Positions 1 through 64,000 of a stretch of DNA of 64,000 nucleotides are shown piece after piece. A model generated the notes under the pieces. It worked only from the letters and a program-made list of their open reading frames with translations. It did not search any database and was not told where the DNA came from. Origin of the DNA: Dolichospermum sp. DET69 (GTDB taxonomy: Bacteria > Cyanobacteriota > Cyanobacteriia > Cyanobacteriales > Nostocaceae); contig CP070233.1 in the NCBI GenBank assembly GCA_017355425.1, positions 4,559,501 to 4,623,500 on the forward strand, written 5' to 3'. Every line of letters begins with the position of its first letter. Positions within the stretch are counted from its first letter, which is position 1. The position numbers and the translations under genes were made by a program.

Positions 1-65
1 GCGAGTATAGACGTTCCATGGAAAGTCTCTACAATATTTTTGGGTATTTTGAACTTTATCACCTG

Positions 66-346
66 TTAAGTAAATGGGCTGAAATAATATCAAAATAATA
101 TTGTTAACTCTCGGGTGTTCACCAAGCCCACCCCGTAAAGGCAAGACCAGGAAGAGAAGGAAGGATAGTAGACAAGGAGGATTTTATCCACAAAATACTC
201 GGACTACGGTTTACTTTTTTACTGATCATACATTCCTTTATACGTGTTTTCTCCCTTGTCACCTTGTCTGCCTTGTCCCCCGAGTCTTTTCCTCATGTGG
301 GCTTCTAGCCTGCCCATATTATATTTAATTATGCCTACCTACTTAC
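66..346. mobile_element. MITE, TAAGTA-ended family, copy A
   Basis: About 280 bp without a credible gene, bounded by imperfect inverted ends. The left end reads TAAGTAAATGGGC and the right end, on the opposite strand, TAAGTAGGTAGGC, each followed by an AT-rich stretch. The inside holds the GC-rich words CCCACCCC and GCCTGCCC. Related ends occur at 12150, 22554-22694 and 31179-31301. The right end overlaps the stop codon of the phosphoribosyltransferase gene. The 75-codon reading frame inside shows no protein features and is not called. Confidence 0.6.
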
Positions 347-869
347 CTTTGATAACGGCTAAATTTTGCTTTTCTGCCAATTCAGCAGGAGTAATATTTT
401 CATAATGTTCAAAAGGTTGATGAATCCAGGGGTTATCAGCAAGATAATCAACCTGGTAATCAGGAACTATGGCTGAACAAGCTTTATACCAAATTACAGC
501 GGTGCGAATTTCCTCTATAGGGGATTGGCTATAGGAGTTTAACCAAGGAATTGTTTGTTGTAGAGTGATTCCAGAGTCTACTAAATCATCTACTAGCAGA
601 ATCCGTGAACCTAAATTTTCGCTAGTCATGGTCAATTGATGAGAAATAATTAAATTACTTCTTTCATGTTTATCCGCGTCGTTGTAAGATGAAGTAGATA
701 AAATTGCTAATGGTTGATTATAAATGCGAGAAAGAATATCCCCTACTCGTAGTCCACCCCTAGCTAAACAGACAATTTGGTTAAATTGCCAGTCTGATTG
801 ATAAATCTTTACAGCCAATTGTTCAATTTTGTGGTGATAATCTGACCAAGAAATGTAAAGGTCTGACAT
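339..869 (-). CDS. Phosphoribosyltransferase family protein (purine-salvage type)
   Basis: Cytosolic PRTase of 176 residues. The PRPP-binding loop ILLVDDLVDSGIT is visible at about residues 90-102, and CLARGGLRVGD near residue 34 fits the upstream substrate-side loop. Family members transfer a base to PRPP, usually hypoxanthine, xanthine or guanine. The loop matches hypoxanthine/xanthine-type enzymes, but the base specificity cannot be read from the sequence. The gene is divergent from the symporter gene at 920, with 50 bp between the start codons. The TAG stop and last codon lie inside the inverted end of the adjacent MITE, so the original C-terminus may have been replaced. Confidence 0.8.
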   Translation of the reverse strand: MSDLYISWSDYHHKIEQLAVKIYQSDWQFNQIVCLARGGLRVGDILSRIYNQPLAILSTSSYNDADKHERSNLIISHQLTMTSENLGSRILLVDDLVDSGITLQQTIPWLNSYSQSPIEEIRTAVIWYKACSAIVPDYQVDYLADNPWIHQPFEHYENITPAELAEKQNLAVIKGK

Positions 870-919
870 AAGACTAAAATAAGTGTGTTAACAATTGTCA
901 ATTAATATGGGTGTGATTT

Positions 920-2374
920 ATGGTTAAAGATGATTCTGATAATAACAATTTTCCTAAATCTCTGACAAGTGAAAAATTAAATTTTAAAACTAAACTAGCT
1001 TATGGGGCTGGAGATTTGGGACCAGCTATTACTGGAAATATTGCTGTTTTTTACTTGATGGTTTTCTTTACCAATGTAGCAGGAATTCCGGCGGGTTTGG
1101 CAGGTAGTATTTTGATGATTGGCAAAATTTGGGATGGTATCAATGATCCGATTGTGGGAATGTTGACTGATAAAACCCAATCCCGTCGTTGGGGTCGTCG
1201 TCTTCCTTGGCTTTTATATGGGGCAATTCCCTTTGGTTTTTTCTCTTTTTTGCAGTGGATTGTTCCTGAATTTAGTGCTGATAAAAATATTAATATTTGG
1301 GGTTTATTTTGGTATTATGTGATAATTGGGGTTATATCTCAGGCATTTTTTACTGTTGTTAATTTGCCTTATACAGCCATGACTCCTGAATTAACTCAGG
1401 ATTACGATGAACGCACTAGTCTGAATAGTTTTCGCTTTACGTTTTCTATTGGTGGCAGTATTTTATCATTGATTTTAGCAAAAATAATTTTTTCACAAAT
1501 TGCAGATCGTCAACAACAATATTTAGTATTAGCGGCAGTTTGTACGGTAATTGCAGTTTTGTCTTTGTATTGGTGCGTTTATGGGGTGCGCGATCGCATT
1601 TTGGCTTTTGAAGCTAAACGCATTTCTTTACCACAAGAAGCAGAAATTCCCTTTTTTGAACAGCTAAAAATTGTTTTTAGTAATAAACCTTTTCTTTTTG
1701 TCATTGCTATATATCTTTTTTCTTGGTTAGGTGTGCAAATCACAGCCAGCATTATTCCCTATTTCGTGGTTAACTGTATGCGTCTGCAAGAGGGAGATGT
1801 ACCCAATGTCATGATTGCAGTCCAGGGAACGGCTTTAGTAATGTTATTTGTTTGGAGTTATTTAAGTAAAAAAATTGGTAAAAAACTGGTTTATTTTCTA
1901 GGAATGAGTTCCTGGATTATCGCTGCTGCTGGATTATTTTTCTTGCAGCCGAATCAAGTTGGTTTAATGTATGTTATGGCTGTAATGGCAGGTGTGGGAG
2001 TTTCTACAGCTTATCTCATTCCTTGGTCAATGATCCCTGATGTGATTGAATTAGATGAATTGCAAACTGGACAACGACGCGAAGGCATTTTTTATGGTTT
2101 CATGGTTTTATTGCAAAAATTTGGTTTAGCTTTCGGGTTATTTCTAGTTGGTAACACTTTACAAGCTTATGGTTTTAAAGAAGCTGTAATTGGACAAACT
2201 TCTTTACCTATACAACCTGAATCAGCACTTTTAGCTATTCGGATTGCTGTTGGACCGATACCAACTGTTTGTTTGATTGCAGGTTTAGTTTTAATCTACT
2301 TCTATCCCATTACCCGCGAAATGCACGCGGAAATCATGCTAAAACTGCAAGCACAGCGGGAGAAAGTTGGTTAA
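920..2374 (+). CDS. GPH-family sugar:cation symporter (MFS, MelB type)
   Basis: Inner-membrane carrier of 484 residues, the usual size for glycoside-pentoside-hexuronide:cation symporters. The N-terminus KLAYGAGDLG, the cation-side motif IWDGINDPIVGML and the basic loop after it (TDKTQSRRWGRRLPW) are family hallmarks. About twelve hydrophobic segments follow, and the second half contains WSMIPDVIELDE, typical of the loop before TM11. It probably couples sugar or glycoside uptake to Na+ or H+; the substrate is unknown. It stands alone and is followed by a strong hairpin at 2405-2460 that could end transcription. Confidence 0.85.
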   Translation: MVKDDSDNNNFPKSLTSEKLNFKTKLAYGAGDLGPAITGNIAVFYLMVFFTNVAGIPAGLAGSILMIGKIWDGINDPIVGMLTDKTQSRRWGRRLPWLLYGAIPFGFFSFLQWIVPEFSADKNINIWGLFWYYVIIGVISQAFFTVVNLPYTAMTPELTQDYDERTSLNSFRFTFSIGGSILSLILAKIIFSQIADRQQQYLVLAAVCTVIAVLSLYWCVYGVRDRILAFEAKRISLPQEAEIPFFEQLKIVFSNKPFLFVIAIYLFSWLGVQITASIIPYFVVNCMRLQEGDVPNVMIAVQGTALVMLFVWSYLSKKIGKKLVYFLGMSSWIIAAAGLFFLQPNQVGLMYVMAVMAGVGVSTAYLIPWSMIPDVIELDELQTGQRREGIFYGFMVLLQKFGLAFGLFLVGNTLQAYGFKEAVIGQTSLPIQPESALLAIRIAVGPIPTVCLIAGLVLIYFYPITREMHAEIMLKLQAQREKVG

Positions 2375-2404
2375 ACCCTAAGAGAAAAACCATAGTTATT
2401 GAAA

Positions 2405-2460
2405 GTAGTGGGAGCATCTTGCTTCCTGCTGTTAGGTAGCGAGCAAGATGCTCCCACTAC
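2405..2460. repeat. Long hairpin, 19-nt arms
   Basis: Perfect inverted repeat: arm 2405-2423 (GTAGTGGGAGCATCTTGCT) pairs with 2442-2460 around an 18-nt loop. It lies 31 bp past the symporter stop and so may act as a terminator. No T-tract follows, so it may equally be a dispersed palindromic repeat of the cyanobacterial kind. Confidence 0.75.
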
Positions 2461-2521
2461 TTCAGGTTTCAAAATGGATGAGGTTTAGATGTTGAAAACC
2501 AACAATAAATCGGATAAAAGA

Positions 2522-2800
2522 TTAAGCAGCATAACTACCACCGTTTCTATCGCGCAAATATTCCCAAATACGTTTAATTTCAGATTGCCAAGCTTCTCTA
2601 TCATTTTCCGCATTTTGGATAGAGTGCATTGTGATATCAGTTAAATTGACAACATCATTAGTTAAATTGACAACATCATTAGTTAAATTGTCAATTTTGA
2701 CACCTAAGTTAGCTATGGCTTGAGTGTTAGCGGCTTGTTGTTGAGCTACTTGGAAAAGTATTGATTCTATTTGATCTAATCGGCTTGGTTCTGTTGTCAT
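2522..2800 (-). CDS. Small hypothetical protein with heptad-like repeats
   Basis: A 92-residue soluble protein of unknown function. The middle contains VNLTNDV repeated with a 7-residue period, encoded by near-identical 21-bp tandem units at about 2638-2695, and it probably forms a coiled coil. The C-terminus (SEIKRIWEYLRDRNGG) resembles the tail of many small cyanobacterial coiled-coil proteins. It lies 15 bp downstream of the HTH gene on the same strand, so the two are probably co-transcribed. No enzymatic motif is visible. Confidence 0.6.
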   Translation of the reverse strand: MTTEPSRLDQIESILFQVAQQQAANTQAIANLGVKIDNLTNDVVNLTNDVVNLTDITMHSIQNAENDREAWQSEIKRIWEYLRDRNGGSYAA

Positions 2801-2815
2801 AAGTTCTGGGTGTGG

Positions 2816-3022
2816 TTATTTATCTACTAAAACAAGCAATTCTCCTACCTGACATCCTAGTACCCTGCATAATCTTTCCAATGTGTCTAGTGGTATGGAT
2901 TTTGCTTTGTTATATTCAATTTTTTGAACATTAGCTAAGGACATTTCTAGTAATCGGGCCAATTCGTTTTGAGAAATATCCTTATTTTTGCGTAATTCCT
3001 TGAGTCTTATGATCACGGTCAT
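2816..3022 (-). CDS. XRE/Cro-family HTH regulator
   Basis: A 68-residue DNA-binding protein starting at the ATG at 3022 (MTVIIRLKELRKN). The open frame extends upstream to 3085, but the extra 21 residues precede the conserved HTH_3 fold and are probably not translated. The helix-turn-helix is clear: ISQNELARLLEMSLANVQKIE, then LDTLERLCRVLGCQVGELL. Single-domain proteins like this often serve as antitoxins or local repressors. The downstream partner at 2522 could be its co-expressed gene, but no toxin fold is recognisable there. Confidence 0.8.
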   Translation of the reverse strand: MTVIIRLKELRKNKDISQNELARLLEMSLANVQKIEYNKAKSIPLDTLERLCRVLGCQVGELLVLVDK

Positions 3023-3421
3023 CGCTATATTAAACCTACTAATAGTATTACATACTCTTGGTAATCTAATTATAGATATTAGCAATACTCATAACAATAC
3101 CATTAACGGATAACTAGCTGTTATATATCTATCTATCAAGTTACTAACTATCAGTAGGACAGTTTGTGGTAAGAAACCAACCAATCATAAATAGCTCACT
3201 GATTCTCGATAAATTTACTCCGAAAATCTCTTATGAGTCTTGCTTCGTAAGGGATTGAGGCTTTCAATCAGCAGCAGTTTTTGACGAATAAGTATATCAA
3301 AAACCGATAGATTATTATTATAATTCTATAAACTTGAATAATTATCCTGAAATAACTATATTTTCAAGCTAGAATCAAAGGTTACAGCAATTTTAACTTT
3401 AACATAGATACAATTTAGATA
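3023..3421. other. Intergenic region upstream of argS
   Basis: Nearly 400 bp between the HTH start and argS, AT-rich and without a supportable gene. A short hairpin GATTGAGGCTTTCAATC lies at about 3254-3270. The argS promoter must be here, but no motif stands out enough to place it. Confidence 0.4.
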
Positions 3422-5179
3422 ATGAACGCTACACAAGAACAACTAAAACTCAAGTTAACACAGGCTTTAGTAGCTGCTTTTGGTGAAGATTATACCAGTA
3501 CAGATCCAATTTTAGTTTCTGCAAGTAATCCTAAATTTGGTGATTATCAAGCTAATGTAGCTTTATCTTTAAGTAAAAAGTTAGGAAAACAACCCAGAAT
3601 TATTGCTGCGGAAATTGTTAGTAACTTAGATGTATCTGATATTTGTGAACCTCCAGAAATTGCAGGACCTGGTTTTATTAATCTCAAATTACAAACATCT
3701 TACCTGGAAGCACAACTCAACGCTATTCAAGTAGATGATAGATTGGGAATACCCACAGCAACAACTCCACAAAGGCAAATTGTTGATTTTTCCAGTCCGA
3801 ATATTGCTAAGGAAATGCACGTCGGCCATTTACGTTCGACTATTATTGGTGATTCCATTGCCAGGATTTTAGAATTTTGTGGTCATGATGTTTTACGGTT
3901 AAATCATGTTGGTGATTGGGGTACACAATTTGGAATGCTAATTACCTATTTGCGGGAAGTTTATCCAGAAGCACTCACTACAGCAAATGCTTTAGATATT
4001 GGAGATTTAGTTAATTTTTACCGCAAAGCTAAACAGCGATTTGATGAAGATCCAGTTTTTCAAGAAACCTCCCGTCAAGAGGTTGTGAGATTACAAGCTG
4101 GGGCTGAAGATACGCTTCATGCTTGGAAACTTTTATGTGAACAATCTCGACAAGAATTTCAAATCATTTATGATTTACTGAATATCAAATTAATAGAAAG
4201 AGGGGAATCTTTTTATAATCCCTTATTACCAAAAGTTGTTGAGAATTTAGCTACAACGGGATTATTAGAATCAAGTCAAGGGGCAAAATGTGTTTTCTTG
4301 GATGGTTTTACTAATAGAGAAGGTAATCCTTTACCTTTAATTGTGCAAAAAACTGACGGTGGTTATAACTATGCAACTACAGATTTAGCTGCATTAGGTT
4401 ATCGGATTCAAGAAGATCAAGCTAAACGAATAGTTTATGTTACAGATGAAGGACAATCTAATCATTTTGCTCAATTTTTCCAAGTTGCAAGAAAAGCCAA
4501 CTGGATACCTGAAGATGTGGAATTAGTTCATGTTCCCTTTGGCTTAGTGTTAGGTGAAGATGGGAAAAAATTCAAAACTCGTTCTGGGGATACTGTACGG
4601 TTACGGGATTTGTTAGATGAAGCTATTAACCGCGCTCGTGCAGATATAGAAAGTAGATTACAAGAAGATGGGAGAGTAGAAACTGAAGAATTTATGCAAA
4701 ATGTGGCTGAAATTGTGGGAATTAGTGCGGTAAAATATGCAGATTTAAGCCAAAATCGTACCAGCAGTTATGTCTTTAGTTATGACAAAATGTTATCTCT
4801 AAAAGGCAATACAGCCCCTTATCTTCTCTATGCTTATGTGAGGATTCAAGGTATTAGTCGTCAAGGGAATATTGATTTTACTAATTTGGGAATAAATCGC
4901 CAGATATTACTAAAAGAAGATGCAGAATTAACTTTAGCTAAACATCTGTTACAACTTGATGAGGTGATTAAGGAAGTAGAACAGGATTTATTACCAAATC
5001 GTTTGTGTGATTATTTGTATCAAGTCAGCGATAAGTTTAATAAGTTCTATGAAAATTGCCCTGTTCTTAAATCTGAAGAACCTGTCAAAACTTCGCGGTT
5101 AATGTTATGTGATTTAACTGCAAAAACTTTGAAGTTGGGATTGTCTTTGTTGGGAATTAAGGTTGTAGAAAGGATGTAA
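3422..5179 (+). CDS. argS: Arginyl-tRNA synthetase
   Basis: Class I aminoacyl-tRNA synthetase of 585 residues, normal length. It charges tRNA-Arg with arginine in the cytosol. The N-terminal additional domain (residues 1-110, with [14 protein letters not shown]) is followed by the HIGH-type signature [17 protein letters not shown] at about 128-144. [17 protein letters not shown] at about 378-394 stands where the KMSKS loop sits in ArgRS. The anticodon-binding DALR domain fills the C-terminus ([19 protein letters not shown]). The gene is monocistronic and ends at a 31-bp palindrome (5190-5220). Confidence 0.97.
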
Positions 5180-5189
5180 TAAGCAATCA

Positions 5190-5220
5190 GATCCCCGACT
5201 TCTTTAAGAAGTCGGGGATC
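5190..5220. terminator. 31-bp palindrome (GATCCCCGACTTCTT family), copy 1
   Basis: Perfect stem with arms GATCCCCGACTTCTT / AAGAAGTCGGGGATC and a one-base centre, 11 bp after the argS stop and followed by TTAATTT. The same sequence recurs at 29814, 32439, 40309 and 50240, always just after a gene end. It is probably both a terminator and a mobile palindromic repeat. Confidence 0.75.
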
Positions 5221-5225
5221 TTAAT

Positions 5226-5270
5226 TTGTCTGAATCAGGATGTCCAGGATTTAAGGATTAACAGGATGGT
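5226..5270 (+). repeat. Dispersed AGGATTTAAGGATT repeat
   Basis: Copy of a roughly 45-bp repeat of the form TTGTCTGAATCAGGATGTCC followed by AGGATTTAAGGATTAACAGG. Other copies lie at 6081-6240, 30299-30343 (reverse), 58357-58398, 59187-59230 and 63453-63497 (reverse). Confidence 0.7.
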
Positions 5271-5310
5271 TTGTTTCGTTTGCATGAGGATTTATAGAAT
5301 GAAATTCAGG

Positions 5311-5949
5311 TTATGTTCCGGGACGAGAGCGAATATGATCTGGTATATGATGCCTATCGCCTAATATTTCTAATAAAGGACCATGAACATCAAATTTAAC
5401 CATACTTACCGACGCGACCAAAATATTCACCCGATAGCGATAGCGTCCTAAATCAATTCCCAGTAAACTGCAAAGCATAATCCGAATTGTGGCTTTATGG
5501 GAAACTACTAAAACATTACCTTGGGGATATTTTTCTTGGATTTCAGCAATTACAGGCATAGAACGGTTTGCAATCTCTACCGCCGTTTCTCCACCTTTGG
5601 GCGCATTCCAAGCGGGTTCTGTTAACCATTTTACATAGTTTTCTGCATAATTCTCTTGAGCATAGGATTTACTCTTGCTTTCCCATTCGCCATAACTACC
5701 TTCTCTAAGTCCGTCACGCAATTGCATATCCATACCCATAGCATCACAAAATGGCTTGGCGGTTGCAATTGCGCGTTTCATTGGGCTGGCATAAACCGCT
5801 TCCCATTTTAAAGTTTTATAAACATCAGCAAAACTGGATGCCATTTGCAGCCCTTCGGATGTCAACTCTGCATCAGTTTTACCGCAGAAATTACCACTTT
5901 GACTAAAAGTAGTTTCTCCATGTCGCAGTAAATATAAATTGAGTGTCAT
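5311..5949 (-). CDS. Histidine phosphatase family protein (phosphoglycerate-mutase-like)
   Basis: Cytosolic enzyme of 212 residues with the phosphohistidine signature LLRHGETTFSQ near residue 7. The second catalytic site VLVVSHKAT is near residue 145, and the acid-bearing LREGSYGEWE is near 81-90. Members remove or transfer phosphate through a covalent phosphohistidine. The length and motifs fit a cyanobacterial broad-specificity or sugar-phosphate phosphatase rather than glycolytic GpmA, which is longer. The substrate is not predictable. The gene is convergent with argS; the palindrome and an AGGATTTAAGGATT repeat separate them. Confidence 0.85.
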   Translation of the reverse strand: MTLNLYLLRHGETTFSQSGNFCGKTDAELTSEGLQMASSFADVYKTLKWEAVYASPMKRAIATAKPFCDAMGMDMQLRDGLREGSYGEWESKSKSYAQENYAENYVKWLTEPAWNAPKGGETAVEIANRSMPVIAEIQEKYPQGNVLVVSHKATIRIMLCSLLGIDLGRYRYRVNILVASVSMVKFDVHGPLLEILGDRHHIPDHIRSRPGT

Positions 5950-6080
5950 AGCTTATATTGCGATTGGGATCAAGGAGTTTGTGTAAAAACAAAATACCAT
6001 CAATCTCGCAATCAAGTATGTGATACCAGAACAAAGTAATTAATCAAAAAATGTCAGAAATGGCTAACGCCACACTACGT

Positions 6081-6255
6081 GAACAGGATTTTCAGGATTT
6101 GAGGATTTACAGGATGGTATTTTTTGTGGGAGTTAGGATTTATAGCAAATTGTCAGAATCAGGATATCCAGGATTTGAGGATTAACAGGATGGTATTTTT
6201 TGTTGGAGTCAGGATTTAAAGATTAACAGGATGGTATTTTTTGTTGGAGTTAGGA
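6081..6255 (+). repeat. Cluster of AGGATTTAAGGATT repeats
   Basis: The 321-bp gap between the phosphatase and Uma2 genes holds at least three partial tandem copies of the dispersed repeat (about 6081-6120, 6149-6193, 6208-6240). They are joined by TTTTTTGTTGGAGTTAGGATT spacers. No gene is visible. Tandem copies suggest local amplification. Confidence 0.7.
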
Positions 6256-6270
6256 TTCGCACTTGCTAAA

Positions 6271-6810
6271 TTACTCAAAAACAGGAGACCAAATTTCAGA
6301 AATTGCTACTTCAAAACCGGGAAGTAAATCGGGTAGAGTCAAAATATCACCATCTTTTAAAATTACGGTTTCACCAAAACGAGAAACTTCTACTGTTCTT
6401 GTTTTTGGATTAATTAAAATTCCAATTTGTGAACCTAAATTGATAAATTCTTGAATCTTTTTTCGTAGTTTATCTAAAGAATCAGTTTTAGATTTTACTT
6501 CCACTACTAAATCTGGTACTAATTCTGCATAATCTTCTGTTGAATGTTTCAGTCTATCGGCTCTCACAAAAGATACATCTGGCGCACGCAAATCAGAATT
6601 TGGTAATTTAAAACCTGCGCTAGAACCAGTTACACGGCCTAGTTTACGTGGTCTTATCCAGTTACCTAAAATTCTCGCAAACTCAGTACCAACTTCTTCC
6701 GATTCATAACCTGACGGACTCATAATAATGATATTCCCCTCTACTAATTCCATACGATAGTCAGGATATGCTATCTGTATTTCTTCTAGTTCTTTTACGG
6801 TTAAAGACAT
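6271..6810 (-). CDS. Uma2-family (DUF820) PD-(D/E)XK-like protein
   Basis: Uma2-family protein of 179 residues, a group greatly expanded in cyanobacteria with a restriction-endonuclease fold. The likely active site is D78 in LRAPDVSFV and E104-x-K106 in LVVEVKSKTDS; the N-terminus MELVEGNIIIMSP is typical. The natural substrate and role are not established, though a DNA-nuclease activity is usually assumed. Two more family members lie at 57737 and 58457. A repeat cluster lies downstream. No partner gene is apparent. Confidence 0.85.
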   Translation of the reverse strand: MSLTVKELEEIQIAYPDYRMELVEGNIIIMSPSGYESEEVGTEFARILGNWIRPRKLGRVTGSSAGFKLPNSDLRAPDVSFVRADRLKHSTEDYAELVPDLVVEVKSKTDSLDKLRKKIQEFINLGSQIGILINPKTRTVEVSRFGETVILKDGDILTLPDLLPGFEVAISEIWSPVFE

Positions 6811-6941
6811 GATGGTTTTCTCCTGAAATACTACGGAAATACTATATTGATTTTTGTATCTTATTATATCTTATCTTTTTAACTTGTAACAAAATTAATT
6901 AGTTGAATTTCATAAGACATCGCGGTAAGTGGGAAACGAGC

Positions 6942-6960
6942 GTGTCTTTAGACCTGAGAG
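6942..6960 (+). repeat. Solo copy of the tnpB-element terminal hairpin
   Basis: The 19 bp GTGTCTTTAGACCTGAGAG is identical to 10279-10297, the right-end hairpin of the tnpB element. It sits inside a 60-bp stretch with near-repeats of GGGAAACGA on both sides. It may be a residue of an earlier insertion or a target-like sequence. Confidence 0.5.
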
Positions 6961-7041
6961 GGAAACGACTCGTGCGGTAATAAAGGCATTGAATCTTGTT
7001 TCATTAGTGTTGTAATTCTCTAATTTTATTATAGAGGACTT

Positions 7042-7620
7042 TTACCACTTTTCAGCCCAATAAACTATTTCTGAAGATGCAACATCAATTGCAACTCCAC
7101 TACTATTACCATGATTCCATTTTGAACCAGGTTGACTTTTATCTTCTGCTTTTAATACCAATATTTCATAGCTGCTAGGAAAGGTTTCTGTTTCTGCATC
7201 ACTAGTATAAAAAAACGTTGTAGGTACGCCGTTGGGTTGATTACTATGATTATTTGTATTCCCACCCTGGTATTGATGCTGGGATATTTTTTTGTATTGT
7301 GTAAGGAGGGTTTTGATCTTTGCTTGTGGTTGTTTGAGACGAATTTGTAAAGAACTGCTTCCGGGAGTTAAACTAGAAGCATAAGCCATTTGTAAAACTT
7401 GAGTATCAGCGGGAATTTGTTGAGGAAAATATTGAATTTGTTGAATATCAGTCCATTTGTGATTCCGAATTTCCTGATATTGTGATGTATCAGTAATTAA
7501 CTGCGATTGTTTATTTTTACTAGAAGCTTTACTAATCCAAAAACCGCCAATAACTAAACCTAAACTACCAATAGATAGTAAAATTATTGTAGCGAGTTTA
7601 ATAAAAATAGATTGCTTCAT
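7042..7620 (-). CDS. Hypothetical membrane-anchored protein
   Basis: A 192-residue protein with one N-terminal transmembrane segment (about residues 8-30, LATIILLSIGSLGLVIGGFW). A polar extracytoplasmic domain follows, rich in Gln, Ser and Asn. No catalytic motif or known domain was recognised. The central part (PADTQVLQMAYASSLTPG) is followed by a low-complexity stretch GGNTNNHSNQPNG. It is probably anchored in the plasma or thylakoid membrane facing the periplasm or lumen. It lies 126 bp downstream of ubiA on the same strand, and co-transcription is possible. Confidence 0.6.
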   Translation of the reverse strand: MKQSIFIKLATIILLSIGSLGLVIGGFWISKASSKNKQSQLITDTSQYQEIRNHKWTDIQQIQYFPQQIPADTQVLQMAYASSLTPGSSSLQIRLKQPQAKIKTLLTQYKKISQHQYQGGNTNNHSNQPNGVPTTFFYTSDAETETFPSSYEILVLKAEDKSQPGSKWNHGNSSGVAIDVASSEIVYWAEKW

Positions 7621-7746
7621 AAGGTTGGTTTTTATCTAGCTTGTAGATTAATATCCCAACCTTGAAAACAATCGTCCTGATAGTTTTGAATCTAGCCTGA
7701 GTTAGATTGATAGAAAATTTTTTATTTGGTTACATTGATTACAAAA

Positions 7747-8628
7747 TTAAAAAGAACCAACAATCATTCCGGCTAAAATTAAAAAACCAATCCACACATT
7801 TTGGCGAAACATTTCCCCGTAAGCAGGGTTAGGTATTTCTGGCTGTTGTAAGCGGATAATTTGCCAAATCCAGGCAATAGTAGCGAGAATTAAACTAATC
7901 CAAAAACTAATATTTAAATTAACTAAGAAACCTACGCCACCTAAAAGAATAACCGTACCAAGGAAGAAAATACCAATGGCTATAGGGGCATATTTTCCAA
8001 AGAATAAAGCGCTAGAATTAATGCCTATGCGTTGATCATCTATGCGATCGCTCATGGCATAAATGGTATCAAATCCTAATGTCCATAGTACAGTCGCCCC
8101 CCAAAGTAACCAAGTTGGCGCTGTAATACTGGCTGTTACTGCACTCCAACTAATTAACACCGCAAACCCCCAAGCAATGGAAAGCACCAATTGGGGAACA
8201 GGAAATACTCGTTTTGCGCCGGGATAAAGGACAATTACCGGAACTGCCGCTACAGACAACCAGAAGCTTAAAGGGTTAAGATAGAAAGCGACAACTGCGG
8301 CACAGGCAAGGGCGACTATGCCCACTACAATCCCAACTTGAACGGAAAGGGCGCGAGATGCTAAGGGGCGGCTGCTTGTCCTTTCTACCTGGGGATCAAT
8401 ATCTCTGTCCCATAAGTCATTAACTACACATCCAGCCGCACTGGTAGCGATACTACCGAAAATAATCACTCCTACTAAGGGTATAGGTGGTTTACCCGCA
8501 GCGGCTAGAAACACAGCCCACAATGCAGGAATCATCAAAATTAATCTCCCTTCGGGTTTATTCCAGCGTAACAACTGGATAATTACAAGCCATAATGGTT
8601 CTGGGTTGGTTTTTGGTGTTTCTAACAT
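7747..8628 (-). CDS. ubiA: 4-hydroxybenzoate polyprenyltransferase-type UbiA enzyme
   Basis: Integral membrane prenyltransferase of 293 residues. Two Asp-rich motifs bind prenyl diphosphate through Mg2+: NDLWDRDIDPQVERTSSRPL (about 66-85) and DTIYAMSDRIDDQRIG (about 185-200). Seven to nine hydrophobic helices surround them. In cyanobacteria this enzyme attaches the solanesyl-type chain to 4-hydroxybenzoate in plastoquinone synthesis. The N-terminal ELxRxxKPxGxxLL-like stretch (QLLRWNKPEGRLILMIPALW) supports UbiA over other prenyltransferases. It is a stand-alone gene, followed by the hypothetical membrane protein. Confidence 0.9.
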   Translation of the reverse strand: MLETPKTNPEPLWLVIIQLLRWNKPEGRLILMIPALWAVFLAAAGKPPIPLVGVIIFGSIATSAAGCVVNDLWDRDIDPQVERTSSRPLASRALSVQVGIVVGIVALACAAVVAFYLNPLSFWLSVAAVPVIVLYPGAKRVFPVPQLVLSIAWGFAVLISWSAVTASITAPTWLLWGATVLWTLGFDTIYAMSDRIDDQRIGINSSALFFGKYAPIAIGIFFLGTVILLGGVGFLVNLNISFWISLILATIAWIWQIIRLQQPEIPNPAYGEMFRQNVWIGFLILAGMIVGSF

Positions 8629-8725
8629 TTTTGATGATTTAACATATCTTTACATTTATAGGATAGCTTGGTAAGCGTAAAACTCAGTGGCTAAAGCCGG
8701 AGAGATATAAGCGACACGGGCGAAT

Positions 8726-8908
8726 TTATTCGCCTTCAATCTTCATTTCTTCTATAAGCTTATCAGTAAATTCTCTTAATCGTTCTTGCCAGTTTGGGAC
8801 GGCCTTTAACTTTGCCTTGACTCCAGGTAACACTTTAAAGCAAACAGGGTCTTTGTCAAACGGCTGTTTACTTGCGAAACCTAATTTGTTATTTTTTTGA
8901 AATGGCAT
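8726..8908 (-). CDS. Small basic hypothetical protein divergent to tnpB
   Basis: A 60-residue protein, MPFQKNNKLGF at the start, then a charged helix-like half (LREFTDKLIEEMKIEGE). No known domain. The gene starts 58 bp from the tnpB ATG in the opposite direction, and its stop codon falls in a short palindrome GGCGAATTTATTCGCC (8719-8734) next to the proposed left end. It therefore appears to be carried by the element. It could be an accessory or regulatory protein, or a host gene beside the insertion. Confidence 0.5.
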   Translation of the reverse strand: MPFQKNNKLGFASKQPFDKDPVCFKVLPGVKAKLKAVPNWQERLREFTDKLIEEMKIEGE

Positions 8909-8966
8909 CGCTATTTACTAAATATGTTGATATACTAACAATATCACAGCATTGCAGGTCGAAACA

Positions 8967-10289
8967 ATGTCTAAGGCTAAAAAGTTAATGGGGGTCCAAC
9001 AAGTTTTATTATCCCCAGATAACGAAACAAAAACGGTATTAGAGTATCTTTGTCAACAATCAGGCAAGATTTATAATAGTGGTGTTTACTTTGCTCGACA
9101 GACATTTTTCAAAACTGGAAAGTTGCTAACTAACAAGTTTGATTTGATTTACGAAAAATCTATCAGTAAATCACTTGTAGCTCAATCAATGCCGTCAGTC
9201 CCGATGCAACAAACTTTGATGTCAGTAGCTGAAAGTTTTAAATCTTTTAAAGAATTACGCTCTTTGTTTCTCAAAGGTCAATTACATTTTAAACCTAAAG
9301 TACCAGATTACTTAACAGGTTCTAAACTTTTCAAGGTCGCTTATCCAAATTCAGGAGGACAACCCCCAACATTAATTAACGGGCAACTTAGATTTTCTCT
9401 AGGATTAACTGTTAGACGATGGTTTGGTATTTCTGATTTTTTCCTAACAATGCCTTCAAACATTGCTTACTCAAAGGTTAAAGAGTTTACTATCCTCCCT
9501 AAGAATGAGGCTTTTTATCTGGAAATTTCTTATGAAGTCGAGAGACAAAAGCATGATTTAGATATTAGCCAAGCTCTGTCAATTGACTTAGGAACTGCCG
9601 ATAATTTAGCTGCTTGTGTTGATACTTTGGGTAATTCTTTATTGATTGATGCTCGTTCGATGAAAGCAATGAATCAGTTATGGAATAAGAAAGTATCAAC
9701 CCGTAAAGAAAATAAACCAGAAGCTTACTGGGATAATTGGTTAGACAGAGTAACCCGTAAACGCAACCATCAAATGAAAGATGGCATTAATAAAGCTGCA
9801 AAACTAATTATTGACCATTGCCTAAAGTACAGCATTGGTACATTAGTAATTGGCTGGAATGAAGGTTTTAAATCTAATGCCAATATGGGTAAATTAAACA
9901 ATCAAAAGTTCGTTCAAATGCCTTTGGGTAAACTCAAAGACCGACTAAAACAATTATGTGATTTACACGGAATTAGATTTCAAGAAACTGAAGAATCTTA
10001 TACGTCAAAAGCATCTTTCTTGGATGGAGACTCCCTACCCGTTTATGGTCAAAAACCAGAAGGGTGGAAAGCATCGGGTAAGCGCGTTAAACGTGGATTG
10101 TATCAGTCAGCTAATGGTTCAATTGTTAACGCTGATCTAAACGGCGCAGCGAACATTTTAAGAAAAGTAGCCAGCAATCTAAGCTTAGACTTAGGCTCAC
10201 TGGGTAGGCGTTGTTTGACGAACGCAGCGAGAATTAGGCTTTGGGTTTTACCTAAATCTATTCTGTCAGTAGAATCTCAGTGTCTTTAG
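8967..10289 (+). CDS. tnpB: TnpB, RNA-guided nuclease of IS200/IS605-type element
   Basis: Protein of 440 residues from the ATG at 8967; a TTG at 8952 would add five. TnpB proteins are transposon-encoded RNA-guided DNA nucleases related to Cas12. The RuvC-like triad appears as D in LSIDLGTADNLA (about 205), E in VIGWNEGFKS (about 298) and D in VNADLNGAANILRK (about 389), with TEESYTSKASFLDGD between. The usual four-Cys zinc knuckle is missing here, replaced by SGKRVKRGLYQSANG; a subgroup of cyanobacterial TnpBs shares this. The 3' end of the gene and the right end overlap, where the guide RNA (reRNA) is normally produced. Confidence 0.9.
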   Translation: MSKAKKLMGVQQVLLSPDNETKTVLEYLCQQSGKIYNSGVYFARQTFFKTGKLLTNKFDLIYEKSISKSLVAQSMPSVPMQQTLMSVAESFKSFKELRSLFLKGQLHFKPKVPDYLTGSKLFKVAYPNSGGQPPTLINGQLRFSLGLTVRRWFGISDFFLTMPSNIAYSKVKEFTILPKNEAFYLEISYEVERQKHDLDISQALSIDLGTADNLAACVDTLGNSLLIDARSMKAMNQLWNKKVSTRKENKPEAYWDNWLDRVTRKRNHQMKDGINKAAKLIIDHCLKYSIGTLVIGWNEGFKSNANMGKLNNQKFVQMPLGKLKDRLKQLCDLHGIRFQETEESYTSKASFLDGDSLPVYGQKPEGWKASGKRVKRGLYQSANGSIVNADLNGAANILRKVASNLSLDLGSLGRRCLTNAARIRLWVLPKSILSVESQCL

Positions 10290-10318
10290 ACCTGAGAGTG
10301 TCAATTGCTATTTGTCCT

Positions 10319-10478
10319 CTAGTAGTCTGTCAAGAACTAATTGACGGGTTCATTCGTTGCCATTTTGATTCTTCCTTCTTCCTTCTTCCTTCGTGTCCTT
10401 CGTTCCTATATCCCTCCGGGACGCTCCGCGAACGTGGTTCGTTTCTTATCCGTCAAAATTTATTTGACAGACTACTAG
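10319..10478. mobile_element. 160-bp MITE with 29-30-bp inverted ends
   Basis: Left arm 10319-10348 begins CTAGTAGTCTGTCAA and ends TTGACGGG. Right arm 10450-10478 is its reverse complement with a few mismatches. The inside holds pyrimidine-rich CTTCCTTCTTCC tracts and ACGCTCCGCGAACG, also seen at 18480-18535. No coding potential. It lies between tnpB and ppx. Confidence 0.75.
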
Positions 10479-10509
10479 TCCCTATTCATCTATTCACAAG
10501 TACAACAAG

Positions 10510-12144
10510 ATGGTAAATTTAATTTCGGCTAACACAGGAAATATATCCAATCAATCAGTTCACAAAAACCAGATGATTGCAGCCATTGATATTGGTACAA
10601 ATTCTTTACACATGGTGGTAGTAGAAATTGAAGCTACCCTACCATCTTTTACTATTATTGCTAGAGAAAAGGAAACAGTAAGATTAGGCGATCGCAATTT
10701 GATTACTGGAGAATTAAAACCAGAAGTGATGAGTAAAGCGATCGCTTGTTTGGGAAGATTTAAAACCCTTGCCCATAGTTTAGGCGTAGATAGTATTGTC
10801 GCGGTTGCTACTAGTGCCGTCCGTGAATCTCCCAACGGTAAGGATTTTCTGCACCAAGTGGAAACTGAAGTCGGTTTAAGCGTTGACTTAATTTCTGGAC
10901 CGGAAGAAGCCCGACGCATCTATTTAGGTGTGTTGTCGGGGATGGAATTTAACAACAAATCGCATATTATTATTGATATTGGTGGTGGTTCTACAGAATT
11001 GATTTTAGGAGACAGTGAAGAACCCCGTAGTCTTACTAGTACGAAAGTCGGTGCAGTGCGTTTAACAGGGGAATTAGTCAAATCAGATCCCATTAGCGAA
11101 AGCGAATTTAAATACCTTCAAGCTTATGCGAGAGGAATGTTAGAACGGGCTGTAGAAGAAATTCAAGGAAAACTCAAAATTGGCGATTCTCCCCAGTTAA
11201 TCGGCACATCTGGGACAATAGAAACCATTGCTACCATCCACGCCCGGGAAAAATTAGGACTTGTTCCTTCTACTCTCAACGGCTATCAATTCAGTTTGCA
11301 GGACTTGCGAACCTGGGTAAATCGCTTACGCAAGATGACCAATGTAGAACGGGGAGCGATCGCCGAGATGCCAGAAAAAAGGTCAGAAGTGATACTTTCA
11401 GGGGCAGTAATTTTACAGGAAGCCATGACCTTATTAGGCGTAGAATCTTTAACAGTCTGTGAGCGATCTTTGCGGGAAGGGGTGATTGTAGATTGGATGC
11501 TGACACATGGTTTTATTGATAATAGACTGCGGTTTCAAAGTTCCATTCGGGAACGCAGTATATTAAAAACTGCCAAAAAATACCAGACTAATTTAGAACA
11601 TAGTCAACGAGTTGCGGAATTTGCCTTGAGTTTATTTGACCAAACCCAAGGACAAATACATCATTGGGGTGCAGATGAACGTCAATTACTATGGGCTGCT
11701 GCAATTTTACACAATTGTGGTCACTATATCAGCCATTCAGCACACCACAAACATTCATACTACTTAATTAGAAATGGTGAATTACTGGGTTATAACGAAA
11801 CCGAAATCGAAATTATTGCCAATATAGCCCGTTATCATCGCAAATCTCCCCCCAAGAAAAAACATGATAGCTATCGAAATCTACTCCACAGAGAACATCG
11901 GCAAATGGTTAATCAACTCAGCGCCATTTTAAGATTAGCTGTGGCTTTAGATAGAAGACAAATAGGGGCTATTTCTCATATTCAATGTGAATATTTTCTC
12001 AATTTCAAAGAATTTAAGATGTTCATCTTTCCATCCATGATTAATGATGAATGTGCTTTGGAAATGTGGAGTTTAGATTACAAAAAAGGCATTTTCGAGG
12101 AAGAATTTGGGTTAAAGTTTGTGGCAACATTAATGAATAGATAA
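10510..12144 (+). CDS. ppx: Exopolyphosphatase / guanosine pentaphosphatase (Ppx/GppA)
   Basis: Cytosolic phosphatase of 544 residues that removes terminal phosphate from polyphosphate or pppGpp. The N-terminal ASKHA fold shows AIDIGTNSLHMVVVE (about 25-39), ATSAVRESPNG (about 100-110) and IIDIGGGSTELILG (about 156-169). The C-terminal HD-like domain includes WAAAILHNCGHYISHSAHHKH near residue 398. Length and architecture match the long Ppx form. The ATG at 10573 (MIAAIDIG) is an alternative start that would drop 21 poorly conserved residues. The upstream region contains the MITE, which may carry or separate its promoter. Confidence 0.92.
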   Translation: MVNLISANTGNISNQSVHKNQMIAAIDIGTNSLHMVVVEIEATLPSFTIIAREKETVRLGDRNLITGELKPEVMSKAIACLGRFKTLAHSLGVDSIVAVATSAVRESPNGKDFLHQVETEVGLSVDLISGPEEARRIYLGVLSGMEFNNKSHIIIDIGGGSTELILGDSEEPRSLTSTKVGAVRLTGELVKSDPISESEFKYLQAYARGMLERAVEEIQGKLKIGDSPQLIGTSGTIETIATIHAREKLGLVPSTLNGYQFSLQDLRTWVNRLRKMTNVERGAIAEMPEKRSEVILSGAVILQEAMTLLGVESLTVCERSLREGVIVDWMLTHGFIDNRLRFQSSIRERSILKTAKKYQTNLEHSQRVAEFALSLFDQTQGQIHHWGADERQLLWAAAILHNCGHYISHSAHHKHSYYLIRNGELLGYNETEIEIIANIARYHRKSPPKKKHDSYRNLLHREHRQMVNQLSAILRLAVALDRRQIGAISHIQCEYFLNFKEFKMFIFPSMINDECALEMWSLDYKKGIFEEEFGLKFVATLMNR

Positions 12145-12149
12145 AGTTG

Positions 12150-12229
12150 CTAAGTAGATGGGCTGAAATAAATATAGAATAATATCCTTGTCGGGTAAGC
12201 ATACTGCCTGTCCATATTGTATTTAATAA
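12150..12229. mobile_element. Truncated MITE of the TAAGTA family, copy B
   Basis: The left end TAAGTAGATGGGCTGAAATAA follows the ppx stop by six bases, and the inner word GCCTGTCCATATTGTATTTAAT matches the right part of copy A. The terminal TAAGTA of the right end is missing, and a transposase fragment begins directly. Confidence 0.5.
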
Positions 12230-12230
12230 A

Positions 12231-12446
12231 AGTGCTGTTACTAAAAAGATCAATCAAATTTGCAATCAAAAAGGCATATCTTCAGTATGGCAAAGAAATT
12301 TTCATGAACACATTAATCAGGATAAAAAATCATTAGAGACGATTAGAAACTACATTATTAATAATCCTTTAAATTGGGAAAATGATCCTGATAATCTTGG
12401 TGAGATTTATTATGATGGTACATTGTTATTAGATATGCCTTTTTAG
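12231..12446 (+). pseudogene. C-terminal fragment of a Y1 (IS200-like/RAYT) transposase
   Basis: Seventy-one codons in one open frame with no start encode SAVTKKINQ, then SSVWQRNFHEHI and SLETIRNYIINNPLNWEND. This is the conserved C-terminal region of REP-associated tyrosine transposases. The N-terminal part with the HuH metal site and catalytic region is absent. The fragment directly abuts the broken MITE at 12229, so a deletion or insertion junction lies there. It is not expected to be functional. Confidence 0.75.
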
Positions 12447-12477
12447 ATTTAGGGTTGATCTGTGGGTGTTTAGAATT

Positions 12478-12506
12478 GTAGGGGTTTAGCAGTGCTAAAC
12501 CCCTAC
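12478..12506. repeat. Palindrome GTAGGGGTTTAGC
   Basis: Near-perfect hairpin whose arms are GTAGGGGTTTAGCA / TGCTAAACCCCTAC. It resembles the hairpin at 18546-18573. It lies in a non-coding stretch upstream of the first 31-bp direct repeat. Confidence 0.7.
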
Positions 12507-12525
12507 GGTTTTGGGATGTGGAAGG

Positions 12526-12556
12526 GCGTAAGCGTTGCGCGACCTAGGAATCGCTT
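12526..12556 (+). repeat. 31-bp direct repeat, left copy, flanking hicAB
   Basis: Begins GCGTAAGCGTTGCGCGACC and ends AATCGCTT. It is identical over 31 bp to 13096-13126. Its last base is the first base of the hicB stop codon (reverse strand). Confidence 0.9.
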
Positions 12557-12789
12557 CATGAAGAGTACAATTTTCTACGCACAGGAGCAAAGGGAATTTC
12601 TTTACCCTTTTGTTGATAATCTTCCTTCACTATCTCCCAGGCTAATTTTAGTTCTTGCAAAGCTTCTTCGGGAGTATCACCAAAAGCTGAAATGTTAGGT
12701 ATTTCTTGGAAATGTGCTAACCAATCTCCTTGTTCATCAATATATAAATTAATTGTAAAGCCATTAAAATTATAATTATTTAAAGTCAT
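12556..12789 (-). CDS. hicB: HicB-family antitoxin
   Basis: A 77-residue HicB-type protein with the partial RNase-H-like fold: TINLYIDEQGDWLAHFQEIP, then SAFGDTPEEALQELKLAWE. It would bind and neutralise HicA and repress the operon. It overlaps hicA by one base (TAATG), so the toxin gene is first, the usual order for hicAB. No separate HTH or ribbon-helix-helix tail is obvious after FAPVRRKLYSS, so DNA binding may be weak or shared. Confidence 0.88.
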   Translation of the reverse strand: MTLNNYNFNGFTINLYIDEQGDWLAHFQEIPNISAFGDTPEEALQELKLAWEIVKEDYQQKGKEIPFAPVRRKLYSS

Positions 12790-13025
12790 TACTGATTTCC
12801 CTCTTGATATTCAAAGAACTGCTGAATTTGATAGAGTTTTGCTTTTCCATCTTTACGAGGTTGAATTGGTAAAGGTTGGCCACTAGGTGAATACCATAAA
12901 CGATGACTTCCTTTTTGACGACTAAATTCCCACCCATTCTGAATGAGGAGAGTTTCAAATTCATCAAAAGTTAGATTTTCTGGACTATTTTTAGCTTTTT
13001 GCCATAGTTTTTCTTTTTTAGTCAT
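12789..13025 (-). CDS. hicA: HicA-family mRNA interferase toxin
   Basis: HicA toxin of 78 residues from the ATG at 13025; upstream TTG and GTG codons are less likely starts. HicA is a small dsRBD-fold RNase that cuts mRNA. The catalytic His lies in SRQKGSHRLWYSPSG, followed by LPIQPRKDGKAKLYQIQQF. The sequence is somewhat longer at the N-terminus than the minimal 60-residue form. It is translationally coupled to hicB. The whole module lies between two identical 31-bp direct repeats (12526 and 13096). Confidence 0.88.
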   Translation of the reverse strand: MTKKEKLWQKAKNSPENLTFDEFETLLIQNGWEFSRQKGSHRLWYSPSGQPLPIQPRKDGKAKLYQIQQFFEYQEGNQ

Positions 13026-13095
13026 CACCAAGGCTATTATTTAGTAGATTATCCCTTGATTTTATTATAGTCTGACAGGAATTTAATTTGTGATA

Positions 13096-13126
13096 GCGTA
13101 AGCGTTGCGCGACCTAGGAATCGCTT
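13096..13126 (+). repeat. 31-bp direct repeat, right copy, flanking hicAB
   Basis: Identical to 12526-12556 and in the same orientation, 70 bp upstream of the hicA ATG. On its other side lies a gene remnant at 13141. Confidence 0.9.
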
Positions 13127-13140
13127 TTTGGGATGAAGGG

Positions 13141-13287
13141 ATGCGATATAATGGCAGTAATATTGATCTTATTTCACACGAAACAAAAACTACAAAGAAT
13201 TACCCACTGAGAGGAAAACCTATTACCATTGCTAGTGATTTTGATGAACCTCTGCCTGAACTTTGGGAAGCAATTGCTATAGTTTAA
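13141..13287 (+). pseudogene. Probable C-terminal remnant of a DUF2281-like antitoxin
   Basis: Forty-eight codons from an ATG. The tail YPLRGKPITIASDFDEPLPE resembles the end of small cyanobacterial DUF2281/antitoxin-type proteins, where a LRG...DDFDEP motif is common. The expected N-terminal two-thirds is absent and the 31-bp repeat lies just upstream. The frame could be extended to 13105 only by translating the repeat itself. It is either a truncated gene or a very short hypothetical protein. Confidence 0.4.
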
Positions 13288-13523
13288 TTCTGTCCTTCAT
13301 CACCAATACCTATAAATAAAAATTATATATGTATAAATATCACAATACAAATTTATTATGTTTACGGTTGTACAGCCCTAACCACACCTTGATATATTCA
13401 CAGAAGTATTTATCAAAACAAAGTAAAAAATACAACACTTAAATTCCAGAATTTCTTTTATTAAAAATCAGCCTAGCCGTGCTAAAGTCTTGATCTTGTT
13501 ATATTCCTTAGCTGCTTCAGCTT

Positions 13524-16500
13524 ATGCATCTGCCTTCTTTACATCCACAACACCTTGAAGAATTAGTCAAGAGTGGTGGTATAAACTTAGACTTAATTCG
13601 TTTAAATTTTAAATCGCTTCAAGGCAATAATGCTTATGAATATCTGCTAATTTCTGACCAACTCCCTCGCACCAATACAGGGATGATTAAAAATGCTTGG
13701 TTACAGCGTTATAGCCACATTACAGAAGGTGGTTGGTGGTGTTCTGGACTAGACCCCCTTAATAACTGGCAGAAGATGGAATGGGGATGTTTTAAACCCA
13801 ACCAACCGCGACAAAATCAAAAAGGTAAATCAATTAAATACGAACATCCTCCCAGCACACCCACACGCATATTTTGTTTACGCATATCCTTAGAAATTTG
13901 GCAACAAGTTGGACAACGTTACAACTTAAAATTACCGGAAAATATTACTATTAATCATGATGGAGAAGCCGAAGGTTTTTGGTCATGGGTAATTAAAAAT
14001 AAGATATCCATTGTGATTTGCGAAGGTGTGAAAAAAGCCGCAGCCCTTTTAAGCCAAGGATATGCTGCTATTGCTGTTCCTGGGATTACTAGCGGTTATC
14101 GAGTTATTAAAGATGAATTTGGCAAAGTTACCCGTCGGCAATTAATCCCCGACTTAGCAGCATTCACAACTACAAAACGCAACTTTTATATTTGTTTTGA
14201 TTTTGAAACACAAGCTAAAAAAATTGCGGCTGTGAATAACGCTATTTCCCAACTGGGTTGTTTATTTCAACAACAAAACTGCCCTGTTAAAGTTGTCGAA
14301 CTGCCAGGAAAAGAAAAAGGAGTTGATGAATTTATCATAGCTAAAGGTGTCATAGCCTTTGATAAAATTTATCGTCAAAGTCTAGATTTAGATATTTATA
14401 TTGCCCAAACCAAACCCCATACAGAGTTAACAATTCCCGCAGCACTTACCGTTAACCGTCCTTATTTGGGAAATATTGCTTTTCCTACCTCTGGCTTAGT
14501 GGGAGTAAAATCAGCCAAAGGTACAGGTAAAACCACAGCATTACAAAGCATTGTTCAACAAGCAAAAAGCCGCAATCAACCAGTTTTACTAATTACCCAT
14601 AGAATCATATTAGGACGGTTCTTGTGTGAAAAGATTGGCATTCAATGGGGAATTGACCATGCAGCATGGAGTATAGAAGCTGATGAAATACCTATTAAAT
14701 GCCCTTTACCAATTACGCCATCTTTGGGATTATGTGTAGATTCAATTTGGAAATTAAAACCCGAAGATTGGCAAGGGGCAATATTAATTTTAGATGAAGT
14801 TGAGCAATCCTTATGGCATTTACTCAATAGTAATACCTGTAAACAAAAACGGGTGAAAATTCTCCGCATTTTTCAACAATTAATTTCTACAGTTCTCACA
14901 ACTGGAGGTTTGATAATTGCTCAAGATGCCGATTTATCAGATGTATCTTTAGAATATTTACAAACTTTAGCAGGAATTAAATTAACTCCTTGGGTAGTTA
15001 TCAACGAATGGAAACCAGAAAAAGGTTGGGATACCACTTTTTATGATTCTCCAAATCCTACACCCCTAATTCATCAATTAGAATTAGATCTAATTGCTGG
15101 AAGAAAATGCTATGTAACTACCGATAGTCGGGCTGGACGTTACAGTTGTGAAACTATTGAACGTTATTTAAAAGAACGTTTACAAAAACTTAGAAGAGAA
15201 TTTCCAGAAACCTTAGTAGTTAGCAGTCATACTACGAATACACCTGGCCATGCAGCCGTTGATTTTATTGCTGCTATTAATCAGAAAATAACTGATTATG
15301 ATACTGTTTTTGTTACCCCTAGTTTGGGAACAGGAATTAGTATTGATGTCCAACATTTTGACCGAGTTTATGGCATTTTTCAAGGGGTAATTCCTGACTC
15401 AGAAGCCCGTCAAGCCTTAGCAAGAGTGCGGGATAATGTCCCCCGCATTGTTTGGTGTGCTAAACGCGGTATTGGCTTAATTGGCAGCGGGAGTACAAAT
15501 TATCGGTTATTATCTCATTGGTATCAAGAAAATCAAAAAGAAAATTTAGCTTTATTAAGTCCATTACATAAAATAGATGTAGATTTACCTCTTGTTTATG
15601 ATCCTATTCATTTACGCACTTGGGCAAAATTATCTGCCAGAGTCAATGCTTCTATTCGGCTTTATCGGCAATCAATGCAAGATGGATTGATAACTGATGG
15701 TCATCAAATTCAAATGCGAAGTAATGAAGTGCAAAATAATATTCTTCGTGATTTGCGTTTGGCATTTTTTGCCACTGAACCTAGTGATTTAGAAAATCGC
15801 AAACGCTTAATTGTAGAAATTGTGAAAGTCCAAAAAGATTGGGCGCAAAGTTTGCAAAAATCCAAGGAAATTAAACGCAAAATCAAAGAAATTAAACAGC
15901 AAAATCAATTATCAGCCGCAAATTCTGTAGCTACTGCTAAAAATATTGATTATGTAGAATATGAACAGCTATTAACTAAACATTCTCTCAGTAATGTAGA
16001 ACGTCATCAAGTAGATAAATATATCCTCAAACAAAGATATGGGATTGTAGTTACTCCCCAACTTAAATTACAGGATGAAAAGGGCTATTATGGACAATTA
16101 TTAATTCACTATTACCTAACTCATGAAAGTGAATATTTTCATGTTAAAGATCAGCAAGAATGGAGTCAGCAGTTATTATGGGGTGAAGGTCAGGTTTTTC
16201 TCCCAGATTTAAGAACTTATACGCTCAAGGTGGAAGCTATGCGGGCTTTGGGAATGCTGCAAATTTTGGAAACAGCAAGGGTATTTAAGGAAAATGATCC
16301 TGATTTGATTTGGTTAAAAAATGTGGCTGGACAAAGCAGTAAACACATTAAAAGAGCTTTAGGAATTGATTTAGTCAGAGGTAAAGAATCTGTTTCCGGA
16401 ATTAAGCTATTAAGTCGGCTTTTAGGGTTGTTGGGTTTGAAATTGCAGCAAATAAATGATGGTTATACAATTGATTTAGAAACCCTAAATGATGGTAGAG

Positions 16501-16622
16501 ATAAAATATTTACAATTTGGCATCACCGGGATGATTTGATGTTAACTTCCTTACACAACATGGAAAGGGAAATGGTTAATTTACCTGAAAAATCTCAACA
16601 TGAAGCTGTACTCATAAGTTAA
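13524..16622 (+). CDS. DUF3854 / CyRepA1-like primase-helicase replication protein
   Basis: Large protein of 1032 residues. Residues about 130-290 form a DUF3854 Toprim-like region with EGVKKAAALLSQGY and an acidic CFDFET. A P-loop ATPase follows, with Walker A SAKGTGKTTALQS (about 327-339) and Walker B AILILDEVEQS (about 418-428). Further helicase-like motifs are TPSLGTGISIDVQHF and ALARVRDNVPRIVW. The family is annotated as cyanobacterial plasmid replication protein CyRepA1 and would prime and unwind DNA. Here it sits among chromosomal genes, with no partitioning or other plasmid genes near. It may be a relic of an integrated plasmid or a chromosomal paralogue. Confidence 0.75.
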   Translation: MHLPSLHPQHLEELVKSGGINLDLIRLNFKSLQGNNAYEYLLISDQLPRTNTGMIKNAWLQRYSHITEGGWWCSGLDPLNNWQKMEWGCFKPNQPRQNQKGKSIKYEHPPSTPTRIFCLRISLEIWQQVGQRYNLKLPENITINHDGEAEGFWSWVIKNKISIVICEGVKKAAALLSQGYAAIAVPGITSGYRVIKDEFGKVTRRQLIPDLAAFTTTKRNFYICFDFETQAKKIAAVNNAISQLGCLFQQQNCPVKVVELPGKEKGVDEFIIAKGVIAFDKIYRQSLDLDIYIAQTKPHTELTIPAALTVNRPYLGNIAFPTSGLVGVKSAKGTGKTTALQSIVQQAKSRNQPVLLITHRIILGRFLCEKIGIQWGIDHAAWSIEADEIPIKCPLPITPSLGLCVDSIWKLKPEDWQGAILILDEVEQSLWHLLNSNTCKQKRVKILRIFQQLISTVLTTGGLIIAQDADLSDVSLEYLQTLAGIKLTPWVVINEWKPEKGWDTTFYDSPNPTPLIHQLELDLIAGRKCYVTTDSRAGRYSCETIERYLKERLQKLRREFPETLVVSSHTTNTPGHAAVDFIAAINQKITDYDTVFVTPSLGTGISIDVQHFDRVYGIFQGVIPDSEARQALARVRDNVPRIVWCAKRGIGLIGSGSTNYRLLSHWYQENQKENLALLSPLHKIDVDLPLVYDPIHLRTWAKLSARVNASIRLYRQSMQDGLITDGHQIQMRSNEVQNNILRDLRLAFFATEPSDLENRKRLIVEIVKVQKDWAQSLQKSKEIKRKIKEIKQQNQLSAANSVATAKNIDYVEYEQLLTKHSLSNVERHQVDKYILKQRYGIVVTPQLKLQDEKGYYGQLLIHYYLTHESEYFHVKDQQEWSQQLLWGEGQVFLPDLRTYTLKVEAMRALGMLQILETARVFKENDPDLIWLKNVAGQSSKHIKRALGIDLVRGKESVSGIKLLSRLLGLLGLKLQQINDGYTIDLETLNDGRDKIFTIWHHRDDLMLTSLHNMEREMVNLPEKSQHEAVLIS

Positions 16623-16627
16623 ACTCT

Positions 16628-16991
16628 ATTGACACTCTCACCGTCTTTAGACACTGAGATTCTTTAATCAATGAGCCAACTTACAATTGCTGGATTACTC
16701 CAACAAAAACAGAGGTCGATTCTCCTAAAGCGTTAATGACCGTATCCCTACCGTACTCGATTTTTGTATTTCATTTTTCACCAAATTTAGCTTTCCTAAA
16801 CTGCAATACTGTTAGGTATGACTACGCACTCAACCAAATTAGTTAAGTTTTTACGTTGTTTAGTTATACTTAAATTATGGAACTTTTAAAAGTATATCAC
16901 ACCTACTGTTACTAGTCAACGAGTTAGGCTAAATATTTTCGCCCGTGTCGCTTATATCTCAGCACTAAAGTGACTGAGCTTTACGCTTACC
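16628..16991 (-). mobile_element. Miniature tnpB-less relative of the 8670-10305 element
   Basis: Within the 516-bp gap after the primase-helicase gene. At 16628-16662 the reverse complement matches the right end at 10272-10305. At 16938-16991 it matches the left end at 8670-8724, including GTAAGCGTAAA and ATATAAGCGACACGGGCGAA. Both are inverted and in the order expected for an element on the minus strand. Terminal hairpins are kept with compensating changes (CTCAGCACTAAAGTGACTGAG at 16958-16978). The 275 bp inside carry no gene. It looks like a deletion derivative that can be mobilised in trans. Confidence 0.65.
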
Positions 16992-17041
16992 GAGTAATCT
17001 TGTAATCCTACATAATATGTGATAAATTACAACCACTGTAG

Positions 17042-17112
17042 GGTGCGTTAGCGCCAGCCTAACGCACCACTTATCTAGCTCAGGGTGCGTTACGGCTATG
17101 CCTAACACACCT
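17042..17112. repeat. Two GGTGCGTTA hairpins
   Basis: Two adjacent palindromes: GGTGCGTTAGCGCCAGCC with AACGCACC at 17042-17068, and AGGGTGCGTTACGG with CCTAACACACCT at 17083-17112. The motif is a common cyanobacterial intergenic repeat. Both precede the TPR gene. Confidence 0.7.
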
Positions 17113-17138
17113 TACAAATACTATATATAAGAAAACCC

Positions 17139-18455
17139 ATGAATAAAAATATAAATTTTGATGTTGTTAATGCTTTACATCAACAGGGTTTAGACCATTA
17201 TCATAGCGGTAATTATCAACAAGCACTGGCTAATTTTGATGCTGCTTTAGAATTATATGCTAATTTTGCGATCGCTTATATTAATCGCGGGAATATATTT
17301 CATATTTTAGGTAATTATGAGAAAGCTATTGTTGATTATAATCAATGTATAAAAATCAATCCTAATTTTGCAGAAGCTTACCATAATCGTGGTAATAGTT
17401 ATTATGCTCTGCAAGATTATCACGGAGCAATAACTAATTACAATCGTTCTCTAGAAATTAATCCTAAATTTGGTGCAGCTTACTACAATCGGGGTTTAGT
17501 TTATGCCCGTATTCAAGATTATCACCAAGCAATTGCTGATTTCAATCAAGCATTAAGAATAGTTCCTGATGATGTTCCAGCATACTCTGAACGGGGTTTG
17601 GCATATAGCAATTTGGGAGATTATGAAAATGCAATTACTAATTATAATCAAGCATTACAAATTAATCCCGCATTAGTTTTAGTATATGGTTTTCGAGCCA
17701 ATGCACATCATCAAATGGGAAATTATGAAAATGCCATTATTGATTATAATCAAGCATTACAAATTGACCCTCGTTTAGTTACAGCTTACTATGGACGGGG
17801 TAGGGTGTGGGAAGCTATGCAGGATTTTATCAATGCCATTGCAGATTATACCCAAGCCATAGAAATCTCCCCGGAATTTGCCCCAGCATATTGCAAACGG
17901 GGTGATGCTCACAAGTTGTTAGGTAATATACAAACAGCAATTCAAGACTATAACCAAGCATTAAAGATAGATTCAGATTTTTTAGCCGCTTATTATCATC
18001 GGGGCAGTAGTCGTTATATAGCTAAAGATTTTACTGGAGCAATTAGTGATTTTACTGAGGCTTTACGATTAGATTCCCAGTCTGCTGTCTTTTATAGCGA
18101 TCGCGCTAATGCCCGTTATGCCCTGAAAGACTATCAAAAAGCCATATCAGATTATACTCAAGCAGTCATCATTAACCCTAATGTAGCTGAGGACTGGTTT
18201 AATCGGGGTCGTAGTCGCTTTCTATTGGGAGAATTAAATACCGCATTAACAGATTTAAATCAAGCAATACAATTGCAACCACGTTATTCCCTAGCCTATT
18301 TAGTCAGAGCAGATATACATAGAAATTTGGGAAATCAGCTAGAAGCAATTACTGATTTACGCAAATCTGCTGATCTTTATTCTCAGTCAGGAAACACGCG
18401 ATATTACCAGGAAATTACCAATCTGATTTCCAGAATTTCTAACTCGTTTTCATGA
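17139..18455 (+). CDS. Tetratricopeptide repeat protein
   Basis: Protein of 438 residues built almost entirely of about twelve 34-residue TPR units. Recurrent patterns are AYxNRGxxxxxLGxYxxAIxDYNQAL and INPxxAxAY. No signal peptide, membrane segment or catalytic domain is visible, so it is probably a cytosolic scaffold for protein-protein contacts. Many copies are close to each other in DNA sequence (NAI-DYNQALQI), which indicates recent internal duplication. The partner is unknown. It is convergent with pyrE across the hairpin at 18546. Confidence 0.9.
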   Translation: MNKNINFDVVNALHQQGLDHYHSGNYQQALANFDAALELYANFAIAYINRGNIFHILGNYEKAIVDYNQCIKINPNFAEAYHNRGNSYYALQDYHGAITNYNRSLEINPKFGAAYYNRGLVYARIQDYHQAIADFNQALRIVPDDVPAYSERGLAYSNLGDYENAITNYNQALQINPALVLVYGFRANAHHQMGNYENAIIDYNQALQIDPRLVTAYYGRGRVWEAMQDFINAIADYTQAIEISPEFAPAYCKRGDAHKLLGNIQTAIQDYNQALKIDSDFLAAYYHRGSSRYIAKDFTGAISDFTEALRLDSQSAVFYSDRANARYALKDYQKAISDYTQAVIINPNVAEDWFNRGRSRFLLGELNTALTDLNQAIQLQPRYSLAYLVRADIHRNLGNQLEAITDLRKSADLYSQSGNTRYYQEITNLISRISNSFS

Positions 18456-18545
18456 GTTAGGGAACAGGGGGACAAATTTCCTTCTTCCTTCTTCCTTCGT
18501 GTCCTATCTCTACGAGACGCTCCGCGAACGCTCCTGCGTGGTTCA

Positions 18546-18573
18546 GTAGGGGCGTATTGCTATACGCCCCTAC
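18546..18573. terminator. Bidirectional hairpin between TPR gene and pyrE
   Basis: GTAGGGGCGTATTGC pairs with its complement ending CGCCCCTAC. It lies directly next to the pyrE stop codon at 18574 and 90 bp from the TPR gene end, between convergent genes. It belongs to the same GTAGGGG palindrome class as 12478-12506. Confidence 0.6.
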
Positions 18574-19194
18574 TTATAAATTAATTTCTCGATACCGTTT
18601 CTGAAGATCCTCAATTGTAAATAAAGCTTCAAACTGTAACCCAGCCGACTCATATAACGCCCCACCGCCTTGCAATCTATCTATCAGAGAAATTACCCTA
18701 TCTACGGTATAACCAGCAGTCTGTAACCGCTCCACAGCCTTGAGCGCAGATTGTCCAGTTGTTACCACATCTTCCAAAACTACGACTTTTGCACCCTGGG
18801 GTAAATTCGGACCTTCAATGTAAGCCATTGTCCCATGTCCCTTGGCTTCCTTGCGAATAATTAAAGCTGGTATTGGTTTATTTTCGTACACAGAAACTAC
18901 ACTTACTGCTGATACAATAGGATCAGCCCCCAAGGTTAACCCAGCTACAGCTTGAGTATCTTCCGGTAACAGTGGTAACAATAATCTGGCCATAGCCAAA
19001 GCGCCTTGGGGATGGAGTGTGACTTGTTTACCGTTAATATAGTAAGAACTCCGTTGTCCAGAGGAAAGAACAAAATCACCTTCTTGATACGCCAACTGGC
19101 AAAATAAATCTAGTAGCTTGTGACGGAGAGTAGTTAAATCAGTAGTAGTTGCCCAAATATCTAGGTTACTGGGGGTTTGAGTGGAATAAGACAT
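18574..19194 (-). CDS. pyrE: Orotate phosphoribosyltransferase
   Basis: Cytosolic OPRT of 206 residues that converts orotate and PRPP to OMP in pyrimidine synthesis. The PRPP loop VVVLEDVVTTGQSALKAVE is near residue 135. The flexible-loop region IIRKEAKGHGTMAYIEG near 110-126 carries the catalytic Lys and His, and FVLSSGQRSSYYINGK is near the N-terminus. It is a separate gene from the OMP decarboxylase-OPRT fusion at 52930, so the genome encodes two OPRT domains in this window alone. It is divergent from the small secreted protein at 19296. Confidence 0.92.
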   Translation of the reverse strand: MSYSTQTPSNLDIWATTTDLTTLRHKLLDLFCQLAYQEGDFVLSSGQRSSYYINGKQVTLHPQGALAMARLLLPLLPEDTQAVAGLTLGADPIVSAVSVVSVYENKPIPALIIRKEAKGHGTMAYIEGPNLPQGAKVVVLEDVVTTGQSALKAVERLQTAGYTVDRVISLIDRLQGGGALYESAGLQFEALFTIEDLQKRYREINL

Positions 19195-19295
19195 TACAAA
19201 CCATTAAAAGTTGTGTTACACCGAAGTTGAAACTCAATAGAGTTCCCAAATTAAGCATAAATTAAGATTCACCCAAAAATTGAGGAGTTGACAAG

Positions 19296-19718
19296 ATGGG
19301 TATAAAATTTCCAGCCCTGAGTGGATTACTGGTACTTTTAGCTACTAGTTCCGCCTTCCCTGGGGTGGCTCAAGCTGAAACCGCAACAGACCCCCCAGAA
19401 ACAACCAGTAATACTTTTGAGCGAGCTTATTTTCGCCATGACCCTAACTTTTACGAAAATGGCAGTTTAAAACGTCAAGTAGATTCTTTAATCGGACCTG
19501 GGGGTAAATTTGGTACTACCTTTCCCGACAATGAAATCGCCAAAGATGCTGAGTTAGTAAATACTCTTTATCATGATGCTCTGGCTCAACAAACAACCGA
19601 TGATCCGTATCTGCGGACACCTGACTTACCAAATCCTTATGACTCTTCTCTATTAATGACTCCCCGCTATAATGGCAATACGCTGAGAGTCGGGACAGAA
19701 TATCGGTTTAAAAATTAA
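19296..19718 (+). CDS. Small secreted hypothetical protein
   Basis: A 140-residue protein with a clear signal peptide (LSGLLVLLATSSAFPG, cleavage probably after AQA near residue 27). The mature part is polar, with NTFERAYFRHDPNFYENG and a C-terminal YNGNTLRVGTEYRFKN. The last stretch looks like a single outer-membrane-type beta-strand ending in Phe-Lys-Asn, but the length is too short for a barrel. It is probably periplasmic or lumenal. The function is not recognised; similar short proteins appear conserved in filamentous cyanobacteria. A Rho-independent-type hairpin lies at 19775. Confidence 0.65.
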   Translation: MGIKFPALSGLLVLLATSSAFPGVAQAETATDPPETTSNTFERAYFRHDPNFYENGSLKRQVDSLIGPGGKFGTTFPDNEIAKDAELVNTLYHDALAQQTTDDPYLRTPDLPNPYDSSLLMTPRYNGNTLRVGTEYRFKN

Positions 19719-19774
19719 CCACAGCTATCAGTTCTGGCTTAGTCTCAATTCCAGTTCTCATTCTTGGCACAAAA

Positions 19775-19800
19775 TTCCCGAATTTTTGAAAATTCGGGAA
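19775..19800. terminator. Hairpin between secreted protein and fasciclin genes
   Basis: TTCCCGAATTTT / AAAATTCGGGAA stem in the gap between two convergent genes, with A/T tracts on both sides. It is suitable as a bidirectional terminator. Confidence 0.7.
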
Positions 19801-19820
19801 TCCATCATGTAAAAAAAATT

Positions 19821-20369
19821 CTACAATTTCACATCGGGTGGAAGTAGCACTTTATTAATTACATGAATTATACCGTTACTAGCTTTGACATCTGCTTTAA
19901 TTACTTTGGCGTTATCTACAGTTACTCGACCTTTTCTAACTTTAATTTGAACTGAAGCACCTTCAACTGTTTTGACATTACCAGTTTTGATAATTTTGGA
20001 AGTAATTGCCCCAGGAACTACATGATAGGTCAAAATCTTGACTAAGGTGGCTTTATTTTCTGGTTTAAGGAGTCTTGCTAAAGTTCCTTTTGGTAAAGCT
20101 TTAAATGCTGCGTCTGTAGGTGCAAATACGGTAAATGGACCTTGACCAGAGAGGGTTTCTACCAAACCAGCGGCTTTAATAGCTGCTACCAGTGTTGTAA
20201 AAACAGGGTTGCTGCTGGCAACTTCGACAATTGTCCCTACAGTATTTGTTTGGGTAACTGGTGTAGCAGGTTTAGCCATAGGCTTTATTTCTGCTAATGT
20301 AGGGGCGCTCACAAAAAGAGTTGTTGCAGCTATAGCGATGCTAACTGTTTTATTAAAAAGAGAATTCAT
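19821..20369 (-). CDS. Fasciclin (FAS1) domain secreted protein
   Basis: Secreted protein of 182 residues with a signal peptide ([19 protein letters not shown], residues 8-26) and one FAS1 domain. The H1 motif [17 protein letters not shown] and the H2-side [14 protein letters not shown] are both present, with YHVVPG between. FAS1 domains mediate cell adhesion or surface interaction, and bacterial versions are periplasmic or extracellular. A single domain of this length is the common bacterial form. The gene stands alone between hairpin-terminated neighbours. Confidence 0.92.
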
Positions 20370-20467
20370 CGTTTGTACTCCAAAAAATATTAAAATGTGA
20401 CGTTTCGGTTAATTTAACTTCACAATCAAGACTGTAACAGAATTTAACGATTTATAACAATTGATTA

Positions 20468-22552
<2,085 letters not shown>

Positions 22553-22553
22553 T

Positions 22554-22694
22554 TAAGTAGGTAGGCACAATTAAATATAATATGGGCAGGCAGGATGCCC
22601 ACCCCACAAGAATATTATACTTATTGTGGGGTGGGCTTCTAGCCTGCCCTAGTCAATAATATTATTTTGATATTTATTTGGGCCCATGTACTTA
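22554..22694. mobile_element. MITE, TAAGTA-ended family, copy C
   Basis: A 141-bp element with inverted ends TAAGTAGGTAGGCACAATTA (left) and, on the other strand, TAAGTACATGGGCCCAAATA (right). The centre is GCCCACCCCACA / TGTGGGGTGGGC. It occupies nearly the whole gap between ligA and GDPD, so promoters of both genes lie in or beside it. Confidence 0.75.
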
Positions 22695-22716
22695 TAAATA
22701 AGATCAGCAAGCAGTC

Positions 22717-23694
22717 ATGACTCAAACTTTCACAGATAACTCCCCTATTATTATCGCTCATCGAGGCGCAAGTGGATACCGTCCTGAACATACTTTAGCC
22801 AGTTATGAATTAGCAATTGATTTAGGCGCTGACTATATTGAACCAGATTTAGTAATAACTAAAGATGGGATTTTAATTGCCCGTCATGAAAACGAAATAT
22901 CAGAAACTACTGATATTGCTAATCATCCCGAATTTGCCCATTTAAAAACTACTAAAATCATTGATGGTGAAATTAAAATAGGTTGGTTTACAGAAGATTT
23001 TACCATAGCAGAAATTAAAACCCTAACAGCACAAGAACGCATTCCTCAAATCCGTCCTCAAAATATAGCTTATAACGGGATATTTACTATTCCCACTTTT
23101 GCAGAAATTATTGATTTAGTAAAGCATAAAAGTCAAGCAATTGGTCGCCATATTGGCATTTATCCAGAAACTAAACATCCCAGTTATTTTAAGGCGATTG
23201 GTTTATCATTAGAATCAACTTTATTATGGAATTTGCAGGGAATTAATTTACCTGTATTTATTCAATCATTTGAAGTTAGTAATCTGAAAGAATTATCACA
23301 AAAAACAGATTTACCCTTAGTGCAATTAATTAATGATATTGGTAAACCATACAATTTTATTATTAATGATGATCCGCGGACATATATAGATTTGTTAAGT
23401 CAACAAGGGTTAAAAGAAATTGCTGAATATGCCCAAGCGATAGGTGTACATAAAAACTTATTAATTCCTAGAGATATTCATGGTAAATTACTATCACCCA
23501 CATCTTTAATCACAAATGCTCATAATGCTAATTTACAGGTTCATGTTTGGACTTTTAGAAATGAGGATTGTTTCTTACCCTCAGACTGTCAAGGAAATCC
23601 CCAAAAAGAATATGAAATATTTTTTAGTTTGGGCATAGATGGTGTATTTAGTGATTATCCAGATATGGCTTTAAAGATTAAACCTTATGAGTAA
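22717..23694 (+). CDS. Glycerophosphodiester phosphodiesterase
   Basis: GDPD of 325 residues, hydrolysing glycerophosphodiesters to glycerol-3-phosphate and an alcohol. The TIM-barrel start shows the catalytic HRG in IIAHRGASGYRPEHT (about 12-26), the metal ligands in GADYIEPDLVITKDG, and the second His in LIARHENEIS. YPETKHPSYF near 150 and VHVWTFRNED near 275 are typical of the longer bacterial GlpQ group. No signal peptide is evident, so it is probably cytosolic. It overlaps chrA by 8 bp, which indicates an operon. Confidence 0.92.
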   Translation: MTQTFTDNSPIIIAHRGASGYRPEHTLASYELAIDLGADYIEPDLVITKDGILIARHENEISETTDIANHPEFAHLKTTKIIDGEIKIGWFTEDFTIAEIKTLTAQERIPQIRPQNIAYNGIFTIPTFAEIIDLVKHKSQAIGRHIGIYPETKHPSYFKAIGLSLESTLLWNLQGINLPVFIQSFEVSNLKELSQKTDLPLVQLINDIGKPYNFIINDDPRTYIDLLSQQGLKEIAEYAQAIGVHKNLLIPRDIHGKLLSPTSLITNAHNANLQVHVWTFRNEDCFLPSDCQGNPQKEYEIFFSLGIDGVFSDYPDMALKIKPYE

Positions 23695-24859
23695 TTTATT
23701 GTCAAATCGCTTAACTGAAGTTGCCCAACTATTTCTCAAATTAGGCATTATTGGCTTTGGTGGACCCGTTGCCCATATTGCCATGATAGAAGATGAAGTA
23801 GTTAAACGTCGTCAATGGTTAACACAAGAACATTTTCTAGATTTACTAGGGGCAACAAATTTAATTCCTGGTCCCAATTCCACAGAAATGGCTATTCATA
23901 TTGGATATATTTATGCAGGTTGGTTAGGATTAATAGTTGCCGGAGTTTGTTTTATTTTACCTGCGATTTTAATTACAGGTTTATTGGCTTGGGTATATGT
24001 CAATTATGGAACTTCACCCCAGGTTGCACCGTTACTTTATGGAATTAAACCTGTTGTTTTAGCAATTATCATTAATGCTATTTGGGGTTTAGGAAAAAAA
24101 GCCATAAAAACAAGACAACTACTTGTAATTGCTGTAGCAGTTGGGTTAATAACTTGGTTTACTAAAGTTAACGAAGTTGTGGCTTTATTGCTAGGAGGAA
24201 TATTAGGAATGATTTGGTTACGCAGTGGTAATCAAGCTAATTTAATGATTATTGGTTTAACCACAAGTACATTTTGGCAAACTACCGCAACTTTGAATAC
24301 AGCGATAAATGATCATATTTCTGTACCTTTATGGCAATTGGGTTTATTTTTTCTCAAAGTTGGTAGTGTGTTATTTGGTGGTGGTTATTTATTAATTGCC
24401 TTTTTGCAAGGAGGATTAGTAGAAGAATATGATTGGTTAACACAACAACAATTATTAGATGCTATTGCTATTGGCCAATTTACTCCTGGTCCTGTGCTTT
24501 CTACCGCAACATTTATTGGTTATGTAATTGCTGGTTTTCCGGGAGCAATTGTCGCAACTTTAGGAATTTTTCTACCTTCATTTTTATTCGTGGCTGCCTT
24601 AAATCCTTTCATGAATCGTCTTCGTAATTCATCTTGGACAAGACCTTTTTTAGATGCTGTAAATGTGAGTGCTGTAGCGTTAATGGTTTTAACTACAATC
24701 CAATTAGGAATAGCTACTTTAATATTACCAAAAACCCATTCTGTAGATTTTTTAGGTTTAGTTATGGCTTTGATTTCAGCAGTTTTAGTAATTCGCTATC
24801 GCATTAATGCTGCTTATTTAATTATCAGTGGTGCTATTATTGGTTGGGGTGTGAAATGA
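23687..24859 (+). CDS. chrA: Chromate transporter, two-domain ChrA
   Basis: Integral membrane protein of 390 residues with two homologous CHR domains. The first shows GFGGPVAHIAMIEDEVV and NLIPGPNSTEMAIHIGY, the second FGGGYLLIAFL, WLTQQQLLDAIAIGQFTPGP and STATFIGY. Long-chain ChrA proteins expel chromate from the cytoplasm; sulfate or other anions may be natural substrates. About ten to twelve hydrophobic helices are visible. It is translationally coupled to the upstream GDPD gene. Its end abuts the four-helix-bundle pseudogene. Confidence 0.92.
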   Translation: MSNLLSNRLTEVAQLFLKLGIIGFGGPVAHIAMIEDEVVKRRQWLTQEHFLDLLGATNLIPGPNSTEMAIHIGYIYAGWLGLIVAGVCFILPAILITGLLAWVYVNYGTSPQVAPLLYGIKPVVLAIIINAIWGLGKKAIKTRQLLVIAVAVGLITWFTKVNEVVALLLGGILGMIWLRSGNQANLMIIGLTTSTFWQTTATLNTAINDHISVPLWQLGLFFLKVGSVLFGGGYLLIAFLQGGLVEEYDWLTQQQLLDAIAIGQFTPGPVLSTATFIGYVIAGFPGAIVATLGIFLPSFLFVAALNPFMNRLRNSSWTRPFLDAVNVSAVALMVLTTIQLGIATLILPKTHSVDFLGLVMALISAVLVIRYRINAAYLIISGAIIGWGVK

Positions 24860-24894
24860 ATTTAGAATTTAGAAAAACAATCATAACATTAAAA

Positions 24895-25251
24895 ATGGCT
24901 AACAAAGATATACAAGAAAGAACTCTAAACTTTAGGATAAGAATAGTTAATCTTTGTAAATTTTTGAGAGAAAATGGTGGAACAGGATATGATTTGAGCA
25001 AACAATTAATCCGCTCTGGAACAAGCATTGGAGCAAACATTGAGGAAGCACAAAATGCAGAGAGTAAACCTGATTTTATTCATAAAATGAGTATTTCTTT
25101 AAAGGAGACTAGAGAAACAAATTATTAGTTAAAAATATTAATTGCAACGGAGAAAACCCTAGAAAAAAGATTACTTCATTTATTAAATGAATCTAATGAA
25201 TTAATTTCTATTATTCATGCAATCATTAAAAATACCAAGTCTCAAGATTAA
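24895..25251 (+). pseudogene. Four-helix-bundle (S23-type) protein broken by one TAG
   Basis: From ATG 24895 (MANKDIQERTLNFRIRIVN) the frame encodes the family hallmark LIRSGTSIGANIEEAQNAES and runs to TAG at 25126-25128. Beyond that codon the same frame continues without a break for 40 more codons to TAA at 25249. That part encodes LLNESNELISIIHAIIKN, the normal family C-terminus. The TAG stands where relatives usually have Trp (ETNYW), so a single TGG-to-TAG change explains it. The family is related to the 23S rRNA intervening-sequence protein and DGR accessory Avd; its role here is unknown. An upstream ATG at 24856 overlaps chrA. Confidence 0.85.
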
Positions 25252-25260
25252 TTCTAAATT

Positions 25261-25917
25261 CTAAATTCTAAAAAGATCAATTATTTCTCTTTCTAAGTTA
25301 TCACGGGCAGATTGTTCGGCACTATCAAACATCAAAGGTGTAAAATAAATTCGTTCTCGTTGCAAAAATCTTTCTAAAACTTGTCTTCTACCAGTGATAT
25401 ATGCCAATTCTGATACCCACGCATATTCTTGACGAATGGCTTGAGAATATTCTTGATATTCAATTGGTTTTGCGGCTAAGATTGCTAAATCTGCGTCAAG
25501 TAAAACGTGGCTATTTAAGTCATTACCTTGATGATATTTAGTATTTAAAATTAATTGGTGAACTATGTTAATGTTATTATCTGGAATTGCTAAATTTTCT
25601 AGTATCTTGGCAGCATAGTCAGCACTTTTTTCTTCACTGTCTTGACTTTGAGTATTATATATAACATCATGAAACCAAGCAGCAAGTTTTACAGCAGCTA
25701 GGTCTTGGGTATAGACTTGTAAAATATCAATCGTACTGATAACGTGATAAATATGCTTTAAATTGTGGTAGTAACGATTAGGACTAGAATATGCTGCAAC
25801 TAAATCAGTAAAAGCTCTATTAGCTGCTACTTTATCTATATTGAAGAGGTAAAATGTGCTTTGCCAATGAAGAAATAAAGCAGATATCAGTTTTTTGGTA
25901 TTCATAAGTATTATCAT
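25261..25917 (-). CDS. HD-domain metal-dependent phosphohydrolase-like protein
   Basis: Cytosolic protein of 218 residues. The metal ligands are H in YHNLKHIYHVI (about 53-59), HD in LAAWFHDVIYN (about 88-92) and the later D in DADLAILA (about 140). The arrangement matches the predicted HD superfamily phosphohydrolases annotated as nucleotide or N-methyl-D-aspartate receptor NMDAR2C-like proteins. The substrate is unknown. It is convergent with the four-helix pseudogene, whose end lies only 9 bp away. Confidence 0.85.
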   Translation of the reverse strand: MIILMNTKKLISALFLHWQSTFYLFNIDKVAANRAFTDLVAAYSSPNRYYHNLKHIYHVISTIDILQVYTQDLAAVKLAAWFHDVIYNTQSQDSEEKSADYAAKILENLAIPDNNINIVHQLILNTKYHQGNDLNSHVLLDADLAILAAKPIEYQEYSQAIRQEYAWVSELAYITGRRQVLERFLQRERIYFTPLMFDSAEQSARDNLEREIIDLFRI

Positions 25918-26054
25918 GTTTGGTTAAAGGCTGACAGATCAACTTATAAAGTGTAATATATAACATATACGCTACAATTGAGTAGTCAAATAGGCTTAAT
26001 ATTTAGTTAAAAGAAATTCTTCCTTATCTATTTTTAAATAAAAATAATAACTCA

Positions 26055-26198
26055 ATGAAACTTTGGCAATCTAATCAATATCTGAATAATAATAGATTTA
26101 TTATCCAAAATGTGTTGGGTAGCGGTGGCTTTGGTATTACATATAGTGTTAAAGAAATATGGCTCTTCGGTACTTGTTATGCTAAACCGAGAAATTGA
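26055..26198 (+). pseudogene. N-terminal fragment of a Ser/Thr protein kinase
   Basis: Forty-seven codons encode MKLWQSNQYLNNN and a glycine-rich loop LGSGGFGITYS, which begins many cyanobacterial Hanks-type kinases. The reading frame then leaves kinase homology and stops at 26196. The Lys, HRD and DFG regions are absent from the following DNA. It is a truncated relic. Confidence 0.7.
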
Positions 26199-26228
26199 GA
26201 GAAGGGAACAGGGAACAGGGAAAAAATT

Positions 26229-26405
26229 TTAATTTTCTAGTTTTTTAATAAGACTAATAATCATTCTGCTTTCTTCTTTTAATAAATTAAGAATCATTTC
26301 TACATCTTTTTCTGAACATAATCCTACTCGGTGAGATAAAATTAGATGAGTTTCTAATTCATTAACTGACCCTTGAGCTATGTTTAAAAATCTTATATAT
26401 TCTCC
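26229..26405 (-). pseudogene. C-terminal fragment of a second four-helix-bundle protein
   Basis: The minus strand encodes GEYIRFLNIAQGSVNELETH, then LILSHRVGLCS and a TAA stop, the conserved C-terminal half of the S23-type four-helix-bundle family. No N-terminal half exists upstream; an in-frame stop occurs at 26424-26426 and the truncated lipoprotein gene overlaps that side. It differs from the copy at 24895, so it is a separate relic. Confidence 0.7.
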
Positions 26406-26406
26406 T

Positions 26407-26787
26407 CTATATCTTCGTCCATATCATAAGAGATATATTAGCACCGAATAGATACAGCACTTCTTCTAATTTTGCATCAGCTGTATTCACATCCGTTGTA
26501 GCTAATTTAAGCAACTCCGGCCAATTTAAAGTTTGTGATTTACCACTGGCTGTCTCACCTTGAATAGCTAAATTCCACTGACGCTGCGGGTTCTTTTTGG
26601 CTTTATCTGCTAGAATTTCCGCATTGCGATTACTTGCTTCTTTACGCCATAATTCCAATTGTGTATTTGTCGGCTTTTTTGTACAACCTCCCAAGTAGAC
26701 TACACTTATCCCCAAAGAGACTAAAGCCAAGTTTTTCCAGATATTCGAGACAACCACATTCAAAACTTTTACATCATTAGTCGACAT
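26407..26787 (-). CDS. Putative lipoprotein, probably truncated
   Basis: A 126-residue product from ATG 26787 (MSTNDVKVLNVVV). The N-terminal hydrophobic segment ends in a lipobox-like YLGGC, so the mature protein would be a lipoprotein. The body has LELWRKEASNRNAE and WNLAIQGETASGKSQTLNW. This recalls the N-terminal region of cyanobacterial sulfite-oxidase-like molybdopterin proteins, but that is a weak resemblance. After DVNTADA the sequence becomes unrelated and stops, next to other gene fragments, so the gene has probably lost its 3' part. It is divergent from putA. Confidence 0.45.
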   Translation of the reverse strand: MSTNDVKVLNVVVSNIWKNLALVSLGISVVYLGGCTKKPTNTQLELWRKEASNRNAEILADKAKKNPQRQWNLAIQGETASGKSQTLNWPELLKLATTDVNTADAKLEEVLYLFGANISLMIWTKI

Positions 26788-26818
26788 TAATTCAGAAAAC
26801 TGATTACTAACAAATTTT

Positions 26819-29797
26819 ATGGTATTACAAGTAGAAAACAGCACTTACGAAGCAAAAACTCAAGAAATTGCCAAACAGGTTTTAGCTGCTACCGGGGAAA
26901 ATCGCTCATTTTTCGGAGCTTTACGGGATCAAATGCGCCTTGATGATAAGTTACTCGACTGGGCTATGAGTAATCCTGGTTTACGAGTCCAACTATTTAG
27001 ATTCATAGACACTTTACCCGCTTTACATAGTAAATCAGAAATTGCCTCCCATTTACAAGAATATTTGGGAGATGAGTCTGTAGAATTACCCGCAGCTTTA
27101 AAAGCAATCTTAAATTTTGCTAACCCTGATTCTATGCCCGCACAGGTAGCAGCCACAACTGTGGGAACTGCTGTAGAAACTTTAGCACATAAGTATATTT
27201 CTGGGGAAAATATTAAGCAAGTCATCAAAACCGTTGAGAGACTGCGAAAGGATAAAATGGCTTTCACCATTGACTTACTCGGTGAAGCGGTAATTACGGA
27301 AATAGAAGCCCAATCTTATTTAGAAAGATACCTGGAATTGATGCAGCAATTGGTGGAAGCATCCAAAAATTGGGCGAAAATCCCCGCTATTGATGAAGCT
27401 GACGGCGAAAATATCCCCAAAGTCCAGGTTTCTGTCAAATTAACGGCGTTTTATTCCCAATTTGATCCTTTAGATGCTGAAGGTAGCGAAGCACGGGTAA
27501 GTAATAATATTCGGACTTTACTCCGTCGTGCTAAAGAATTAGGAGCAGCAGTCCATTTTGATATGGAACAATACGCCTATAAGGATATTACTTTTACCAT
27601 TCTCAAAAAGCTGTTACTGGAAGAGGAATTTCGTCAACGGACTGATATCGGCATGACTATTCAAGCATATCTGCGCGACAGTGAACAAGATGCTAGAGAT
27701 ATCATTGCTTGGTTAAAACAACGGGGTTATCCTCTCAGCATTCGTTTAGTTAAAGGTGCGTATTGGGATCAAGAAACTATCAAAGCTGCTCAAAAACATT
27801 GGCCGCAACCAGTTTATAATGATAAGGTCGCTACCGATGCCAATTTTGAAGCGATAACCCAGCTTTTACTAGAAAATCATCAATATGTCTATTCTGCCAT
27901 AGGTAGTCATAATGTGCGATCGCAATCTCGCGCCATAGCCATAGCAGAAAGTCTCAATGTTCCCCGTCGTCGCTTTGAAATGCAGGTTCTTTACGGCATG
28001 GGTGATAAAATAGCTAAAGCTTTGGTAGATAAAGGTTATCGCGTGCGGGTTTATTGTCCCTATGGTGACTTGTTACCAGGAATGGCTTATTTAATTCGGC
28101 GTTTATTAGAAAACACCGCAAATAGTTCCTTTCTCCGCCAAAACTTAGAAAACCGTCCCGTTGAAGAATTACTAGCACCCCCAATTCCCATTCCTGCTTC
28201 CCCCTCGCTTGCGGGGGGGACCCAGGGGGGGTTCTTAGCTATAGCAGATACCGATTTTGCAAAAGAGGAAAAAAGAAAGAAATCAAGTTTAGCTTTTGCA
28301 AATGTGCGTCAGCAGTTAGGGAAAACCTATTTACCCTTGCTGAATGGCGAATATGTGAATACAACAACGTTTGTTGATTCTCTTAATCCTTCTAATTTTA
28401 GTGAAGTAGTTGGTAAAATTGGACTTCTGAATATTGAACAAGCCGAAGAAGCAATGAAGTTTGCTAAAGCTGCTTTTCCGGCTTGGAAGAAAACCCCAGT
28501 TAAGCAACGGGCTGATATTTTGCGTCAAGCTGGGAAGTTAATGGAGGAAAGACGCGCTGAACTTTCGGCTTGGATTGTTTTGGAGGTGGGTAAACCTGTT
28601 AAGGAAGCTGACGGGGAAGTTTCCGAAGCTATTGATTTTTGTCTCTATTATGCTGACGAAATGGAACGGCTGGACAAAGGTGTAATTTATGATGTTGTTG
28701 GTGAAACCAATCGTTATATTTACCAGCCTAAAGGTATCGCTGTTGTTATTTCTCCCTGGAATTTTCCTTTGGCTATTGCTTGCGGTATGACTGTTGCGGC
28801 TTTGGTTTCGGGAAATTGTACTTTGCTTAAACCTGCGGAAACTTCTTCTGTCATTACTGCGAAGTTTACAGAAATCTTAATTGAAGCAGGAATACCAAAA
28901 GGTGTTTTTCAATACGTCCCCGGTAAGGGTTCTCAAGTCGGAGCTTATTTGGTAAATCATCCTGATACTCATGTAATTGCTTTTACTGGTTCACAGGAGG
29001 TAGGTTGTAGAATTTACGCAGAAGCCGCCATTCTTAAACCTGGACAAAAGCATCTCAAAAAGGTAATTGCCGAGATGGGTGGCAAGAATGGTGTTATTAT
29101 TGATGAAAGTGCTGATTTAGACCAGGCTGTTGTTGGTGTTGTCCAATCTGCTTTTGGTTATAGTGGGCAAAAATGTTCGGCTTGTTCACGGGTAATTGTG
29201 CTTGAACCAATTTATGATGCTTTTGTGGAAAGGTTGGTAGAAGCAACTAAATCTTTGAATATTGGGGAAACGGAATTACCCAGTACCCAAGTTGGACCAG
29301 TGATTGATGCTAATTCCCGCGATCGCATTCTGGAGTATATTCAAAAAGGGAAACAAGAAGCAAAGGTAGCTTTAGAATTACCTGCACCAACTCAAGGTTA
29401 TTTTATCGGTCCGGTGATTTTTTCGGAAGTACCCGCAAATGGGGTAATAGCCCAGCAGGAACTATTTGGTCCTGTCTTAGCGGTAATTCGAGTTAAAGAT
29501 TTTCAAGAAGCTTTGGAAGTTGCTAATGGCACAAACTACGCTTTAACTGGTGGGCTATATTCTCGCACACCTTCCCATATTGAACAAGCACAAGCAGAGT
29601 TTGAAGTGGGGAATCTCTACATTAACCGGAATATTACTGGGGCGTTAGTTTCTCGTCAACCTTTTGGTGGGTTTAAACTTTCTGGAGTCGGTTCAAAAGC
29701 AGGCGGTCCAGATTATCTTTTGCAATTCCTAGAACCACGCCATATCACAGAAAACATTCAACGTCAAGGTTTTGCCCCAATTGAGGGCGCAGATTAA
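26819..29797 (+). CDS. putA: Bifunctional proline dehydrogenase / glutamate-semialdehyde dehydrogenase
   Basis: Protein of 992 residues catalysing both steps of proline oxidation to glutamate. The PRODH barrel fills about 20-440 (SVKLTAFYSQFDP, GMTIQAYLRDSEQDA, RLVKGAYWDQE, YGMGDK). The P5C dehydrogenase domain fills about 490-985 (SPWNFPLAIACGMT, catalytic Glu in IAEMGGKNG about 749, catalytic Cys in GQKCSACSRVI about 784). There is no N-terminal DNA-binding domain, so it is not a repressor form. The linker at about 459-480 contains a C/G-rich repeat read in frame (PASPSLAGGTQGGFLA), absent from typical PutA. A 31-bp palindrome follows. Confidence 0.95.
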   Translation: MVLQVENSTYEAKTQEIAKQVLAATGENRSFFGALRDQMRLDDKLLDWAMSNPGLRVQLFRFIDTLPALHSKSEIASHLQEYLGDESVELPAALKAILNFANPDSMPAQVAATTVGTAVETLAHKYISGENIKQVIKTVERLRKDKMAFTIDLLGEAVITEIEAQSYLERYLELMQQLVEASKNWAKIPAIDEADGENIPKVQVSVKLTAFYSQFDPLDAEGSEARVSNNIRTLLRRAKELGAAVHFDMEQYAYKDITFTILKKLLLEEEFRQRTDIGMTIQAYLRDSEQDARDIIAWLKQRGYPLSIRLVKGAYWDQETIKAAQKHWPQPVYNDKVATDANFEAITQLLLENHQYVYSAIGSHNVRSQSRAIAIAESLNVPRRRFEMQVLYGMGDKIAKALVDKGYRVRVYCPYGDLLPGMAYLIRRLLENTANSSFLRQNLENRPVEELLAPPIPIPASPSLAGGTQGGFLAIADTDFAKEEKRKKSSLAFANVRQQLGKTYLPLLNGEYVNTTTFVDSLNPSNFSEVVGKIGLLNIEQAEEAMKFAKAAFPAWKKTPVKQRADILRQAGKLMEERRAELSAWIVLEVGKPVKEADGEVSEAIDFCLYYADEMERLDKGVIYDVVGETNRYIYQPKGIAVVISPWNFPLAIACGMTVAALVSGNCTLLKPAETSSVITAKFTEILIEAGIPKGVFQYVPGKGSQVGAYLVNHPDTHVIAFTGSQEVGCRIYAEAAILKPGQKHLKKVIAEMGGKNGVIIDESADLDQAVVGVVQSAFGYSGQKCSACSRVIVLEPIYDAFVERLVEATKSLNIGETELPSTQVGPVIDANSRDRILEYIQKGKQEAKVALELPAPTQGYFIGPVIFSEVPANGVIAQQELFGPVLAVIRVKDFQEALEVANGTNYALTGGLYSRTPSHIEQAQAEFEVGNLYINRNITGALVSRQPFGGFKLSGVGSKAGGPDYLLQFLEPRHITENIQRQGFAPIEGAD

Positions 29798-29813
29798 CTG
29801 GATGATATCACCA

Positions 29814-29844
29814 GATCCCCGACTTCTTCAAGAAGTCGGGGATC
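29814..29844. terminator. 31-bp palindrome (GATCCCCGACTTCTT family), copy 2
   Basis: Stem with loop centre C, 17 bp after the putA stop and just before the convergent 29854 gene end. It is identical to copy 1 except for the central base. Confidence 0.75.
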
Positions 29845-29853
29845 TAAAACTAA

Positions 29854-30162
29854 TTATATATTTTCGCCACACTCACGTAACTTTTTCTTAGCGTAATAGC
29901 AATCAAAGTGAATTAATGCGTCTCTACTCGATTTAAACCTACCCAGAGTCACACCAGGATCTTTTTTTGGATCTTTGTCTTTATTCCAAATCTTCAAAGA
30001 GTATTTCTGACCATCATCACTAGACCATAACTCATAACGATACTCACCACCATAACCTTCACTTGTCAGGTAGTCAGCTAGTGCTGTACTTGATATAGAT
30101 ATAAGAGTAGATATAGCCAAGATGGGAACTAAAGCTACTTTCAATAGTTGACTTGTTTTCAT
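29854..30162 (-). CDS. Small secreted hypothetical protein
   Basis: A 102-residue protein from ATG 30162 (MKTSQLLKVALVPILA), with a signal peptide ending near ALA at about residue 29. The mature domain contains YLTSEGYGGEYRYELWSSDD and ends FDCYYAKKKLRECGENI, with two Cys that could form a disulfide. The open frame extends 17 codons further upstream, but the signal peptide fits the later start. It is probably periplasmic. Function not recognised. Confidence 0.65.
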   Translation of the reverse strand: MKTSQLLKVALVPILAISTLISISSTALADYLTSEGYGGEYRYELWSSDDGQKYSLKIWNKDKDPKKDPGVTLGRFKSSRDALIHFDCYYAKKKLRECGENI

Positions 30163-30280
30163 AGATACACCAATCATTGCTTGCATTTTAAGCATAGTGT
30201 GACTGCGTATCATTGTCTAGACTGTAACTCTGCATCTTAGCAAAAAATAAAAATGTTATTCATCCCATCAATTTATGATA

Positions 30281-30293
30281 GAAGTCGGGGATC
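30281..30293. repeat. Half copy of the 31-bp palindrome
   Basis: GAAGTCGGGGATC, the right half only, upstream of an AGGATTTAAGGATT-type repeat. Confidence 0.6.
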
Positions 30294-30298
30294 TTTAT

Positions 30299-30343
30299 TT
30301 ATCCTGTTAATCCTTAAATCCTGGAAATCCTGATTCTGACAAA
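30299..30343 (-). repeat. Dispersed AGGATTTAAGGATT repeat, reverse copy
   Basis: Reverse-complement copy of the roughly 45-bp repeat, reading ATCCTGTTAATCCTTAAATC on the plus strand. It lies immediately after the half palindrome, the same pairing as at 5190-5270. Confidence 0.7.
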
Positions 30344-30391
30344 TTATGATATTTTGATGTTAAAATATAAAATCAGGGTTTGTCTATATTT

Positions 30392-30601
30392 ATGGGTAAA
30401 AAAGATGATATTAAGCAAGTTGATGCAATTGCGAGAGAATTTCGTATGTTACCGGAATTAAGAGATGATTTTGGACCATTTCTGGAGGAAGAAAAAAGAA
30501 ATGGTTATGGAGGAACTTTAAATAATAGAGGTGATTTTACATATCAGGAACTTAGACAAAAAGCTAAAGAATTTTTAGAGGATAGAGGATATTCATTATG
30601 A
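30392..30601 (+). CDS. Small protein resembling a polymorphic-toxin C-terminal tip
   Basis: A 69-residue soluble protein from the ATG at 30392; a TTG at 30380 is possible but weak. It reads IAREFRMLPELRDDFGPFLE, then GYGGTLNNRGDFTYQELRQK. This pattern resembles the extreme C-terminus of large secreted polymorphic toxins (Rhs/CdiA-like), here without any delivery domain. The resemblance is from memory of family patterns and is not certain. Its last codons overlap the next gene by 4 bp (ATGA), so the two are translationally coupled. Confidence 0.5.
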   Translation: MGKKDDIKQVDAIAREFRMLPELRDDFGPFLEEEKRNGYGGTLNNRGDFTYQELRQKAKEFLEDRGYSL

Positions 30602-31113
30602 CTCCTAAAACATCTCTTGCTAATTCAATACTAAATCTAAATCAAATTATTCAACCAATTATTGGTGAAATTTGTCATCAGATTACATTTAGCTATGGTG
30701 ATGAATTACGGTTGCATTTTGGTGAAATGATTGCCTATTCCCATCCTAAATTAGCACATTTACGCAAAGGAACTTGGCGACTTAACACTAGGGCAACACC
30801 TTGGTATTTAATGATAGGAAACGGTCTTCTCAGTCATTCATCTATGTTCGTAAATTATAAAGATGCTGCCGAATGTGCTAAAATATCTTTACAATGTTTT
30901 TTGGAAAATAAAAAACTAACTAATTTTGTAATTGATAGTAATAATTTTAAACTCACTTTATCATTTGAGGATCATTACGAACTAATTTTAGAACCAGATT
31001 TAGAAGATGATTCTGGGCTTGCTTATTGGGAATTAATGATGCCAAATGAGCAAATTTTAACCGTTGGTCCGGGAATGTTTTGGGAATGTAAATCAATTCA
31101 TGAACCTTATTAA
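30598..31113 (+). CDS. Hypothetical protein, possible immunity partner
   Basis: A 171-residue acidic soluble protein with no recognised domain. Segments include EICHQITFSYGDELRLHFGE and KLAHLRKGTWRLNTRATPWY. It has the size and acidity of immunity proteins, and it starts inside the end of the toxin-tip-like gene, which is the usual toxin-then-immunity order. The role is inferred from position only. No neighbouring secretion genes were seen. Confidence 0.5.
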   Translation: MTPKTSLANSILNLNQIIQPIIGEICHQITFSYGDELRLHFGEMIAYSHPKLAHLRKGTWRLNTRATPWYLMIGNGLLSHSSMFVNYKDAAECAKISLQCFLENKKLTNFVIDSNNFKLTLSFEDHYELILEPDLEDDSGLAYWELMMPNEQILTVGPGMFWECKSIHEPY

Positions 31114-31178
31114 TCTGGATATTTAGGTTCAGATAAAATCCCCATCTTAAAATATAATTACTAATTAAAATGCTTAAC

Positions 31179-31301
31179 TAAGTAGATTGGCGTTAAAAAT
31201 TGTCGTTATGGCAAGGGAACAGGGAACGGGGAAAAGTCAAGAGGTTTTGGACGATTTTACTTTTCTTTACACAGATTGGTTTTATTATGTTCACCTACTT
31301 A
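31179..31301. mobile_element. MITE, TAAGTA-ended family, copy D
   Basis: A 123-bp element with ends TAAGTAGATTGGCGTTAAAA and, on the other strand, TAAGTAGGTGAACATAATAA. The inside holds GGGAACAGGGAACGGGG. It occupies a third of the 375-bp gap before the BtuF-like gene; the rest (31302-31488) shows no gene or clear riboswitch. Confidence 0.6.
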
Positions 31302-31488
31302 CCTATTATTGTCTAGAATCAAACTTTGTCCGGTTGCGTTTTGGCGGGAAATAAAAGTGATAACATCCTCAAGATAGATACCGCCTCTCTGAAAATATGC
31401 AAAAATGAAAGTAGAAACGTCTGTTAAAAAACTTAACTCCATTTTCTGTTTTTGACTCCTGAACTCCTATTTCCAGGGGGGTGAAACT

Positions 31489-32421
31489 ATGATTGATACA
31501 AGTAACGATATAAGAATTATCTCTTTAATTCCGAGTGCTACGGAAATCATCGCTAAACTGGGTTTATTTGATGCTATGGTAGGGCGATCGCATGAATGTG
31601 ACTATCCTCCCGAAATCGTTAACCTTCCAGTTTGTACCCAAGCCCGTTTGAATGGTGACGCTAATAACCATACTGATCACAACGAAGCCAAGGATATATT
31701 GCAATCTGCTCTGGGTATCTACAAAATCAAAGTTGATGTCTTAGAGAAATTGCACCCTACCCACATTATTACCCAAGACCAATGTGATATCTGCGCTGTA
31801 AGTTTACCAGAAGTAGAAAAAGCAGTTGCCCAACTTACCCACAGTTCACCGCAAATAATTTCCTTACAACCCAACACATTACAGGATCTTTGGGGCGATA
31901 TTGAACGGGTTAGTCACACATTTGGAGTAGATTCAGTAGAAATACTGGAGAACTTAGAGGCTCGTGTAAGAATTTGCAAGCGTAGACTGCAAGGGCTTTC
32001 TCTCGCGGAAATGCCAAAAGTTGCTTGTATTGAATGGACAGATCCTTTAATGACTGCTGCAAATTGGGTTCCTGAATTAATCAAGTTAGCTGGGGGACAA
32101 CCATTATTTGGCCTCATGGGTAAACCTGCAACCCATGTCAAATGGGAAACATTGGTAGCCAGTAACCCAGATGTGATTATTTTTATGCCCTGTGGCTTTG
32201 ATTTACCACGGACTCAGCTAGAAACCGATGTATTAACTCAACGTCCAGAATGGAAGAAACTCCATGCAGTCCAAAGTGGTCGAGTTTTCATTACTGATGG
32301 TAATGCTTACTTTAACCGTCCTGGACCACGATTAGTAGATTCTTTGGAAATTTTGGCAGAAATATTGCATCCAGATATCTTTGACTATGGTTATAAAGGT
32401 ACTGGTTGGAAAGTTTTGTAA
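31489..32421 (+). CDS. Cobalamin-binding / BtuF-like substrate-binding protein
   Basis: Protein of 310 residues of the periplasmic-binding-protein-like class used for vitamin B12 and siderophores: RIISLIPSATEIIAKLGL, VGRSHECDYP, THIITQDQCDICAVS and VFITDGNAYFNRPGPRLVDS. There is no signal peptide, so it is probably a cytosolic or stand-alone family member often annotated as cobalamin-binding protein. The ligand is not proven. No permease or ATPase genes adjoin it. The 31-bp palindrome copy 3 follows the stop. Confidence 0.8.
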   Translation: MIDTSNDIRIISLIPSATEIIAKLGLFDAMVGRSHECDYPPEIVNLPVCTQARLNGDANNHTDHNEAKDILQSALGIYKIKVDVLEKLHPTHIITQDQCDICAVSLPEVEKAVAQLTHSSPQIISLQPNTLQDLWGDIERVSHTFGVDSVEILENLEARVRICKRRLQGLSLAEMPKVACIEWTDPLMTAANWVPELIKLAGGQPLFGLMGKPATHVKWETLVASNPDVIIFMPCGFDLPRTQLETDVLTQRPEWKKLHAVQSGRVFITDGNAYFNRPGPRLVDSLEILAEILHPDIFDYGYKGTGWKVL

Positions 32422-32438
32422 TAGTGAAGTTTTGAAAA

Positions 32439-32470
32439 TATCCCCCGACTTCTCAAAGAAGTCGGGGATA
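32439..32470. terminator. 31-bp palindrome family, copy 3 (variant)
   Basis: TATCCCCCGACTTCT / AGAAGTCGGGGATA variant between two convergent genes, 18 bp after the BtuF-like stop and 12 bp before the PaaK-like stop. Confidence 0.7.
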
Positions 32471-32481
32471 TAAAGCGTTAC

Positions 32482-33984
32482 TTATTTCCTGGTATATCTA
32501 TGTTTAACACCTATCGGAAAATACTCAAGATCACCAGTAGGTTTTAATTCTACTATCGGGGTTTGATATTGGGGAGGAACATAATTAGCAAATTCACTAT
32601 TCAGACGCAATAATTGAGCCAAAATAGCAGCAGTGATAGATAATCTTTTCTCTTCTTGATCTTCTACTCCTGGCGCTAACTCTACGACTACAGATAAAAA
32701 GCGGTTTTTGTCTAAATCTTCCCTTACCTGTAAAACAAACTTACCCGTTACCCATTCTCTGATAATTGGTTGTTCTAATCCTACCGTCACATTTTCTGGA
32801 TAAATATTTGCGCCAAAATAGGAAACTGTAAAGTTAGAACGTCCGAAAACATAAACAAAAGGTAATTGACGAATTCCGCGATGATTCTCTAATTCAGTGA
32901 TAGGATCAAAATTCCAATTTGCTAAAAACTCTAGCATTTCGACATAAGTAATTAAGCCACCATGATCGCCAATATTATATCTAATTAAAGGCACACCATT
33001 ATCACCGGAAAATAGTAAATTGCCCTCTTCCACTTCAAAAAACCGACTATTAGGATCATATTGAACTAAAGTAGGTAAACGAGATTCCCCAAATAATGCT
33101 TTAGCGGCTTCTGGTTTAGCTGCTAAAAACCGCCGAATACAAATACTTAAAGGGGTTTCATTTCCTAAAACTCCTGCGTCTGCTGTTCCATACATAGAGG
33201 CAAAATCATCACAGGGATTGTCAGAACCTATTCTTTGGGCTACTAAATTTCGCCATTCTTCACTAAATACTTCTCCGGCCATGACTAACTTAATATTATA
33301 TTGTCCCCACTGCATCCCATTGGCAATACCAGTATCAATGACATCTTTTAAAAATGGTGGATATCCTAATAATACAACTTGCTGAAAATTAACGCCCAAT
33401 TCCTGGACAATTCGCCAAATTTCCGTTTTATTATTCCCTGGAGTAATGACTGTAATTGGATAACCTTTCGCAGCTAAATGACGACAACAATTGGTAGTAA
33501 ACATTCCGCCTACCCAAGTTCCCAAGGCAAAACAAATTACTGCTAAAGTGGTTTTATTATCTGCATGAAAACTGTCATGAAAAATTTGCTCAAACCGGGT
33601 GGCTATTTGTAATTCATCAGTTAAGGAACGTGGCCAAAATGTGGCTTTACCTGTTGAGCCGGAGGAGGCTGCGATCATATCACAGCCTCCTATATTTCCA
33701 TTATTACACAATTGGGGCAAAGAATAACGGGAAATATAATTTTCTTTATTAATTTTTGGTAAGTTCTGGAAATCTGCTAATGTTTCAATGTTTCGAGGAT
33801 TTATGCCTTGTTCTGCTAAAAATGCCTGGTAAGCAGGTACACTAGCAGCTACATCTTCAAATAATGCCAAAACTATTTCTTGACTGTCAATATGAAGATG
33901 CTGTTCTAGTTTCTGGGCTAAGGGAGTTGTTATAAAATTTTCTAATCCTAGAATTGCCCTTTGTGATGGTATTTGGTGTTTCAT
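32482..33984 (-). CDS. Phenylacetate-CoA ligase (PaaK)-like adenylate-forming enzyme
   Basis: Protein of 500 residues from ATG 33984; a TTG six codons upstream is unlikely. It belongs to the ANL superfamily, PaaK-like branch. The nucleotide-binding loop MIAASSGSTGKATFW is near residue 100, and YGTADAGVLGNET, LIRYNIGDHGGL and VYVFGRSNFTVSYFGANIYP mark the later ANL motifs. Such enzymes activate a carboxylate as acyl-AMP. The acid substrate is unknown, and phenylacetate breakdown genes are absent. It may belong to a small-molecule or surface-polysaccharide pathway. Confidence 0.82.
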   Translation of the reverse strand: MKHQIPSQRAILGLENFITTPLAQKLEQHLHIDSQEIVLALFEDVAASVPAYQAFLAEQGINPRNIETLADFQNLPKINKENYISRYSLPQLCNNGNIGGCDMIAASSGSTGKATFWPRSLTDELQIATRFEQIFHDSFHADNKTTLAVICFALGTWVGGMFTTNCCRHLAAKGYPITVITPGNNKTEIWRIVQELGVNFQQVVLLGYPPFLKDVIDTGIANGMQWGQYNIKLVMAGEVFSEEWRNLVAQRIGSDNPCDDFASMYGTADAGVLGNETPLSICIRRFLAAKPEAAKALFGESRLPTLVQYDPNSRFFEVEEGNLLFSGDNGVPLIRYNIGDHGGLITYVEMLEFLANWNFDPITELENHRGIRQLPFVYVFGRSNFTVSYFGANIYPENVTVGLEQPIIREWVTGKFVLQVREDLDKNRFLSVVVELAPGVEDQEEKRLSITAAILAQLLRLNSEFANYVPPQYQTPIVELKPTGDLEYFPIGVKHRYTRK

Positions 33985-34108
33985 AAGGCTTGTAAATGGC
34001 AAAAATCTCGTCGCTTTTTGTGAGTATTCTATCCATAATGCTACAGGAACGTAAATTATCTTACTCCTTTTGTAGCCATTAATAACTCTCTATTTATCCT
34101 CCAATACC

Positions 34109-35815
34109 ATGCAAATATATTGCAGTCAGCAGCACATAAATAATGGTAGTCATCGCTTTTGTACTCATTGTGGTGAAGCATTACCGTTGAATGTAGGGCA
34201 AGTTATTGATAATCGTTATGAAATTGCGCGGATCTTGGGACAGGGTGGTTTTGGACGCAGTTATTTGGCAATTGATCGGCAAAAATCTCGGAAAACCTGC
34301 GTTTTAAAGGAATTTGCCCCCAATATTGTCAAACCGCAGGATTTAGAAAAGGCTAAGGAACTGTTTGAACGAGAAGCCAGTGTGCTTAAAAAAATTCAAC
34401 ATGACCAAATTCCGCGTTTTCATGCTTCTTTTGCCGCCAAAATTGGGACTAAGGATTTTTTCTTTTTGGTGCAAGATTATATTGAAGGTGATAATTATGA
34501 TCAATTATTTACACAGCGTCAAAGTCAGGGAAAGTCTTTTAGTGAGGAAGAAATTATTAATTTATTGCATAATATTCTGCCTGTGCTGACTTATATTCAT
34601 TCTTTAGATATAGTTCACCGCGATATTTCCCCGGATAATTTGATTTTACGCGAAAGTGATAATTTGCCTGTATTGATTGATTTTGGTGGTGTCAAACAGT
34701 TACCAGCTTCTCAGGGTTTTTGGCGGACACAATTGGCTGTAAATGCAACTTTATTAGGTAAAAAGGGATACGCGCCTGAAGAACAGTTACTTCAGGGAAA
34801 AGTATATAAAAATAGTGATTTTTATTCCTTGGCGGTGACGGCTTTGGTATTAATAACAGGGAAAGAACCAAATTTACTTTATGATAGCTATAATGGCGTT
34901 TGGTTTTGGGGTAAGGAAATTAAAGTAAGTCCCAAATTAGAGGCTGTCTTCAAGAAGATGTTGGCATATAAGCCGAGCGATCGCTATCAAAAAGCCGAAC
35001 AAGTTATTAAAGATTTACCTCCACCATCTACTGTATCTACACCACAAATTATGCAAACTTCTAAGAATAATCCCCATCCTTATATTACTAAGTTAAAAAC
35101 AGAGGTGGTAGCACCGGGTATCAAACGCGCTCGGACTCTTCATGGTGGTGTCAAGAATCAGACGACATTGTTTGTCCAAAAAATACCGATGCCAATATGG
35201 TTGCGGCCTTTTACTGTCAGCTTTATCATGAGTACGGGAATATTATTAACTGGTGCGGGTTTCTTCGCTTTAGGAAATTTTGCGGTCAAGGGGATAACAT
35301 CAATTCAAGTTCCTAAAATTGAAGTTCCCAAAATCCCATCTATTCATAATTCTGGAAGTGGGAATAATGGGAAACGTAGTATTCAACAAGTTTTTAGTCG
35401 TGTCCAACAGTTAGAAATTTCTTCAGTATTTTTTACGAATACGGTTAATGAAGTTTTCTATGCCCAAAAACCAGAGTTAAACAGACGCAAGTTAACTGAG
35501 AAATCGGAAGATGCGGCTTTACGTGAACAATGGACTCAGGTTGCTGATCAGTTGTTAAATAATCTAGAAAAAGCAAATCTAAGTGAAACAGCGAAAAAGA
35601 AAATAGGTAGTTATAGTCAACAAGATTCTCACCGCTGGGATCAACTTGCTAAGGCTGGAAAATTGGGTAATTATAAATCTTTTCAGGATTTACGCGCAGA
35701 TACGTATCAGACATTTGAACCGTTGTTTCCTGGTCAAAAACGCGGGAATTTAAATCAACAAACTTTTTTGCAAATCTGGTATGCGATCGCATCTGATAAA
35801 GTAAAGAATAAGTAA
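34109..35815 (+). CDS. Zinc-ribbon Ser/Thr protein kinase with TM segment (1)
   Basis: Hanks-type kinase of 568 residues. A zinc ribbon starts the protein (YCSQQH ... CTHCGEAL, residues 3-25). The kinase domain spans about 35-300: GQGGFGRSYL loop, Lys in CVLKEFAP, IVHRDISPDNLIL, and LIDFGG in place of DFG. A transmembrane helix near 370-390 leads to an extracytoplasmic C-terminal domain (about 425-565) shared with the next gene. It probably phosphorylates cytosolic targets in response to an outside signal; neither is known. It is a paralogue of the kinase at 35924. Confidence 0.9.
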   Translation: MQIYCSQQHINNGSHRFCTHCGEALPLNVGQVIDNRYEIARILGQGGFGRSYLAIDRQKSRKTCVLKEFAPNIVKPQDLEKAKELFEREASVLKKIQHDQIPRFHASFAAKIGTKDFFFLVQDYIEGDNYDQLFTQRQSQGKSFSEEEIINLLHNILPVLTYIHSLDIVHRDISPDNLILRESDNLPVLIDFGGVKQLPASQGFWRTQLAVNATLLGKKGYAPEEQLLQGKVYKNSDFYSLAVTALVLITGKEPNLLYDSYNGVWFWGKEIKVSPKLEAVFKKMLAYKPSDRYQKAEQVIKDLPPPSTVSTPQIMQTSKNNPHPYITKLKTEVVAPGIKRARTLHGGVKNQTTLFVQKIPMPIWLRPFTVSFIMSTGILLTGAGFFALGNFAVKGITSIQVPKIEVPKIPSIHNSGSGNNGKRSIQQVFSRVQQLEISSVFFTNTVNEVFYAQKPELNRRKLTEKSEDAALREQWTQVADQLLNNLEKANLSETAKKKIGSYSQQDSHRWDQLAKAGKLGNYKSFQDLRADTYQTFEPLFPGQKRGNLNQQTFLQIWYAIASDKVKNK

Positions 35816-35923
35816 TGGGTAATTGGTAATTGGTAATTGGTAAGATGTGACAACTAACAACTAACAACTAACAACTAACAACTAACAACTGACCACTGAC
35901 AACTGACCACTGACAAATGACAA
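35816..35923 (+). repeat. Short tandem heptamer repeats between the kinases
   Basis: Four kinds of tandem unit in a row: GGTAATT, then CAACTAA about six times, then CTGACCA / CTGACAA alternating, then ATGACAA. These are the STRR heptamers known from Nostocales. They run directly into the ATG of the second kinase, leaving no purine-rich ribosome site. Confidence 0.85.
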
Positions 35924-38002
35924 ATGACTAATCTTTATTGTTCTCAAAGGCATCAAAATCCGTCTGGTAGTAGGTTTTGTCTTCAATGTGGGGAGAAAAT
36001 TGCCAATGTACCGACATCTGTAAATCAGGGTATTCAAGCGGGACAAGTTTTAGGCGATCGCTATGTTATTATCCGTCAAATTGGCCAAGGAGGATTTGGC
36101 ACGACTTATTTAGCGGAAGATATTAACCGCTTTCGAGAAAATTGTGTTTTAAAAGAATTCTCTCCCCAAGTACAAACTCCTTATGTTGTGAAAAAAGCGG
36201 AGGAACTATTTCAGCGAGAAGCAAGTGTTCTTTATAAATTGCAACATCCTCAAATTCCTCGGTTTCGGGAACTGTTACGCATCAATTTACAAGGGAAAGA
36301 AAGTCTTTTTTTAGTCCAAGATTATGTAAATGGTGAAACTTATAATTCTTTATTAAATAGTCGTAAACAACGGGGTTTAAAATTTACAGAAGCAGAAATC
36401 CGCCAATTATTACAGCAACTTTTACCAGTTTTAGAATATATTCATTCCCTTGGTGTTATTCATCGTGATATTTCTCCTGATAATTTAATGCTGCGTAATA
36501 GTGATCAATTACCTGTGTTAATTGATTTTGGGGGTGTTAAACAAGTAGCCGCAACTGTTGCTTCTCAATATTACCAAACAGGGGCAAATGCATCTCCTAC
36601 CAATGGCACTTTGTTGGGAAAAATAGGATTTGCACCCCCAGAACAAATGCAAACAGGTATGGTGTCTACCCACAGTGACTTATATGCTTTAGCTGTGACA
36701 ATGTTAGTTTTACTGACAGGTAAACAACCTCAACAATTAATTGATACTTATAATCTGACTTGGCAATGGCGGCGGGAAGTAAAACTAAGTTCCGCATTCG
36801 GACAAATAATAGATAAAATGTTATCACCAATTGCTGGCAATCGCTATCAAACAGTTCGTCAAGTTCTCCAAGCCCTTAATCCCCAACCTATTAGCTATCA
36901 GCAAACTCAACCTCCCACATCTGCAACTGTCGCTATTTCTCCCCCGAAAATTCCAGTTCCCGAACCTGTGATGATTCCCTCTCTTCCCCAACCAGGTATT
37001 TGGACAGGAAGAAATGTTTTTATCCTCGTCATTGTATTGACTATTGGGAGTTATTGTTGGTGGAAATTCAAAACCCCTCATCATAATTTACAGGGAAGTA
37101 ATGCGACAATTATATCTAGTCCCAATCCCCCGGAAGCCGCAAAACCCGAAGTTAAGTTTTCACTAGAGGAAATACAACGCAAACAAAAATTGCAAGATCG
37201 CCGTGAAGAATTGGGTATAAATTATAAATTTTATATTGCGCTGGTAAATCAAATATTTAGAGAAAAAGATCCTAGTTTAAAAGGGCGCACCCTCAGTAAT
37301 AATCCAGAAGATGAAAGTTTAAGATCAGAATGGGATAAAACCGCCGCCGAAGTCCTAGAAAAGCTGTCAAAAATCACTTCTAATTCCCGTCGTCAACTGG
37401 GGAATTATGATTCATTCATACTCGATAACTGGAAAGCCCAAATCAATAAAATTAACGTTGGGAGTCGTTCTTTATCTGATTTAGCTGATGCCGCTTTTTT
37501 TAATGAATTTCCTGAACAAAAGGATAAAAGTTTTATTAAACAACCTATTGGACAAGTTTGGTACGCATTTGTCAATGATCAACTTAACGCTATTTTTACT
37601 AAAAACGCATTTGCAAAAATTGTTTTTGCTGAAGGTGCTACAGGTAAAACAGTGAGTGGAAGTCTGCAACCAGGAAAAGGTAAAGTTTTTATTGCTGAAC
37701 TAGCCAAAGATCAGAATATGGAAGTTAAGTTAGAAGCAAATTCCCAAGTTTTATTATCAATTTATTCTCCTTCTGGGAAAATCCGATTTTTAGAAGATTC
37801 TCAAGAACGGACTATATCCAAAACATTACCAGAAAAAGGATTCTATGAATTTGTCATTGTTTCCACAGCCTCAGAACCTGTTGATTATCAACTGACTGTA
37901 ACAGCAGAAAATCCTCCAGAACCAGAACCTACAGAAACCCCCATAGAAACACCAACGCAAGAACCAACTCCAACGGAAACACCCACACCTGAGAGTAATT
38001 AA
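35924..38002 (+). CDS. Zinc-ribbon Ser/Thr protein kinase with TM segment (2)
   Basis: Kinase of 692 residues with the same plan as the previous gene: zinc ribbon (YCSQRH ... CLQCGEKI), kinase domain (about 45-320) with GQGGFGTTYL, VLKEFSP, VIHRDISPDNLML and LIDFGGVKQ, then a transmembrane helix NVFILVIVLTIGSYCWW near 368. The extracytoplasmic part has the shared domain plus a beta-rich PPC-like domain (about 565-665) and a Pro/Thr/Glu tail (TPTQEPTPTETP). The tandem paralogues suggest duplication. Its leader is entirely heptamer repeats, so translation may be leader-repeat dependent. Confidence 0.9.
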   Translation: MTNLYCSQRHQNPSGSRFCLQCGEKIANVPTSVNQGIQAGQVLGDRYVIIRQIGQGGFGTTYLAEDINRFRENCVLKEFSPQVQTPYVVKKAEELFQREASVLYKLQHPQIPRFRELLRINLQGKESLFLVQDYVNGETYNSLLNSRKQRGLKFTEAEIRQLLQQLLPVLEYIHSLGVIHRDISPDNLMLRNSDQLPVLIDFGGVKQVAATVASQYYQTGANASPTNGTLLGKIGFAPPEQMQTGMVSTHSDLYALAVTMLVLLTGKQPQQLIDTYNLTWQWRREVKLSSAFGQIIDKMLSPIAGNRYQTVRQVLQALNPQPISYQQTQPPTSATVAISPPKIPVPEPVMIPSLPQPGIWTGRNVFILVIVLTIGSYCWWKFKTPHHNLQGSNATIISSPNPPEAAKPEVKFSLEEIQRKQKLQDRREELGINYKFYIALVNQIFREKDPSLKGRTLSNNPEDESLRSEWDKTAAEVLEKLSKITSNSRRQLGNYDSFILDNWKAQINKINVGSRSLSDLADAAFFNEFPEQKDKSFIKQPIGQVWYAFVNDQLNAIFTKNAFAKIVFAEGATGKTVSGSLQPGKGKVFIAELAKDQNMEVKLEANSQVLLSIYSPSGKIRFLEDSQERTISKTLPEKGFYEFVIVSTASEPVDYQLTVTAENPPEPEPTETPIETPTQEPTPTETPTPESN

Positions 38003-38115
38003 AAAACTTTCTTCTTTCTTTTTCTTCTTTCTTTTTCTTCTTGTTGGCAACTTCTGCCTGTTCTTTTGATTTTTGGAGTTCTGTTGTCCGTTGTGCCACC
38101 TTTTCTTCTAAATTT

Positions 38116-38415
38116 TCAAAATAGCCAACTTATCTTAGCGCCACTACCGATAATGGTTGTTATACCGATTTTGCCCATTTCTAATAAAATATGATCGATA
38201 CCTAATGAATAACTTTTATAAAAACTTAGAGAGCGTGTATTTTCAAGGTTCAAGTAAGGTGCTATCATTCGTGAACCGTTTATTTTCTGGTATTCAGGTA
38301 CAAGAGTTATTTTTGGTAAAATACCTTCAATCATGGCTTTTGCCGATGGTTCTTCTAGCATAAAAACTTCTTTGAAGGCTTTGAAGTTTTTTAGACGGAT
38401 ACTTTCTATTTTCAT
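38116..38415 (-). pseudogene. Collapsed ATPase-DUF4276 locus fused to a pgk fragment
   Basis: A 99-codon frame that is a mosaic. Residues 1-15 (MKIESIRLKNFKAFK) are the start of an ABC-type ATPase. Then FMLEEPSAKAMIEGILPKI is a DUF4276 N-terminus, and GSRMIAPYLNLENTRSLSF a DUF4276 C-terminus. The tail GKIGITTIIGSG corresponds to phosphoglycerate kinase [12 protein letters not shown] in the same frame. The gene order ATPase-DUF4276 is kept, as in the intact pair directly upstream, so internal deletions of an older pair explain it. It is unlikely to be functional. Confidence 0.7.
38123..38200 (-). other. Diverged pgk fragment 1
   Basis: The stretch 38141-38200 aligns with pgk 43768-43827 at roughly 70% identity, including ACCGATAATGGT. 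It starts with AGCCAA at 38123, the same hexamer that begins the fragment at 40665. The reading frame is that of pgk. It lies within the collapsed locus. Confidence 0.55.
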
Positions 38416-38465
38416 AATTTATCATTAAACGGTTTTTCAAGGTCAATTTCTTTAATAAGATGTCA

Positions 38466-39050
38466 TTAGTTGATAATTTTTCTTAATCCATCACGAAAAA
38501 CTTGAAAACTTCTAGATTGGTTGTTTTCAACATCCATATGAGGAGATACTTTTTGAGCAAAGTTCATTTTTTGTAACCCTGTTTCATAGCCATACTTTTT
38601 GAGGATTTTATCTAATTCTTCCCACGTACCACCTTTGATCGCATCTGGATCACGAAATTTGGCTTGCTGAGGTAAAGAAGCAGGAATCTTTTCATATTCA
38701 GCCCTAATTGCTGCCACATCACCTATAAACCAAGATTCAAGTTCTTCTACAACAATTCTATGAAGAACAATATTTCCTTTTTTTTCAGTTACAACACTAC
38801 TAGCATCACAGAGTTTGTTTTTTAATTCTAAACAATTTGCTCTATCTTCGTCTACTAAAATTACAATTCGCCAATCATCAGGTATAAAATTAGCATAAGC
38901 TTTCATCCGTTCAGGTAATTTTTTTAAAAGGTTATTTTTATTGCCAAAATTGTGTATTTCAAAAGTATGAATATTACCTATAATTTTAGGAACAATAAAC
39001 TTTAAAGCAATTTCAGTGGAAGATTCTTCTACTAAAAAATGTATGTGCAT
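38466..39050 (-). CDS. DUF4276 protein, Toprim-like partner of the ATPase
   Basis: Intact DUF4276-family protein of 194 residues. Features match a Toprim-like acidic site: E in HFLVEESSTE (about 8-9), DxD in VILVDEDRAN (about 67-69), and VVEELESWFIGD near 106-117. C-terminal DVENNQSRSFQVFRDGLRKI is typical of the family. It lies 15 bp after the ATPase stop, forming a two-gene operon. By analogy with other ATPase-Toprim pairs (OLD, PARIS) it may be a nuclease effector, but this is inference. Confidence 0.75.
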   Translation of the reverse strand: MHIHFLVEESSTEIALKFIVPKIIGNIHTFEIHNFGNKNNLLKKLPERMKAYANFIPDDWRIVILVDEDRANCLELKNKLCDASSVVTEKKGNIVLHRIVVEELESWFIGDVAAIRAEYEKIPASLPQQAKFRDPDAIKGGTWEELDKILKKYGYETGLQKMNFAQKVSPHMDVENNQSRSFQVFRDGLRKIIN

Positions 39051-39065
39051 AATCAGTAATTATAA

Positions 39066-40238
39066 TTAATAGGGTAATCCTCTTAGATATCCTTCAGACC
39101 AGAGATCACCTAAACCTGCTTCGGATTCTATAAAATGTTTAGCATTAGGGATTTGGTCAGCCCTGGTAACAGTTACATAGCCATTATCATCACGTTGAAA
39201 AATCCATAGTTGTTTAGCATCTTTAATGGTATTAACAAAAAATGGTGAGTGAGTAGAAACAAATACCTGTGCGCGTTGTGCATAAGCCTGTAACTCTTCA
39301 CTTAATGAATCAAGCAGTTTGTGGTGCAGACCATTTTCTGGTTCTTCAATACAAAGTAATTGGGGAGGATTTGGATCATTTAATAATATCAAATATGCTA
39401 ATAACTTTAGTGTTCCATCTGAAGAAAATCTGGCTAAAAATGGATTATTGAAAGGTTTATCTTTAAATAAAAGAGCCAGTCTACCATCAATTGTTGGTTG
39501 AGCTTCTACTTTTTCTAATTGAGGAACACGGCTGGCTAATAACTTCAAAATACTAGATAAAGTTTCTGGATATTCATCAGCAAGGTATTGAACTACATTG
39601 GCAATATTGTCTCCTTCACGAGAGAGATGTTCCATTGCACCAGCAGTGGTTAATTGACGGGCTTGATCTGGGATAAAATAAGAGAGAAACCATCCTTCAA
39701 TAAAACGTCGTAAACTAGCAATGCGCGGGTTATCTGATAGTTGCCCAATAGTTTTAATAGCAAGAGAACTAGGATCATCCATTTGATAATGAATTTTGCT
39801 GTCATTTATTTCTGGATTCTCCCCACTAATGACTTCACCTCCACCATTCTCAAACTTCAAATAATAAAAGGGTTTGCCATGAATATCTCGCCCCAATCTC
39901 AGAGTTTCTCTTGATACTATTGGCACTCCATTTTGTAAAGCAATAGCAACTGTATAATTAATAATAGGAGATTGTTTATTTTCACGATACTTAATTACAA
40001 TTTCAATTTCTTGACTTTCACTCTCACGAGAGATAACTTCTGGAAATCTTCCTCGTTTTTCTAAGGCTTTTCTCACATTGGTAGTGATACAATCGGAAAG
40101 AAAACCTATTACATCAAAAAACGTAGTCTTGCCACTACCATTAGGTCCAAGGAAGACTGAGAAAGGTTTAATATCTTTGAGGGTAATATTTTGCAAAACC
40201 CTATAGTTTTTGACGGAAATTTCTTCAATTCTTGCCAT
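39066..40238 (-). CDS. ABC/OLD-like AAA ATPase, candidate defence sensor (1)
   Basis: SMC/OLD-type ATPase of 390 residues. Walker A FLGPNGSGKTTFFDV (about 27-41), signature-like FSSDGTLKLLAYL (about 270), Walker B LLCIEEPENGLHHKLL (about 293-308) and the switch His in VSTHSPFF. A helical insertion lies between. Such AAA_15/AAA_21 proteins dimerise on DNA or sense phage proteins and activate a partner. It begins the operon with DUF4276 at 38466. A 31-bp palindrome (40309) lies upstream. Confidence 0.85.
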   Translation of the reverse strand: MARIEEISVKNYRVLQNITLKDIKPFSVFLGPNGSGKTTFFDVIGFLSDCITTNVRKALEKRGRFPEVISRESESQEIEIVIKYRENKQSPIINYTVAIALQNGVPIVSRETLRLGRDIHGKPFYYLKFENGGGEVISGENPEINDSKIHYQMDDPSSLAIKTIGQLSDNPRIASLRRFIEGWFLSYFIPDQARQLTTAGAMEHLSREGDNIANVVQYLADEYPETLSSILKLLASRVPQLEKVEAQPTIDGRLALLFKDKPFNNPFLARFSSDGTLKLLAYLILLNDPNPPQLLCIEEPENGLHHKLLDSLSEELQAYAQRAQVFVSTHSPFFVNTIKDAKQLWIFQRDDNGYVTVTRADQIPNAKHFIESEAGLGDLWSEGYLRGLPY

Positions 40239-40308
40239 TACATCATCACTTGTATAATTCTGGTACTGCTAAAACTATCTACTATTTTAAATTATTTGTG
40301 AATATCCA

Positions 40309-40339
40309 GATCCCCGACTTCTTAAAGAAGTCGGGGATC
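40309..40339. repeat. 31-bp palindrome family, copy 4
   Basis: GATCCCCGACTTCTT / AAGAAGTCGGGGATC. It lies 71 bp upstream of the ATPase start rather than after a gene end, so it is not a terminator of a visible gene here. Confidence 0.75.
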
Positions 40340-40444
40340 TAAATACTACACTACTGAGATTGTTATTAATTATATAAGTACCGCATCCCATTAACAAGCC
40401 CTTGTAGATAAGATATAATGAAAAGGCTGTATAAAAGTAAAAGT

Positions 40445-40627
40445 ATGCAGCTAGAAGACTATTTTTAATTTTTAGACCCAGATAATATCCGTATCAAAGG
40501 GCATTGTATTAGTATTGACGATGTAATGGATTATTACCTGCAAGAATTTACACCAGAGCAAATTCTGGAGGAGTTGCGATCGCTGAATTTAGAGAAAATT
40601 CATGCTACGATTATCTCTCAGAAATAG
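40445..40627 (+). pseudogene. DUF433-type antitoxin gene with a premature TAA
   Basis: From ATG 40445: MQLEDYF, then an in-frame TAA at 40466-40468, then FLDPDNIRIKGHCISIDDVM, YYLQEFTPEQILEEL and LNLEKIHATI, to TAG at 40625. This is the DUF433 winged-HTH family, where relatives have an Asp or similar residue at the TAA. The C-terminal 20-30 residues are also missing. DUF433 antitoxins normally precede a DUF5615 toxin; none is present. Confidence 0.75.
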
Positions 40628-40664
40628 AATGGCTCATGGTTTAATTAGTAATAATTATTTTTCT

Positions 40665-40772
40665 AGCCAAACCTACCTTTTCCACAGCCGCTACAGAGTC
40701 ACCACCACCGATAATGGTAATTGCGCCGTTTTTGCTAATGTTTGCTAAAGTATGAGCGATTCCTACGGATCA
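40665..40772 (-). pseudogene. Internal pgk fragment 2
   Basis: These 108 bp are about 90% identical to pgk 43731-43838, and 50 bp (40675-40724 = 43741-43790) match perfectly. On the minus strand they encode [20 protein letters not shown] and AVEKVGLA in the pgk frame. Homology ends abruptly at both sides, neither being an end of pgk. It lies 3 kb downstream of the real gene, same orientation. Confidence 0.9.
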
Positions 40773-40785
40773 CTTCGAGATCGCA

Positions 40786-41445
40786 TCACGCCGCAGCTAC
40801 ACATTGGAAGTTTTGCAGCCGATTCAACCATTGATTCCAGTGATAAACTAACTTTGTGCGATCAAACTGAAAAACTTCTGCTTCTTGGTCAGGTAAAGCC
40901 ACAACAATTAAAGCATGATTAATTTTATCGCCAAATAGATTGGTGTAATAGTGTCTATTAATTGCGCCGCAATAAGCAGTTAGTTGTAAAGGTTTATCAT
41001 AAAGCTTTTCTAGTTTCTCCTTTGGTTCTTCGGCTGTTGTCCATTCAATGACGTGGGGAATACCTTGATAACGCGCCACAAAATCAACTTTACCAGCGTA
41101 AGTTTCCACATAATTAGGTACAACTTGCTCAACCAGTTGCACATCGCTAATATGTTTAAATAAAGGTTGAATGCTATCCCAATAAGGTTGAATAAAGTTG
41201 TTTATAGGTTGCTGTGAGTGAGTTTGGAAATGGTGCTGAATCATTTTGTGTAAAGCATTTCCCCGACTACGACTACTATTAGCAACACGATTTGCTTCTG
41301 CATCTCCAACTTTTTTCCGCCAATAGTAAAGTCCATTTCGAGACTCTTGGGTTTGTGTGGCTTTAAGAACTGTAGTGACAGCAGGAAGGAGAACGCCGTT
41401 ATTACCTCGGTAGTAGCATTGACTGTTGATGTAGGTAGATTTCAT
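40786..41445 (-). CDS. PD-(D/E)XK exonuclease (MGME1/RecB-like)
   Basis: Protein of 219 residues resembling the single-domain mitochondrial-genome-maintenance-exonuclease-type family. Motif I region SRSRGNALHKMIQHHF near 58-73, the acidic GKVDFVARYQG near 118-128, VIEWTTAEEPK near 132-142 and LQLTAYCGAI near 152-161 are arranged as in RecB-family nucleases. The usual E-x-K Lys is replaced by Thr (EWT), with Lys available in EEPK. It may process DNA ends; the role in this defence-type neighbourhood is inferred. It is divergent from the HTH-NTPase at 41605. Confidence 0.75.
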   Translation of the reverse strand: MKSTYINSQCYYRGNNGVLLPAVTTVLKATQTQESRNGLYYWRKKVGDAEANRVANSSRSRGNALHKMIQHHFQTHSQQPINNFIQPYWDSIQPLFKHISDVQLVEQVVPNYVETYAGKVDFVARYQGIPHVIEWTTAEEPKEKLEKLYDKPLQLTAYCGAINRHYYTNLFGDKINHALIVVALPDQEAEVFQFDRTKLVYHWNQWLNRLQNFQCVAAA

Positions 41446-41604
41446 AGCTTTGTGCGTATTGAGTGACTACATCAACTAGCTTCGAGGGTTGGTGTCTGAG
41501 ATAGCGTCTGAGTAAGTTGTCTAGGGTGTATGACTTTGTGTATGAGAGTGTATGACTTTTGATAATAATGCGGTTACAATAATTACAAGTTCTGTGGTTA
41601 AAAT

Positions 41605-42786
41605 ATGACTGGGCGATCGCTTACTGCATCTATAAAAGGTATAGAGAAAGCAAAAAAAGCTTTGCGAAGTAATAGCTTAAATCAAACAGCCTTAGCTAGA
41701 GATTTAGGCTTTTCTCGTTCAACTGTTACTAATTTCTTTCGTCAGATACCAATTGAACGCTTGAATTTTGAGGAAATTTGCACAAAACTAGGTTTAGACT
41801 GGCAAGATATTGTTGATGTACCAGCAAACGAAACTGAAATAGAGGAAATTGAAAATACTATATTTAAAGATCCTAATTTTTTAGGACGTGAGGAAGATAT
41901 AGCAAGTATCAACAACCTAGTTAATGAGGGTAAAAAAGTTATTCTGATTAAAGCTGAGGGTGGTATTGGTAAAACAACCTTGGCTGAAAATTGGTTTAAA
42001 ATTCAAGGTTTAGATTATTTAAAACTTAATGTAGGAACAACATCTCAAAATATCCAATCTGTAGAAGATTGGGTAAGGTTAAAGTTAAAAGATTATTTTC
42101 AAATTCCACCAGTAGAAAATTTCATGACAATGCTGGAACAATTTAAAATCAAATTACAGAATCTAAAAATAGGTATTCCACAACTTTTAAATTCTGTAAT
42201 CCAGGATATTTATCCTTTATTACCTAATTTCATAGATAAACATATATTGGATGTTTATAATAACTATCTTGAGATGCTAAGTTTTTTGAAGACAAATGTT
42301 TTGAATGATAAAATATGTAATTTGCAATTTGAAATAGTTATATCATCATTATCTTTTGAGCAAATAAACAACTTAATTGAGAATGAAGGTTTTGATGAAA
42401 TAAAATTCATCTATTTAGATATGGGTAATAGCATAATATCTAAAGTTACATTTACATTAGATGAATTTAAAGACTTAATAATTGGAGATTTAAGTCAATA
42501 TCAAGAAAATAGTAACATTTGTATTTCAGGCATTCGTAGTCACAAATCAGAAGTCAAATCTTCAAAATTAAGTGAGAGCTTGATTTTTTATGAAAATCGC
42601 AATTTACAAGAAGAATGGAAATTAACGTATAAAGATATTAATATGCTCAGAGATTACTATGATGCTAATTTATTAATTACATATTCCTTATATCTTACTT
42701 CCCCAGAAGTTCGCTCTTATATCGAAGAAACCCTACTCCTACCCATCGAAGAAATAGAAAAACACCCATTCAAATATCAAGAATAA
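41605..42786 (+). CDS. HTH-P-loop NTPase (NB-ARC-like N-terminus) with unknown C-terminus
   Basis: Protein of 393 residues. Residues 1-75 form the HTH domain that heads many cyanobacterial STAND proteins (LNQTALARDLGFSRSTVTNFF, then FEEICTKLGLDWQDIVD). FLGREEDIASIN and the P-loop IKAEGGIGKTTLAENW (about 113-128) are NB-ARC-like. No Walker B, winged helix or repeat sensor follows. Instead residues about 190-393 are an unrelated Asn/Ile-rich region. Full STAND proteins are usually over 600 residues, so this looks like a shortened or chimeric member. It lies in the island between pgk fragment 2 and pgk. Confidence 0.7.
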   Translation: MTGRSLTASIKGIEKAKKALRSNSLNQTALARDLGFSRSTVTNFFRQIPIERLNFEEICTKLGLDWQDIVDVPANETEIEEIENTIFKDPNFLGREEDIASINNLVNEGKKVILIKAEGGIGKTTLAENWFKIQGLDYLKLNVGTTSQNIQSVEDWVRLKLKDYFQIPPVENFMTMLEQFKIKLQNLKIGIPQLLNSVIQDIYPLLPNFIDKHILDVYNNYLEMLSFLKTNVLNDKICNLQFEIVISSLSFEQINNLIENEGFDEIKFIYLDMGNSIISKVTFTLDEFKDLIIGDLSQYQENSNICISGIRSHKSEVKSSKLSESLIFYENRNLQEEWKLTYKDINMLRDYYDANLLITYSLYLTSPEVRSYIEETLLLPIEEIEKHPFKYQE

Positions 42787-42925
42787 AATGTTTCATTTCT
42801 GCCAAGTTATCATCTTAGTAAAGATGTATGCTATAATAAAGCTCAGTTGAGTGAGTAAACTATTGATATAGTATATAAATTGTAGTTAAGAAAACCCTTG
42901 TATTACCACTGGAGGTTGATCAAAA

Positions 42926-43147
42926 ATGCTAAACCAATCTATTACCGAAATGACTTTACAGGATTTAGAATCCTTAATTAATAGACTTGTTGATGAAAAA
43001 ATTAATCAAATCAATCTTCCTAAACATCACAAAATAGAAAAGTCTGAACTTGTTAAAAAAATACATATCTTGCAAGAAAACTTAAAGCAAAAATATGGAG
43101 AATTTTCTGATTTAACAGAATTATTGCGAGAAGATAGAGACAGATGA
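42926..43147 (+). CDS. Antitoxin of a VapBC-type pair (1)
   Basis: A 73-residue charged, helical protein (ITEMTLQDLESLINRLVDEK, then HKIEKSELVKKI). It has no typed DNA-binding domain that I can name. Its last codon overlaps the PIN gene by 4 bp (ATGA), the standard antitoxin-toxin coupling. A GGAGG ribosome site lies at 42911. The antitoxin assignment rests on this position and size. Confidence 0.75.
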   Translation: MLNQSITEMTLQDLESLINRLVDEKINQINLPKHHKIEKSELVKKIHILQENLKQKYGEFSDLTELLREDRDR

Positions 43148-43578
43148 TCACAGATAAAATCGTCATTGATAGTAGTGTAGTCATTAAATGGTTTATTGCT
43201 CAAGATTATTCATTAGAAGCAAATAAAATCCTTGATGCTTATCAATCACAACAAATTACCTTGATTGCACCAGACTTGATTTATGCAGAAATTGGTAATA
43301 TTGTTTGGAAAATACAGCGATTTCAAGGTTTAACAAATCAGGAAGCTGAAATGATACTTGATTTATTTCAGCAAATACAATTAAAAATATTTCCTGCTGA
43401 TGAATTATTAAAAGATGCCTATCAGTTTGCAGTCAATTATCAAAGAACCGTCTATGATAGCCTTTACGTAGTTTTAAGTATCAGAGAGAACTGTAAATTT
43501 ATTACTGCTGATGCAAAGTTGTACAATGCTATTTATCGGCATATTCCAAATATTCAACTTATTAAAGATTGGATTTAA
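43144..43578 (+). CDS. vapC: PIN-domain VapC-type toxin (1)
   Basis: PIN ribonuclease of 144 residues. Acidic residues sit at the expected places: D in IVIDSSVVIKWF (about 8), E in PDLIYAEIGNIVW (about 48), D in RTVYDSLYVVLS (about 103) and D in FITADAKLYN (about 122). VapC toxins cleave tRNA or rRNA and are held by the VapB antitoxin. It is the last gene of the island before pgk, which is convergent. Confidence 0.88.
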   Translation: MITDKIVIDSSVVIKWFIAQDYSLEANKILDAYQSQQITLIAPDLIYAEIGNIVWKIQRFQGLTNQEAEMILDLFQQIQLKIFPADELLKDAYQFAVNYQRTVYDSLYVVLSIRENCKFITADAKLYNAIYRHIPNIQLIKDWI

Positions 43579-43634
43579 GTTAATTCTTGAAAATGAAGGA
43601 CAAAGCCCAAAAGCCTCATCCTTCATCCTATTAA

Positions 43635-44837
43635 TTATGCTTCATCCAAAGCTGCAATACCAGGTAAAATCTTACCTTCCAACAACTCCAAACTAGCACC
43701 ACCACCAGTAGAAATATGGCTCATTTGATCAGCCAAACCAACCTTTTCCACAGCCGCTACAGAGTCACCACCACCGATAATGGTAATTGCACCAGTTTTG
43801 CTGATATCTGCTAGAGTATGTGCGATCGCTTCTGTACCTGCCGCAAACTTATCAAACTCAAACACACCCATAGGCCCATTCCAAATCACAGTTTTACAAT
43901 CAGCCAAAGCAGCTTGGAAAACTTTAATAGAATCAGGTCCAATATCTAAACCCATCCCATCGGCAGGGATATTTTCAATGCTGACAGTAGTAGCATTAGC
44001 ATCAGGAGAAAACTTATCAGCAGAAACAATATCTGTAGGTAACAATAAAGCTACACCGCGTTCTTTAGCCTTAGCTTCTAACGCCTTCGCTAATTCCAGC
44101 TTATCTTCTTCTACCAAAGACTTACCAACACTCAAACCACGGGCTTTATAGAAGGTGAAAATCATCCCCCCACCAATGATCAACTTATCGCACTTTTCCA
44201 ACAGAGTTTCAATAACTCCAATTTTGCTAGAAACCTTAGAACCGCCGATAATAGCCACCAAAGGACGTTGGGGACTTTCAATTGCACTTTGTAAGTATTG
44301 CAATTCCTTTTCCACCAAATAACCAGCTACAGAAGGACTTAAGAACTTAGTTACACCCTCAGTTGAAGCGTGGGCGCGGTGAGCAGTGCCAAAAGCATCA
44401 TTTACATAAAAATCAGCATTTGCAGCTAATTTCTTGGCAAATTCAGGCTCGTTTTTTTCTTCTTCTGGGTAGAAGCGGACATTTTCCAACAACAGCACTT
44501 GACCATTTTGTAAAGCCGCAACCTTAGCAGCTACATCATCACCAATACAGTCATCAGTTTTGACAACTTCTTGTTTCAACAATTCAGAAAGGCGTTTAGC
44601 AACAGGTGTTAGACGTAATTTTTCATCTACACCCTTGGGACGGCCGAAATGACTTGCTAAAATGACCTTAGCGCCCTTTTGAGTCAAATCCTGGATAGTT
44701 GGCAGCGCAGCCCGAATCCGGGTATCATCAGTAATGTTGCCTTGATCATCCACAGGGACGTTAAAATCAACCCGCACTAAAGCGCGTTTTCCAGATATCT
44801 CAGCCGCAGATAAACTTGCTAAACTTTTTTTAGACAC
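43635..44837 (-). CDS. pgk: Phosphoglycerate kinase
   Basis: Cytosolic kinase of 400 residues for glycolysis and the Calvin cycle. [61 protein letters not shown] and the nucleotide loop [14 protein letters not shown] are all intact. I chose the GTG at 44837: it is 7 bases after a GGAGAG ribosome site and gives [13 protein letters not shown], as in relatives. The open frame has a TTG two codons earlier. Fragments of residues about 333-370 are duplicated at 40665 and 38123. Confidence 0.97.
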
Positions 44838-44925
44838 AGCCAAACTCTCCTGATTACTTTTTTGTTATTGTTTTCAAAATATGACTATCAAGATTTTACT
44901 GGAGTGAGGCGTGCAGAGGTGAAAT

Positions 44926-45333
44926 ATGTTTAAAACAGTTCTATTTCCCATTGATCAAAGTCGAGAAGCCAGAGAGGCCGCTGATATAGTTGCCAATATT
45001 GTGCAAACCTATGGCAGTCGCTTAATTCTGCTTTCGGTTGTTGAAGAGCCAGACTTAGAAGCACCTGCTACCAGTCCTATGGTGTCTCCAGAAGCAGTTG
45101 CCAAACTTTTAGAAAATGCCCAGGCTTTATTTTCTGGACAAGGAATCATCGCGGAATTACTAGAAAGACAAGGTAAACCAGCCTTTACTATCTGTGATGT
45201 GGCTGATGAAGTTGGGGCTGATTTAATTATTATGGGCTGTCGGGGACTAGGCTTAACTGACGAAGGTTCAACGGATAGCGTGACTACACGGGTGATTAAC
45301 CTTTCCCCTTGTCCTGTTTTGGTTGTTCCTTAA
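44926..45333 (+). CDS. Universal stress protein family
   Basis: UspA-like protein of 135 residues with the Rossmann-like fold start FKTVLFPIDQSREAREAA, the DLIIMGCRGLG segment near 103-113, and the C-terminal PCPVLVVP. The ATP-binding GxxG(9x)G(S/T) motif is altered (GCRGLGLTDEGSTDS), so nucleotide binding may be lost. The function is generally tolerance of stress. It is divergent from pgk, with both starts within 90 bp. Confidence 0.88.
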   Translation: MFKTVLFPIDQSREAREAADIVANIVQTYGSRLILLSVVEEPDLEAPATSPMVSPEAVAKLLENAQALFSGQGIIAELLERQGKPAFTICDVADEVGADLIIMGCRGLGLTDEGSTDSVTTRVINLSPCPVLVVP

Positions 45334-45380
45334 TTTAATAGACATCTGGTGAAAATTAAATCCGCGTCTTTCTGAACCCT

Positions 45381-45410
45381 TGTAGAGACGTTTCAGGTCA
45401 CGTCTCTACA
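45381..45410. terminator. TGTAGAGACGT hairpin
   Basis: Arms TGTAGAGACGT (45381-45391) and ACGTCTCTACA (45400-45410), followed by TTCTTTTTC. It lies between the convergent stress-protein and nitrilase genes. The motif is also a dispersed cyanobacterial repeat; a partial relative lies at about position 8-30. Confidence 0.65.
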
Positions 45411-45435
45411 TTCTTTTTCACAAGATGTCTATTGT

Positions 45436-46248
45436 CTAGAATACCCGATGCTGTAGGGATGGCATTTGCCGACGGACTTGTTCTAGTCTGGTAGGTTTAA
45501 TTTCGGCGATCGCTACTCCTGGTTTTTCGCCAGCGTCTGCTAAAATGACACCCCAAGGGTCAATAATCATAGCGTGTCCATGAGTTTGGCGACGGTCATA
45601 ATTAGTCCCAGTTTGAGCGGGAGCAATCACATAACAGGTATTTTCTATTGCTCTGGATTGTAGTAATACCTGCCAATGGTCTTTACCAGTAAAGGCTGTA
45701 AAAGCGGCGGGAACAAATAAAATATCTGCGCCCTGACTGGATAAATGGCGGTAGAGTTCAGGAAAGCGGACATCATAGCAAATAGAAAGGCCAATTTTCC
45801 CCAAGTCAGGGGAAGCATAAACAGCAGGTAATTCAAGTCCAGGCATGACGGTACTTGATTCCTGATAGGTATTACCATCAGGGACATTGACATCAAATAA
45901 ATGCACTTTTTGGTAACGGGCGAGTTCTTGACCGTTAGCACCTATGAGCAATGCTGTATTATGAACCTTACCGCTACTATCTACAGGGATAGGAAAGCCG
46001 CCGCCAAGAATGGTAATTTGAAAGCGTTGTGCCATTTTATGAAGAAATGTTTCCGTTGCTGCGGCAATCTCATTTCCTTGTGCTAGTTTATCTTTTTCTT
46101 CCCCCATAAAAGAAAAATTTTCTGGCAAACCCACCAACTCCGCACCCTGACGCACGGCCAAATCAATTAATTCTTCTGCTTGTACCAAATTTTTTTGCAA
46201 ATCAGGCACACTGGTCATTTGAATAGCGGCAGCTAAATAAGACTTCAT
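45436..46248 (-). CDS. Nitrilase-superfamily carbon-nitrogen hydrolase (Nit1/Nit2-like)
   Basis: Cytosolic amidase of 270 residues from ATG 46248 (MKSYLAAAIQMTSV); the open frame begins 25 codons upstream, but those residues precede the conserved beta-strand. The catalytic triad is E in GLPENFSFMG, K in YQKVHLFDVNVPDG and C in GLSICYDVRFPEL. It is most like Nit1-type deaminated-glutathione amidases, which repair a transamination by-product of glutathione. The match to Nit1 rather than other branches is a judgement from the KVHLFDV motif. Confidence 0.88.
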   Translation of the reverse strand: MKSYLAAAIQMTSVPDLQKNLVQAEELIDLAVRQGAELVGLPENFSFMGEEKDKLAQGNEIAAATETFLHKMAQRFQITILGGGFPIPVDSSGKVHNTALLIGANGQELARYQKVHLFDVNVPDGNTYQESSTVMPGLELPAVYASPDLGKIGLSICYDVRFPELYRHLSSQGADILFVPAAFTAFTGKDHWQVLLQSRAIENTCYVIAPAQTGTNYDRRQTHGHAMIIDPWGVILADAGEKPGVAIAEIKPTRLEQVRRQMPSLQHRVF

Positions 46249-46323
46249 AGATTCCAGAACAAACGGTAAATTTAGACAATGTAGATAATTAAATATATCG
46301 TTATCGGAGGGAACAGGGAACAC

Positions 46324-46586
46324 GGAACGGGGAACAGAGTTAAGAGTCTTTTTGTGGATGGTTTTTTAGGAACATTTCGTGTCTCAATTAACGTCTATAG
46401 CACTTACCTACAGCAAATTGTCATCAAACCTGGAACAAGAACCCCACCCCCAACCCCCTCCCCGCAAGCGATGAGGGGGCTAAGATGTACCTTATATGAT
46501 TGGAAATCGCTGTAAGTAGGGGCGCAGGGCCTGCGCCCAGTCAATGGTCAGGAGGCACGCCCTACGCCCAGTCAATGGTCATATTT
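46324..46586. repeat. Repeat-rich gap, GGGCGCAGGGCCTGCGCCC and others
   Basis: Contains a C-rich tract CCCCACCCCCAACCCCCTCC (about 46443), a hairpin GGGGCGCAGGGCCTGCGCCC at about 46519-46538 (also at 57664) and two copies of GCCCAGTCAATGGTCA (46535 and 46566). No gene. Also GGGAACAGGGAAC at about 46308-46320 at the edge. Confidence 0.6.
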
Positions 46587-49418
46587 TTACAAAAATCTTT
46601 TTTTCAAAGCTAATGGCAGATTTTTCGCCATTTCTAAACCTTCCACATTTTGCCAATTAGTTTTTTCATCCCAGCGGATATCACCAAAGGTATGATCACT
46701 AAAGATAGCACCCATAAAGTTCGCACCATCAAAGTTTGCACCGCGCAAATCCGCACCGCACAGATTAGCGCGACTCAAATCTACATCTTTGAGGTTTGCA
46801 CCAGATAGGTTAGCACGGCTAAGATTTGCACCACTCAGGTAAGTTTCTCCTAAATTCGCGGAGGTAAAATCTGCATTTCTCAAATCTGCACCAATAAAAT
46901 AGGCGCGGTTCAGGTTAGCATAGCTGAAATTTGCCCCACAAAGACTAGCACGGCTGAGGTCTGCTTCTGTTAAATCTGCGTAGCTTAAATTTATTTGTAA
47001 CAGACTTGCCCCCCGAAGATGAGCGCCACTGAGAAATTGACCAACTAAATTGCGGAAATTTTCACCCTGTAAACAATTACTGTAATGAATAATATTGTTT
47101 AATTGGTAGGTAAAATTGTTCGCTTCCGGTTGACCAGAGGGATAAAAAATTATATGCTCTTTGAGTACCTCATCTTCTTGGGCATAACGCTGGATAGCTA
47201 AAAGTAAAATCATCACATTTAACCCAGCATAAATATCTACTTGACGCTGACCTAATTGGTGAATACCAATATTTTGTAATTCTCGTAGCTTGGTTTGGGG
47301 TAAGGTTTCTTCAGCGGTATCAATAAATTTACCTTGACACCAACTGACATAAAAATCATTTAACCGTTTATATAGTTGTACCCAACGGAAATTGGGAACA
47401 GCAATCATCAAACCCATTAAATATTCAACTATTTCTTTGGTAAGAATCCCAAAACCTAGCAAATCATAAATTTGCCAATTCATTTCGGATTCATTGGTAA
47501 TTAATTCTTTACCAGATTCTGTATTACAATACTGTGTCCAGGCAGTGAGACTTAATTTCAAACTGTCAGCAAAGAGAAATTCACTAAAGCTTTGATGGCT
47601 AAATTTTACCCGATTATCTGACTCATGATCAGGATAAATATAAAAATCTGCTAAAGGTGTTTTGAAAATTTCATCCTTTATTAATTTTGCATCATCTTCA
47701 AGCTGAGATTTTAGCATTGATATTGCCGCAAATTCTCCACCTGACTGAGTTACAGCAACAGCAGCTTCTGTGAGAATATCTTTTAAATTTGGTAATTGAT
47801 CATGGAAATTAGGTGATGATTTGGAAATTAACCAATTTATTGCTTCTTGATAAATTAAAGCTGTAGCAGTTTTAGAATTATCCGTTAATAAATTATCAAT
47901 TACCAGTTGATCATCTCGATACATTCCCGCTAAAAAGTAAAGTAATAAAGGTTCACTGATTAATTCTTGAATAATTGCCGGACATTTTTGATTAACTAGA
48001 AACTCCTGTAAATCTGTATTTTTTCCGTAATTAGCTGGTAAAGATTGCCATCTTTCTAGCCATTTTTCCTGTTGCTGTTGATCTAAAGGCAGAATTTCTA
48101 CTCTTTCTAAATTTGTGGGTAAATTAGAGATAATTGATAAAGGGATAATATCACTGGTAATTAATACTCTATGTCCCATTCTTTCGTCATTTTTACATTG
48201 TTGCTGAAATTCAGCAACTTGTTGGATAAACTTCTCTAAATTCTCACTATTTCTAGACACAATTGATAATTCATCCCAACCATCAAAGATAAAAATAAAG
48301 CGATTATTTTTATTTCTTAACCAGTTATGATCACCGCGAGTAAAGCTAATATCTAAATTTGCAGTTAATGTTTCTGATAGCTGAGATGATAAAGTTTTAA
48401 TATCTTTAACATTAATTAAAATTGGTGTCCAGAAAGGATGTAAATGTTGTCTAATCCAATCTGCGAATATTTTGCAAAAAACACTTTTACCTCTGCCTAT
48501 TTTTCCTTGGATAAATATAACTTTCTCCAAGTTATTTTCAGCGAGGATATTTTTCTTAACCCATGCTTCTAAATCACAAGATTCAGCATTAATATTTATT
48601 TGCCCATATTTATTGACAGGTTTAGCTTTGAGGGGAATATAAATATCTTTAAATGAGCAAGTTTGATCAAAAACCGGATCTAATGCTTGAGTAGCAATGT
48701 GATTTGTGAGATATTCCTGAATATTTTGAATGTTCTGTTGTTCTGTTTCCCATTTATCTCGACAATTTTCCATCACTGTTTGGATATCATCACCTAAATC
48801 CATCAAAGCTTTAATAATATATATATTAGTATTTCCTGCAATTCTTTTTGCTAAAAGTCTGGCTGGATATTTGCTAAGATAGGGGGATGTTAATCTTGTG
48901 GATAATAGGTTATTAAATGCGCCTGCTAATTCAGATTTCTGAAAACATTCAATTGTCTGCATAGCAGTTTGTTCATCTAATTCAATATTATTGATGGTTT
49001 CTAATATGGTTACTAATTCTGCATTTCCATCGAAATTATCATAATTTAAGGAAGGATATAAAGATAAAATATCACGGATACTTTCTAAGTAAGCCGCTTG
49101 ACTAATAATAGATATATAGTCTTCTAAAGTAGGAGCTTGTTGAGAAATATCACGATAAGATTTCAGGAAAGCTATTCCCAGAGATAAAAATGATAATTCT
49201 CCATTTATTACCTGGGTTAAGGGTGAACATAACACATCTAATAAAGAAGATGAATTTTGCAGTAACAGTTGTAAAACTTCTAAATTAGCACCTTGTTCTT
49301 TAATGCTTGTTGCTGCTTCTAAAACTGCTTTACCAGTTTCCTGGGTTGTATTTATACTTTCTTCTACTGAGAAAGATTGACGAAACTGATACCAAATATT
49401 TGATAGGGATTTTTTCAT
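46587..49418 (-). CDS. NACHT NTPase with pentapeptide repeats
   Basis: Large protein of 943 residues. A helical N-terminus (about 1-260) is followed by a NACHT ATPase with Walker A IQGKIGRGKSVF (about 302-313) and Walker B FIFIFDGWDEL (about 375). Helical repeats lead to a run of pentapeptide repeats at about 795-905 (ADLTEADLSRASLCGANFSY and more), then a short tail with FGDIRWDEKTNW. NACHT proteins are STAND-type signal switches, and cyanobacterial and bacterial versions can act in phage defence; its trigger is unknown. It is a stand-alone gene of normal length. Confidence 0.88.
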   Translation of the reverse strand: MKKSLSNIWYQFRQSFSVEESINTTQETGKAVLEAATSIKEQGANLEVLQLLLQNSSSLLDVLCSPLTQVINGELSFLSLGIAFLKSYRDISQQAPTLEDYISIISQAAYLESIRDILSLYPSLNYDNFDGNAELVTILETINNIELDEQTAMQTIECFQKSELAGAFNNLLSTRLTSPYLSKYPARLLAKRIAGNTNIYIIKALMDLGDDIQTVMENCRDKWETEQQNIQNIQEYLTNHIATQALDPVFDQTCSFKDIYIPLKAKPVNKYGQININAESCDLEAWVKKNILAENNLEKVIFIQGKIGRGKSVFCKIFADWIRQHLHPFWTPILINVKDIKTLSSQLSETLTANLDISFTRGDHNWLRNKNNRFIFIFDGWDELSIVSRNSENLEKFIQQVAEFQQQCKNDERMGHRVLITSDIIPLSIISNLPTNLERVEILPLDQQQQEKWLERWQSLPANYGKNTDLQEFLVNQKCPAIIQELISEPLLLYFLAGMYRDDQLVIDNLLTDNSKTATALIYQEAINWLISKSSPNFHDQLPNLKDILTEAAVAVTQSGGEFAAISMLKSQLEDDAKLIKDEIFKTPLADFYIYPDHESDNRVKFSHQSFSEFLFADSLKLSLTAWTQYCNTESGKELITNESEMNWQIYDLLGFGILTKEIVEYLMGLMIAVPNFRWVQLYKRLNDFYVSWCQGKFIDTAEETLPQTKLRELQNIGIHQLGQRQVDIYAGLNVMILLLAIQRYAQEDEVLKEHIIFYPSGQPEANNFTYQLNNIIHYSNCLQGENFRNLVGQFLSGAHLRGASLLQINLSYADLTEADLSRASLCGANFSYANLNRAYFIGADLRNADFTSANLGETYLSGANLSRANLSGANLKDVDLSRANLCGADLRGANFDGANFMGAIFSDHTFGDIRWDEKTNWQNVEGLEMAKNLPLALKKRFL

Positions 49419-49558
49419 ACTAACTTTTTATCGCTACTCAAATTACTTAAAAATCTAATTTCTAGGTTAACAGTAATCACTTGTGAATATGGCTATATCT
49501 AAAATCTTTGCAAGAAAAATTTACACCACAAACCTATAGTAACGGTATAATTACGGTA

Positions 49559-50212
49559 TTATTCTTTAGAATTACGATTAATCCAAATGCCTCTCATTCC
49601 TGCTGCTTTAGCACCTTGATAGTCATCTATCATACTATCACCGATGTGCCATGCGTCTTCTGGGGAACATTTATGCTTGTTTAAAGCAATTTTAAAAATT
49701 TCTGGATCTGGTTTAGCAGCACGGACTTGAGTAGAAATGGTAATAGAAGCAAAGTATTCTCTAAGTCCCAAACCTTGTAAGACTAAATACAGACGGGAAT
49801 CAAAATTAGATAATACTCCTAATTCAATTCCTAAGCGTCGCCAGTTCATTAAAGCTAGGGTGACATCAGGATAAACATACCAAGGATCGGGAGTACCAAA
49901 GTGGATATAAAGTTCGGTAAAAAAAGCCGGAAAATCGACAAATTCTGGAAGAACACCGGCACATTCAAAGGTATTTAAAGCAATAATTCGCCACCAATCA
50001 TATTCACGCTGGGGAATATCTTTGATATCTGCATCAAGAAATATTGGCGGTGGTGATGCTTTAAAGCTTTTAAAAAAGTTTTTATTTAAAACTTCAGGGG
50101 AAACGGAAACGCCAAAATCTGCGGCTATTTGACTATAAATTTCACCAACACTTCCTTTAACACCAAATAATGTCCCAACAGCATCAACAAAAATAACTTT
50201 AGGCTTTTTCAT
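49559..50212 (-). CDS. HAD-superfamily hydrolase, subfamily IA
   Basis: Cytosolic phosphatase-like protein of 217 residues. Motif I is VIFVDAVGTLFGVKG: the nucleophile Asp is present but the usual second Asp (DxD) is Val (DAV-G-T), as in HDHD3/REG-2-like HADs where DxxGTL is common. Motif II is GVLSNFDSRL, the Lys lies in AAKPDPEIF and motif IV is WHIGDSMIDDYQGAKAAG. It acts on small phosphate esters; the substrate is unknown. The palindrome at 50240 separates it from the upstream NADH dehydrogenase gene. Confidence 0.88.
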   Translation of the reverse strand: MKKPKVIFVDAVGTLFGVKGSVGEIYSQIAADFGVSVSPEVLNKNFFKSFKASPPPIFLDADIKDIPQREYDWWRIIALNTFECAGVLPEFVDFPAFFTELYIHFGTPDPWYVYPDVTLALMNWRRLGIELGVLSNFDSRLYLVLQGLGLREYFASITISTQVRAAKPDPEIFKIALNKHKCSPEDAWHIGDSMIDDYQGAKAAGMRGIWINRNSKE

Positions 50213-50239
50213 ATTAATTTTAAATTATCGTGGTTTTCA

Positions 50240-50270
50240 GATCCCCGACTTCTTAAAGAAGTCGGGGATC
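50240..50270. terminator. 31-bp palindrome family, copy 5
   Basis: Identical arms, 11 bp after the stop of the 50282 gene (reverse strand) and just upstream of the HAD gene. It probably terminates the NADH dehydrogenase transcript. Confidence 0.75.
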
Positions 50271-50281
50271 TTTAATTTAAC

Positions 50282-51475
50282 TTACTTAGAAACGGCTTCT
50301 ATTATAGGGCTAACTAACCAATTAAAACCGACTTTCAATTGATGATTTAACGTGGGTAAACGATACAGATAAGCTAGACGACGGGCTAGGTATGCAAAAG
50401 AACCATCTAATTGCACACCTAAACCTGTGAGGGTGGCGTTATCTATTCCCAAAGCCATCATTTCTCCCAATGGTTGATAGCGGAAGGGAAGCAGGGGGCG
50501 ATTGGTGATAGTAGCCCAGATGTTCCATGCGGTATAATCGGCTTGTTGGAAAGCAACTTGGGCGGTTGCGGGGACTTGTTTTCCTTCTGCGTCGAGAGAG
50601 TCGGCTAAATCTCCTAAAGCAAAGATTTCGGGATGTTCTAAAACCTGTAATTGGGGTGTGGTGGTGATTTTTCCTTGCTGATTTTGCTTGACTGGTAAGC
50701 TTTTCACCACTGGGGAAACTTTTGTTCCCACTGTCCAAATGACTAAATCTACGGGAATGGTGTCTATTTGATTTTTATACTCTAGAGAGATGCTATCTTG
50801 ATCAATTGCTGCTACTTTGGTTTCTAGGTCAATAAATACGCCTTTGCTATCTAAGGCTTTTTTGGCAGCTTCACGGTTAAATTCTGGGGAAGTTTGTAAA
50901 ATTTGATCACTGCGTTCAATCAAGCGGAAACGTCCTTTTTCACCAACCCTATCTGCTAGTTTACAGGCTAATTCTACGCCACTGTAACCCGCACCAACTA
51001 TGGCGACACGGATTTTTTCTGGATTTGTGGTTTCGAGAATTCGCAGCCGTTCTTCTAATTTGTAGGCATCAGTAATGGTACGGAAGGGGTAGGCGTGGGT
51101 AGCTGCACCGGGAACTAAGTCTAGGGGTGTTTCGCCACCTAATGCTAAGACTAAGCGATCATAATTCAGTTCTGATTTATCTGCTAATTGGACTGTTTGT
51201 TTGTTGATATCTATGGCGGAAACAGCGGCTTGGTGGAATTGGATACCTGTTCCTTGAAGTAGTTCTGAGTAAGGTGGGGCGATTTCCCAGGTTTGAAGTT
51301 CTCTGGTCAGGAGTTCGTAAAGTAGGGGAGAAAAGACAAAGCGATCGCTCTGATCTACTAAAATAATCTCAGGTTTAGGTGTAGATTCCCACGGTAATTG
51401 GCTTAAACGCAGGGCGGTGTAGAGTCCACCGAAGCCACCACCTAGTATACAAATTTTTGTAGTTGGTTGAGTCAT
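50282..51475 (-). CDS. Type II NAD(P)H dehydrogenase-like FAD oxidoreductase
   Basis: Two-dinucleotide-binding flavoprotein of 397 residues. The FAD site ILGGGFGGLYTALRL is at residues 9-23, the NAD(P) site VAIVGAGYSGVELACKL near 157, and the second FAD motif ALGDLADS near 295. It resembles Ndb-type NDH-2, which passes electrons from NAD(P)H to quinone without pumping protons. The C-terminal hydrophobic stretch is modest, so membrane attachment is probably peripheral. It could also belong to demethylphylloquinone reductases (NdbB), which are close relatives in cyanobacteria. Confidence 0.85.
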   Translation of the reverse strand: MTQPTTKICILGGGFGGLYTALRLSQLPWESTPKPEIILVDQSDRFVFSPLLYELLTRELQTWEIAPPYSELLQGTGIQFHQAAVSAIDINKQTVQLADKSELNYDRLVLALGGETPLDLVPGAATHAYPFRTITDAYKLEERLRILETTNPEKIRVAIVGAGYSGVELACKLADRVGEKGRFRLIERSDQILQTSPEFNREAAKKALDSKGVFIDLETKVAAIDQDSISLEYKNQIDTIPVDLVIWTVGTKVSPVVKSLPVKQNQQGKITTTPQLQVLEHPEIFALGDLADSLDAEGKQVPATAQVAFQQADYTAWNIWATITNRPLLPFRYQPLGEMMALGIDNATLTGLGVQLDGSFAYLARRLAYLYRLPTLNHQLKVGFNWLVSPIIEAVSK

Positions 51476-51708
51476 AGTTTTTTTGAGCAGTTAAATTTCG
51501 GTCAGATGTTTCTTTTATTGTAATGTTTTATTACGGTTTGTTGCTATTAACCAATAATTCTGATAATCGCCTTTATGCAAATTATGACATTTTTAACAGC
51601 TGAAATAATATTTTAGGTGTTGCTGATTAGAAGTATGATTTTGTTTCACGCAGAGGCGCAGAGTCACGGAGAGTAAGAGTTGAAAATCATTTATTTTTCA
51701 ATGATAAG

Positions 51709-52839
51709 TTACATAGTTCCTAATACGAATTCTCCTTCATTAACAGAGTTATTTATTGATATATTGTAAACCAAACCTGATTTTTCTGCATGAACATGAA
51801 TAGTTGTGGGTAATTCACCTATTTTATTGAAAGTGAGAACCTGATATAGCAAATCTCCCTCCTTGACTGAAGTACCTAATATAGCTTTAGATAAAATCAT
51901 TCCTCCTACGGGACTCCAATATTTTTTAATTTGACTGAGTAAACGAAAACTAGTTTGATGAGATATGGTTTCTGATTTGGTTAAATCCTGGATTGCTAAA
52001 ATACCTTTGTGATTTAAATAGTTTTTAATTCCGCGCACTCCTTTAGATACTGAATCTGGATTTATTTGCATTCCCGTTCCTAATTCTAAAGTCCATGCTT
52101 CTATATCAAATCTCATTTTTTCTCCGGTTAATTTTAACAAAGTTTTCTCTAAAGCTAACCAGGGTTTGATAAATGATTCATCAAAAGCATCACCATCATA
52201 TTGATCAAATAAAATGCCATAATCAAGGAGAAATAAATTAGCATCATCTTCTCGATTTTGGAAATAATAAAGGTATTCTATTCCTTCTCCAGTGTGACTA
52301 TGTAAATCAATTACGTAGTCTGCATCTAAATACAGAGATTGCAGCTTATAACGATATTTATCAGTTAATTGGACACTGCTAGGGGCATTTATTTTATCTA
52401 AAATACGATGAAAACTAGTTTGAATTTTTTGGTAAAAGTTATATTTAATTGTATCTATATCAAAACCAATTTGAGAACTAGCAAATTCTTCTATATCATG
52501 ACATTTTTTTTCATAATCCCAAAAAATTCTATTCCAGTCTTTACCATCATAAATATTAAATCTACCTGTGGAAAAGTTATGAGTTCGCTGGTTAACAGCT
52601 AAAGGATTACAAACAGGTACAAGCCAAATTTCTCCTATTAACTGAGTATTATTTAATGATATTAAAAAATCAATGATTTGGTAAATGACAGCATTACCAA
52701 CAATTTCCGCACCGTGTAAGTTAGATTGGATATATACTTTTTTACCAGATTTAGCACCAATAAATTTATATACCTGGAGAGAAAGAAACTCCCCAGAAGC
52801 AAGTTGAAAAAGGGGAATAGTTGCAATAGTGGGAATCAT
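51709..52839 (-). CDS. Succinylglutamate desuccinylase/aspartoacylase-family protein
   Basis: Zinc carboxypeptidase-like (M14-type) protein of 376 residues. The Zn ligands lie in QSNLHGAEIVGNAV (HxxE, about 38-41) and VIDLHSHTGEG (His about 178), with the catalytic Glu probably in EAWTLELGTG (about 248). The C-terminal beta-domain (VHAEKSGLVYNISINNSVNEG) is usual for the family. It removes an acyl or amino-acid group; the substrate is unknown. It stands alone, and a GCGCAGAGTCACGGAGAG-type repeat lies beyond its 3' end at about 51658. Confidence 0.82.
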   Translation of the reverse strand: MIPTIATIPLFQLASGEFLSLQVYKFIGAKSGKKVYIQSNLHGAEIVGNAVIYQIIDFLISLNNTQLIGEIWLVPVCNPLAVNQRTHNFSTGRFNIYDGKDWNRIFWDYEKKCHDIEEFASSQIGFDIDTIKYNFYQKIQTSFHRILDKINAPSSVQLTDKYRYKLQSLYLDADYVIDLHSHTGEGIEYLYYFQNREDDANLFLLDYGILFDQYDGDAFDESFIKPWLALEKTLLKLTGEKMRFDIEAWTLELGTGMQINPDSVSKGVRGIKNYLNHKGILAIQDLTKSETISHQTSFRLLSQIKKYWSPVGGMILSKAILGTSVKEGDLLYQVLTFNKIGELPTTIHVHAEKSGLVYNISINNSVNEGEFVLGTM

Positions 52840-52929
52840 AAATCAAATCCCTAGTCAAACTAATAAACAGTTTACTACAAAATCCTAATTATTGAATTAG
52901 TTTTGTCTAACTATCTTGAGAATAAATGT

Positions 52930-54378
52930 CTAATTTATTTCAGATAAAGTTTTAAATTGTTTCTCACTAATACGTCCTGCTGCATATAAAGTTTCTGTAA
53001 TTTCAGAAATTGTTAAAACTGCGTGTGCTTGATAACCATTTTCTCGCAATCTGTCTTTTACACCTTGTTCATGGTCCATAAATACTACAATATCATTGAC
53101 ATTTAATCCTGCATATTTTAACTTTTCTGCTCCTTCCATTACGCTTTTACCACTGATCAAAATATCATCAACAATGACAACAACTTCTCCAGGATTAAAA
53201 TTACCTTCAATTACCTTGCGGGTTCCGTGTGCTTTTACTTCTTTGCGGGGAAAAATCATCGGGGAATTTAGATGTAATGATAATCCAGTAGCAGTGGGTA
53301 AAGAACCATAAGGAATACCGGCTATTCTATCATAAGTTAGGTCTTTGAGAATCTCTGCATAAGCAATTACTATCTGATGAAATATTTGGGGATTGGAAAT
53401 GATTTTGCGGAGGTCTATATAATAGGGAAACGTAGCTCCAGAAGCTTGGACAAATTCACCAAACATGATACAACCAATGTCATAAAGTTGTAGAATTAAA
53501 TCTAAAAGCGGGTGTTTATTTAACAAACAAACATCGGAAAACCAGACGAAACAAGTGGAGTTTTCTTGGGAAATTTCAGTTCTGAGATGATTAATTTCCG
53601 CCCTTAAAGATTGCAGTTGTGTACATAGATTTTCACTTCCTAACATATCTTGAGAAACGGGAAGAAGTAACCCATCACCATTATAATTTAATCCCGCTGA
53701 TAGCAAATTTTTAAGATTACCACCTTCAGACCAAATACTGCGGGCTAAAATTACTCTTTCTGGTGCTTCTTTGCGAATTTTTGCTAAAATATTTGGCTGA
53801 ATAGTTCCTACTTCTAAACCCAGTTGTTCAGGTGTTCCCCAGTTTTTTGCTTCTTTAACTACTTGTAAATAAAAAGGGGATTCCGCTGTAGGGTATTGCT
53901 GCAAAATCACTGCACCTGGATTAGAAGTTGTACACAAAATAAAAACGGCTTTATCGGGATAAACTAAAAAGGGTGCTACGTGATCTTGTCCTGCATAAGG
54001 ACTCAATGTAATCGCATCAATTTGCCATTCTTCAAAAACAGTTTTAGCGAAAATTGTACTAGTATTAAGATCGCTATGTTTGGCATCTAATATAATCGGA
54101 ATATGGGCAGGAATAGCTTTTAAAGTTTTTTCTAATAATTCCCATCCTGGAATACCTAAAGCTGCGTAAAATCCCAGAGTTGGTTTATAGGCACATACTA
54201 AATCACTGGTTTGGGAAATAGTAAATTCTAACCAATTCCACAGACTATGAATCATACTTTTGGGATCTGATTTCTGGGAATATCGTTCAGGGAGCATTTC
54301 TGGATTAGGATCTAGTCCTACAAATAGCAAACTCTGATTTTGAGCGATCGCCCCATTCAATTTATCGTAAAATTTCAT
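52930..54378 (-). CDS. pyrF: OMP decarboxylase-OPRT fusion
   Basis: A 482-residue fusion from ATG 54378, 4 bases after an AGGAGA ribosome site. Residues about 1-270 are OMP decarboxylase of the bacterial subfamily 2 type (LFVGLDPNPEMLP; catalytic ILDAKHSDLNTSTIFA; LSPYAGQDHVAPF; RSIWSEGGN). Residues about 290-482 are an OPRT-like domain with PRPP loop VVIVDDILISGKSVMEG. It would make OMP and convert it to UMP. A separate pyrE exists at 18574, so the OPRT half may be redundant, regulatory or specialised. Confidence 0.9.
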   Translation of the reverse strand: MKFYDKLNGAIAQNQSLLFVGLDPNPEMLPERYSQKSDPKSMIHSLWNWLEFTISQTSDLVCAYKPTLGFYAALGIPGWELLEKTLKAIPAHIPIILDAKHSDLNTSTIFAKTVFEEWQIDAITLSPYAGQDHVAPFLVYPDKAVFILCTTSNPGAVILQQYPTAESPFYLQVVKEAKNWGTPEQLGLEVGTIQPNILAKIRKEAPERVILARSIWSEGGNLKNLLSAGLNYNGDGLLLPVSQDMLGSENLCTQLQSLRAEINHLRTEISQENSTCFVWFSDVCLLNKHPLLDLILQLYDIGCIMFGEFVQASGATFPYYIDLRKIISNPQIFHQIVIAYAEILKDLTYDRIAGIPYGSLPTATGLSLHLNSPMIFPRKEVKAHGTRKVIEGNFNPGEVVVIVDDILISGKSVMEGAEKLKYAGLNVNDIVVFMDHEQGVKDRLRENGYQAHAVLTISEITETLYAAGRISEKQFKTLSEIN

Positions 54379-54393
54379 AAGTTCTCCTAGCAA

Positions 54394-54567
54394 TATTTTA
54401 ACTTTAAGGCACTTACTAAAATACTAACTCGTTTTCTCTACCATCATATCATTAATGGTAACATGATTATCCGTATATACGTTAATCTGAGGTTAATATT
54501 ATACTTGAGAAGGTCATAACTTGCGTTTTCACATCCATATATCCCCTTTAAGCAAAAGCTCAAATTG
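54394..54567. other. Intergenic region upstream of pyrF
   Basis: AT-rich sequence holding the pyrF promoter; no clear boxes could be assigned. No gene. Confidence 0.35.
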
Positions 54568-54700
54568 TCACCTTGCAAAGTATATCATTCCCTCCCATTT
54601 TGCTAAAATCTTATCACTAATTCTCGGTACTTTATCTACATCTTGTAAAGAAGTAAACTTTTGCTATTGACGGGCTATAATTATCCTTGGAGCTAACTTC
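54568..54700 (-). pseudogene. Detached HhH (ComEA-like) tail of the PLD gene
   Basis: After the PLD stop at 54701 the minus strand still encodes a helix-hairpin-helix second half in a shifted frame: KLAPRIIIARQ, a TAG, then KFTSLQDVDKVPRISDKIL and a final TGA at 54568. Inserting two bases near TCCTGGTCGGTAAG would restore LPGIGKKLA. So a 2-base deletion plus one nonsense change separate this tail from the gene. Confidence 0.75.
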
Positions 54701-56203
54701 TTACCGACCAGGAAGAGTTTCTAATTCTGCTTGACTGGCTGTATTGAGATTAATTTTAGTGTTAATCGAATTTACAAAAGATGATGGTTGTTTGATTTGG
54801 GGACATTTTTTAACTTCCGCATCAATTTTAGATTTGATATTTACTGGTAAGCCTGGCTTGATTTTACTATAAAGACGATTAAATTCCCGTTGATAATGTG
54901 CTGCTACTGTAGGATTTTCAATGACTATTAATGTTTCATCATTACCATTATTTGCAGCTTTTGACCAATTATGTGAACCTGTAATTACGGTTTGGTTATC
55001 AATGACGGCAAATTTATGATGTAATAAGTCACCTTTTGCTAAAATGGGAACTCCAACTGTAGAAAGAGGATTTTTCCAAGGATGATTATCAACTTCATAT
55101 TTACAGTTATTACTCAAAGCAAATCCCATCATATCTAAAGCTTCACTGTAGGGACGATAGGCAAATTGGGGTTCAATTAAAGCCCTAACTTGAACATTTT
55201 GATGATGACGGTTTTCGAGAATATTTGCAAGTTGTTGATCGGAAAATACAAATAATGCTAAATCAACGGTTTTTGTACTTGTAGATAGGGTTTGAGCAAT
55301 TAACCCATTACTGCTAATACTCCAAGGTTGAGTTGGAGAAATAGGGGAAAAATGAACTTTAATTTTACTATTACCTAAGATGATTGTTTGCGGTTCACGA
55401 ACAGGTTTTTTAAGTCCAAACTTACTATCTGGTTTTCCTCCTACACCGTCACCCCATAAAATATTAAATTCTTCCGTTAGTAAAGTCGCTAATTCCGAAC
55501 TATCAATTTTTAATAAATTATTGGCATTACCTAAACTGCTAGGATTTATATAATCTCCAGATGTATCACTTAACGTAAAATTGGCAGAAGTAATAATTAC
55601 AAAGCGATGATCAACAATCACAAATTTATGGTGCATTAAACTACTACCTTTAGAACCATCAGCAGTATCATCTATCCAAGGAATTGGGGCATTTTGAATA
55701 ATTGCTAACCCATCCCGTTGACTAATTTCCTCAGATGTGATTTGATCATCTTGATTGATATCAACAAATTTCCGAAATTCCTGATATCGTTCTTTTTCTC
55801 TTTTTCCTAATTTGGCTATTTCTGCGGAAGTGAAACTACTCCAAATTCGAGAATAGTTATTTTCTAAAATCAACCTAATTTTAACCCCAGCTTTTTGCTT
55901 TTCTGCTAATATTTGGGCAACTTTTGGTAAACGCAATTCTTGGACAGCTATATCTATAGTAAATTTAGCTTGGGAAATAGTGTCCACAATCTGCTTTTCC
56001 AAATCATCTCCTAACCGAGTTTGCTGACGATAGGTTTCTTGATATTCTGAAGATTGGGAATTATTGAAGTAAACTTGAATTAAAGGATCTTGGGGTAATG
56101 GTGCTAAACGCTGGTTTAATGATTGAACTTTTTGACAACCAAAAAGGGTGAATAGCAATAAAAAGATAGAAGAAAAATAGCGAATCTGTGAGAAAATAGA
56201 CAC
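54701..56203 (-). CDS. Phospholipase D-like lipoprotein with EF-hand, C-terminal HhH broken
   Basis: Protein of 500 residues from GTG 56203. A lipobox TLFGC near residue 23 makes it a lipoprotein. Two HKD motifs are present: HHKFVIVDHRFVIITSANF (about 190) and HHKFAVIDNQTVITGSHNWS (about 396). Between start and first HKD lies an EF-hand loop, DINQDDQITSEE (about 149-160), which suggests Ca2+ control. Such PLD enzymes cut phospholipid or DNA phosphodiesters outside the cell. The C-terminus stops inside a helix-hairpin-helix (INLNTASQAELETLPGR); the rest is frame-shifted downstream. The catalytic part is intact. Confidence 0.85.
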   Translation of the reverse strand: MSIFSQIRYFSSIFLLLFTLFGCQKVQSLNQRLAPLPQDPLIQVYFNNSQSSEYQETYRQQTRLGDDLEKQIVDTISQAKFTIDIAVQELRLPKVAQILAEKQKAGVKIRLILENNYSRIWSSFTSAEIAKLGKREKERYQEFRKFVDINQDDQITSEEISQRDGLAIIQNAPIPWIDDTADGSKGSSLMHHKFVIVDHRFVIITSANFTLSDTSGDYINPSSLGNANNLLKIDSSELATLLTEEFNILWGDGVGGKPDSKFGLKKPVREPQTIILGNSKIKVHFSPISPTQPWSISSNGLIAQTLSTSTKTVDLALFVFSDQQLANILENRHHQNVQVRALIEPQFAYRPYSEALDMMGFALSNNCKYEVDNHPWKNPLSTVGVPILAKGDLLHHKFAVIDNQTVITGSHNWSKAANNGNDETLIVIENPTVAAHYQREFNRLYSKIKPGLPVNIKSKIDAEVKKCPQIKQPSSFVNSINTKINLNTASQAELETLPGR

Positions 56204-56352
56204 AGTAATCTGATAAAAGTAAATTACAGAGATTTTAATGTATTTATATCACACTCTCCATTAATTTATTTCTTCTTTGCCATCTTTTCATTAAACTTTT
56301 ACCTAAAAATGACAATAGGTAAATTATTATTCTCAGTCAATGATTAATTTTT

Positions 56353-57507
56353 ATGCAAATATATCTAGATTACAGTGCAACTACTCCAACTCGTCCAGAA
56401 GCGATCGCTATCATAGAAGAAACCCTAGCTCAACAATGGGGTAATCCTTCCAGTTTACACGAATGGGGCAACCGCGCCGCTTTAGTTGTGGAAACAGCTA
56501 GAATCCAAGTTGCAGGTTTAATTAACGCTGTTCCCGAATCAATTATTTTCACTTCCGGGGGAACAGAAGCAGACAACTTAGCAATTATGGGGGTAGCGCG
56601 ATGTTATACCGTCCCCCAGCATATTATCATTTCTAGTGTTGAACATTCCGCTATTTCCGAACCGGCGAAAATGTTAGAAAATTGGGGTTGGGAAATTACC
56701 CGTTTGGGTGTAAATCATCAAGGAAGAGTCAACCCTGAAGATTTAAAAGCCGCTTTACGAGATAATACCGTTTTGGTATCTGTGATTTATGGACAAAGTG
56801 AAATAGGAACAGTCCAACCCATTGCTGAATTAAGGAAAATTACTCAAATACACGGTGCTTTATTTCATACAGATGCAGTGCAAGTTGCTGGACGTTTGCC
56901 CATAGATGTACAGACTTTATCTGTAGATTTATTGAGTTTATCTAGTCATAAATTATATGGTGGTTTGGGTGCAGGGGCTTTATATGTACGTCCTGGTGTA
57001 GAATTAAAGCCGTTGCTGGGTGGGGGTGGACAGGAAAACGGAATGCGTTCAGGGACGCAAGCAATGCCCGCTATTGCTGGATTTGGGGTGGCTGCGGAGT
57101 TAGCAGGGAAAGAATTAGAGATGGAAACAGGGAGATTGATCCAATTACGCGATCGCCTTTTTGGTATCTTAGCAGATGTTCCTGGTTTAATTCCCACAGG
57201 TGACAAAATTCACCGTCTACCCCATCATCTTAGTTTTTATTTAGAAGCTGCGGACGGAGAAAAAATCAGCGGTAAAACTTTGGTACGTCAGTTAAATTTA
57301 GCCGGAATTGGTATTAGTGCCGGTGCTGCTTGTAATAGTGGGAAATTAAGCCCCAGTCCGATTTTATTAGCTATGGGATATTCTCAAAAAGCGGCTTTAG
57401 GGGGAATTAGATTAACATTAGGAAAACAAACAACAGCAGCGGATATTGATTGGACGGGAATGGTTTTCAAACAGGTTTTGGAGAGGGTTATAAATATTTT
57501 TGTTTGA
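56353..57507 (+). CDS. Cysteine desulfurase (NifS/IscS type)
   Basis: PLP enzyme of 384 residues that takes sulfur from cysteine for Fe-S clusters or tRNA. YLDYSATTPTRPEAI opens the fold, TSGGTEADNLAI binds PLP phosphate, HTDAVQVAGRLPID carries the PLP Asp, SLSSHKLYGGLGAGALYV has the Schiff-base Lys, and ISAGAACNSGKLSP contains the catalytic Cys. It is class V group I. The loop around Cys is unlike IscS (SGSACTS), so it may be one of several cyanobacterial paralogues. No iscU or suf genes adjoin. Confidence 0.9.
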   Translation: MQIYLDYSATTPTRPEAIAIIEETLAQQWGNPSSLHEWGNRAALVVETARIQVAGLINAVPESIIFTSGGTEADNLAIMGVARCYTVPQHIIISSVEHSAISEPAKMLENWGWEITRLGVNHQGRVNPEDLKAALRDNTVLVSVIYGQSEIGTVQPIAELRKITQIHGALFHTDAVQVAGRLPIDVQTLSVDLLSLSSHKLYGGLGAGALYVRPGVELKPLLGGGGQENGMRSGTQAMPAIAGFGVAAELAGKELEMETGRLIQLRDRLFGILADVPGLIPTGDKIHRLPHHLSFYLEAADGEKISGKTLVRQLNLAGIGISAGAACNSGKLSPSPILLAMGYSQKAALGGIRLTLGKQTTAADIDWTGMVFKQVLERVINIFV

Positions 57508-57736
57508 TAGCGTGGTGCGAACCATATTAGGATGTCCACCGATTTAAGGATTTTCAGAATTAAATAAAAGAGATTTTTTGAAATTTTAAAAGATTTATTT
57601 TGTCAGAATTAGGATACAGCACTTCCTGATGTTATGAGGTACAGTTTTTATTGCCAAACCCGTAGGGGCGCAGGGCCTGCGCCCTCCATTGTATTTCATT
57701 AGAGCGAGAATTGCTGTATCTCTGACAATTAACATA
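57508..57736. repeat. Repeat-bearing gap after cysteine desulfurase
   Basis: Contains an AGGATGTCCACCGATTTAAG repeat (about 57530-57560) and the hairpin GTAGGGGCGCAGGGCCTGCGCCC (about 57661-57683), related to 46519. No gene. Confidence 0.6.
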
Positions 57737-58312
57737 TCAGACAATTGGTAGCATCTCAGCAACTACAATTTCTAAATCAGGAAAATCTAGAGGAGATATT
57801 ATTTGATGTTCGGTGATAATTGCTTGATTTTGATAACCTTCAGTTGTAGGATTTCTAAATACAATTAATTCACGCTTGACTACATCTAACACCCAATAAT
57901 CTTTAATTCCTGCTTGAGAATAAGCCTGAGCTTTAATTTCTGTATCTAATTTTAAACTGCTATCTGCAACTTCAATAATTAGATAAATTTCTGCTGGGGT
58001 AGGATGATGGTCTGCATAGTCTAGCGGATCTATTTTCACTACAGCAATATCTGGTTCTGGTTCAGACCGTTGATTTAATTTTACAGGGTCTTGAATAGCG
58101 ATACAAGCTTTATGACCGATTCTGTTTTCCAACAACTTATATGTTCTCCCCACTGCTGAACGGTGGGCTGTTCCTTTAGCAACCATCCAAATTATTTTCC
58201 CTTCTAATAATTCTACCCGTTCACTTGGCTCAAATATTCCTGCTTCAGCCATTCTGTGGTATTCATCAACAGTCCACAGCCGCAATTGTAAGGGTGATTC
58301 TGTGGTTTGCAT
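57737..58312 (-). CDS. Uma2-family PD-(D/E)XK-like protein (2)
   Basis: Uma2 protein of 191 residues from ATG 58312 (MQTTESPLQLRLWTVDEYH). The open frame begins 22 codons upstream, but conserved sequence starts at WTVDEYHRMAEAGIF. FEPSERVELLEGKIIWM, EPDIAVVKI (Asp) and YLIIEVADSSLKLD (E-V-A, usual Lys replaced by Ala) followed by DTEIKAQAYSQAGI are typical of the larger subgroup. The function is unproven. It is divergent from another Uma2-like gene. Confidence 0.85.
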   Translation of the reverse strand: MQTTESPLQLRLWTVDEYHRMAEAGIFEPSERVELLEGKIIWMVAKGTAHRSAVGRTYKLLENRIGHKACIAIQDPVKLNQRSEPEPDIAVVKIDPLDYADHHPTPAEIYLIIEVADSSLKLDTEIKAQAYSQAGIKDYWVLDVVKRELIVFRNPTTEGYQNQAIITEHQIISPLDFPDLEIVVAEMLPIV

Positions 58313-58356
58313 AGTTAATTGAGGTAAATATTTATCCGCTATTACATTATATCTTA

Positions 58357-58398
58357 TTGTCAGAATCAGGATATCCACCGATTTAAGGATTTACAGGA
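58357..58398 (+). repeat. Dispersed AGGATTTAAGGATT repeat
   Basis: TTGTCAGAATCAGGATATCC with ACCGATTTAAGGATTTACAGG variant, between the divergent Uma2 genes. Confidence 0.7.
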
Positions 58399-58456
58399 TT
58401 TTTTTTGGAAGTCTCTAATAGAATAGAGAAGGATATTTTTTAACAGGAATGTTGCT

Positions 58457-59185
58457 ATGTATCAAACTGATCCACCAGGTTCTCCCCAGGAAGTGTTACC
58501 GACAATGTATGATCTTAAAAGTGAAGATCCAGAGGAGAAAGGTTTGCCAGATCAATTTCATTTATTACAACCCCGTTTATTAGATGAAACTTTTAATTCT
58601 CCTACCTATCCTAGCGACAAAATATTTACTGCTAGTGATATGAATTTATATTATGATCCAAATCATCCAAATTGGTACAAAAGACCAGATTGGTTTGTAT
58701 CTGTGGGTGTTTCTCCCCTTTATAAAAATGGTGATTTACGACTGAGTTATGTAATTTGGCAAGAGGGAATTACTCCTTTTATTATCGTTGAATTGCTATC
58801 ACCAGGAACAGAAAAAGAAGATTTAGGACAGACTTTGCGAGATGTGGAAAAACCGCCAACAAAGTGGGAAGTTTATGAACAGATTTTAAGGATTCCTTAT
58901 TATGCTATTTTTGACCGTTATAGTTATACATTTAGAATGTTTAAATTAGATGGTGGTCGTTATGCGGAAATAGATTTATCATCATCAGATTCTCATTTTT
59001 GGATACCAGAAATAGAATTAGGTTTGGGTGTTTGGGAAGGAATTTATAATAATATTCAGCAGCCTTGGTTACGCTGGTATGATGTTTCTGGTAATTGGGT
59101 TTTGACTCCGACGGAACAGGAAAGAAAACTAAAAGAAAGGTTGATAGAACAGTTAAAGGCGCTTGGTGTTGAACCGGATATTTAA
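58457..59185 (+). CDS. Uma2-family protein, long form (3)
   Basis: A 242-residue Uma2/DUF820 member. It reads FTASDMNLYYDPNHPNWYKR, RPDWFVSVGV, YVIWQEGITPFIIVELLSPG and YYAIFDRYSYTFRMF. E in FIIVELLSPGTEKED and the Asp in PDWFVS mark the active-site region. Its C-terminus (EQERKLKERLIEQLKALGV) is the charged helix common to this subgroup. No biochemical role is established. A repeat copy follows directly at 59187. Confidence 0.85.
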   Translation: MYQTDPPGSPQEVLPTMYDLKSEDPEEKGLPDQFHLLQPRLLDETFNSPTYPSDKIFTASDMNLYYDPNHPNWYKRPDWFVSVGVSPLYKNGDLRLSYVIWQEGITPFIIVELLSPGTEKEDLGQTLRDVEKPPTKWEVYEQILRIPYYAIFDRYSYTFRMFKLDGGRYAEIDLSSSDSHFWIPEIELGLGVWEGIYNNIQQPWLRWYDVSGNWVLTPTEQERKLKERLIEQLKALGVEPDI

Positions 59186-59186
59186 T

Positions 59187-59230
59187 TTGTCAGAATCAGG
59201 ATGTCCAGGATTTGAGGATTTACAGGATTT
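59187..59230 (+). repeat. Dispersed AGGATTTAAGGATT repeat
   Basis: Copy beginning TTGTCAGAATCAGGATGTCC, two bases after the Uma2 stop codon. Confidence 0.7.
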
Positions 59231-59270
59231 TATCTGGCACAATGGAAATCAAATAAACTGTGAATAAATA

Positions 59271-59524
59271 ATGATTACTCAATTAATGGTTCAACCTTCA
59301 TCTTTAATATCTGATGGTATAAAGATGAGTGAATTTGGTAATATTTATCTATTTAGATTTACCGATGAGTTACCGTCCCGTTTTGAAGAACTTTTAGATA
59401 AAAAAAAGCTGATATGCTCACTCTCGAAGAAGAAGCTGAATATATAGGTATTTCGGAGTTACAGCGGATATTCACTTTAATTAATGCTCAAATAGCAGCG
59501 AAAAGCAAAACTACTTTCTGCTAG
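59271..59524 (+). pseudogene. Small cyanobacterial protein gene with a frameshift at an A8 run
   Basis: The ATG frame encodes MITQLMVQPSSLISDG, then LFRFTDELPSRFEELLDKKK, and fails after the eight A at 59400-59407. The +1 frame then continues ADMLTLEEEAEYIGISELQ and LINAQIAA to TAG at 59522. Joined, the two parts give an 84-residue protein of a common cyanobacterial type. A single A lost from a run of nine explains it. Because A-runs permit polymerase slippage, some full-length protein might still be made. Confidence 0.75.
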
Positions 59525-59651
59525 TGAACTCAATCCAAATGCAAAGCTATTTTACCTATTGATGAACTTTTATAAACAAGTTGCAAAAATTATTATAAAA
59601 TGAGATATATTGCTATATATATTCGGTTAAATACAAGGTAAAATATAAACT

Positions 59652-59903
59652 ATGAAAATTCAAGGAATCATTAAAGGAAATACCATAGAATTATCAGATA
59701 TAGTATTAGATAAAATTGTGCTACCTGATGGAGTTAGAATTTCCATAGAAATACCAGATGATTTAATCATTAAAAAACCTAAATGGCAAGAATGGGAAAG
59801 TATTATAGGTTTATGGAAAGATGATCCTGAAATTGATGAAATTTTTGATATTATTAATCAGGAACGTCATCAAGATTTAGGACGTGAAGTTAATTTAGAT
59901 TAG
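59652..59903 (+). CDS. VapB-like antitoxin (2)
   Basis: An 83-residue protein. The N-terminus MKIQGIIKGNTIELSD is an AbrB/DUF104-like start seen in cyanobacterial antitoxins, followed by VLPDGVRISIEIPD and an acidic C-terminal toxin-binding tail (LWKDDPEIDEIFDIINQ). It precedes a PIN toxin by 65 bp. It would repress the operon and hold VapC. Confidence 0.8.
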   Translation: MKIQGIIKGNTIELSDIVLDKIVLPDGVRISIEIPDDLIIKKPKWQEWESIIGLWKDDPEIDEIFDIINQERHQDLGREVNLD

Positions 59904-59968
59904 TTTTAGCAATTTTAAGATTGATTTGAATAAATCCGAAATCATTAATAATAAAAAATCAGGAATTT

Positions 59969-60364
59969 ATGTATTTACTAGATACTAATATTTGTATTGC
60001 GATAATTAAGGGCAATGAGAATGTTGTATCACATTTTCATAAAAAACATGAATCTTGCTATCTTGCGACTTTAGTATTAGCTGAATTATATAAAGGGGTT
60101 TATTGTTCAAGTAAGGTTGAGCGTAATTTGGATAATTTACAAAGGTTTGCTAGTCTATTACCAATTATAGATTTTGATGAAAAAGCAGCTATTGAGTTTG
60201 GAAAAATTCAGTATGAATTGAGGAAAATTGGTAAACCAACGGGACAATTAGATGCTTTAATTGCTGCTGTGGCTATTTGTAATAATTGTATTTTAGTAAC
60301 TGATAATACTCGTCATTTTGAAAATATTAGTAATTTGTTGATAGAAAACTGGTTAAAATTATAA
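59969..60364 (+). CDS. vapC: PIN-domain VapC toxin (2)
   Basis: PIN ribonuclease of 131 residues. Acidic site residues are D in MYLLDTNICIAI (D5), E in VLAELYKGVYCS (about 40), D in TGQLDALIAAVAI (about 95) and D in LVTDNTRHFENI (about 113). TNICIAII and NTRHF are hallmarks of the VapC/FitB-type group. It is the partner of 59652. The pair lies upstream of the nuclease-ATPase-DUF4276 operon, which runs the other way. Confidence 0.9.
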   Translation: MYLLDTNICIAIIKGNENVVSHFHKKHESCYLATLVLAELYKGVYCSSKVERNLDNLQRFASLLPIIDFDEKAAIEFGKIQYELRKIGKPTGQLDALIAAVAICNNCILVTDNTRHFENISNLLIENWLKL

Positions 60365-60415
60365 TTACGAATAGGTAAATATTTATTCTCTATTATATGA
60401 TATTTTTTGTCTGAA

Positions 60416-60718
60416 TCAGGGTTCCTTAACTTGGTTATTATATTTGACATAATTGATAAGCGTGTTACCAGAAAGCAAAGCAATTACAGAAAAAACGCTT
60501 GTTATTAGATAGGAAAGAATAGATTTATCAGGAATACATTTATAAAGAATTTGATCATTAACACATTTTTCAGGAATAGCTAAGAAAAGTTCATACAACT
60601 TTGAAATTAGACAATGTGGAAAATCTAATAAAACCATCAACTGCTTTATATCTACTACCATCAGAAATAAAACTGTTATGAAAAATCCAAAATTCAGCAA
60701 GTAATACCCCTGAGTCAT
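60416..60718 (-). CDS. Small hypothetical membrane protein
   Basis: A 100-residue protein with two hydrophobic helices: LLNFGFFITVLFLMVVDI (about 7-24) and SYLITSVFSVIALLSGN (about 69-85). A loop with two Cys lies between (PEKCVNDQILYKCIP). No known domain. It follows the DUF4276 gene on the same strand after 115 bp, so it might be part of the same accessory unit or an independent gene. Low codon evidence. Confidence 0.45.
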   Translation of the reverse strand: MTQGYYLLNFGFFITVLFLMVVDIKQLMVLLDFPHCLISKLYELFLAIPEKCVNDQILYKCIPDKSILSYLITSVFSVIALLSGNTLINYVKYNNQVKEP

Positions 60719-60833
60719 TGCTTTTATCCTTTATAAGTTTCAATGAATTTTATTAGATTATGAGAATTTATCCTGCGATCGCATTTCATGAACACAAAAA
60801 TTTACCCCCGTTAACGTTGGGTTTATCAATGCC

Positions 60834-61523
60834 TTATTTACCCAATAATTCGAGTCGTGAAAGCCATAAATTAAAGTGAGGACATTTACTCCGAATGACT
60901 TCTAGTCCAATTGATTCAGCTAATAGTGGTCCATAAGTAGATTTTGCTCTTTTATAATCAGGAAATTGGGCAATAATACGTTTACTGGGGGCTGTTTCCC
61001 TGCTATCATTAATCAATTCAGGGGTTTCATAGCCATCAGCAATAGTCTTGAGAATTGCCACCTGATCTGAGCAATTATCATAAAAGGACTCAAAACAAGT
61101 AGGATCAGCAAAAAGGTAAGCTTCATATTCATGCAATTGAATGTACGGTATGAATCGTGGATCAACAATATCATCAGCAAAGCCTTTCTCCAAAAATTCG
61201 ACTCGTTTTATGGGATTTTGGCGCATAATCTCAGCTTCAGCTAATCCCGGTAAATTATAATGAATTGCATACAAATCAATCATGGTAGTAAAGAATACAT
61301 TAGTTCCTTTCTCCTGCTTGAGAAAACGCAAAATGTCGTCCCTCATGGGCTGATAGTCACCATAACCACTACCACCACGATGAGCTTTACCCTTTTTTCT
61401 TGAGTGAGCAATCAGTATAATCTTGTCCAAAAAAACACCATATTGAGCAAGGTGTGGTTTCAGGATGTTATCAGCAAATGTTTGTTCAGTTGGTCCTTCA
61501 GCAAATAAATAGAGTCGGATCAC
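60834..61523 (-). CDS. DUF4276 protein, Toprim-like partner (2)
   Basis: A 229-residue DUF4276 member. I start at GTG 61523 because GGAGG lies nine bases before it and the GTG overlaps the ATPase stop by one base; an ATG at 61559 is in frame but inside the ATPase gene. Toprim-like acidic residues are E in LYLFAEGPTEQTF, D in TTMIDLYAIHYN and E in IQLHEYEAYLFAD. It diverges from the copy at 38466. It is the third gene of the nuclease-ATPase-DUF4276 operon. An effector-nuclease role is inferred from ATPase-Toprim defence pairs. Confidence 0.8.
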   Translation of the reverse strand: MIRLYLFAEGPTEQTFADNILKPHLAQYGVFLDKIILIAHSRKKGKAHRGGSGYGDYQPMRDDILRFLKQEKGTNVFFTTMIDLYAIHYNLPGLAEAEIMRQNPIKRVEFLEKGFADDIVDPRFIPYIQLHEYEAYLFADPTCFESFYDNCSDQVAILKTIADGYETPELINDSRETAPSKRIIAQFPDYKRAKSTYGPLLAESIGLEVIRSKCPHFNLWLSRLELLGK

Positions 61524-62614
61524 TAGTGTGGACCTCCACCCATGATATTTTTCTCCCAAACTTCTCCTAAACTATATTCTTCAAGCCAAGGTTCTAATTC
61601 TTCAGGATTTAACCGTTTAAATTGCGATTCCTTACCCACTCTATCTACCGTAATTACATCTTCAGGATTAAAGTTATCTAAAAAAGAACTAGATTGGGTG
61701 CTGATGAGAATTTGTGTATGATAGGAAGCCTTACCAAACATCGCAGCTACAACATTAAGCGCATAGGGATGAAGACCAAGTTCCGGTTCATCAACAATTA
61801 TTAGTTTTGGAAGTTCATCTTCTGGCTGCAAAAGCAAGGTGGTTAGGCAGATAGCACGCAAAGTACCGTCCGAAAATTGGTGTGGACCAAACACTTGATC
61901 TGATCCTTTGTGCAGCCAGTTGAGAATAACATGATTCCCTCTAGGTACAAGAACAAAATCATCGAAAAATGGGGCAATTAAACGGATAGTTTTAATAATA
62001 CGCTGATAGACTGTATTATTATCGTCGCGGAATCGGAGGAGTAAAGCAGCTAAATTTCCCGCATCGGGCTTTAACCAGCGAGTGTCACCAATATAACCAG
62101 CTAGACGAACTGGGGCAGTGGAAGATGTATCATGAAAGTGATAAACACGGGAATAGTTGAGTAAGAATCTGAGTGCTTTGGCTGTTTGCATACCACCGTC
62201 CGCTGCTTCATTGATTTTTGTCTCTTTATGTCCTACACCCAATGAGTCGGTTCTTGGAGATGACCAACCCTTTTGCAAAAAACTCAATGTCTCTTCGCCA
62301 AAAATCAGTGTATCACCTGCGGCATGGAACAAACGCAGGTTGTAGGTATCCATTCCATTCTCGACTTCAAACTCTAGTTGTGCCTCGATTTGCGGTGTTA
62401 CCTTCGGTCCAAAGTATAATAGGGACTGAGCGTAACCCGATATACCGATATATTCTTGAAGTTTATCGCGCATCATCTCATTCAACATCTTAAAAAACGA
62501 GATGAGATTACTTTTACCTGCTCCATTAGCTCCAATCAATATGTTTAAGGGACGCAACTCAAGATCCATTGTCTTCATGGACTTGAAGCCATTGATAATT
62601 ACTCGTTGTAGCAT
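61523..62614 (-). CDS. ABC/OLD-like AAA ATPase, candidate defence sensor (2)
   Basis: ATPase of 363 residues from ATG 62614 (MLQRVIINGFKSMKTMD). Walker A LIGANGAGKSNLISF (about 28-42), signature-like FSDGTLRAICL (about 254), Walker B LIIVDEPELGLHPYAL (about 272-287). The switch position reads ISTQSSSFLD, with Gln where OLD-type proteins have His; the same change occurs in AriA-like ATPases. It is the middle gene of the three-gene operon: 33 bp after the nuclease stop and one base overlapping the DUF4276 start. Confidence 0.87.
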   Translation of the reverse strand: MLQRVIINGFKSMKTMDLELRPLNILIGANGAGKSNLISFFKMLNEMMRDKLQEYIGISGYAQSLLYFGPKVTPQIEAQLEFEVENGMDTYNLRLFHAAGDTLIFGEETLSFLQKGWSSPRTDSLGVGHKETKINEAADGGMQTAKALRFLLNYSRVYHFHDTSSTAPVRLAGYIGDTRWLKPDAGNLAALLLRFRDDNNTVYQRIIKTIRLIAPFFDDFVLVPRGNHVILNWLHKGSDQVFGPHQFSDGTLRAICLTTLLLQPEDELPKLIIVDEPELGLHPYALNVVAAMFGKASYHTQILISTQSSSFLDNFNPEDVITVDRVGKESQFKRLNPEELEPWLEEYSLGEVWEKNIMGGGPH

Positions 62615-62647
62615 GATCAACAATTAATTTAATATTTATACAAATTT

Positions 62648-63256
62648 TTACACATCCTCAACAAACTCAGTCAAGAACCTAAACGCCTTCAAAATATAAT
62701 TAGCACAGTCTTGAAGAGAACACAAATTAGAAGATTTGTAGGAAAACCAGCGTAAAAAACCTGCCAGAATTAGGTTATATTCAGATTGAGCCTCGCTGAC
62801 TTCCTCTTGAATTAAAATACAAACCAAAACAGCATTTTTTTCAATTTCTTCTTGGCTAATTGACCATTTAATTGTGTCAAAATTCCCATAACGGGCTTTA
62901 ACCTGAATACCAATTGATGAATCAGAAGTTAAAGTAAAATCAACCTTTCCATCTCCACCAATGCGTTTTTCATAATCAACCTCAGTTACAAAATTACCTA
63001 AACGACTTTTAACAACTTCCTCACCCAGTTTTCCCTTCAAATTATTGATAAAAACATCACGAATAGAAGTTGAAGAACTTCGTCTATATTTTTCAGCCAT
63101 ATTCCCGCAAAAATCCCGTAATTGCTTTAACCTCTCTCCAGATATAACCGTCAACTCACTATGCTGGCCTTCTTTCTCGCAATGCAGGAAATCACCAGAT
63201 TTAATTCTGGCAATAAAATCAGTTTGTTGTGCTTTGAGTATAGTTGTCCAGTCCAT
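62648..63256 (-). CDS. Putative PD-(D/E)XK nuclease with a borrowed C-terminus
   Basis: A 202-residue protein from ATG 63256 (MDWTTILKAQQTDFIARIKS); a TTG nine codons earlier is less likely. KGKLGEEVVKSRLG (about 75-88), DGKVDFTLT (about 100-108) and IGIQVKARYG (about 113-122) resemble a restriction-like E...D...QxK active site. The last 20 residues (DCANYILKAFRFLTEFVED plus V) are the same as the end of the GH15-like protein at 63505, through a 69-bp duplication. It heads the ATPase-DUF4276 operon and may supply the cutting activity. Confidence 0.7.
   Translation of the reverse strand: MDWTTILKAQQTDFIARIKSGDFLHCEKEGQHSELTVISGERLKQLRDFCGNMAEKYRRSSSTSIRDVFINNLKGKLGEEVVKSRLGNFVTEVDYEKRIGGDGKVDFTLTSDSSIGIQVKARYGNFDTIKWSISQEEIEKNAVLVCILIQEEVSEAQSEYNLILAGFLRWFSYKSSNLCSLQDCANYILKAFRFLTEFVEDV
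62653..62721 (-). repeat. 69-bp direct repeat of the GH15 gene 3' end, copy in nuclease gene
   Basis: Matches 63512-63580 at 64 of 69 positions. It carries the codons for NYILKAFRFLTEFVED in both genes. Confidence 0.9.
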
Positions 63257-63452
63257 TGGTAAAAATTCGCCTTTATCTGACAAAGAGTATTTATTCTAGT
63301 ATTTCCTATCAAGCAACAAAAAACACTAATCTAGATCACAAATTATCCCCTTAACCTATATCTTCGAGACTCTCCCACGAACCTGAACACACCCTAAAAC
63401 CTGTCCACAGATAAAACCGAAAACTTACCCAATTTTACAATATTTAAATAAT

Positions 63453-63497
63453 CATCCTGTAAATCCTTAAATCGGTGGACATCCTGATTCAGACAAA
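63453..63497 (-). repeat. Dispersed AGGATTTAAGGATT repeat, reverse copy
   Basis: Reads CATCCTGTAAATCCTTAAAT on the plus strand, just after the GH15-like stop at 63505. It lies in the 248-bp gap before the nuclease gene, which otherwise shows no gene. Confidence 0.7.
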
Positions 63498-63504
63498 CTA
63501 CAAA

Positions 63505-64000
63505 CTAAATATCCTCCACAAACTCAGTCAAGAACCTAAACGCCTTCAAAATATAATTAGCGCAATCTTGAGGAGAACTATTATAAAATGATGGCCAGGC
63601 ATGAGATTTATCTTCATCATAGCGATCGCTCCTATGGGGATGATTTTCTAGCCATGCTAACCGCACTGCGTGACCAATTAAGACATCTAAAACTATATAT
63701 TCTTCAACTTGCAAGCTAGGATTATTAGCCACGATTGTAGCCAATTCCATCAAGGCTTCCACATTGACTTGACGATATTCTGGGGCTTCAATTTTATTTA
63801 GTAAATGTTCCACTAATAAAGCAAAATTTCTTTCTCCTGCTGTCATTTCTGAAAGCATAACTTCACTTTCTAAGCGATTTCTTCTTTCCAATTTATCGCC
63901 AATTACTAAACCTTTACAATGCTGCATTAATAGCCAAACTTGTTTAAAAAAGTCCTTGGGTACTCGATTCAGTGCGCCCTCAGCTTGACGAAATCTGCGC
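63505..64000 (-). CDS. C-terminal part of a GH15 / phosphorylase-kinase-alpha-like protein
   Basis: The open frame continues past the window edge without a start (AEGALNRVPKDFFKQVWLLM leads into QHCKGLVIGDKLERRN), so at least 164 residues of a longer gene are present. The C-terminal pattern MTAGERNFALLVEHLLNKIE, then YIVLDVLIGHAVRLAWLE, then DCANYILKAFRFLTE is that of cyanobacterial glycoside hydrolase family 15 proteins, which act on alpha-glucans. The catalytic domain is outside the window. Its 3' end is the likely source of the 69-bp duplication in the nuclease gene. Confidence 0.65.
   Translation of the reverse strand, partial: RRFRQAEGALNRVPKDFFKQVWLLMQHCKGLVIGDKLERRNRLESEVMLSEMTAGERNFALLVEHLLNKIEAPEYRQVNVEALMELATIVANNPSLQVEEYIVLDVLIGHAVRLAWLENHPHRSDRYDEDKSHAWPSFYNSSPQDCANYILKAFRFLTEFVEDI
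63512..63580 (-). repeat. 69-bp direct repeat, original copy in the GH15-like gene
   Basis: Pair of 62653-62721, five differences in 69 bp, same orientation, 859 bp apart. Confidence 0.9.

Follow-up and report, generated by a model that had tools for sequence, protein, structure and literature searches.

In the cyanobacterium Dolichospermum sp. DET69 the gene pgk, an essential gene of sugar metabolism, is followed, within the 64,000-nucleotide stretch of DNA analysed here (the window), by an island of defence-type genes in which two broken copies of its own 3' end are embedded. The question raised by this locus is how pieces of a core gene that itself remains intact came to be interspersed with such cargo. 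The DNA separating pgk from a Ser/Thr kinase gene is probably a hotspot for insertions, and the short, broken tail copies would mark former ends of pgk because packages of defence-type genes have probably been inserted there repeatedly.

Many variable regions of defence genes lack an integrase, and how they grow tends to be deduced statistically. At pgk, a core gene, the displaced ends appear to record single insertions, their order and their partners, making the process readable and testable stepwise. The literature searched, mostly without subscription papers, contained no report on pgk as an insertion site. Throughout, G-numbers denote genomes and L-numbers loci, positions relative to the stop (e.g. 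-57) are counted in nucleotides from the pgk stop, and T1, T2 and T3 are our own labels for three types of pgk 3' flank.

The pgk locus in the window

The gene content of the island (Table 1) agreed with that proposed by an earlier, sequence-only reading of this DNA: PGK, AAA_21, DUF4276, PDDEXK_1, NCH2 and PIN were matched by Pfam, and the DUF433 pseudogene contains an in-frame TAA. The matches to HEC-01A and HEC-01B fall in adjacent genes (by individual PADLOC models), and an Rfam search of 37900-45000 gave no match. In 12 genomes the interval between pgk and the kinase gene measures 0.6 to 9.7 kb, its cargo varying while the two conserved genes at its borders stay the same.

Hotspots without mobile elements, in which recombination occurs at the flanking core genes, are known (2017, PMC5635113). 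As described in the part of that study consulted, they resemble the pgk locus in that the cargo between a pair of conserved genes varies, no integrase lies nearby and a recombining core gene stands at the border; the model given there is a double exchange in both flanking core genes, whereas here one flank, pgk, leaves displaced ends.

Table 1. Features of the pgk locus, from pgk outwards, in coordinates of the window
Feature	Position	Strand	Evidence or remark
pgk, intact; displaced pieces correspond to its last ~222 nt (43635-43856)	43635..44843	-	Pfam PGK, 4e-168
pgk 3' flank, type T1, hairpin-like repeat past the stop	43592..43627	-	also present behind pgk in other genomes
VapC-like PIN protein (inner unit, first gene)	43144..43578	+	Pfam PIN
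Small ORF before the PIN gene, presumed antitoxin	42926..43147	+	by position; no Pfam match
HTH-NTPase-like protein, NACHT C-terminal helical domain 2	41605..42786	+	Pfam NCH2; HTH by eye
PD-(D/E)XK nuclease (inner unit, last gene)	40786..41445	-	Pfam PDDEXK_1
Short HIP1-like repeat at the cargo/pgk junction	40761..40785	.	G004 has another repeat there
Inner displaced pgk piece, -192..-97 from the stop	40665..40760	-	91% over 96 bp
47-bp fragment shared with L039, L057 and L060, where it lies within the DUF7380 gene stretch	40620..40664	.	
DUF433 pseudogene	40446..40616	+	in-frame TAA by eye; matches DUF433 genes of relatives
T2-type hairpin, the pgk 3' flank in G008, G009 and G048; also a dispersed repeat	40300..40340	.	
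AAA_21 ATPase, HEC-01A-like candidate defence protein	39066..40238	-	Pfam; PADLOC HEC-01A, 8e-151
DUF4276 protein, HEC-01B-like	38466..39050	-	Pfam; PADLOC HEC-01B, 2e-82
Fused 99-aa pseudo-ORF; a second ATPase/DUF4276 pair, represented by its ends, runs into the outer pgk piece	38116..38415	-	segments match L045, L046, L049 and L060
Outer displaced pgk piece, -192..-134, old, weak	38141..38199	-	73% over 59 bp
Ser/Thr kinase gene, distal boundary of the island (at least 12 genomes)	35924..38002	+	orthologue positions; kinase domain from cluster representative

The inner copy aligns without gaps to pgk 43731-43826, with an E value of 1.5e-31 genome-wide. The match had been read from the letters as extending over 40665-40772 and pgk 43731-43838, and this holds as far as 40760/43826, beyond which the similarity ends at GCGAT. 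The -97 end of this copy adjoins the fragment shared with the DUF7380 gene stretch, and so looks like a deletion joint. The outer copy (38141-38199, or to 38204, at 70-75% identity) has E values of 3.7e-4 in a 15.5-kb stretch and 0.03 genome-wide, such that the diverged copy previously placed at 38141-38200 is borne out but weak. Both are in pgk orientation, and the 6.0-Mb genome shows no conspicuous third extra copy, its next match being 21 bp long (E 0.06). The proposal that the copies begin at a common hexamer, AGCCAA (38123 and 40665, against pgk 43731), fails for the outer copy, as its alignment sets 38123 opposite pgk 43750; a single breakpoint at this motif was rejected, the hexamer of the outer copy not lining up with that of pgk and the junctions being variable.

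Recurrence among relatives

Recurrence was surveyed in three ways: 120 relatives were searched with DNA (weak extra matches were also counted there for G003, G014 and G015), 41 loci were aligned locally, and 217 genomes of the family were searched at the protein level. The fetched loci cover mainly the downstream side of pgk. Among the matches listed, pgk-tail pieces were present in 10 of the 16 genomes of the genus (G000, G001, G004 and G006-G012), and they were found in at least seven others of the family (G042, G044, G045, G048, G145, G172 and G213). All come from within the final 222 nt of pgk, their 3' ends in relatives lying at -87, -97, about -121 to -125, -132/-133, -145 or the stop itself, and wherever pgk shares the locus they lie on its strand (23 of 23). 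In the complete genomes G000, G008 and G010, the extra pgk matches among those listed are downstream of the gene and within 13 kb.

Tail pieces on the same contig accompanied 14 of 42 pgk ORFs and 10 of 309 other ORFs of at least 250 aa in 45 loci, a comparison biased because some loci were fetched for having pieces; only three of those ten other ORFs had pieces of at least 60 bp. As a control, the tail of a nitrilase-like neighbour was searched for in the 16 genomes of the genus, where it had two extra matches, one of 24 bp and one of 32 bp. In 42 of the 45 loci pgk is intact, the remaining three being contigs without the gene; G004, G012 and G001 have pieces on such contigs. Fragments away from pgk, which the sequence-only reading had held to count against events at this gene, occur once: on contig C257 of G001 the island comes after unrelated genes that span about 7 kb (diaminopimelate epimerase-like and photolyase-like, by eye), so that either the island is apart from pgk in that genome or the assembly is rearranged. 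An apparent fusion of pgk to other sequence in G120 turned out to be a gap of N in the assembly and was rejected.

A dispersed repeat, or similarity by chance, might account for the outer copy alone, given its genome-wide E value, and HIP1-type repeats are dense in the window (26 GCGATCGC in 64 kb against 0.17 expected). This is refuted for the inner copy by its E value, however, and the recurrence of pieces in most of the genus, along with their excess at pgk over other ORFs, makes it hardly credible as a general explanation.

Pieces as probable displaced 3' ends of pgk

The downstream sequences of ten pieces ending at or nearly at the pgk stop were compared with pgk 3' flanks. Within the genus, every piece that reaches the stop (five of five) carries the pgk 3' flank of another genome, with 83-97% identity over about 97 nt and shuffled controls far lower. 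The L049 piece is followed by the flank of the L040 pgk (94/97), which is also matched by the first piece of L038 (83/97) and the piece of L042 (83/100), while the second L038 piece matches L060 (85/97) and that of L046 matches L043 (90/99). In three of these five cases (L049, the first piece of L038 and L046) the flank of the local pgk is unrelated. Further, a piece followed by DUF29 is found in seven loci, whereas in G067 DUF29 stands directly behind pgk, with 51 of 54 nt upstream of DUF29 matching. The pieces in this genus are therefore very probably displaced ends of pgk, a conclusion firmer than any mechanism proposed for them. Outside the genus, no pgk-like flank was found behind the pieces at or near the stop in L058, L090, L088 and L089, and the piece in L075 repeats the flank of its own pgk locally, in tandem; as the flank test failed there (G042, G145, G172 and G213), the model may not apply to these genomes.

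Local events of the latter kind might be thought sufficient throughout, through tandem duplication of the pgk end and its neighbours in one lineage and their later decay, with no DNA coming from outside. G044 has the final 72 nt and flank in exact tandem repeat, and G172 and G213 have a pgk tail between repeated RTX genes, both of which speak for such a process. The pieces of the genus, by contrast, bear the flank of another genome rather than their own, and the cargo differs on the two sides. The differences between young pieces and the local pgk are also mostly synonymous, like those between the tails of different genomes (19% nonsynonymous): the inner copy in the window shows seven synonymous and two nonsynonymous differences (P 0.002), and 10 of 24 blocks had P<0.05 for such a bias, although blocks are not independent. 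Old pieces approach a neutral ratio, with 12 of 16 differences nonsynonymous in the outer copy and 14 of 19 in L044. The predominance of synonymous differences suggests that the tail copies represent alleles of different strains; young differences would have arisen with both tails in use in separate strains, which fits inter-strain exchange better than decay of a local copy. Duplication within one lineage is thus improbable as the general origin of the pieces.

The pgk units lie between long direct repeats of the pgk tail, without a transposase. Insertion with long target duplication was described by Nobusato et al. 2000, as reported in PMC1643837 and PMC3154945; in the portions of these accounts consulted, it similarly involves a unit between long direct target repeats, no transposase and cargo of restriction or toxin type. 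The difference is that at pgk a single gene is affected in many species, and the repeat consists of the gene end plus terminator flank, replaced at each event.

Joints and candidate machinery

Joints were grouped by the sequence upstream of each piece, a grouping of our own that gave about 12. The joints between cargo and pgk lie at -57, -67, -95, -103 and -108, with four more at about -190 to -200, one at -219 and two at -222. No constant crossover core is present, as the joints span -57 to -222, with clusters near -195 and -220. The sequence-only reading had proposed repeated events at one point in pgk with older and younger borders: repetition at the 3' end and layers of different age are upheld, and the single shared point is not. 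Four of the approximately 12 joints are at, or no more than 5 nt from, the single HIP1 octamer of pgk at -195, a coincidence noticed afterwards and not predicted by random joining. At the joint in G011, the cargo side runs on as another small gene in L045, L054 and L040, and 3 nt (TTG) are common to both sides, microhomology having been read at that joint only. Insertions joined at a point past the gene would go unmarked by any piece, so that only part of the events can be seen.

Homology-facilitated illegitimate recombination, known from transformation experiments with joints of 3-10 bp (PMC3240628, consulted in part), shares with the events proposed here one homologous end and one joint of short or no homology. 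It differs in its experimental basis, the events at pgk being deduced from genome layouts with one 3-nt joint read clearly.

Integrative elements inserting at the 3' ends of tRNA or protein genes restore the end of the gene and displace the old one, and the pgk locus is alike in its restored end and unlike in its variable joints and in that no integrase was found. The pieces might accordingly be read as attR sites left by the site-specific integrase of a mobile element acting at the pgk 3' end, with the integrase genes since lost. The same gene, side and orientation are used in each case, with the end restored and the old end displaced; four joints are at or near HIP1 (-192 to -200); and, the best point for a site-specific reading, the three joints at -219/-222 have different upstream flanks (L038, L044/L048 and L046). 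The spread of piece 5' ends, from -57 to -222, is difficult to reconcile with such an enzyme, and searches with PF00589 and PF00239 in the 10 piece-bearing genomes of the genus found no match near pgk, including none for the tyrosine recombinases that had been suggested as worth seeking there (PF00589). In G000 the closest match is about 77 kb from the gene, and the draft genomes have none on contigs carrying pgk or pieces. Nor did protein searches with the tail turn up a phage or plasmid that carries a pgk tail of nostocalean type. An attachment site of a phage or plasmid was rejected, the best matches in these searches being pgk genes of other bacteria at no more than 68% identity, and eight relatives on viral contigs likewise reaching no more than 68%. 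A recombinase-based origin is unlikely, and is kept as a candidate mainly because of the joint clusters at -195 and -220.

Pfam searches with representatives of ORF clusters (at least 90 aa) between pgk and the outermost pieces also revealed no recombinase. The representatives match kinases, AAA_21, DUF4276-type proteins, Uma2, PIN, PemK, DUF29, DUF433, XisH and XisI, as well as PDDEXK, DnaJ-pentapeptide, VWA, DUF7380, RTX repeats and, marginally in one case, ResIII; some have no match. XisH and XisI are named from an excision-control locus and are not recombinases. By PADLOC, the AAA-DUF4276 pair corresponds to HEC-01, Uma2 to PDC-S03 and the DUF7380 protein to PDC-S39. Two of these families raise the prospect of nuclease homing, in which Uma2 or PD-(D/E)XK proteins would cut pgk tails in strains that lack a unit and repair would copy unit, tail and flank into place. 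This is a distinctly doubtful proposition; were it true, the defence-type cassettes would be selfish elements homing into the end of an essential gene without interrupting it.

Proposed serial insertion at pgk

The best fit to these observations, and probably the correct account, is serial homology-anchored insertion at pgk combined with recombination between tails, a mechanism deduced from genome layouts; its homologous anchoring, uptake route and dependence on RecA are features that we infer. Incoming DNA from related strains would start within pgk and hold the rest of the gene, its 3' flank and cargo consisting of toxin-antitoxin or candidate defence genes. One end would recombine by homology within pgk, while the other would join the recipient with little or no homology, sometimes inside the recipient's own pgk tail. 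On this account pgk stays whole because the newcomer supplies its tail, and the old tail, flank and cargo would be shifted outward and then decay. Once cargo lies between two pgk-tail copies, recombination between the tails may insert, delete or re-order units. Families ComEC and DprA were matched in all five genomes tested and also in the E. coli controls, so their presence is no proof of competence. If serial insertion is right, 3' fragments of a neighbouring core gene could serve as a marker for such hotspots elsewhere.

Flank types, cargo swaps and order of events

Flank types T1, T2 and T3 follow pgk in 14, 6 and 5 of 25 genomes, and swaps of cargo at the same place, proposed earlier as something to look for, are plain in relatives. 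On a tree built from the pgk body, flank types do not follow relatedness (10 changes against a mean of 9.98 with shuffled labels), a result made soft by the 5 starred branches among 22. The gene is itself a mosaic, with nearest neighbours changing along its length (L053 rows, being out of register, were left out of the comparison of tail and body identity). In L049, the last 100 nt of pgk are nearest to those of T1 genomes; the origin of the tail does not track flank type, which counts against serial insertion, and the incoming tail is consequently untraceable.

Displaced 3' ends record the order of events here, a feature absent from the description in PMC5635113 as consulted. The window has pgk-T1-vapBC-NTPase-PDDEXK, then piece-DUF433 pseudogene-T2-AAA-DUF4276, whereas the stacking is reversed in G011, with pgk-T2-AAA-DUF4276-Uma2 and then piece(-57)-T1-PIN. 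For the event in the window, G014 is donor-like, having a PDDEXK segment 97% identical and without a pgk remnant behind it, and G048 is recipient-like, with T2-AAA-DUF4276 directly behind pgk. Since the T2 hairpin is also a dispersed repeat elsewhere, T2 in the window is weak evidence by itself, and it is the position of AAA-DUF4276 next to pgk in G011 and G048 that bears the interpretation of this event. For the event in G011, the donor-like genome is G048, with pgk-T2-AAA-DUF4276-Uma2 at 94.7% identity over 2445 bp, and the recipient-like genome G003, with pgk-T1-PIN and a flank match of 94/97. Likewise, for the event in G008 and G009, G015 is donor-like (97.8% over 3753 bp) and G005 and G039, which have the counterpart of piece-T1-Uma2, are recipient-like.

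Probable displaced pgk 3' ends

At three loci (L046 11517, L054 9197 and L047 10080) the pgk vestige is 14-15 nt long (CGATCGCTCATACT), and is bordered on one side by the kinase unit and on the other by the VapC end; 42-46 nt of pgk are retained in its place at L049, L045 and L059. Pieces of pgk are also found on contigs lacking the gene itself. In G004, two parts of pgk (-196..-87 and -95..-1, counted back from the stop codon) enclose a DUF29 gene (L042 2464-3193), and share a 9 nt overlap, as if the target had been duplicated or one event had been stacked on another. In G001, an island with two pgk pieces lies away from pgk on contig C257 (L038), where the flanking genes are unrelated.

Repeats of the pgk tail outside the genus

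Elsewhere in the family, the last 72 nt of pgk and its 3' flank form an exact tandem repeat in G044 (L075 2284-2442), which differs from the displaced pieces of the genus. Pieces of the pgk tail lie amid repeated RTX-repeat genes downstream of pgk in G172 and G213 (L088 6111-6213 and L089 4014-4114); when their flanks were compared with those of pgk, no pgk flank was found.

Other features of the window

The HIP1 octamer is strongly overrepresented in the 64-kb window (26 copies, against 0.17 expected).

Further features of the window
Feature	Window position	Basis
14-nt repeats in tandem, with a kinase gene on either side	35809-35910	
HIP1 octamer GCGATCGC, one of the 26	43822-43829	
943-aa ORF, putative NACHT-type NTPase with pentapeptide repeats	46587-49418	Sequence, by eye
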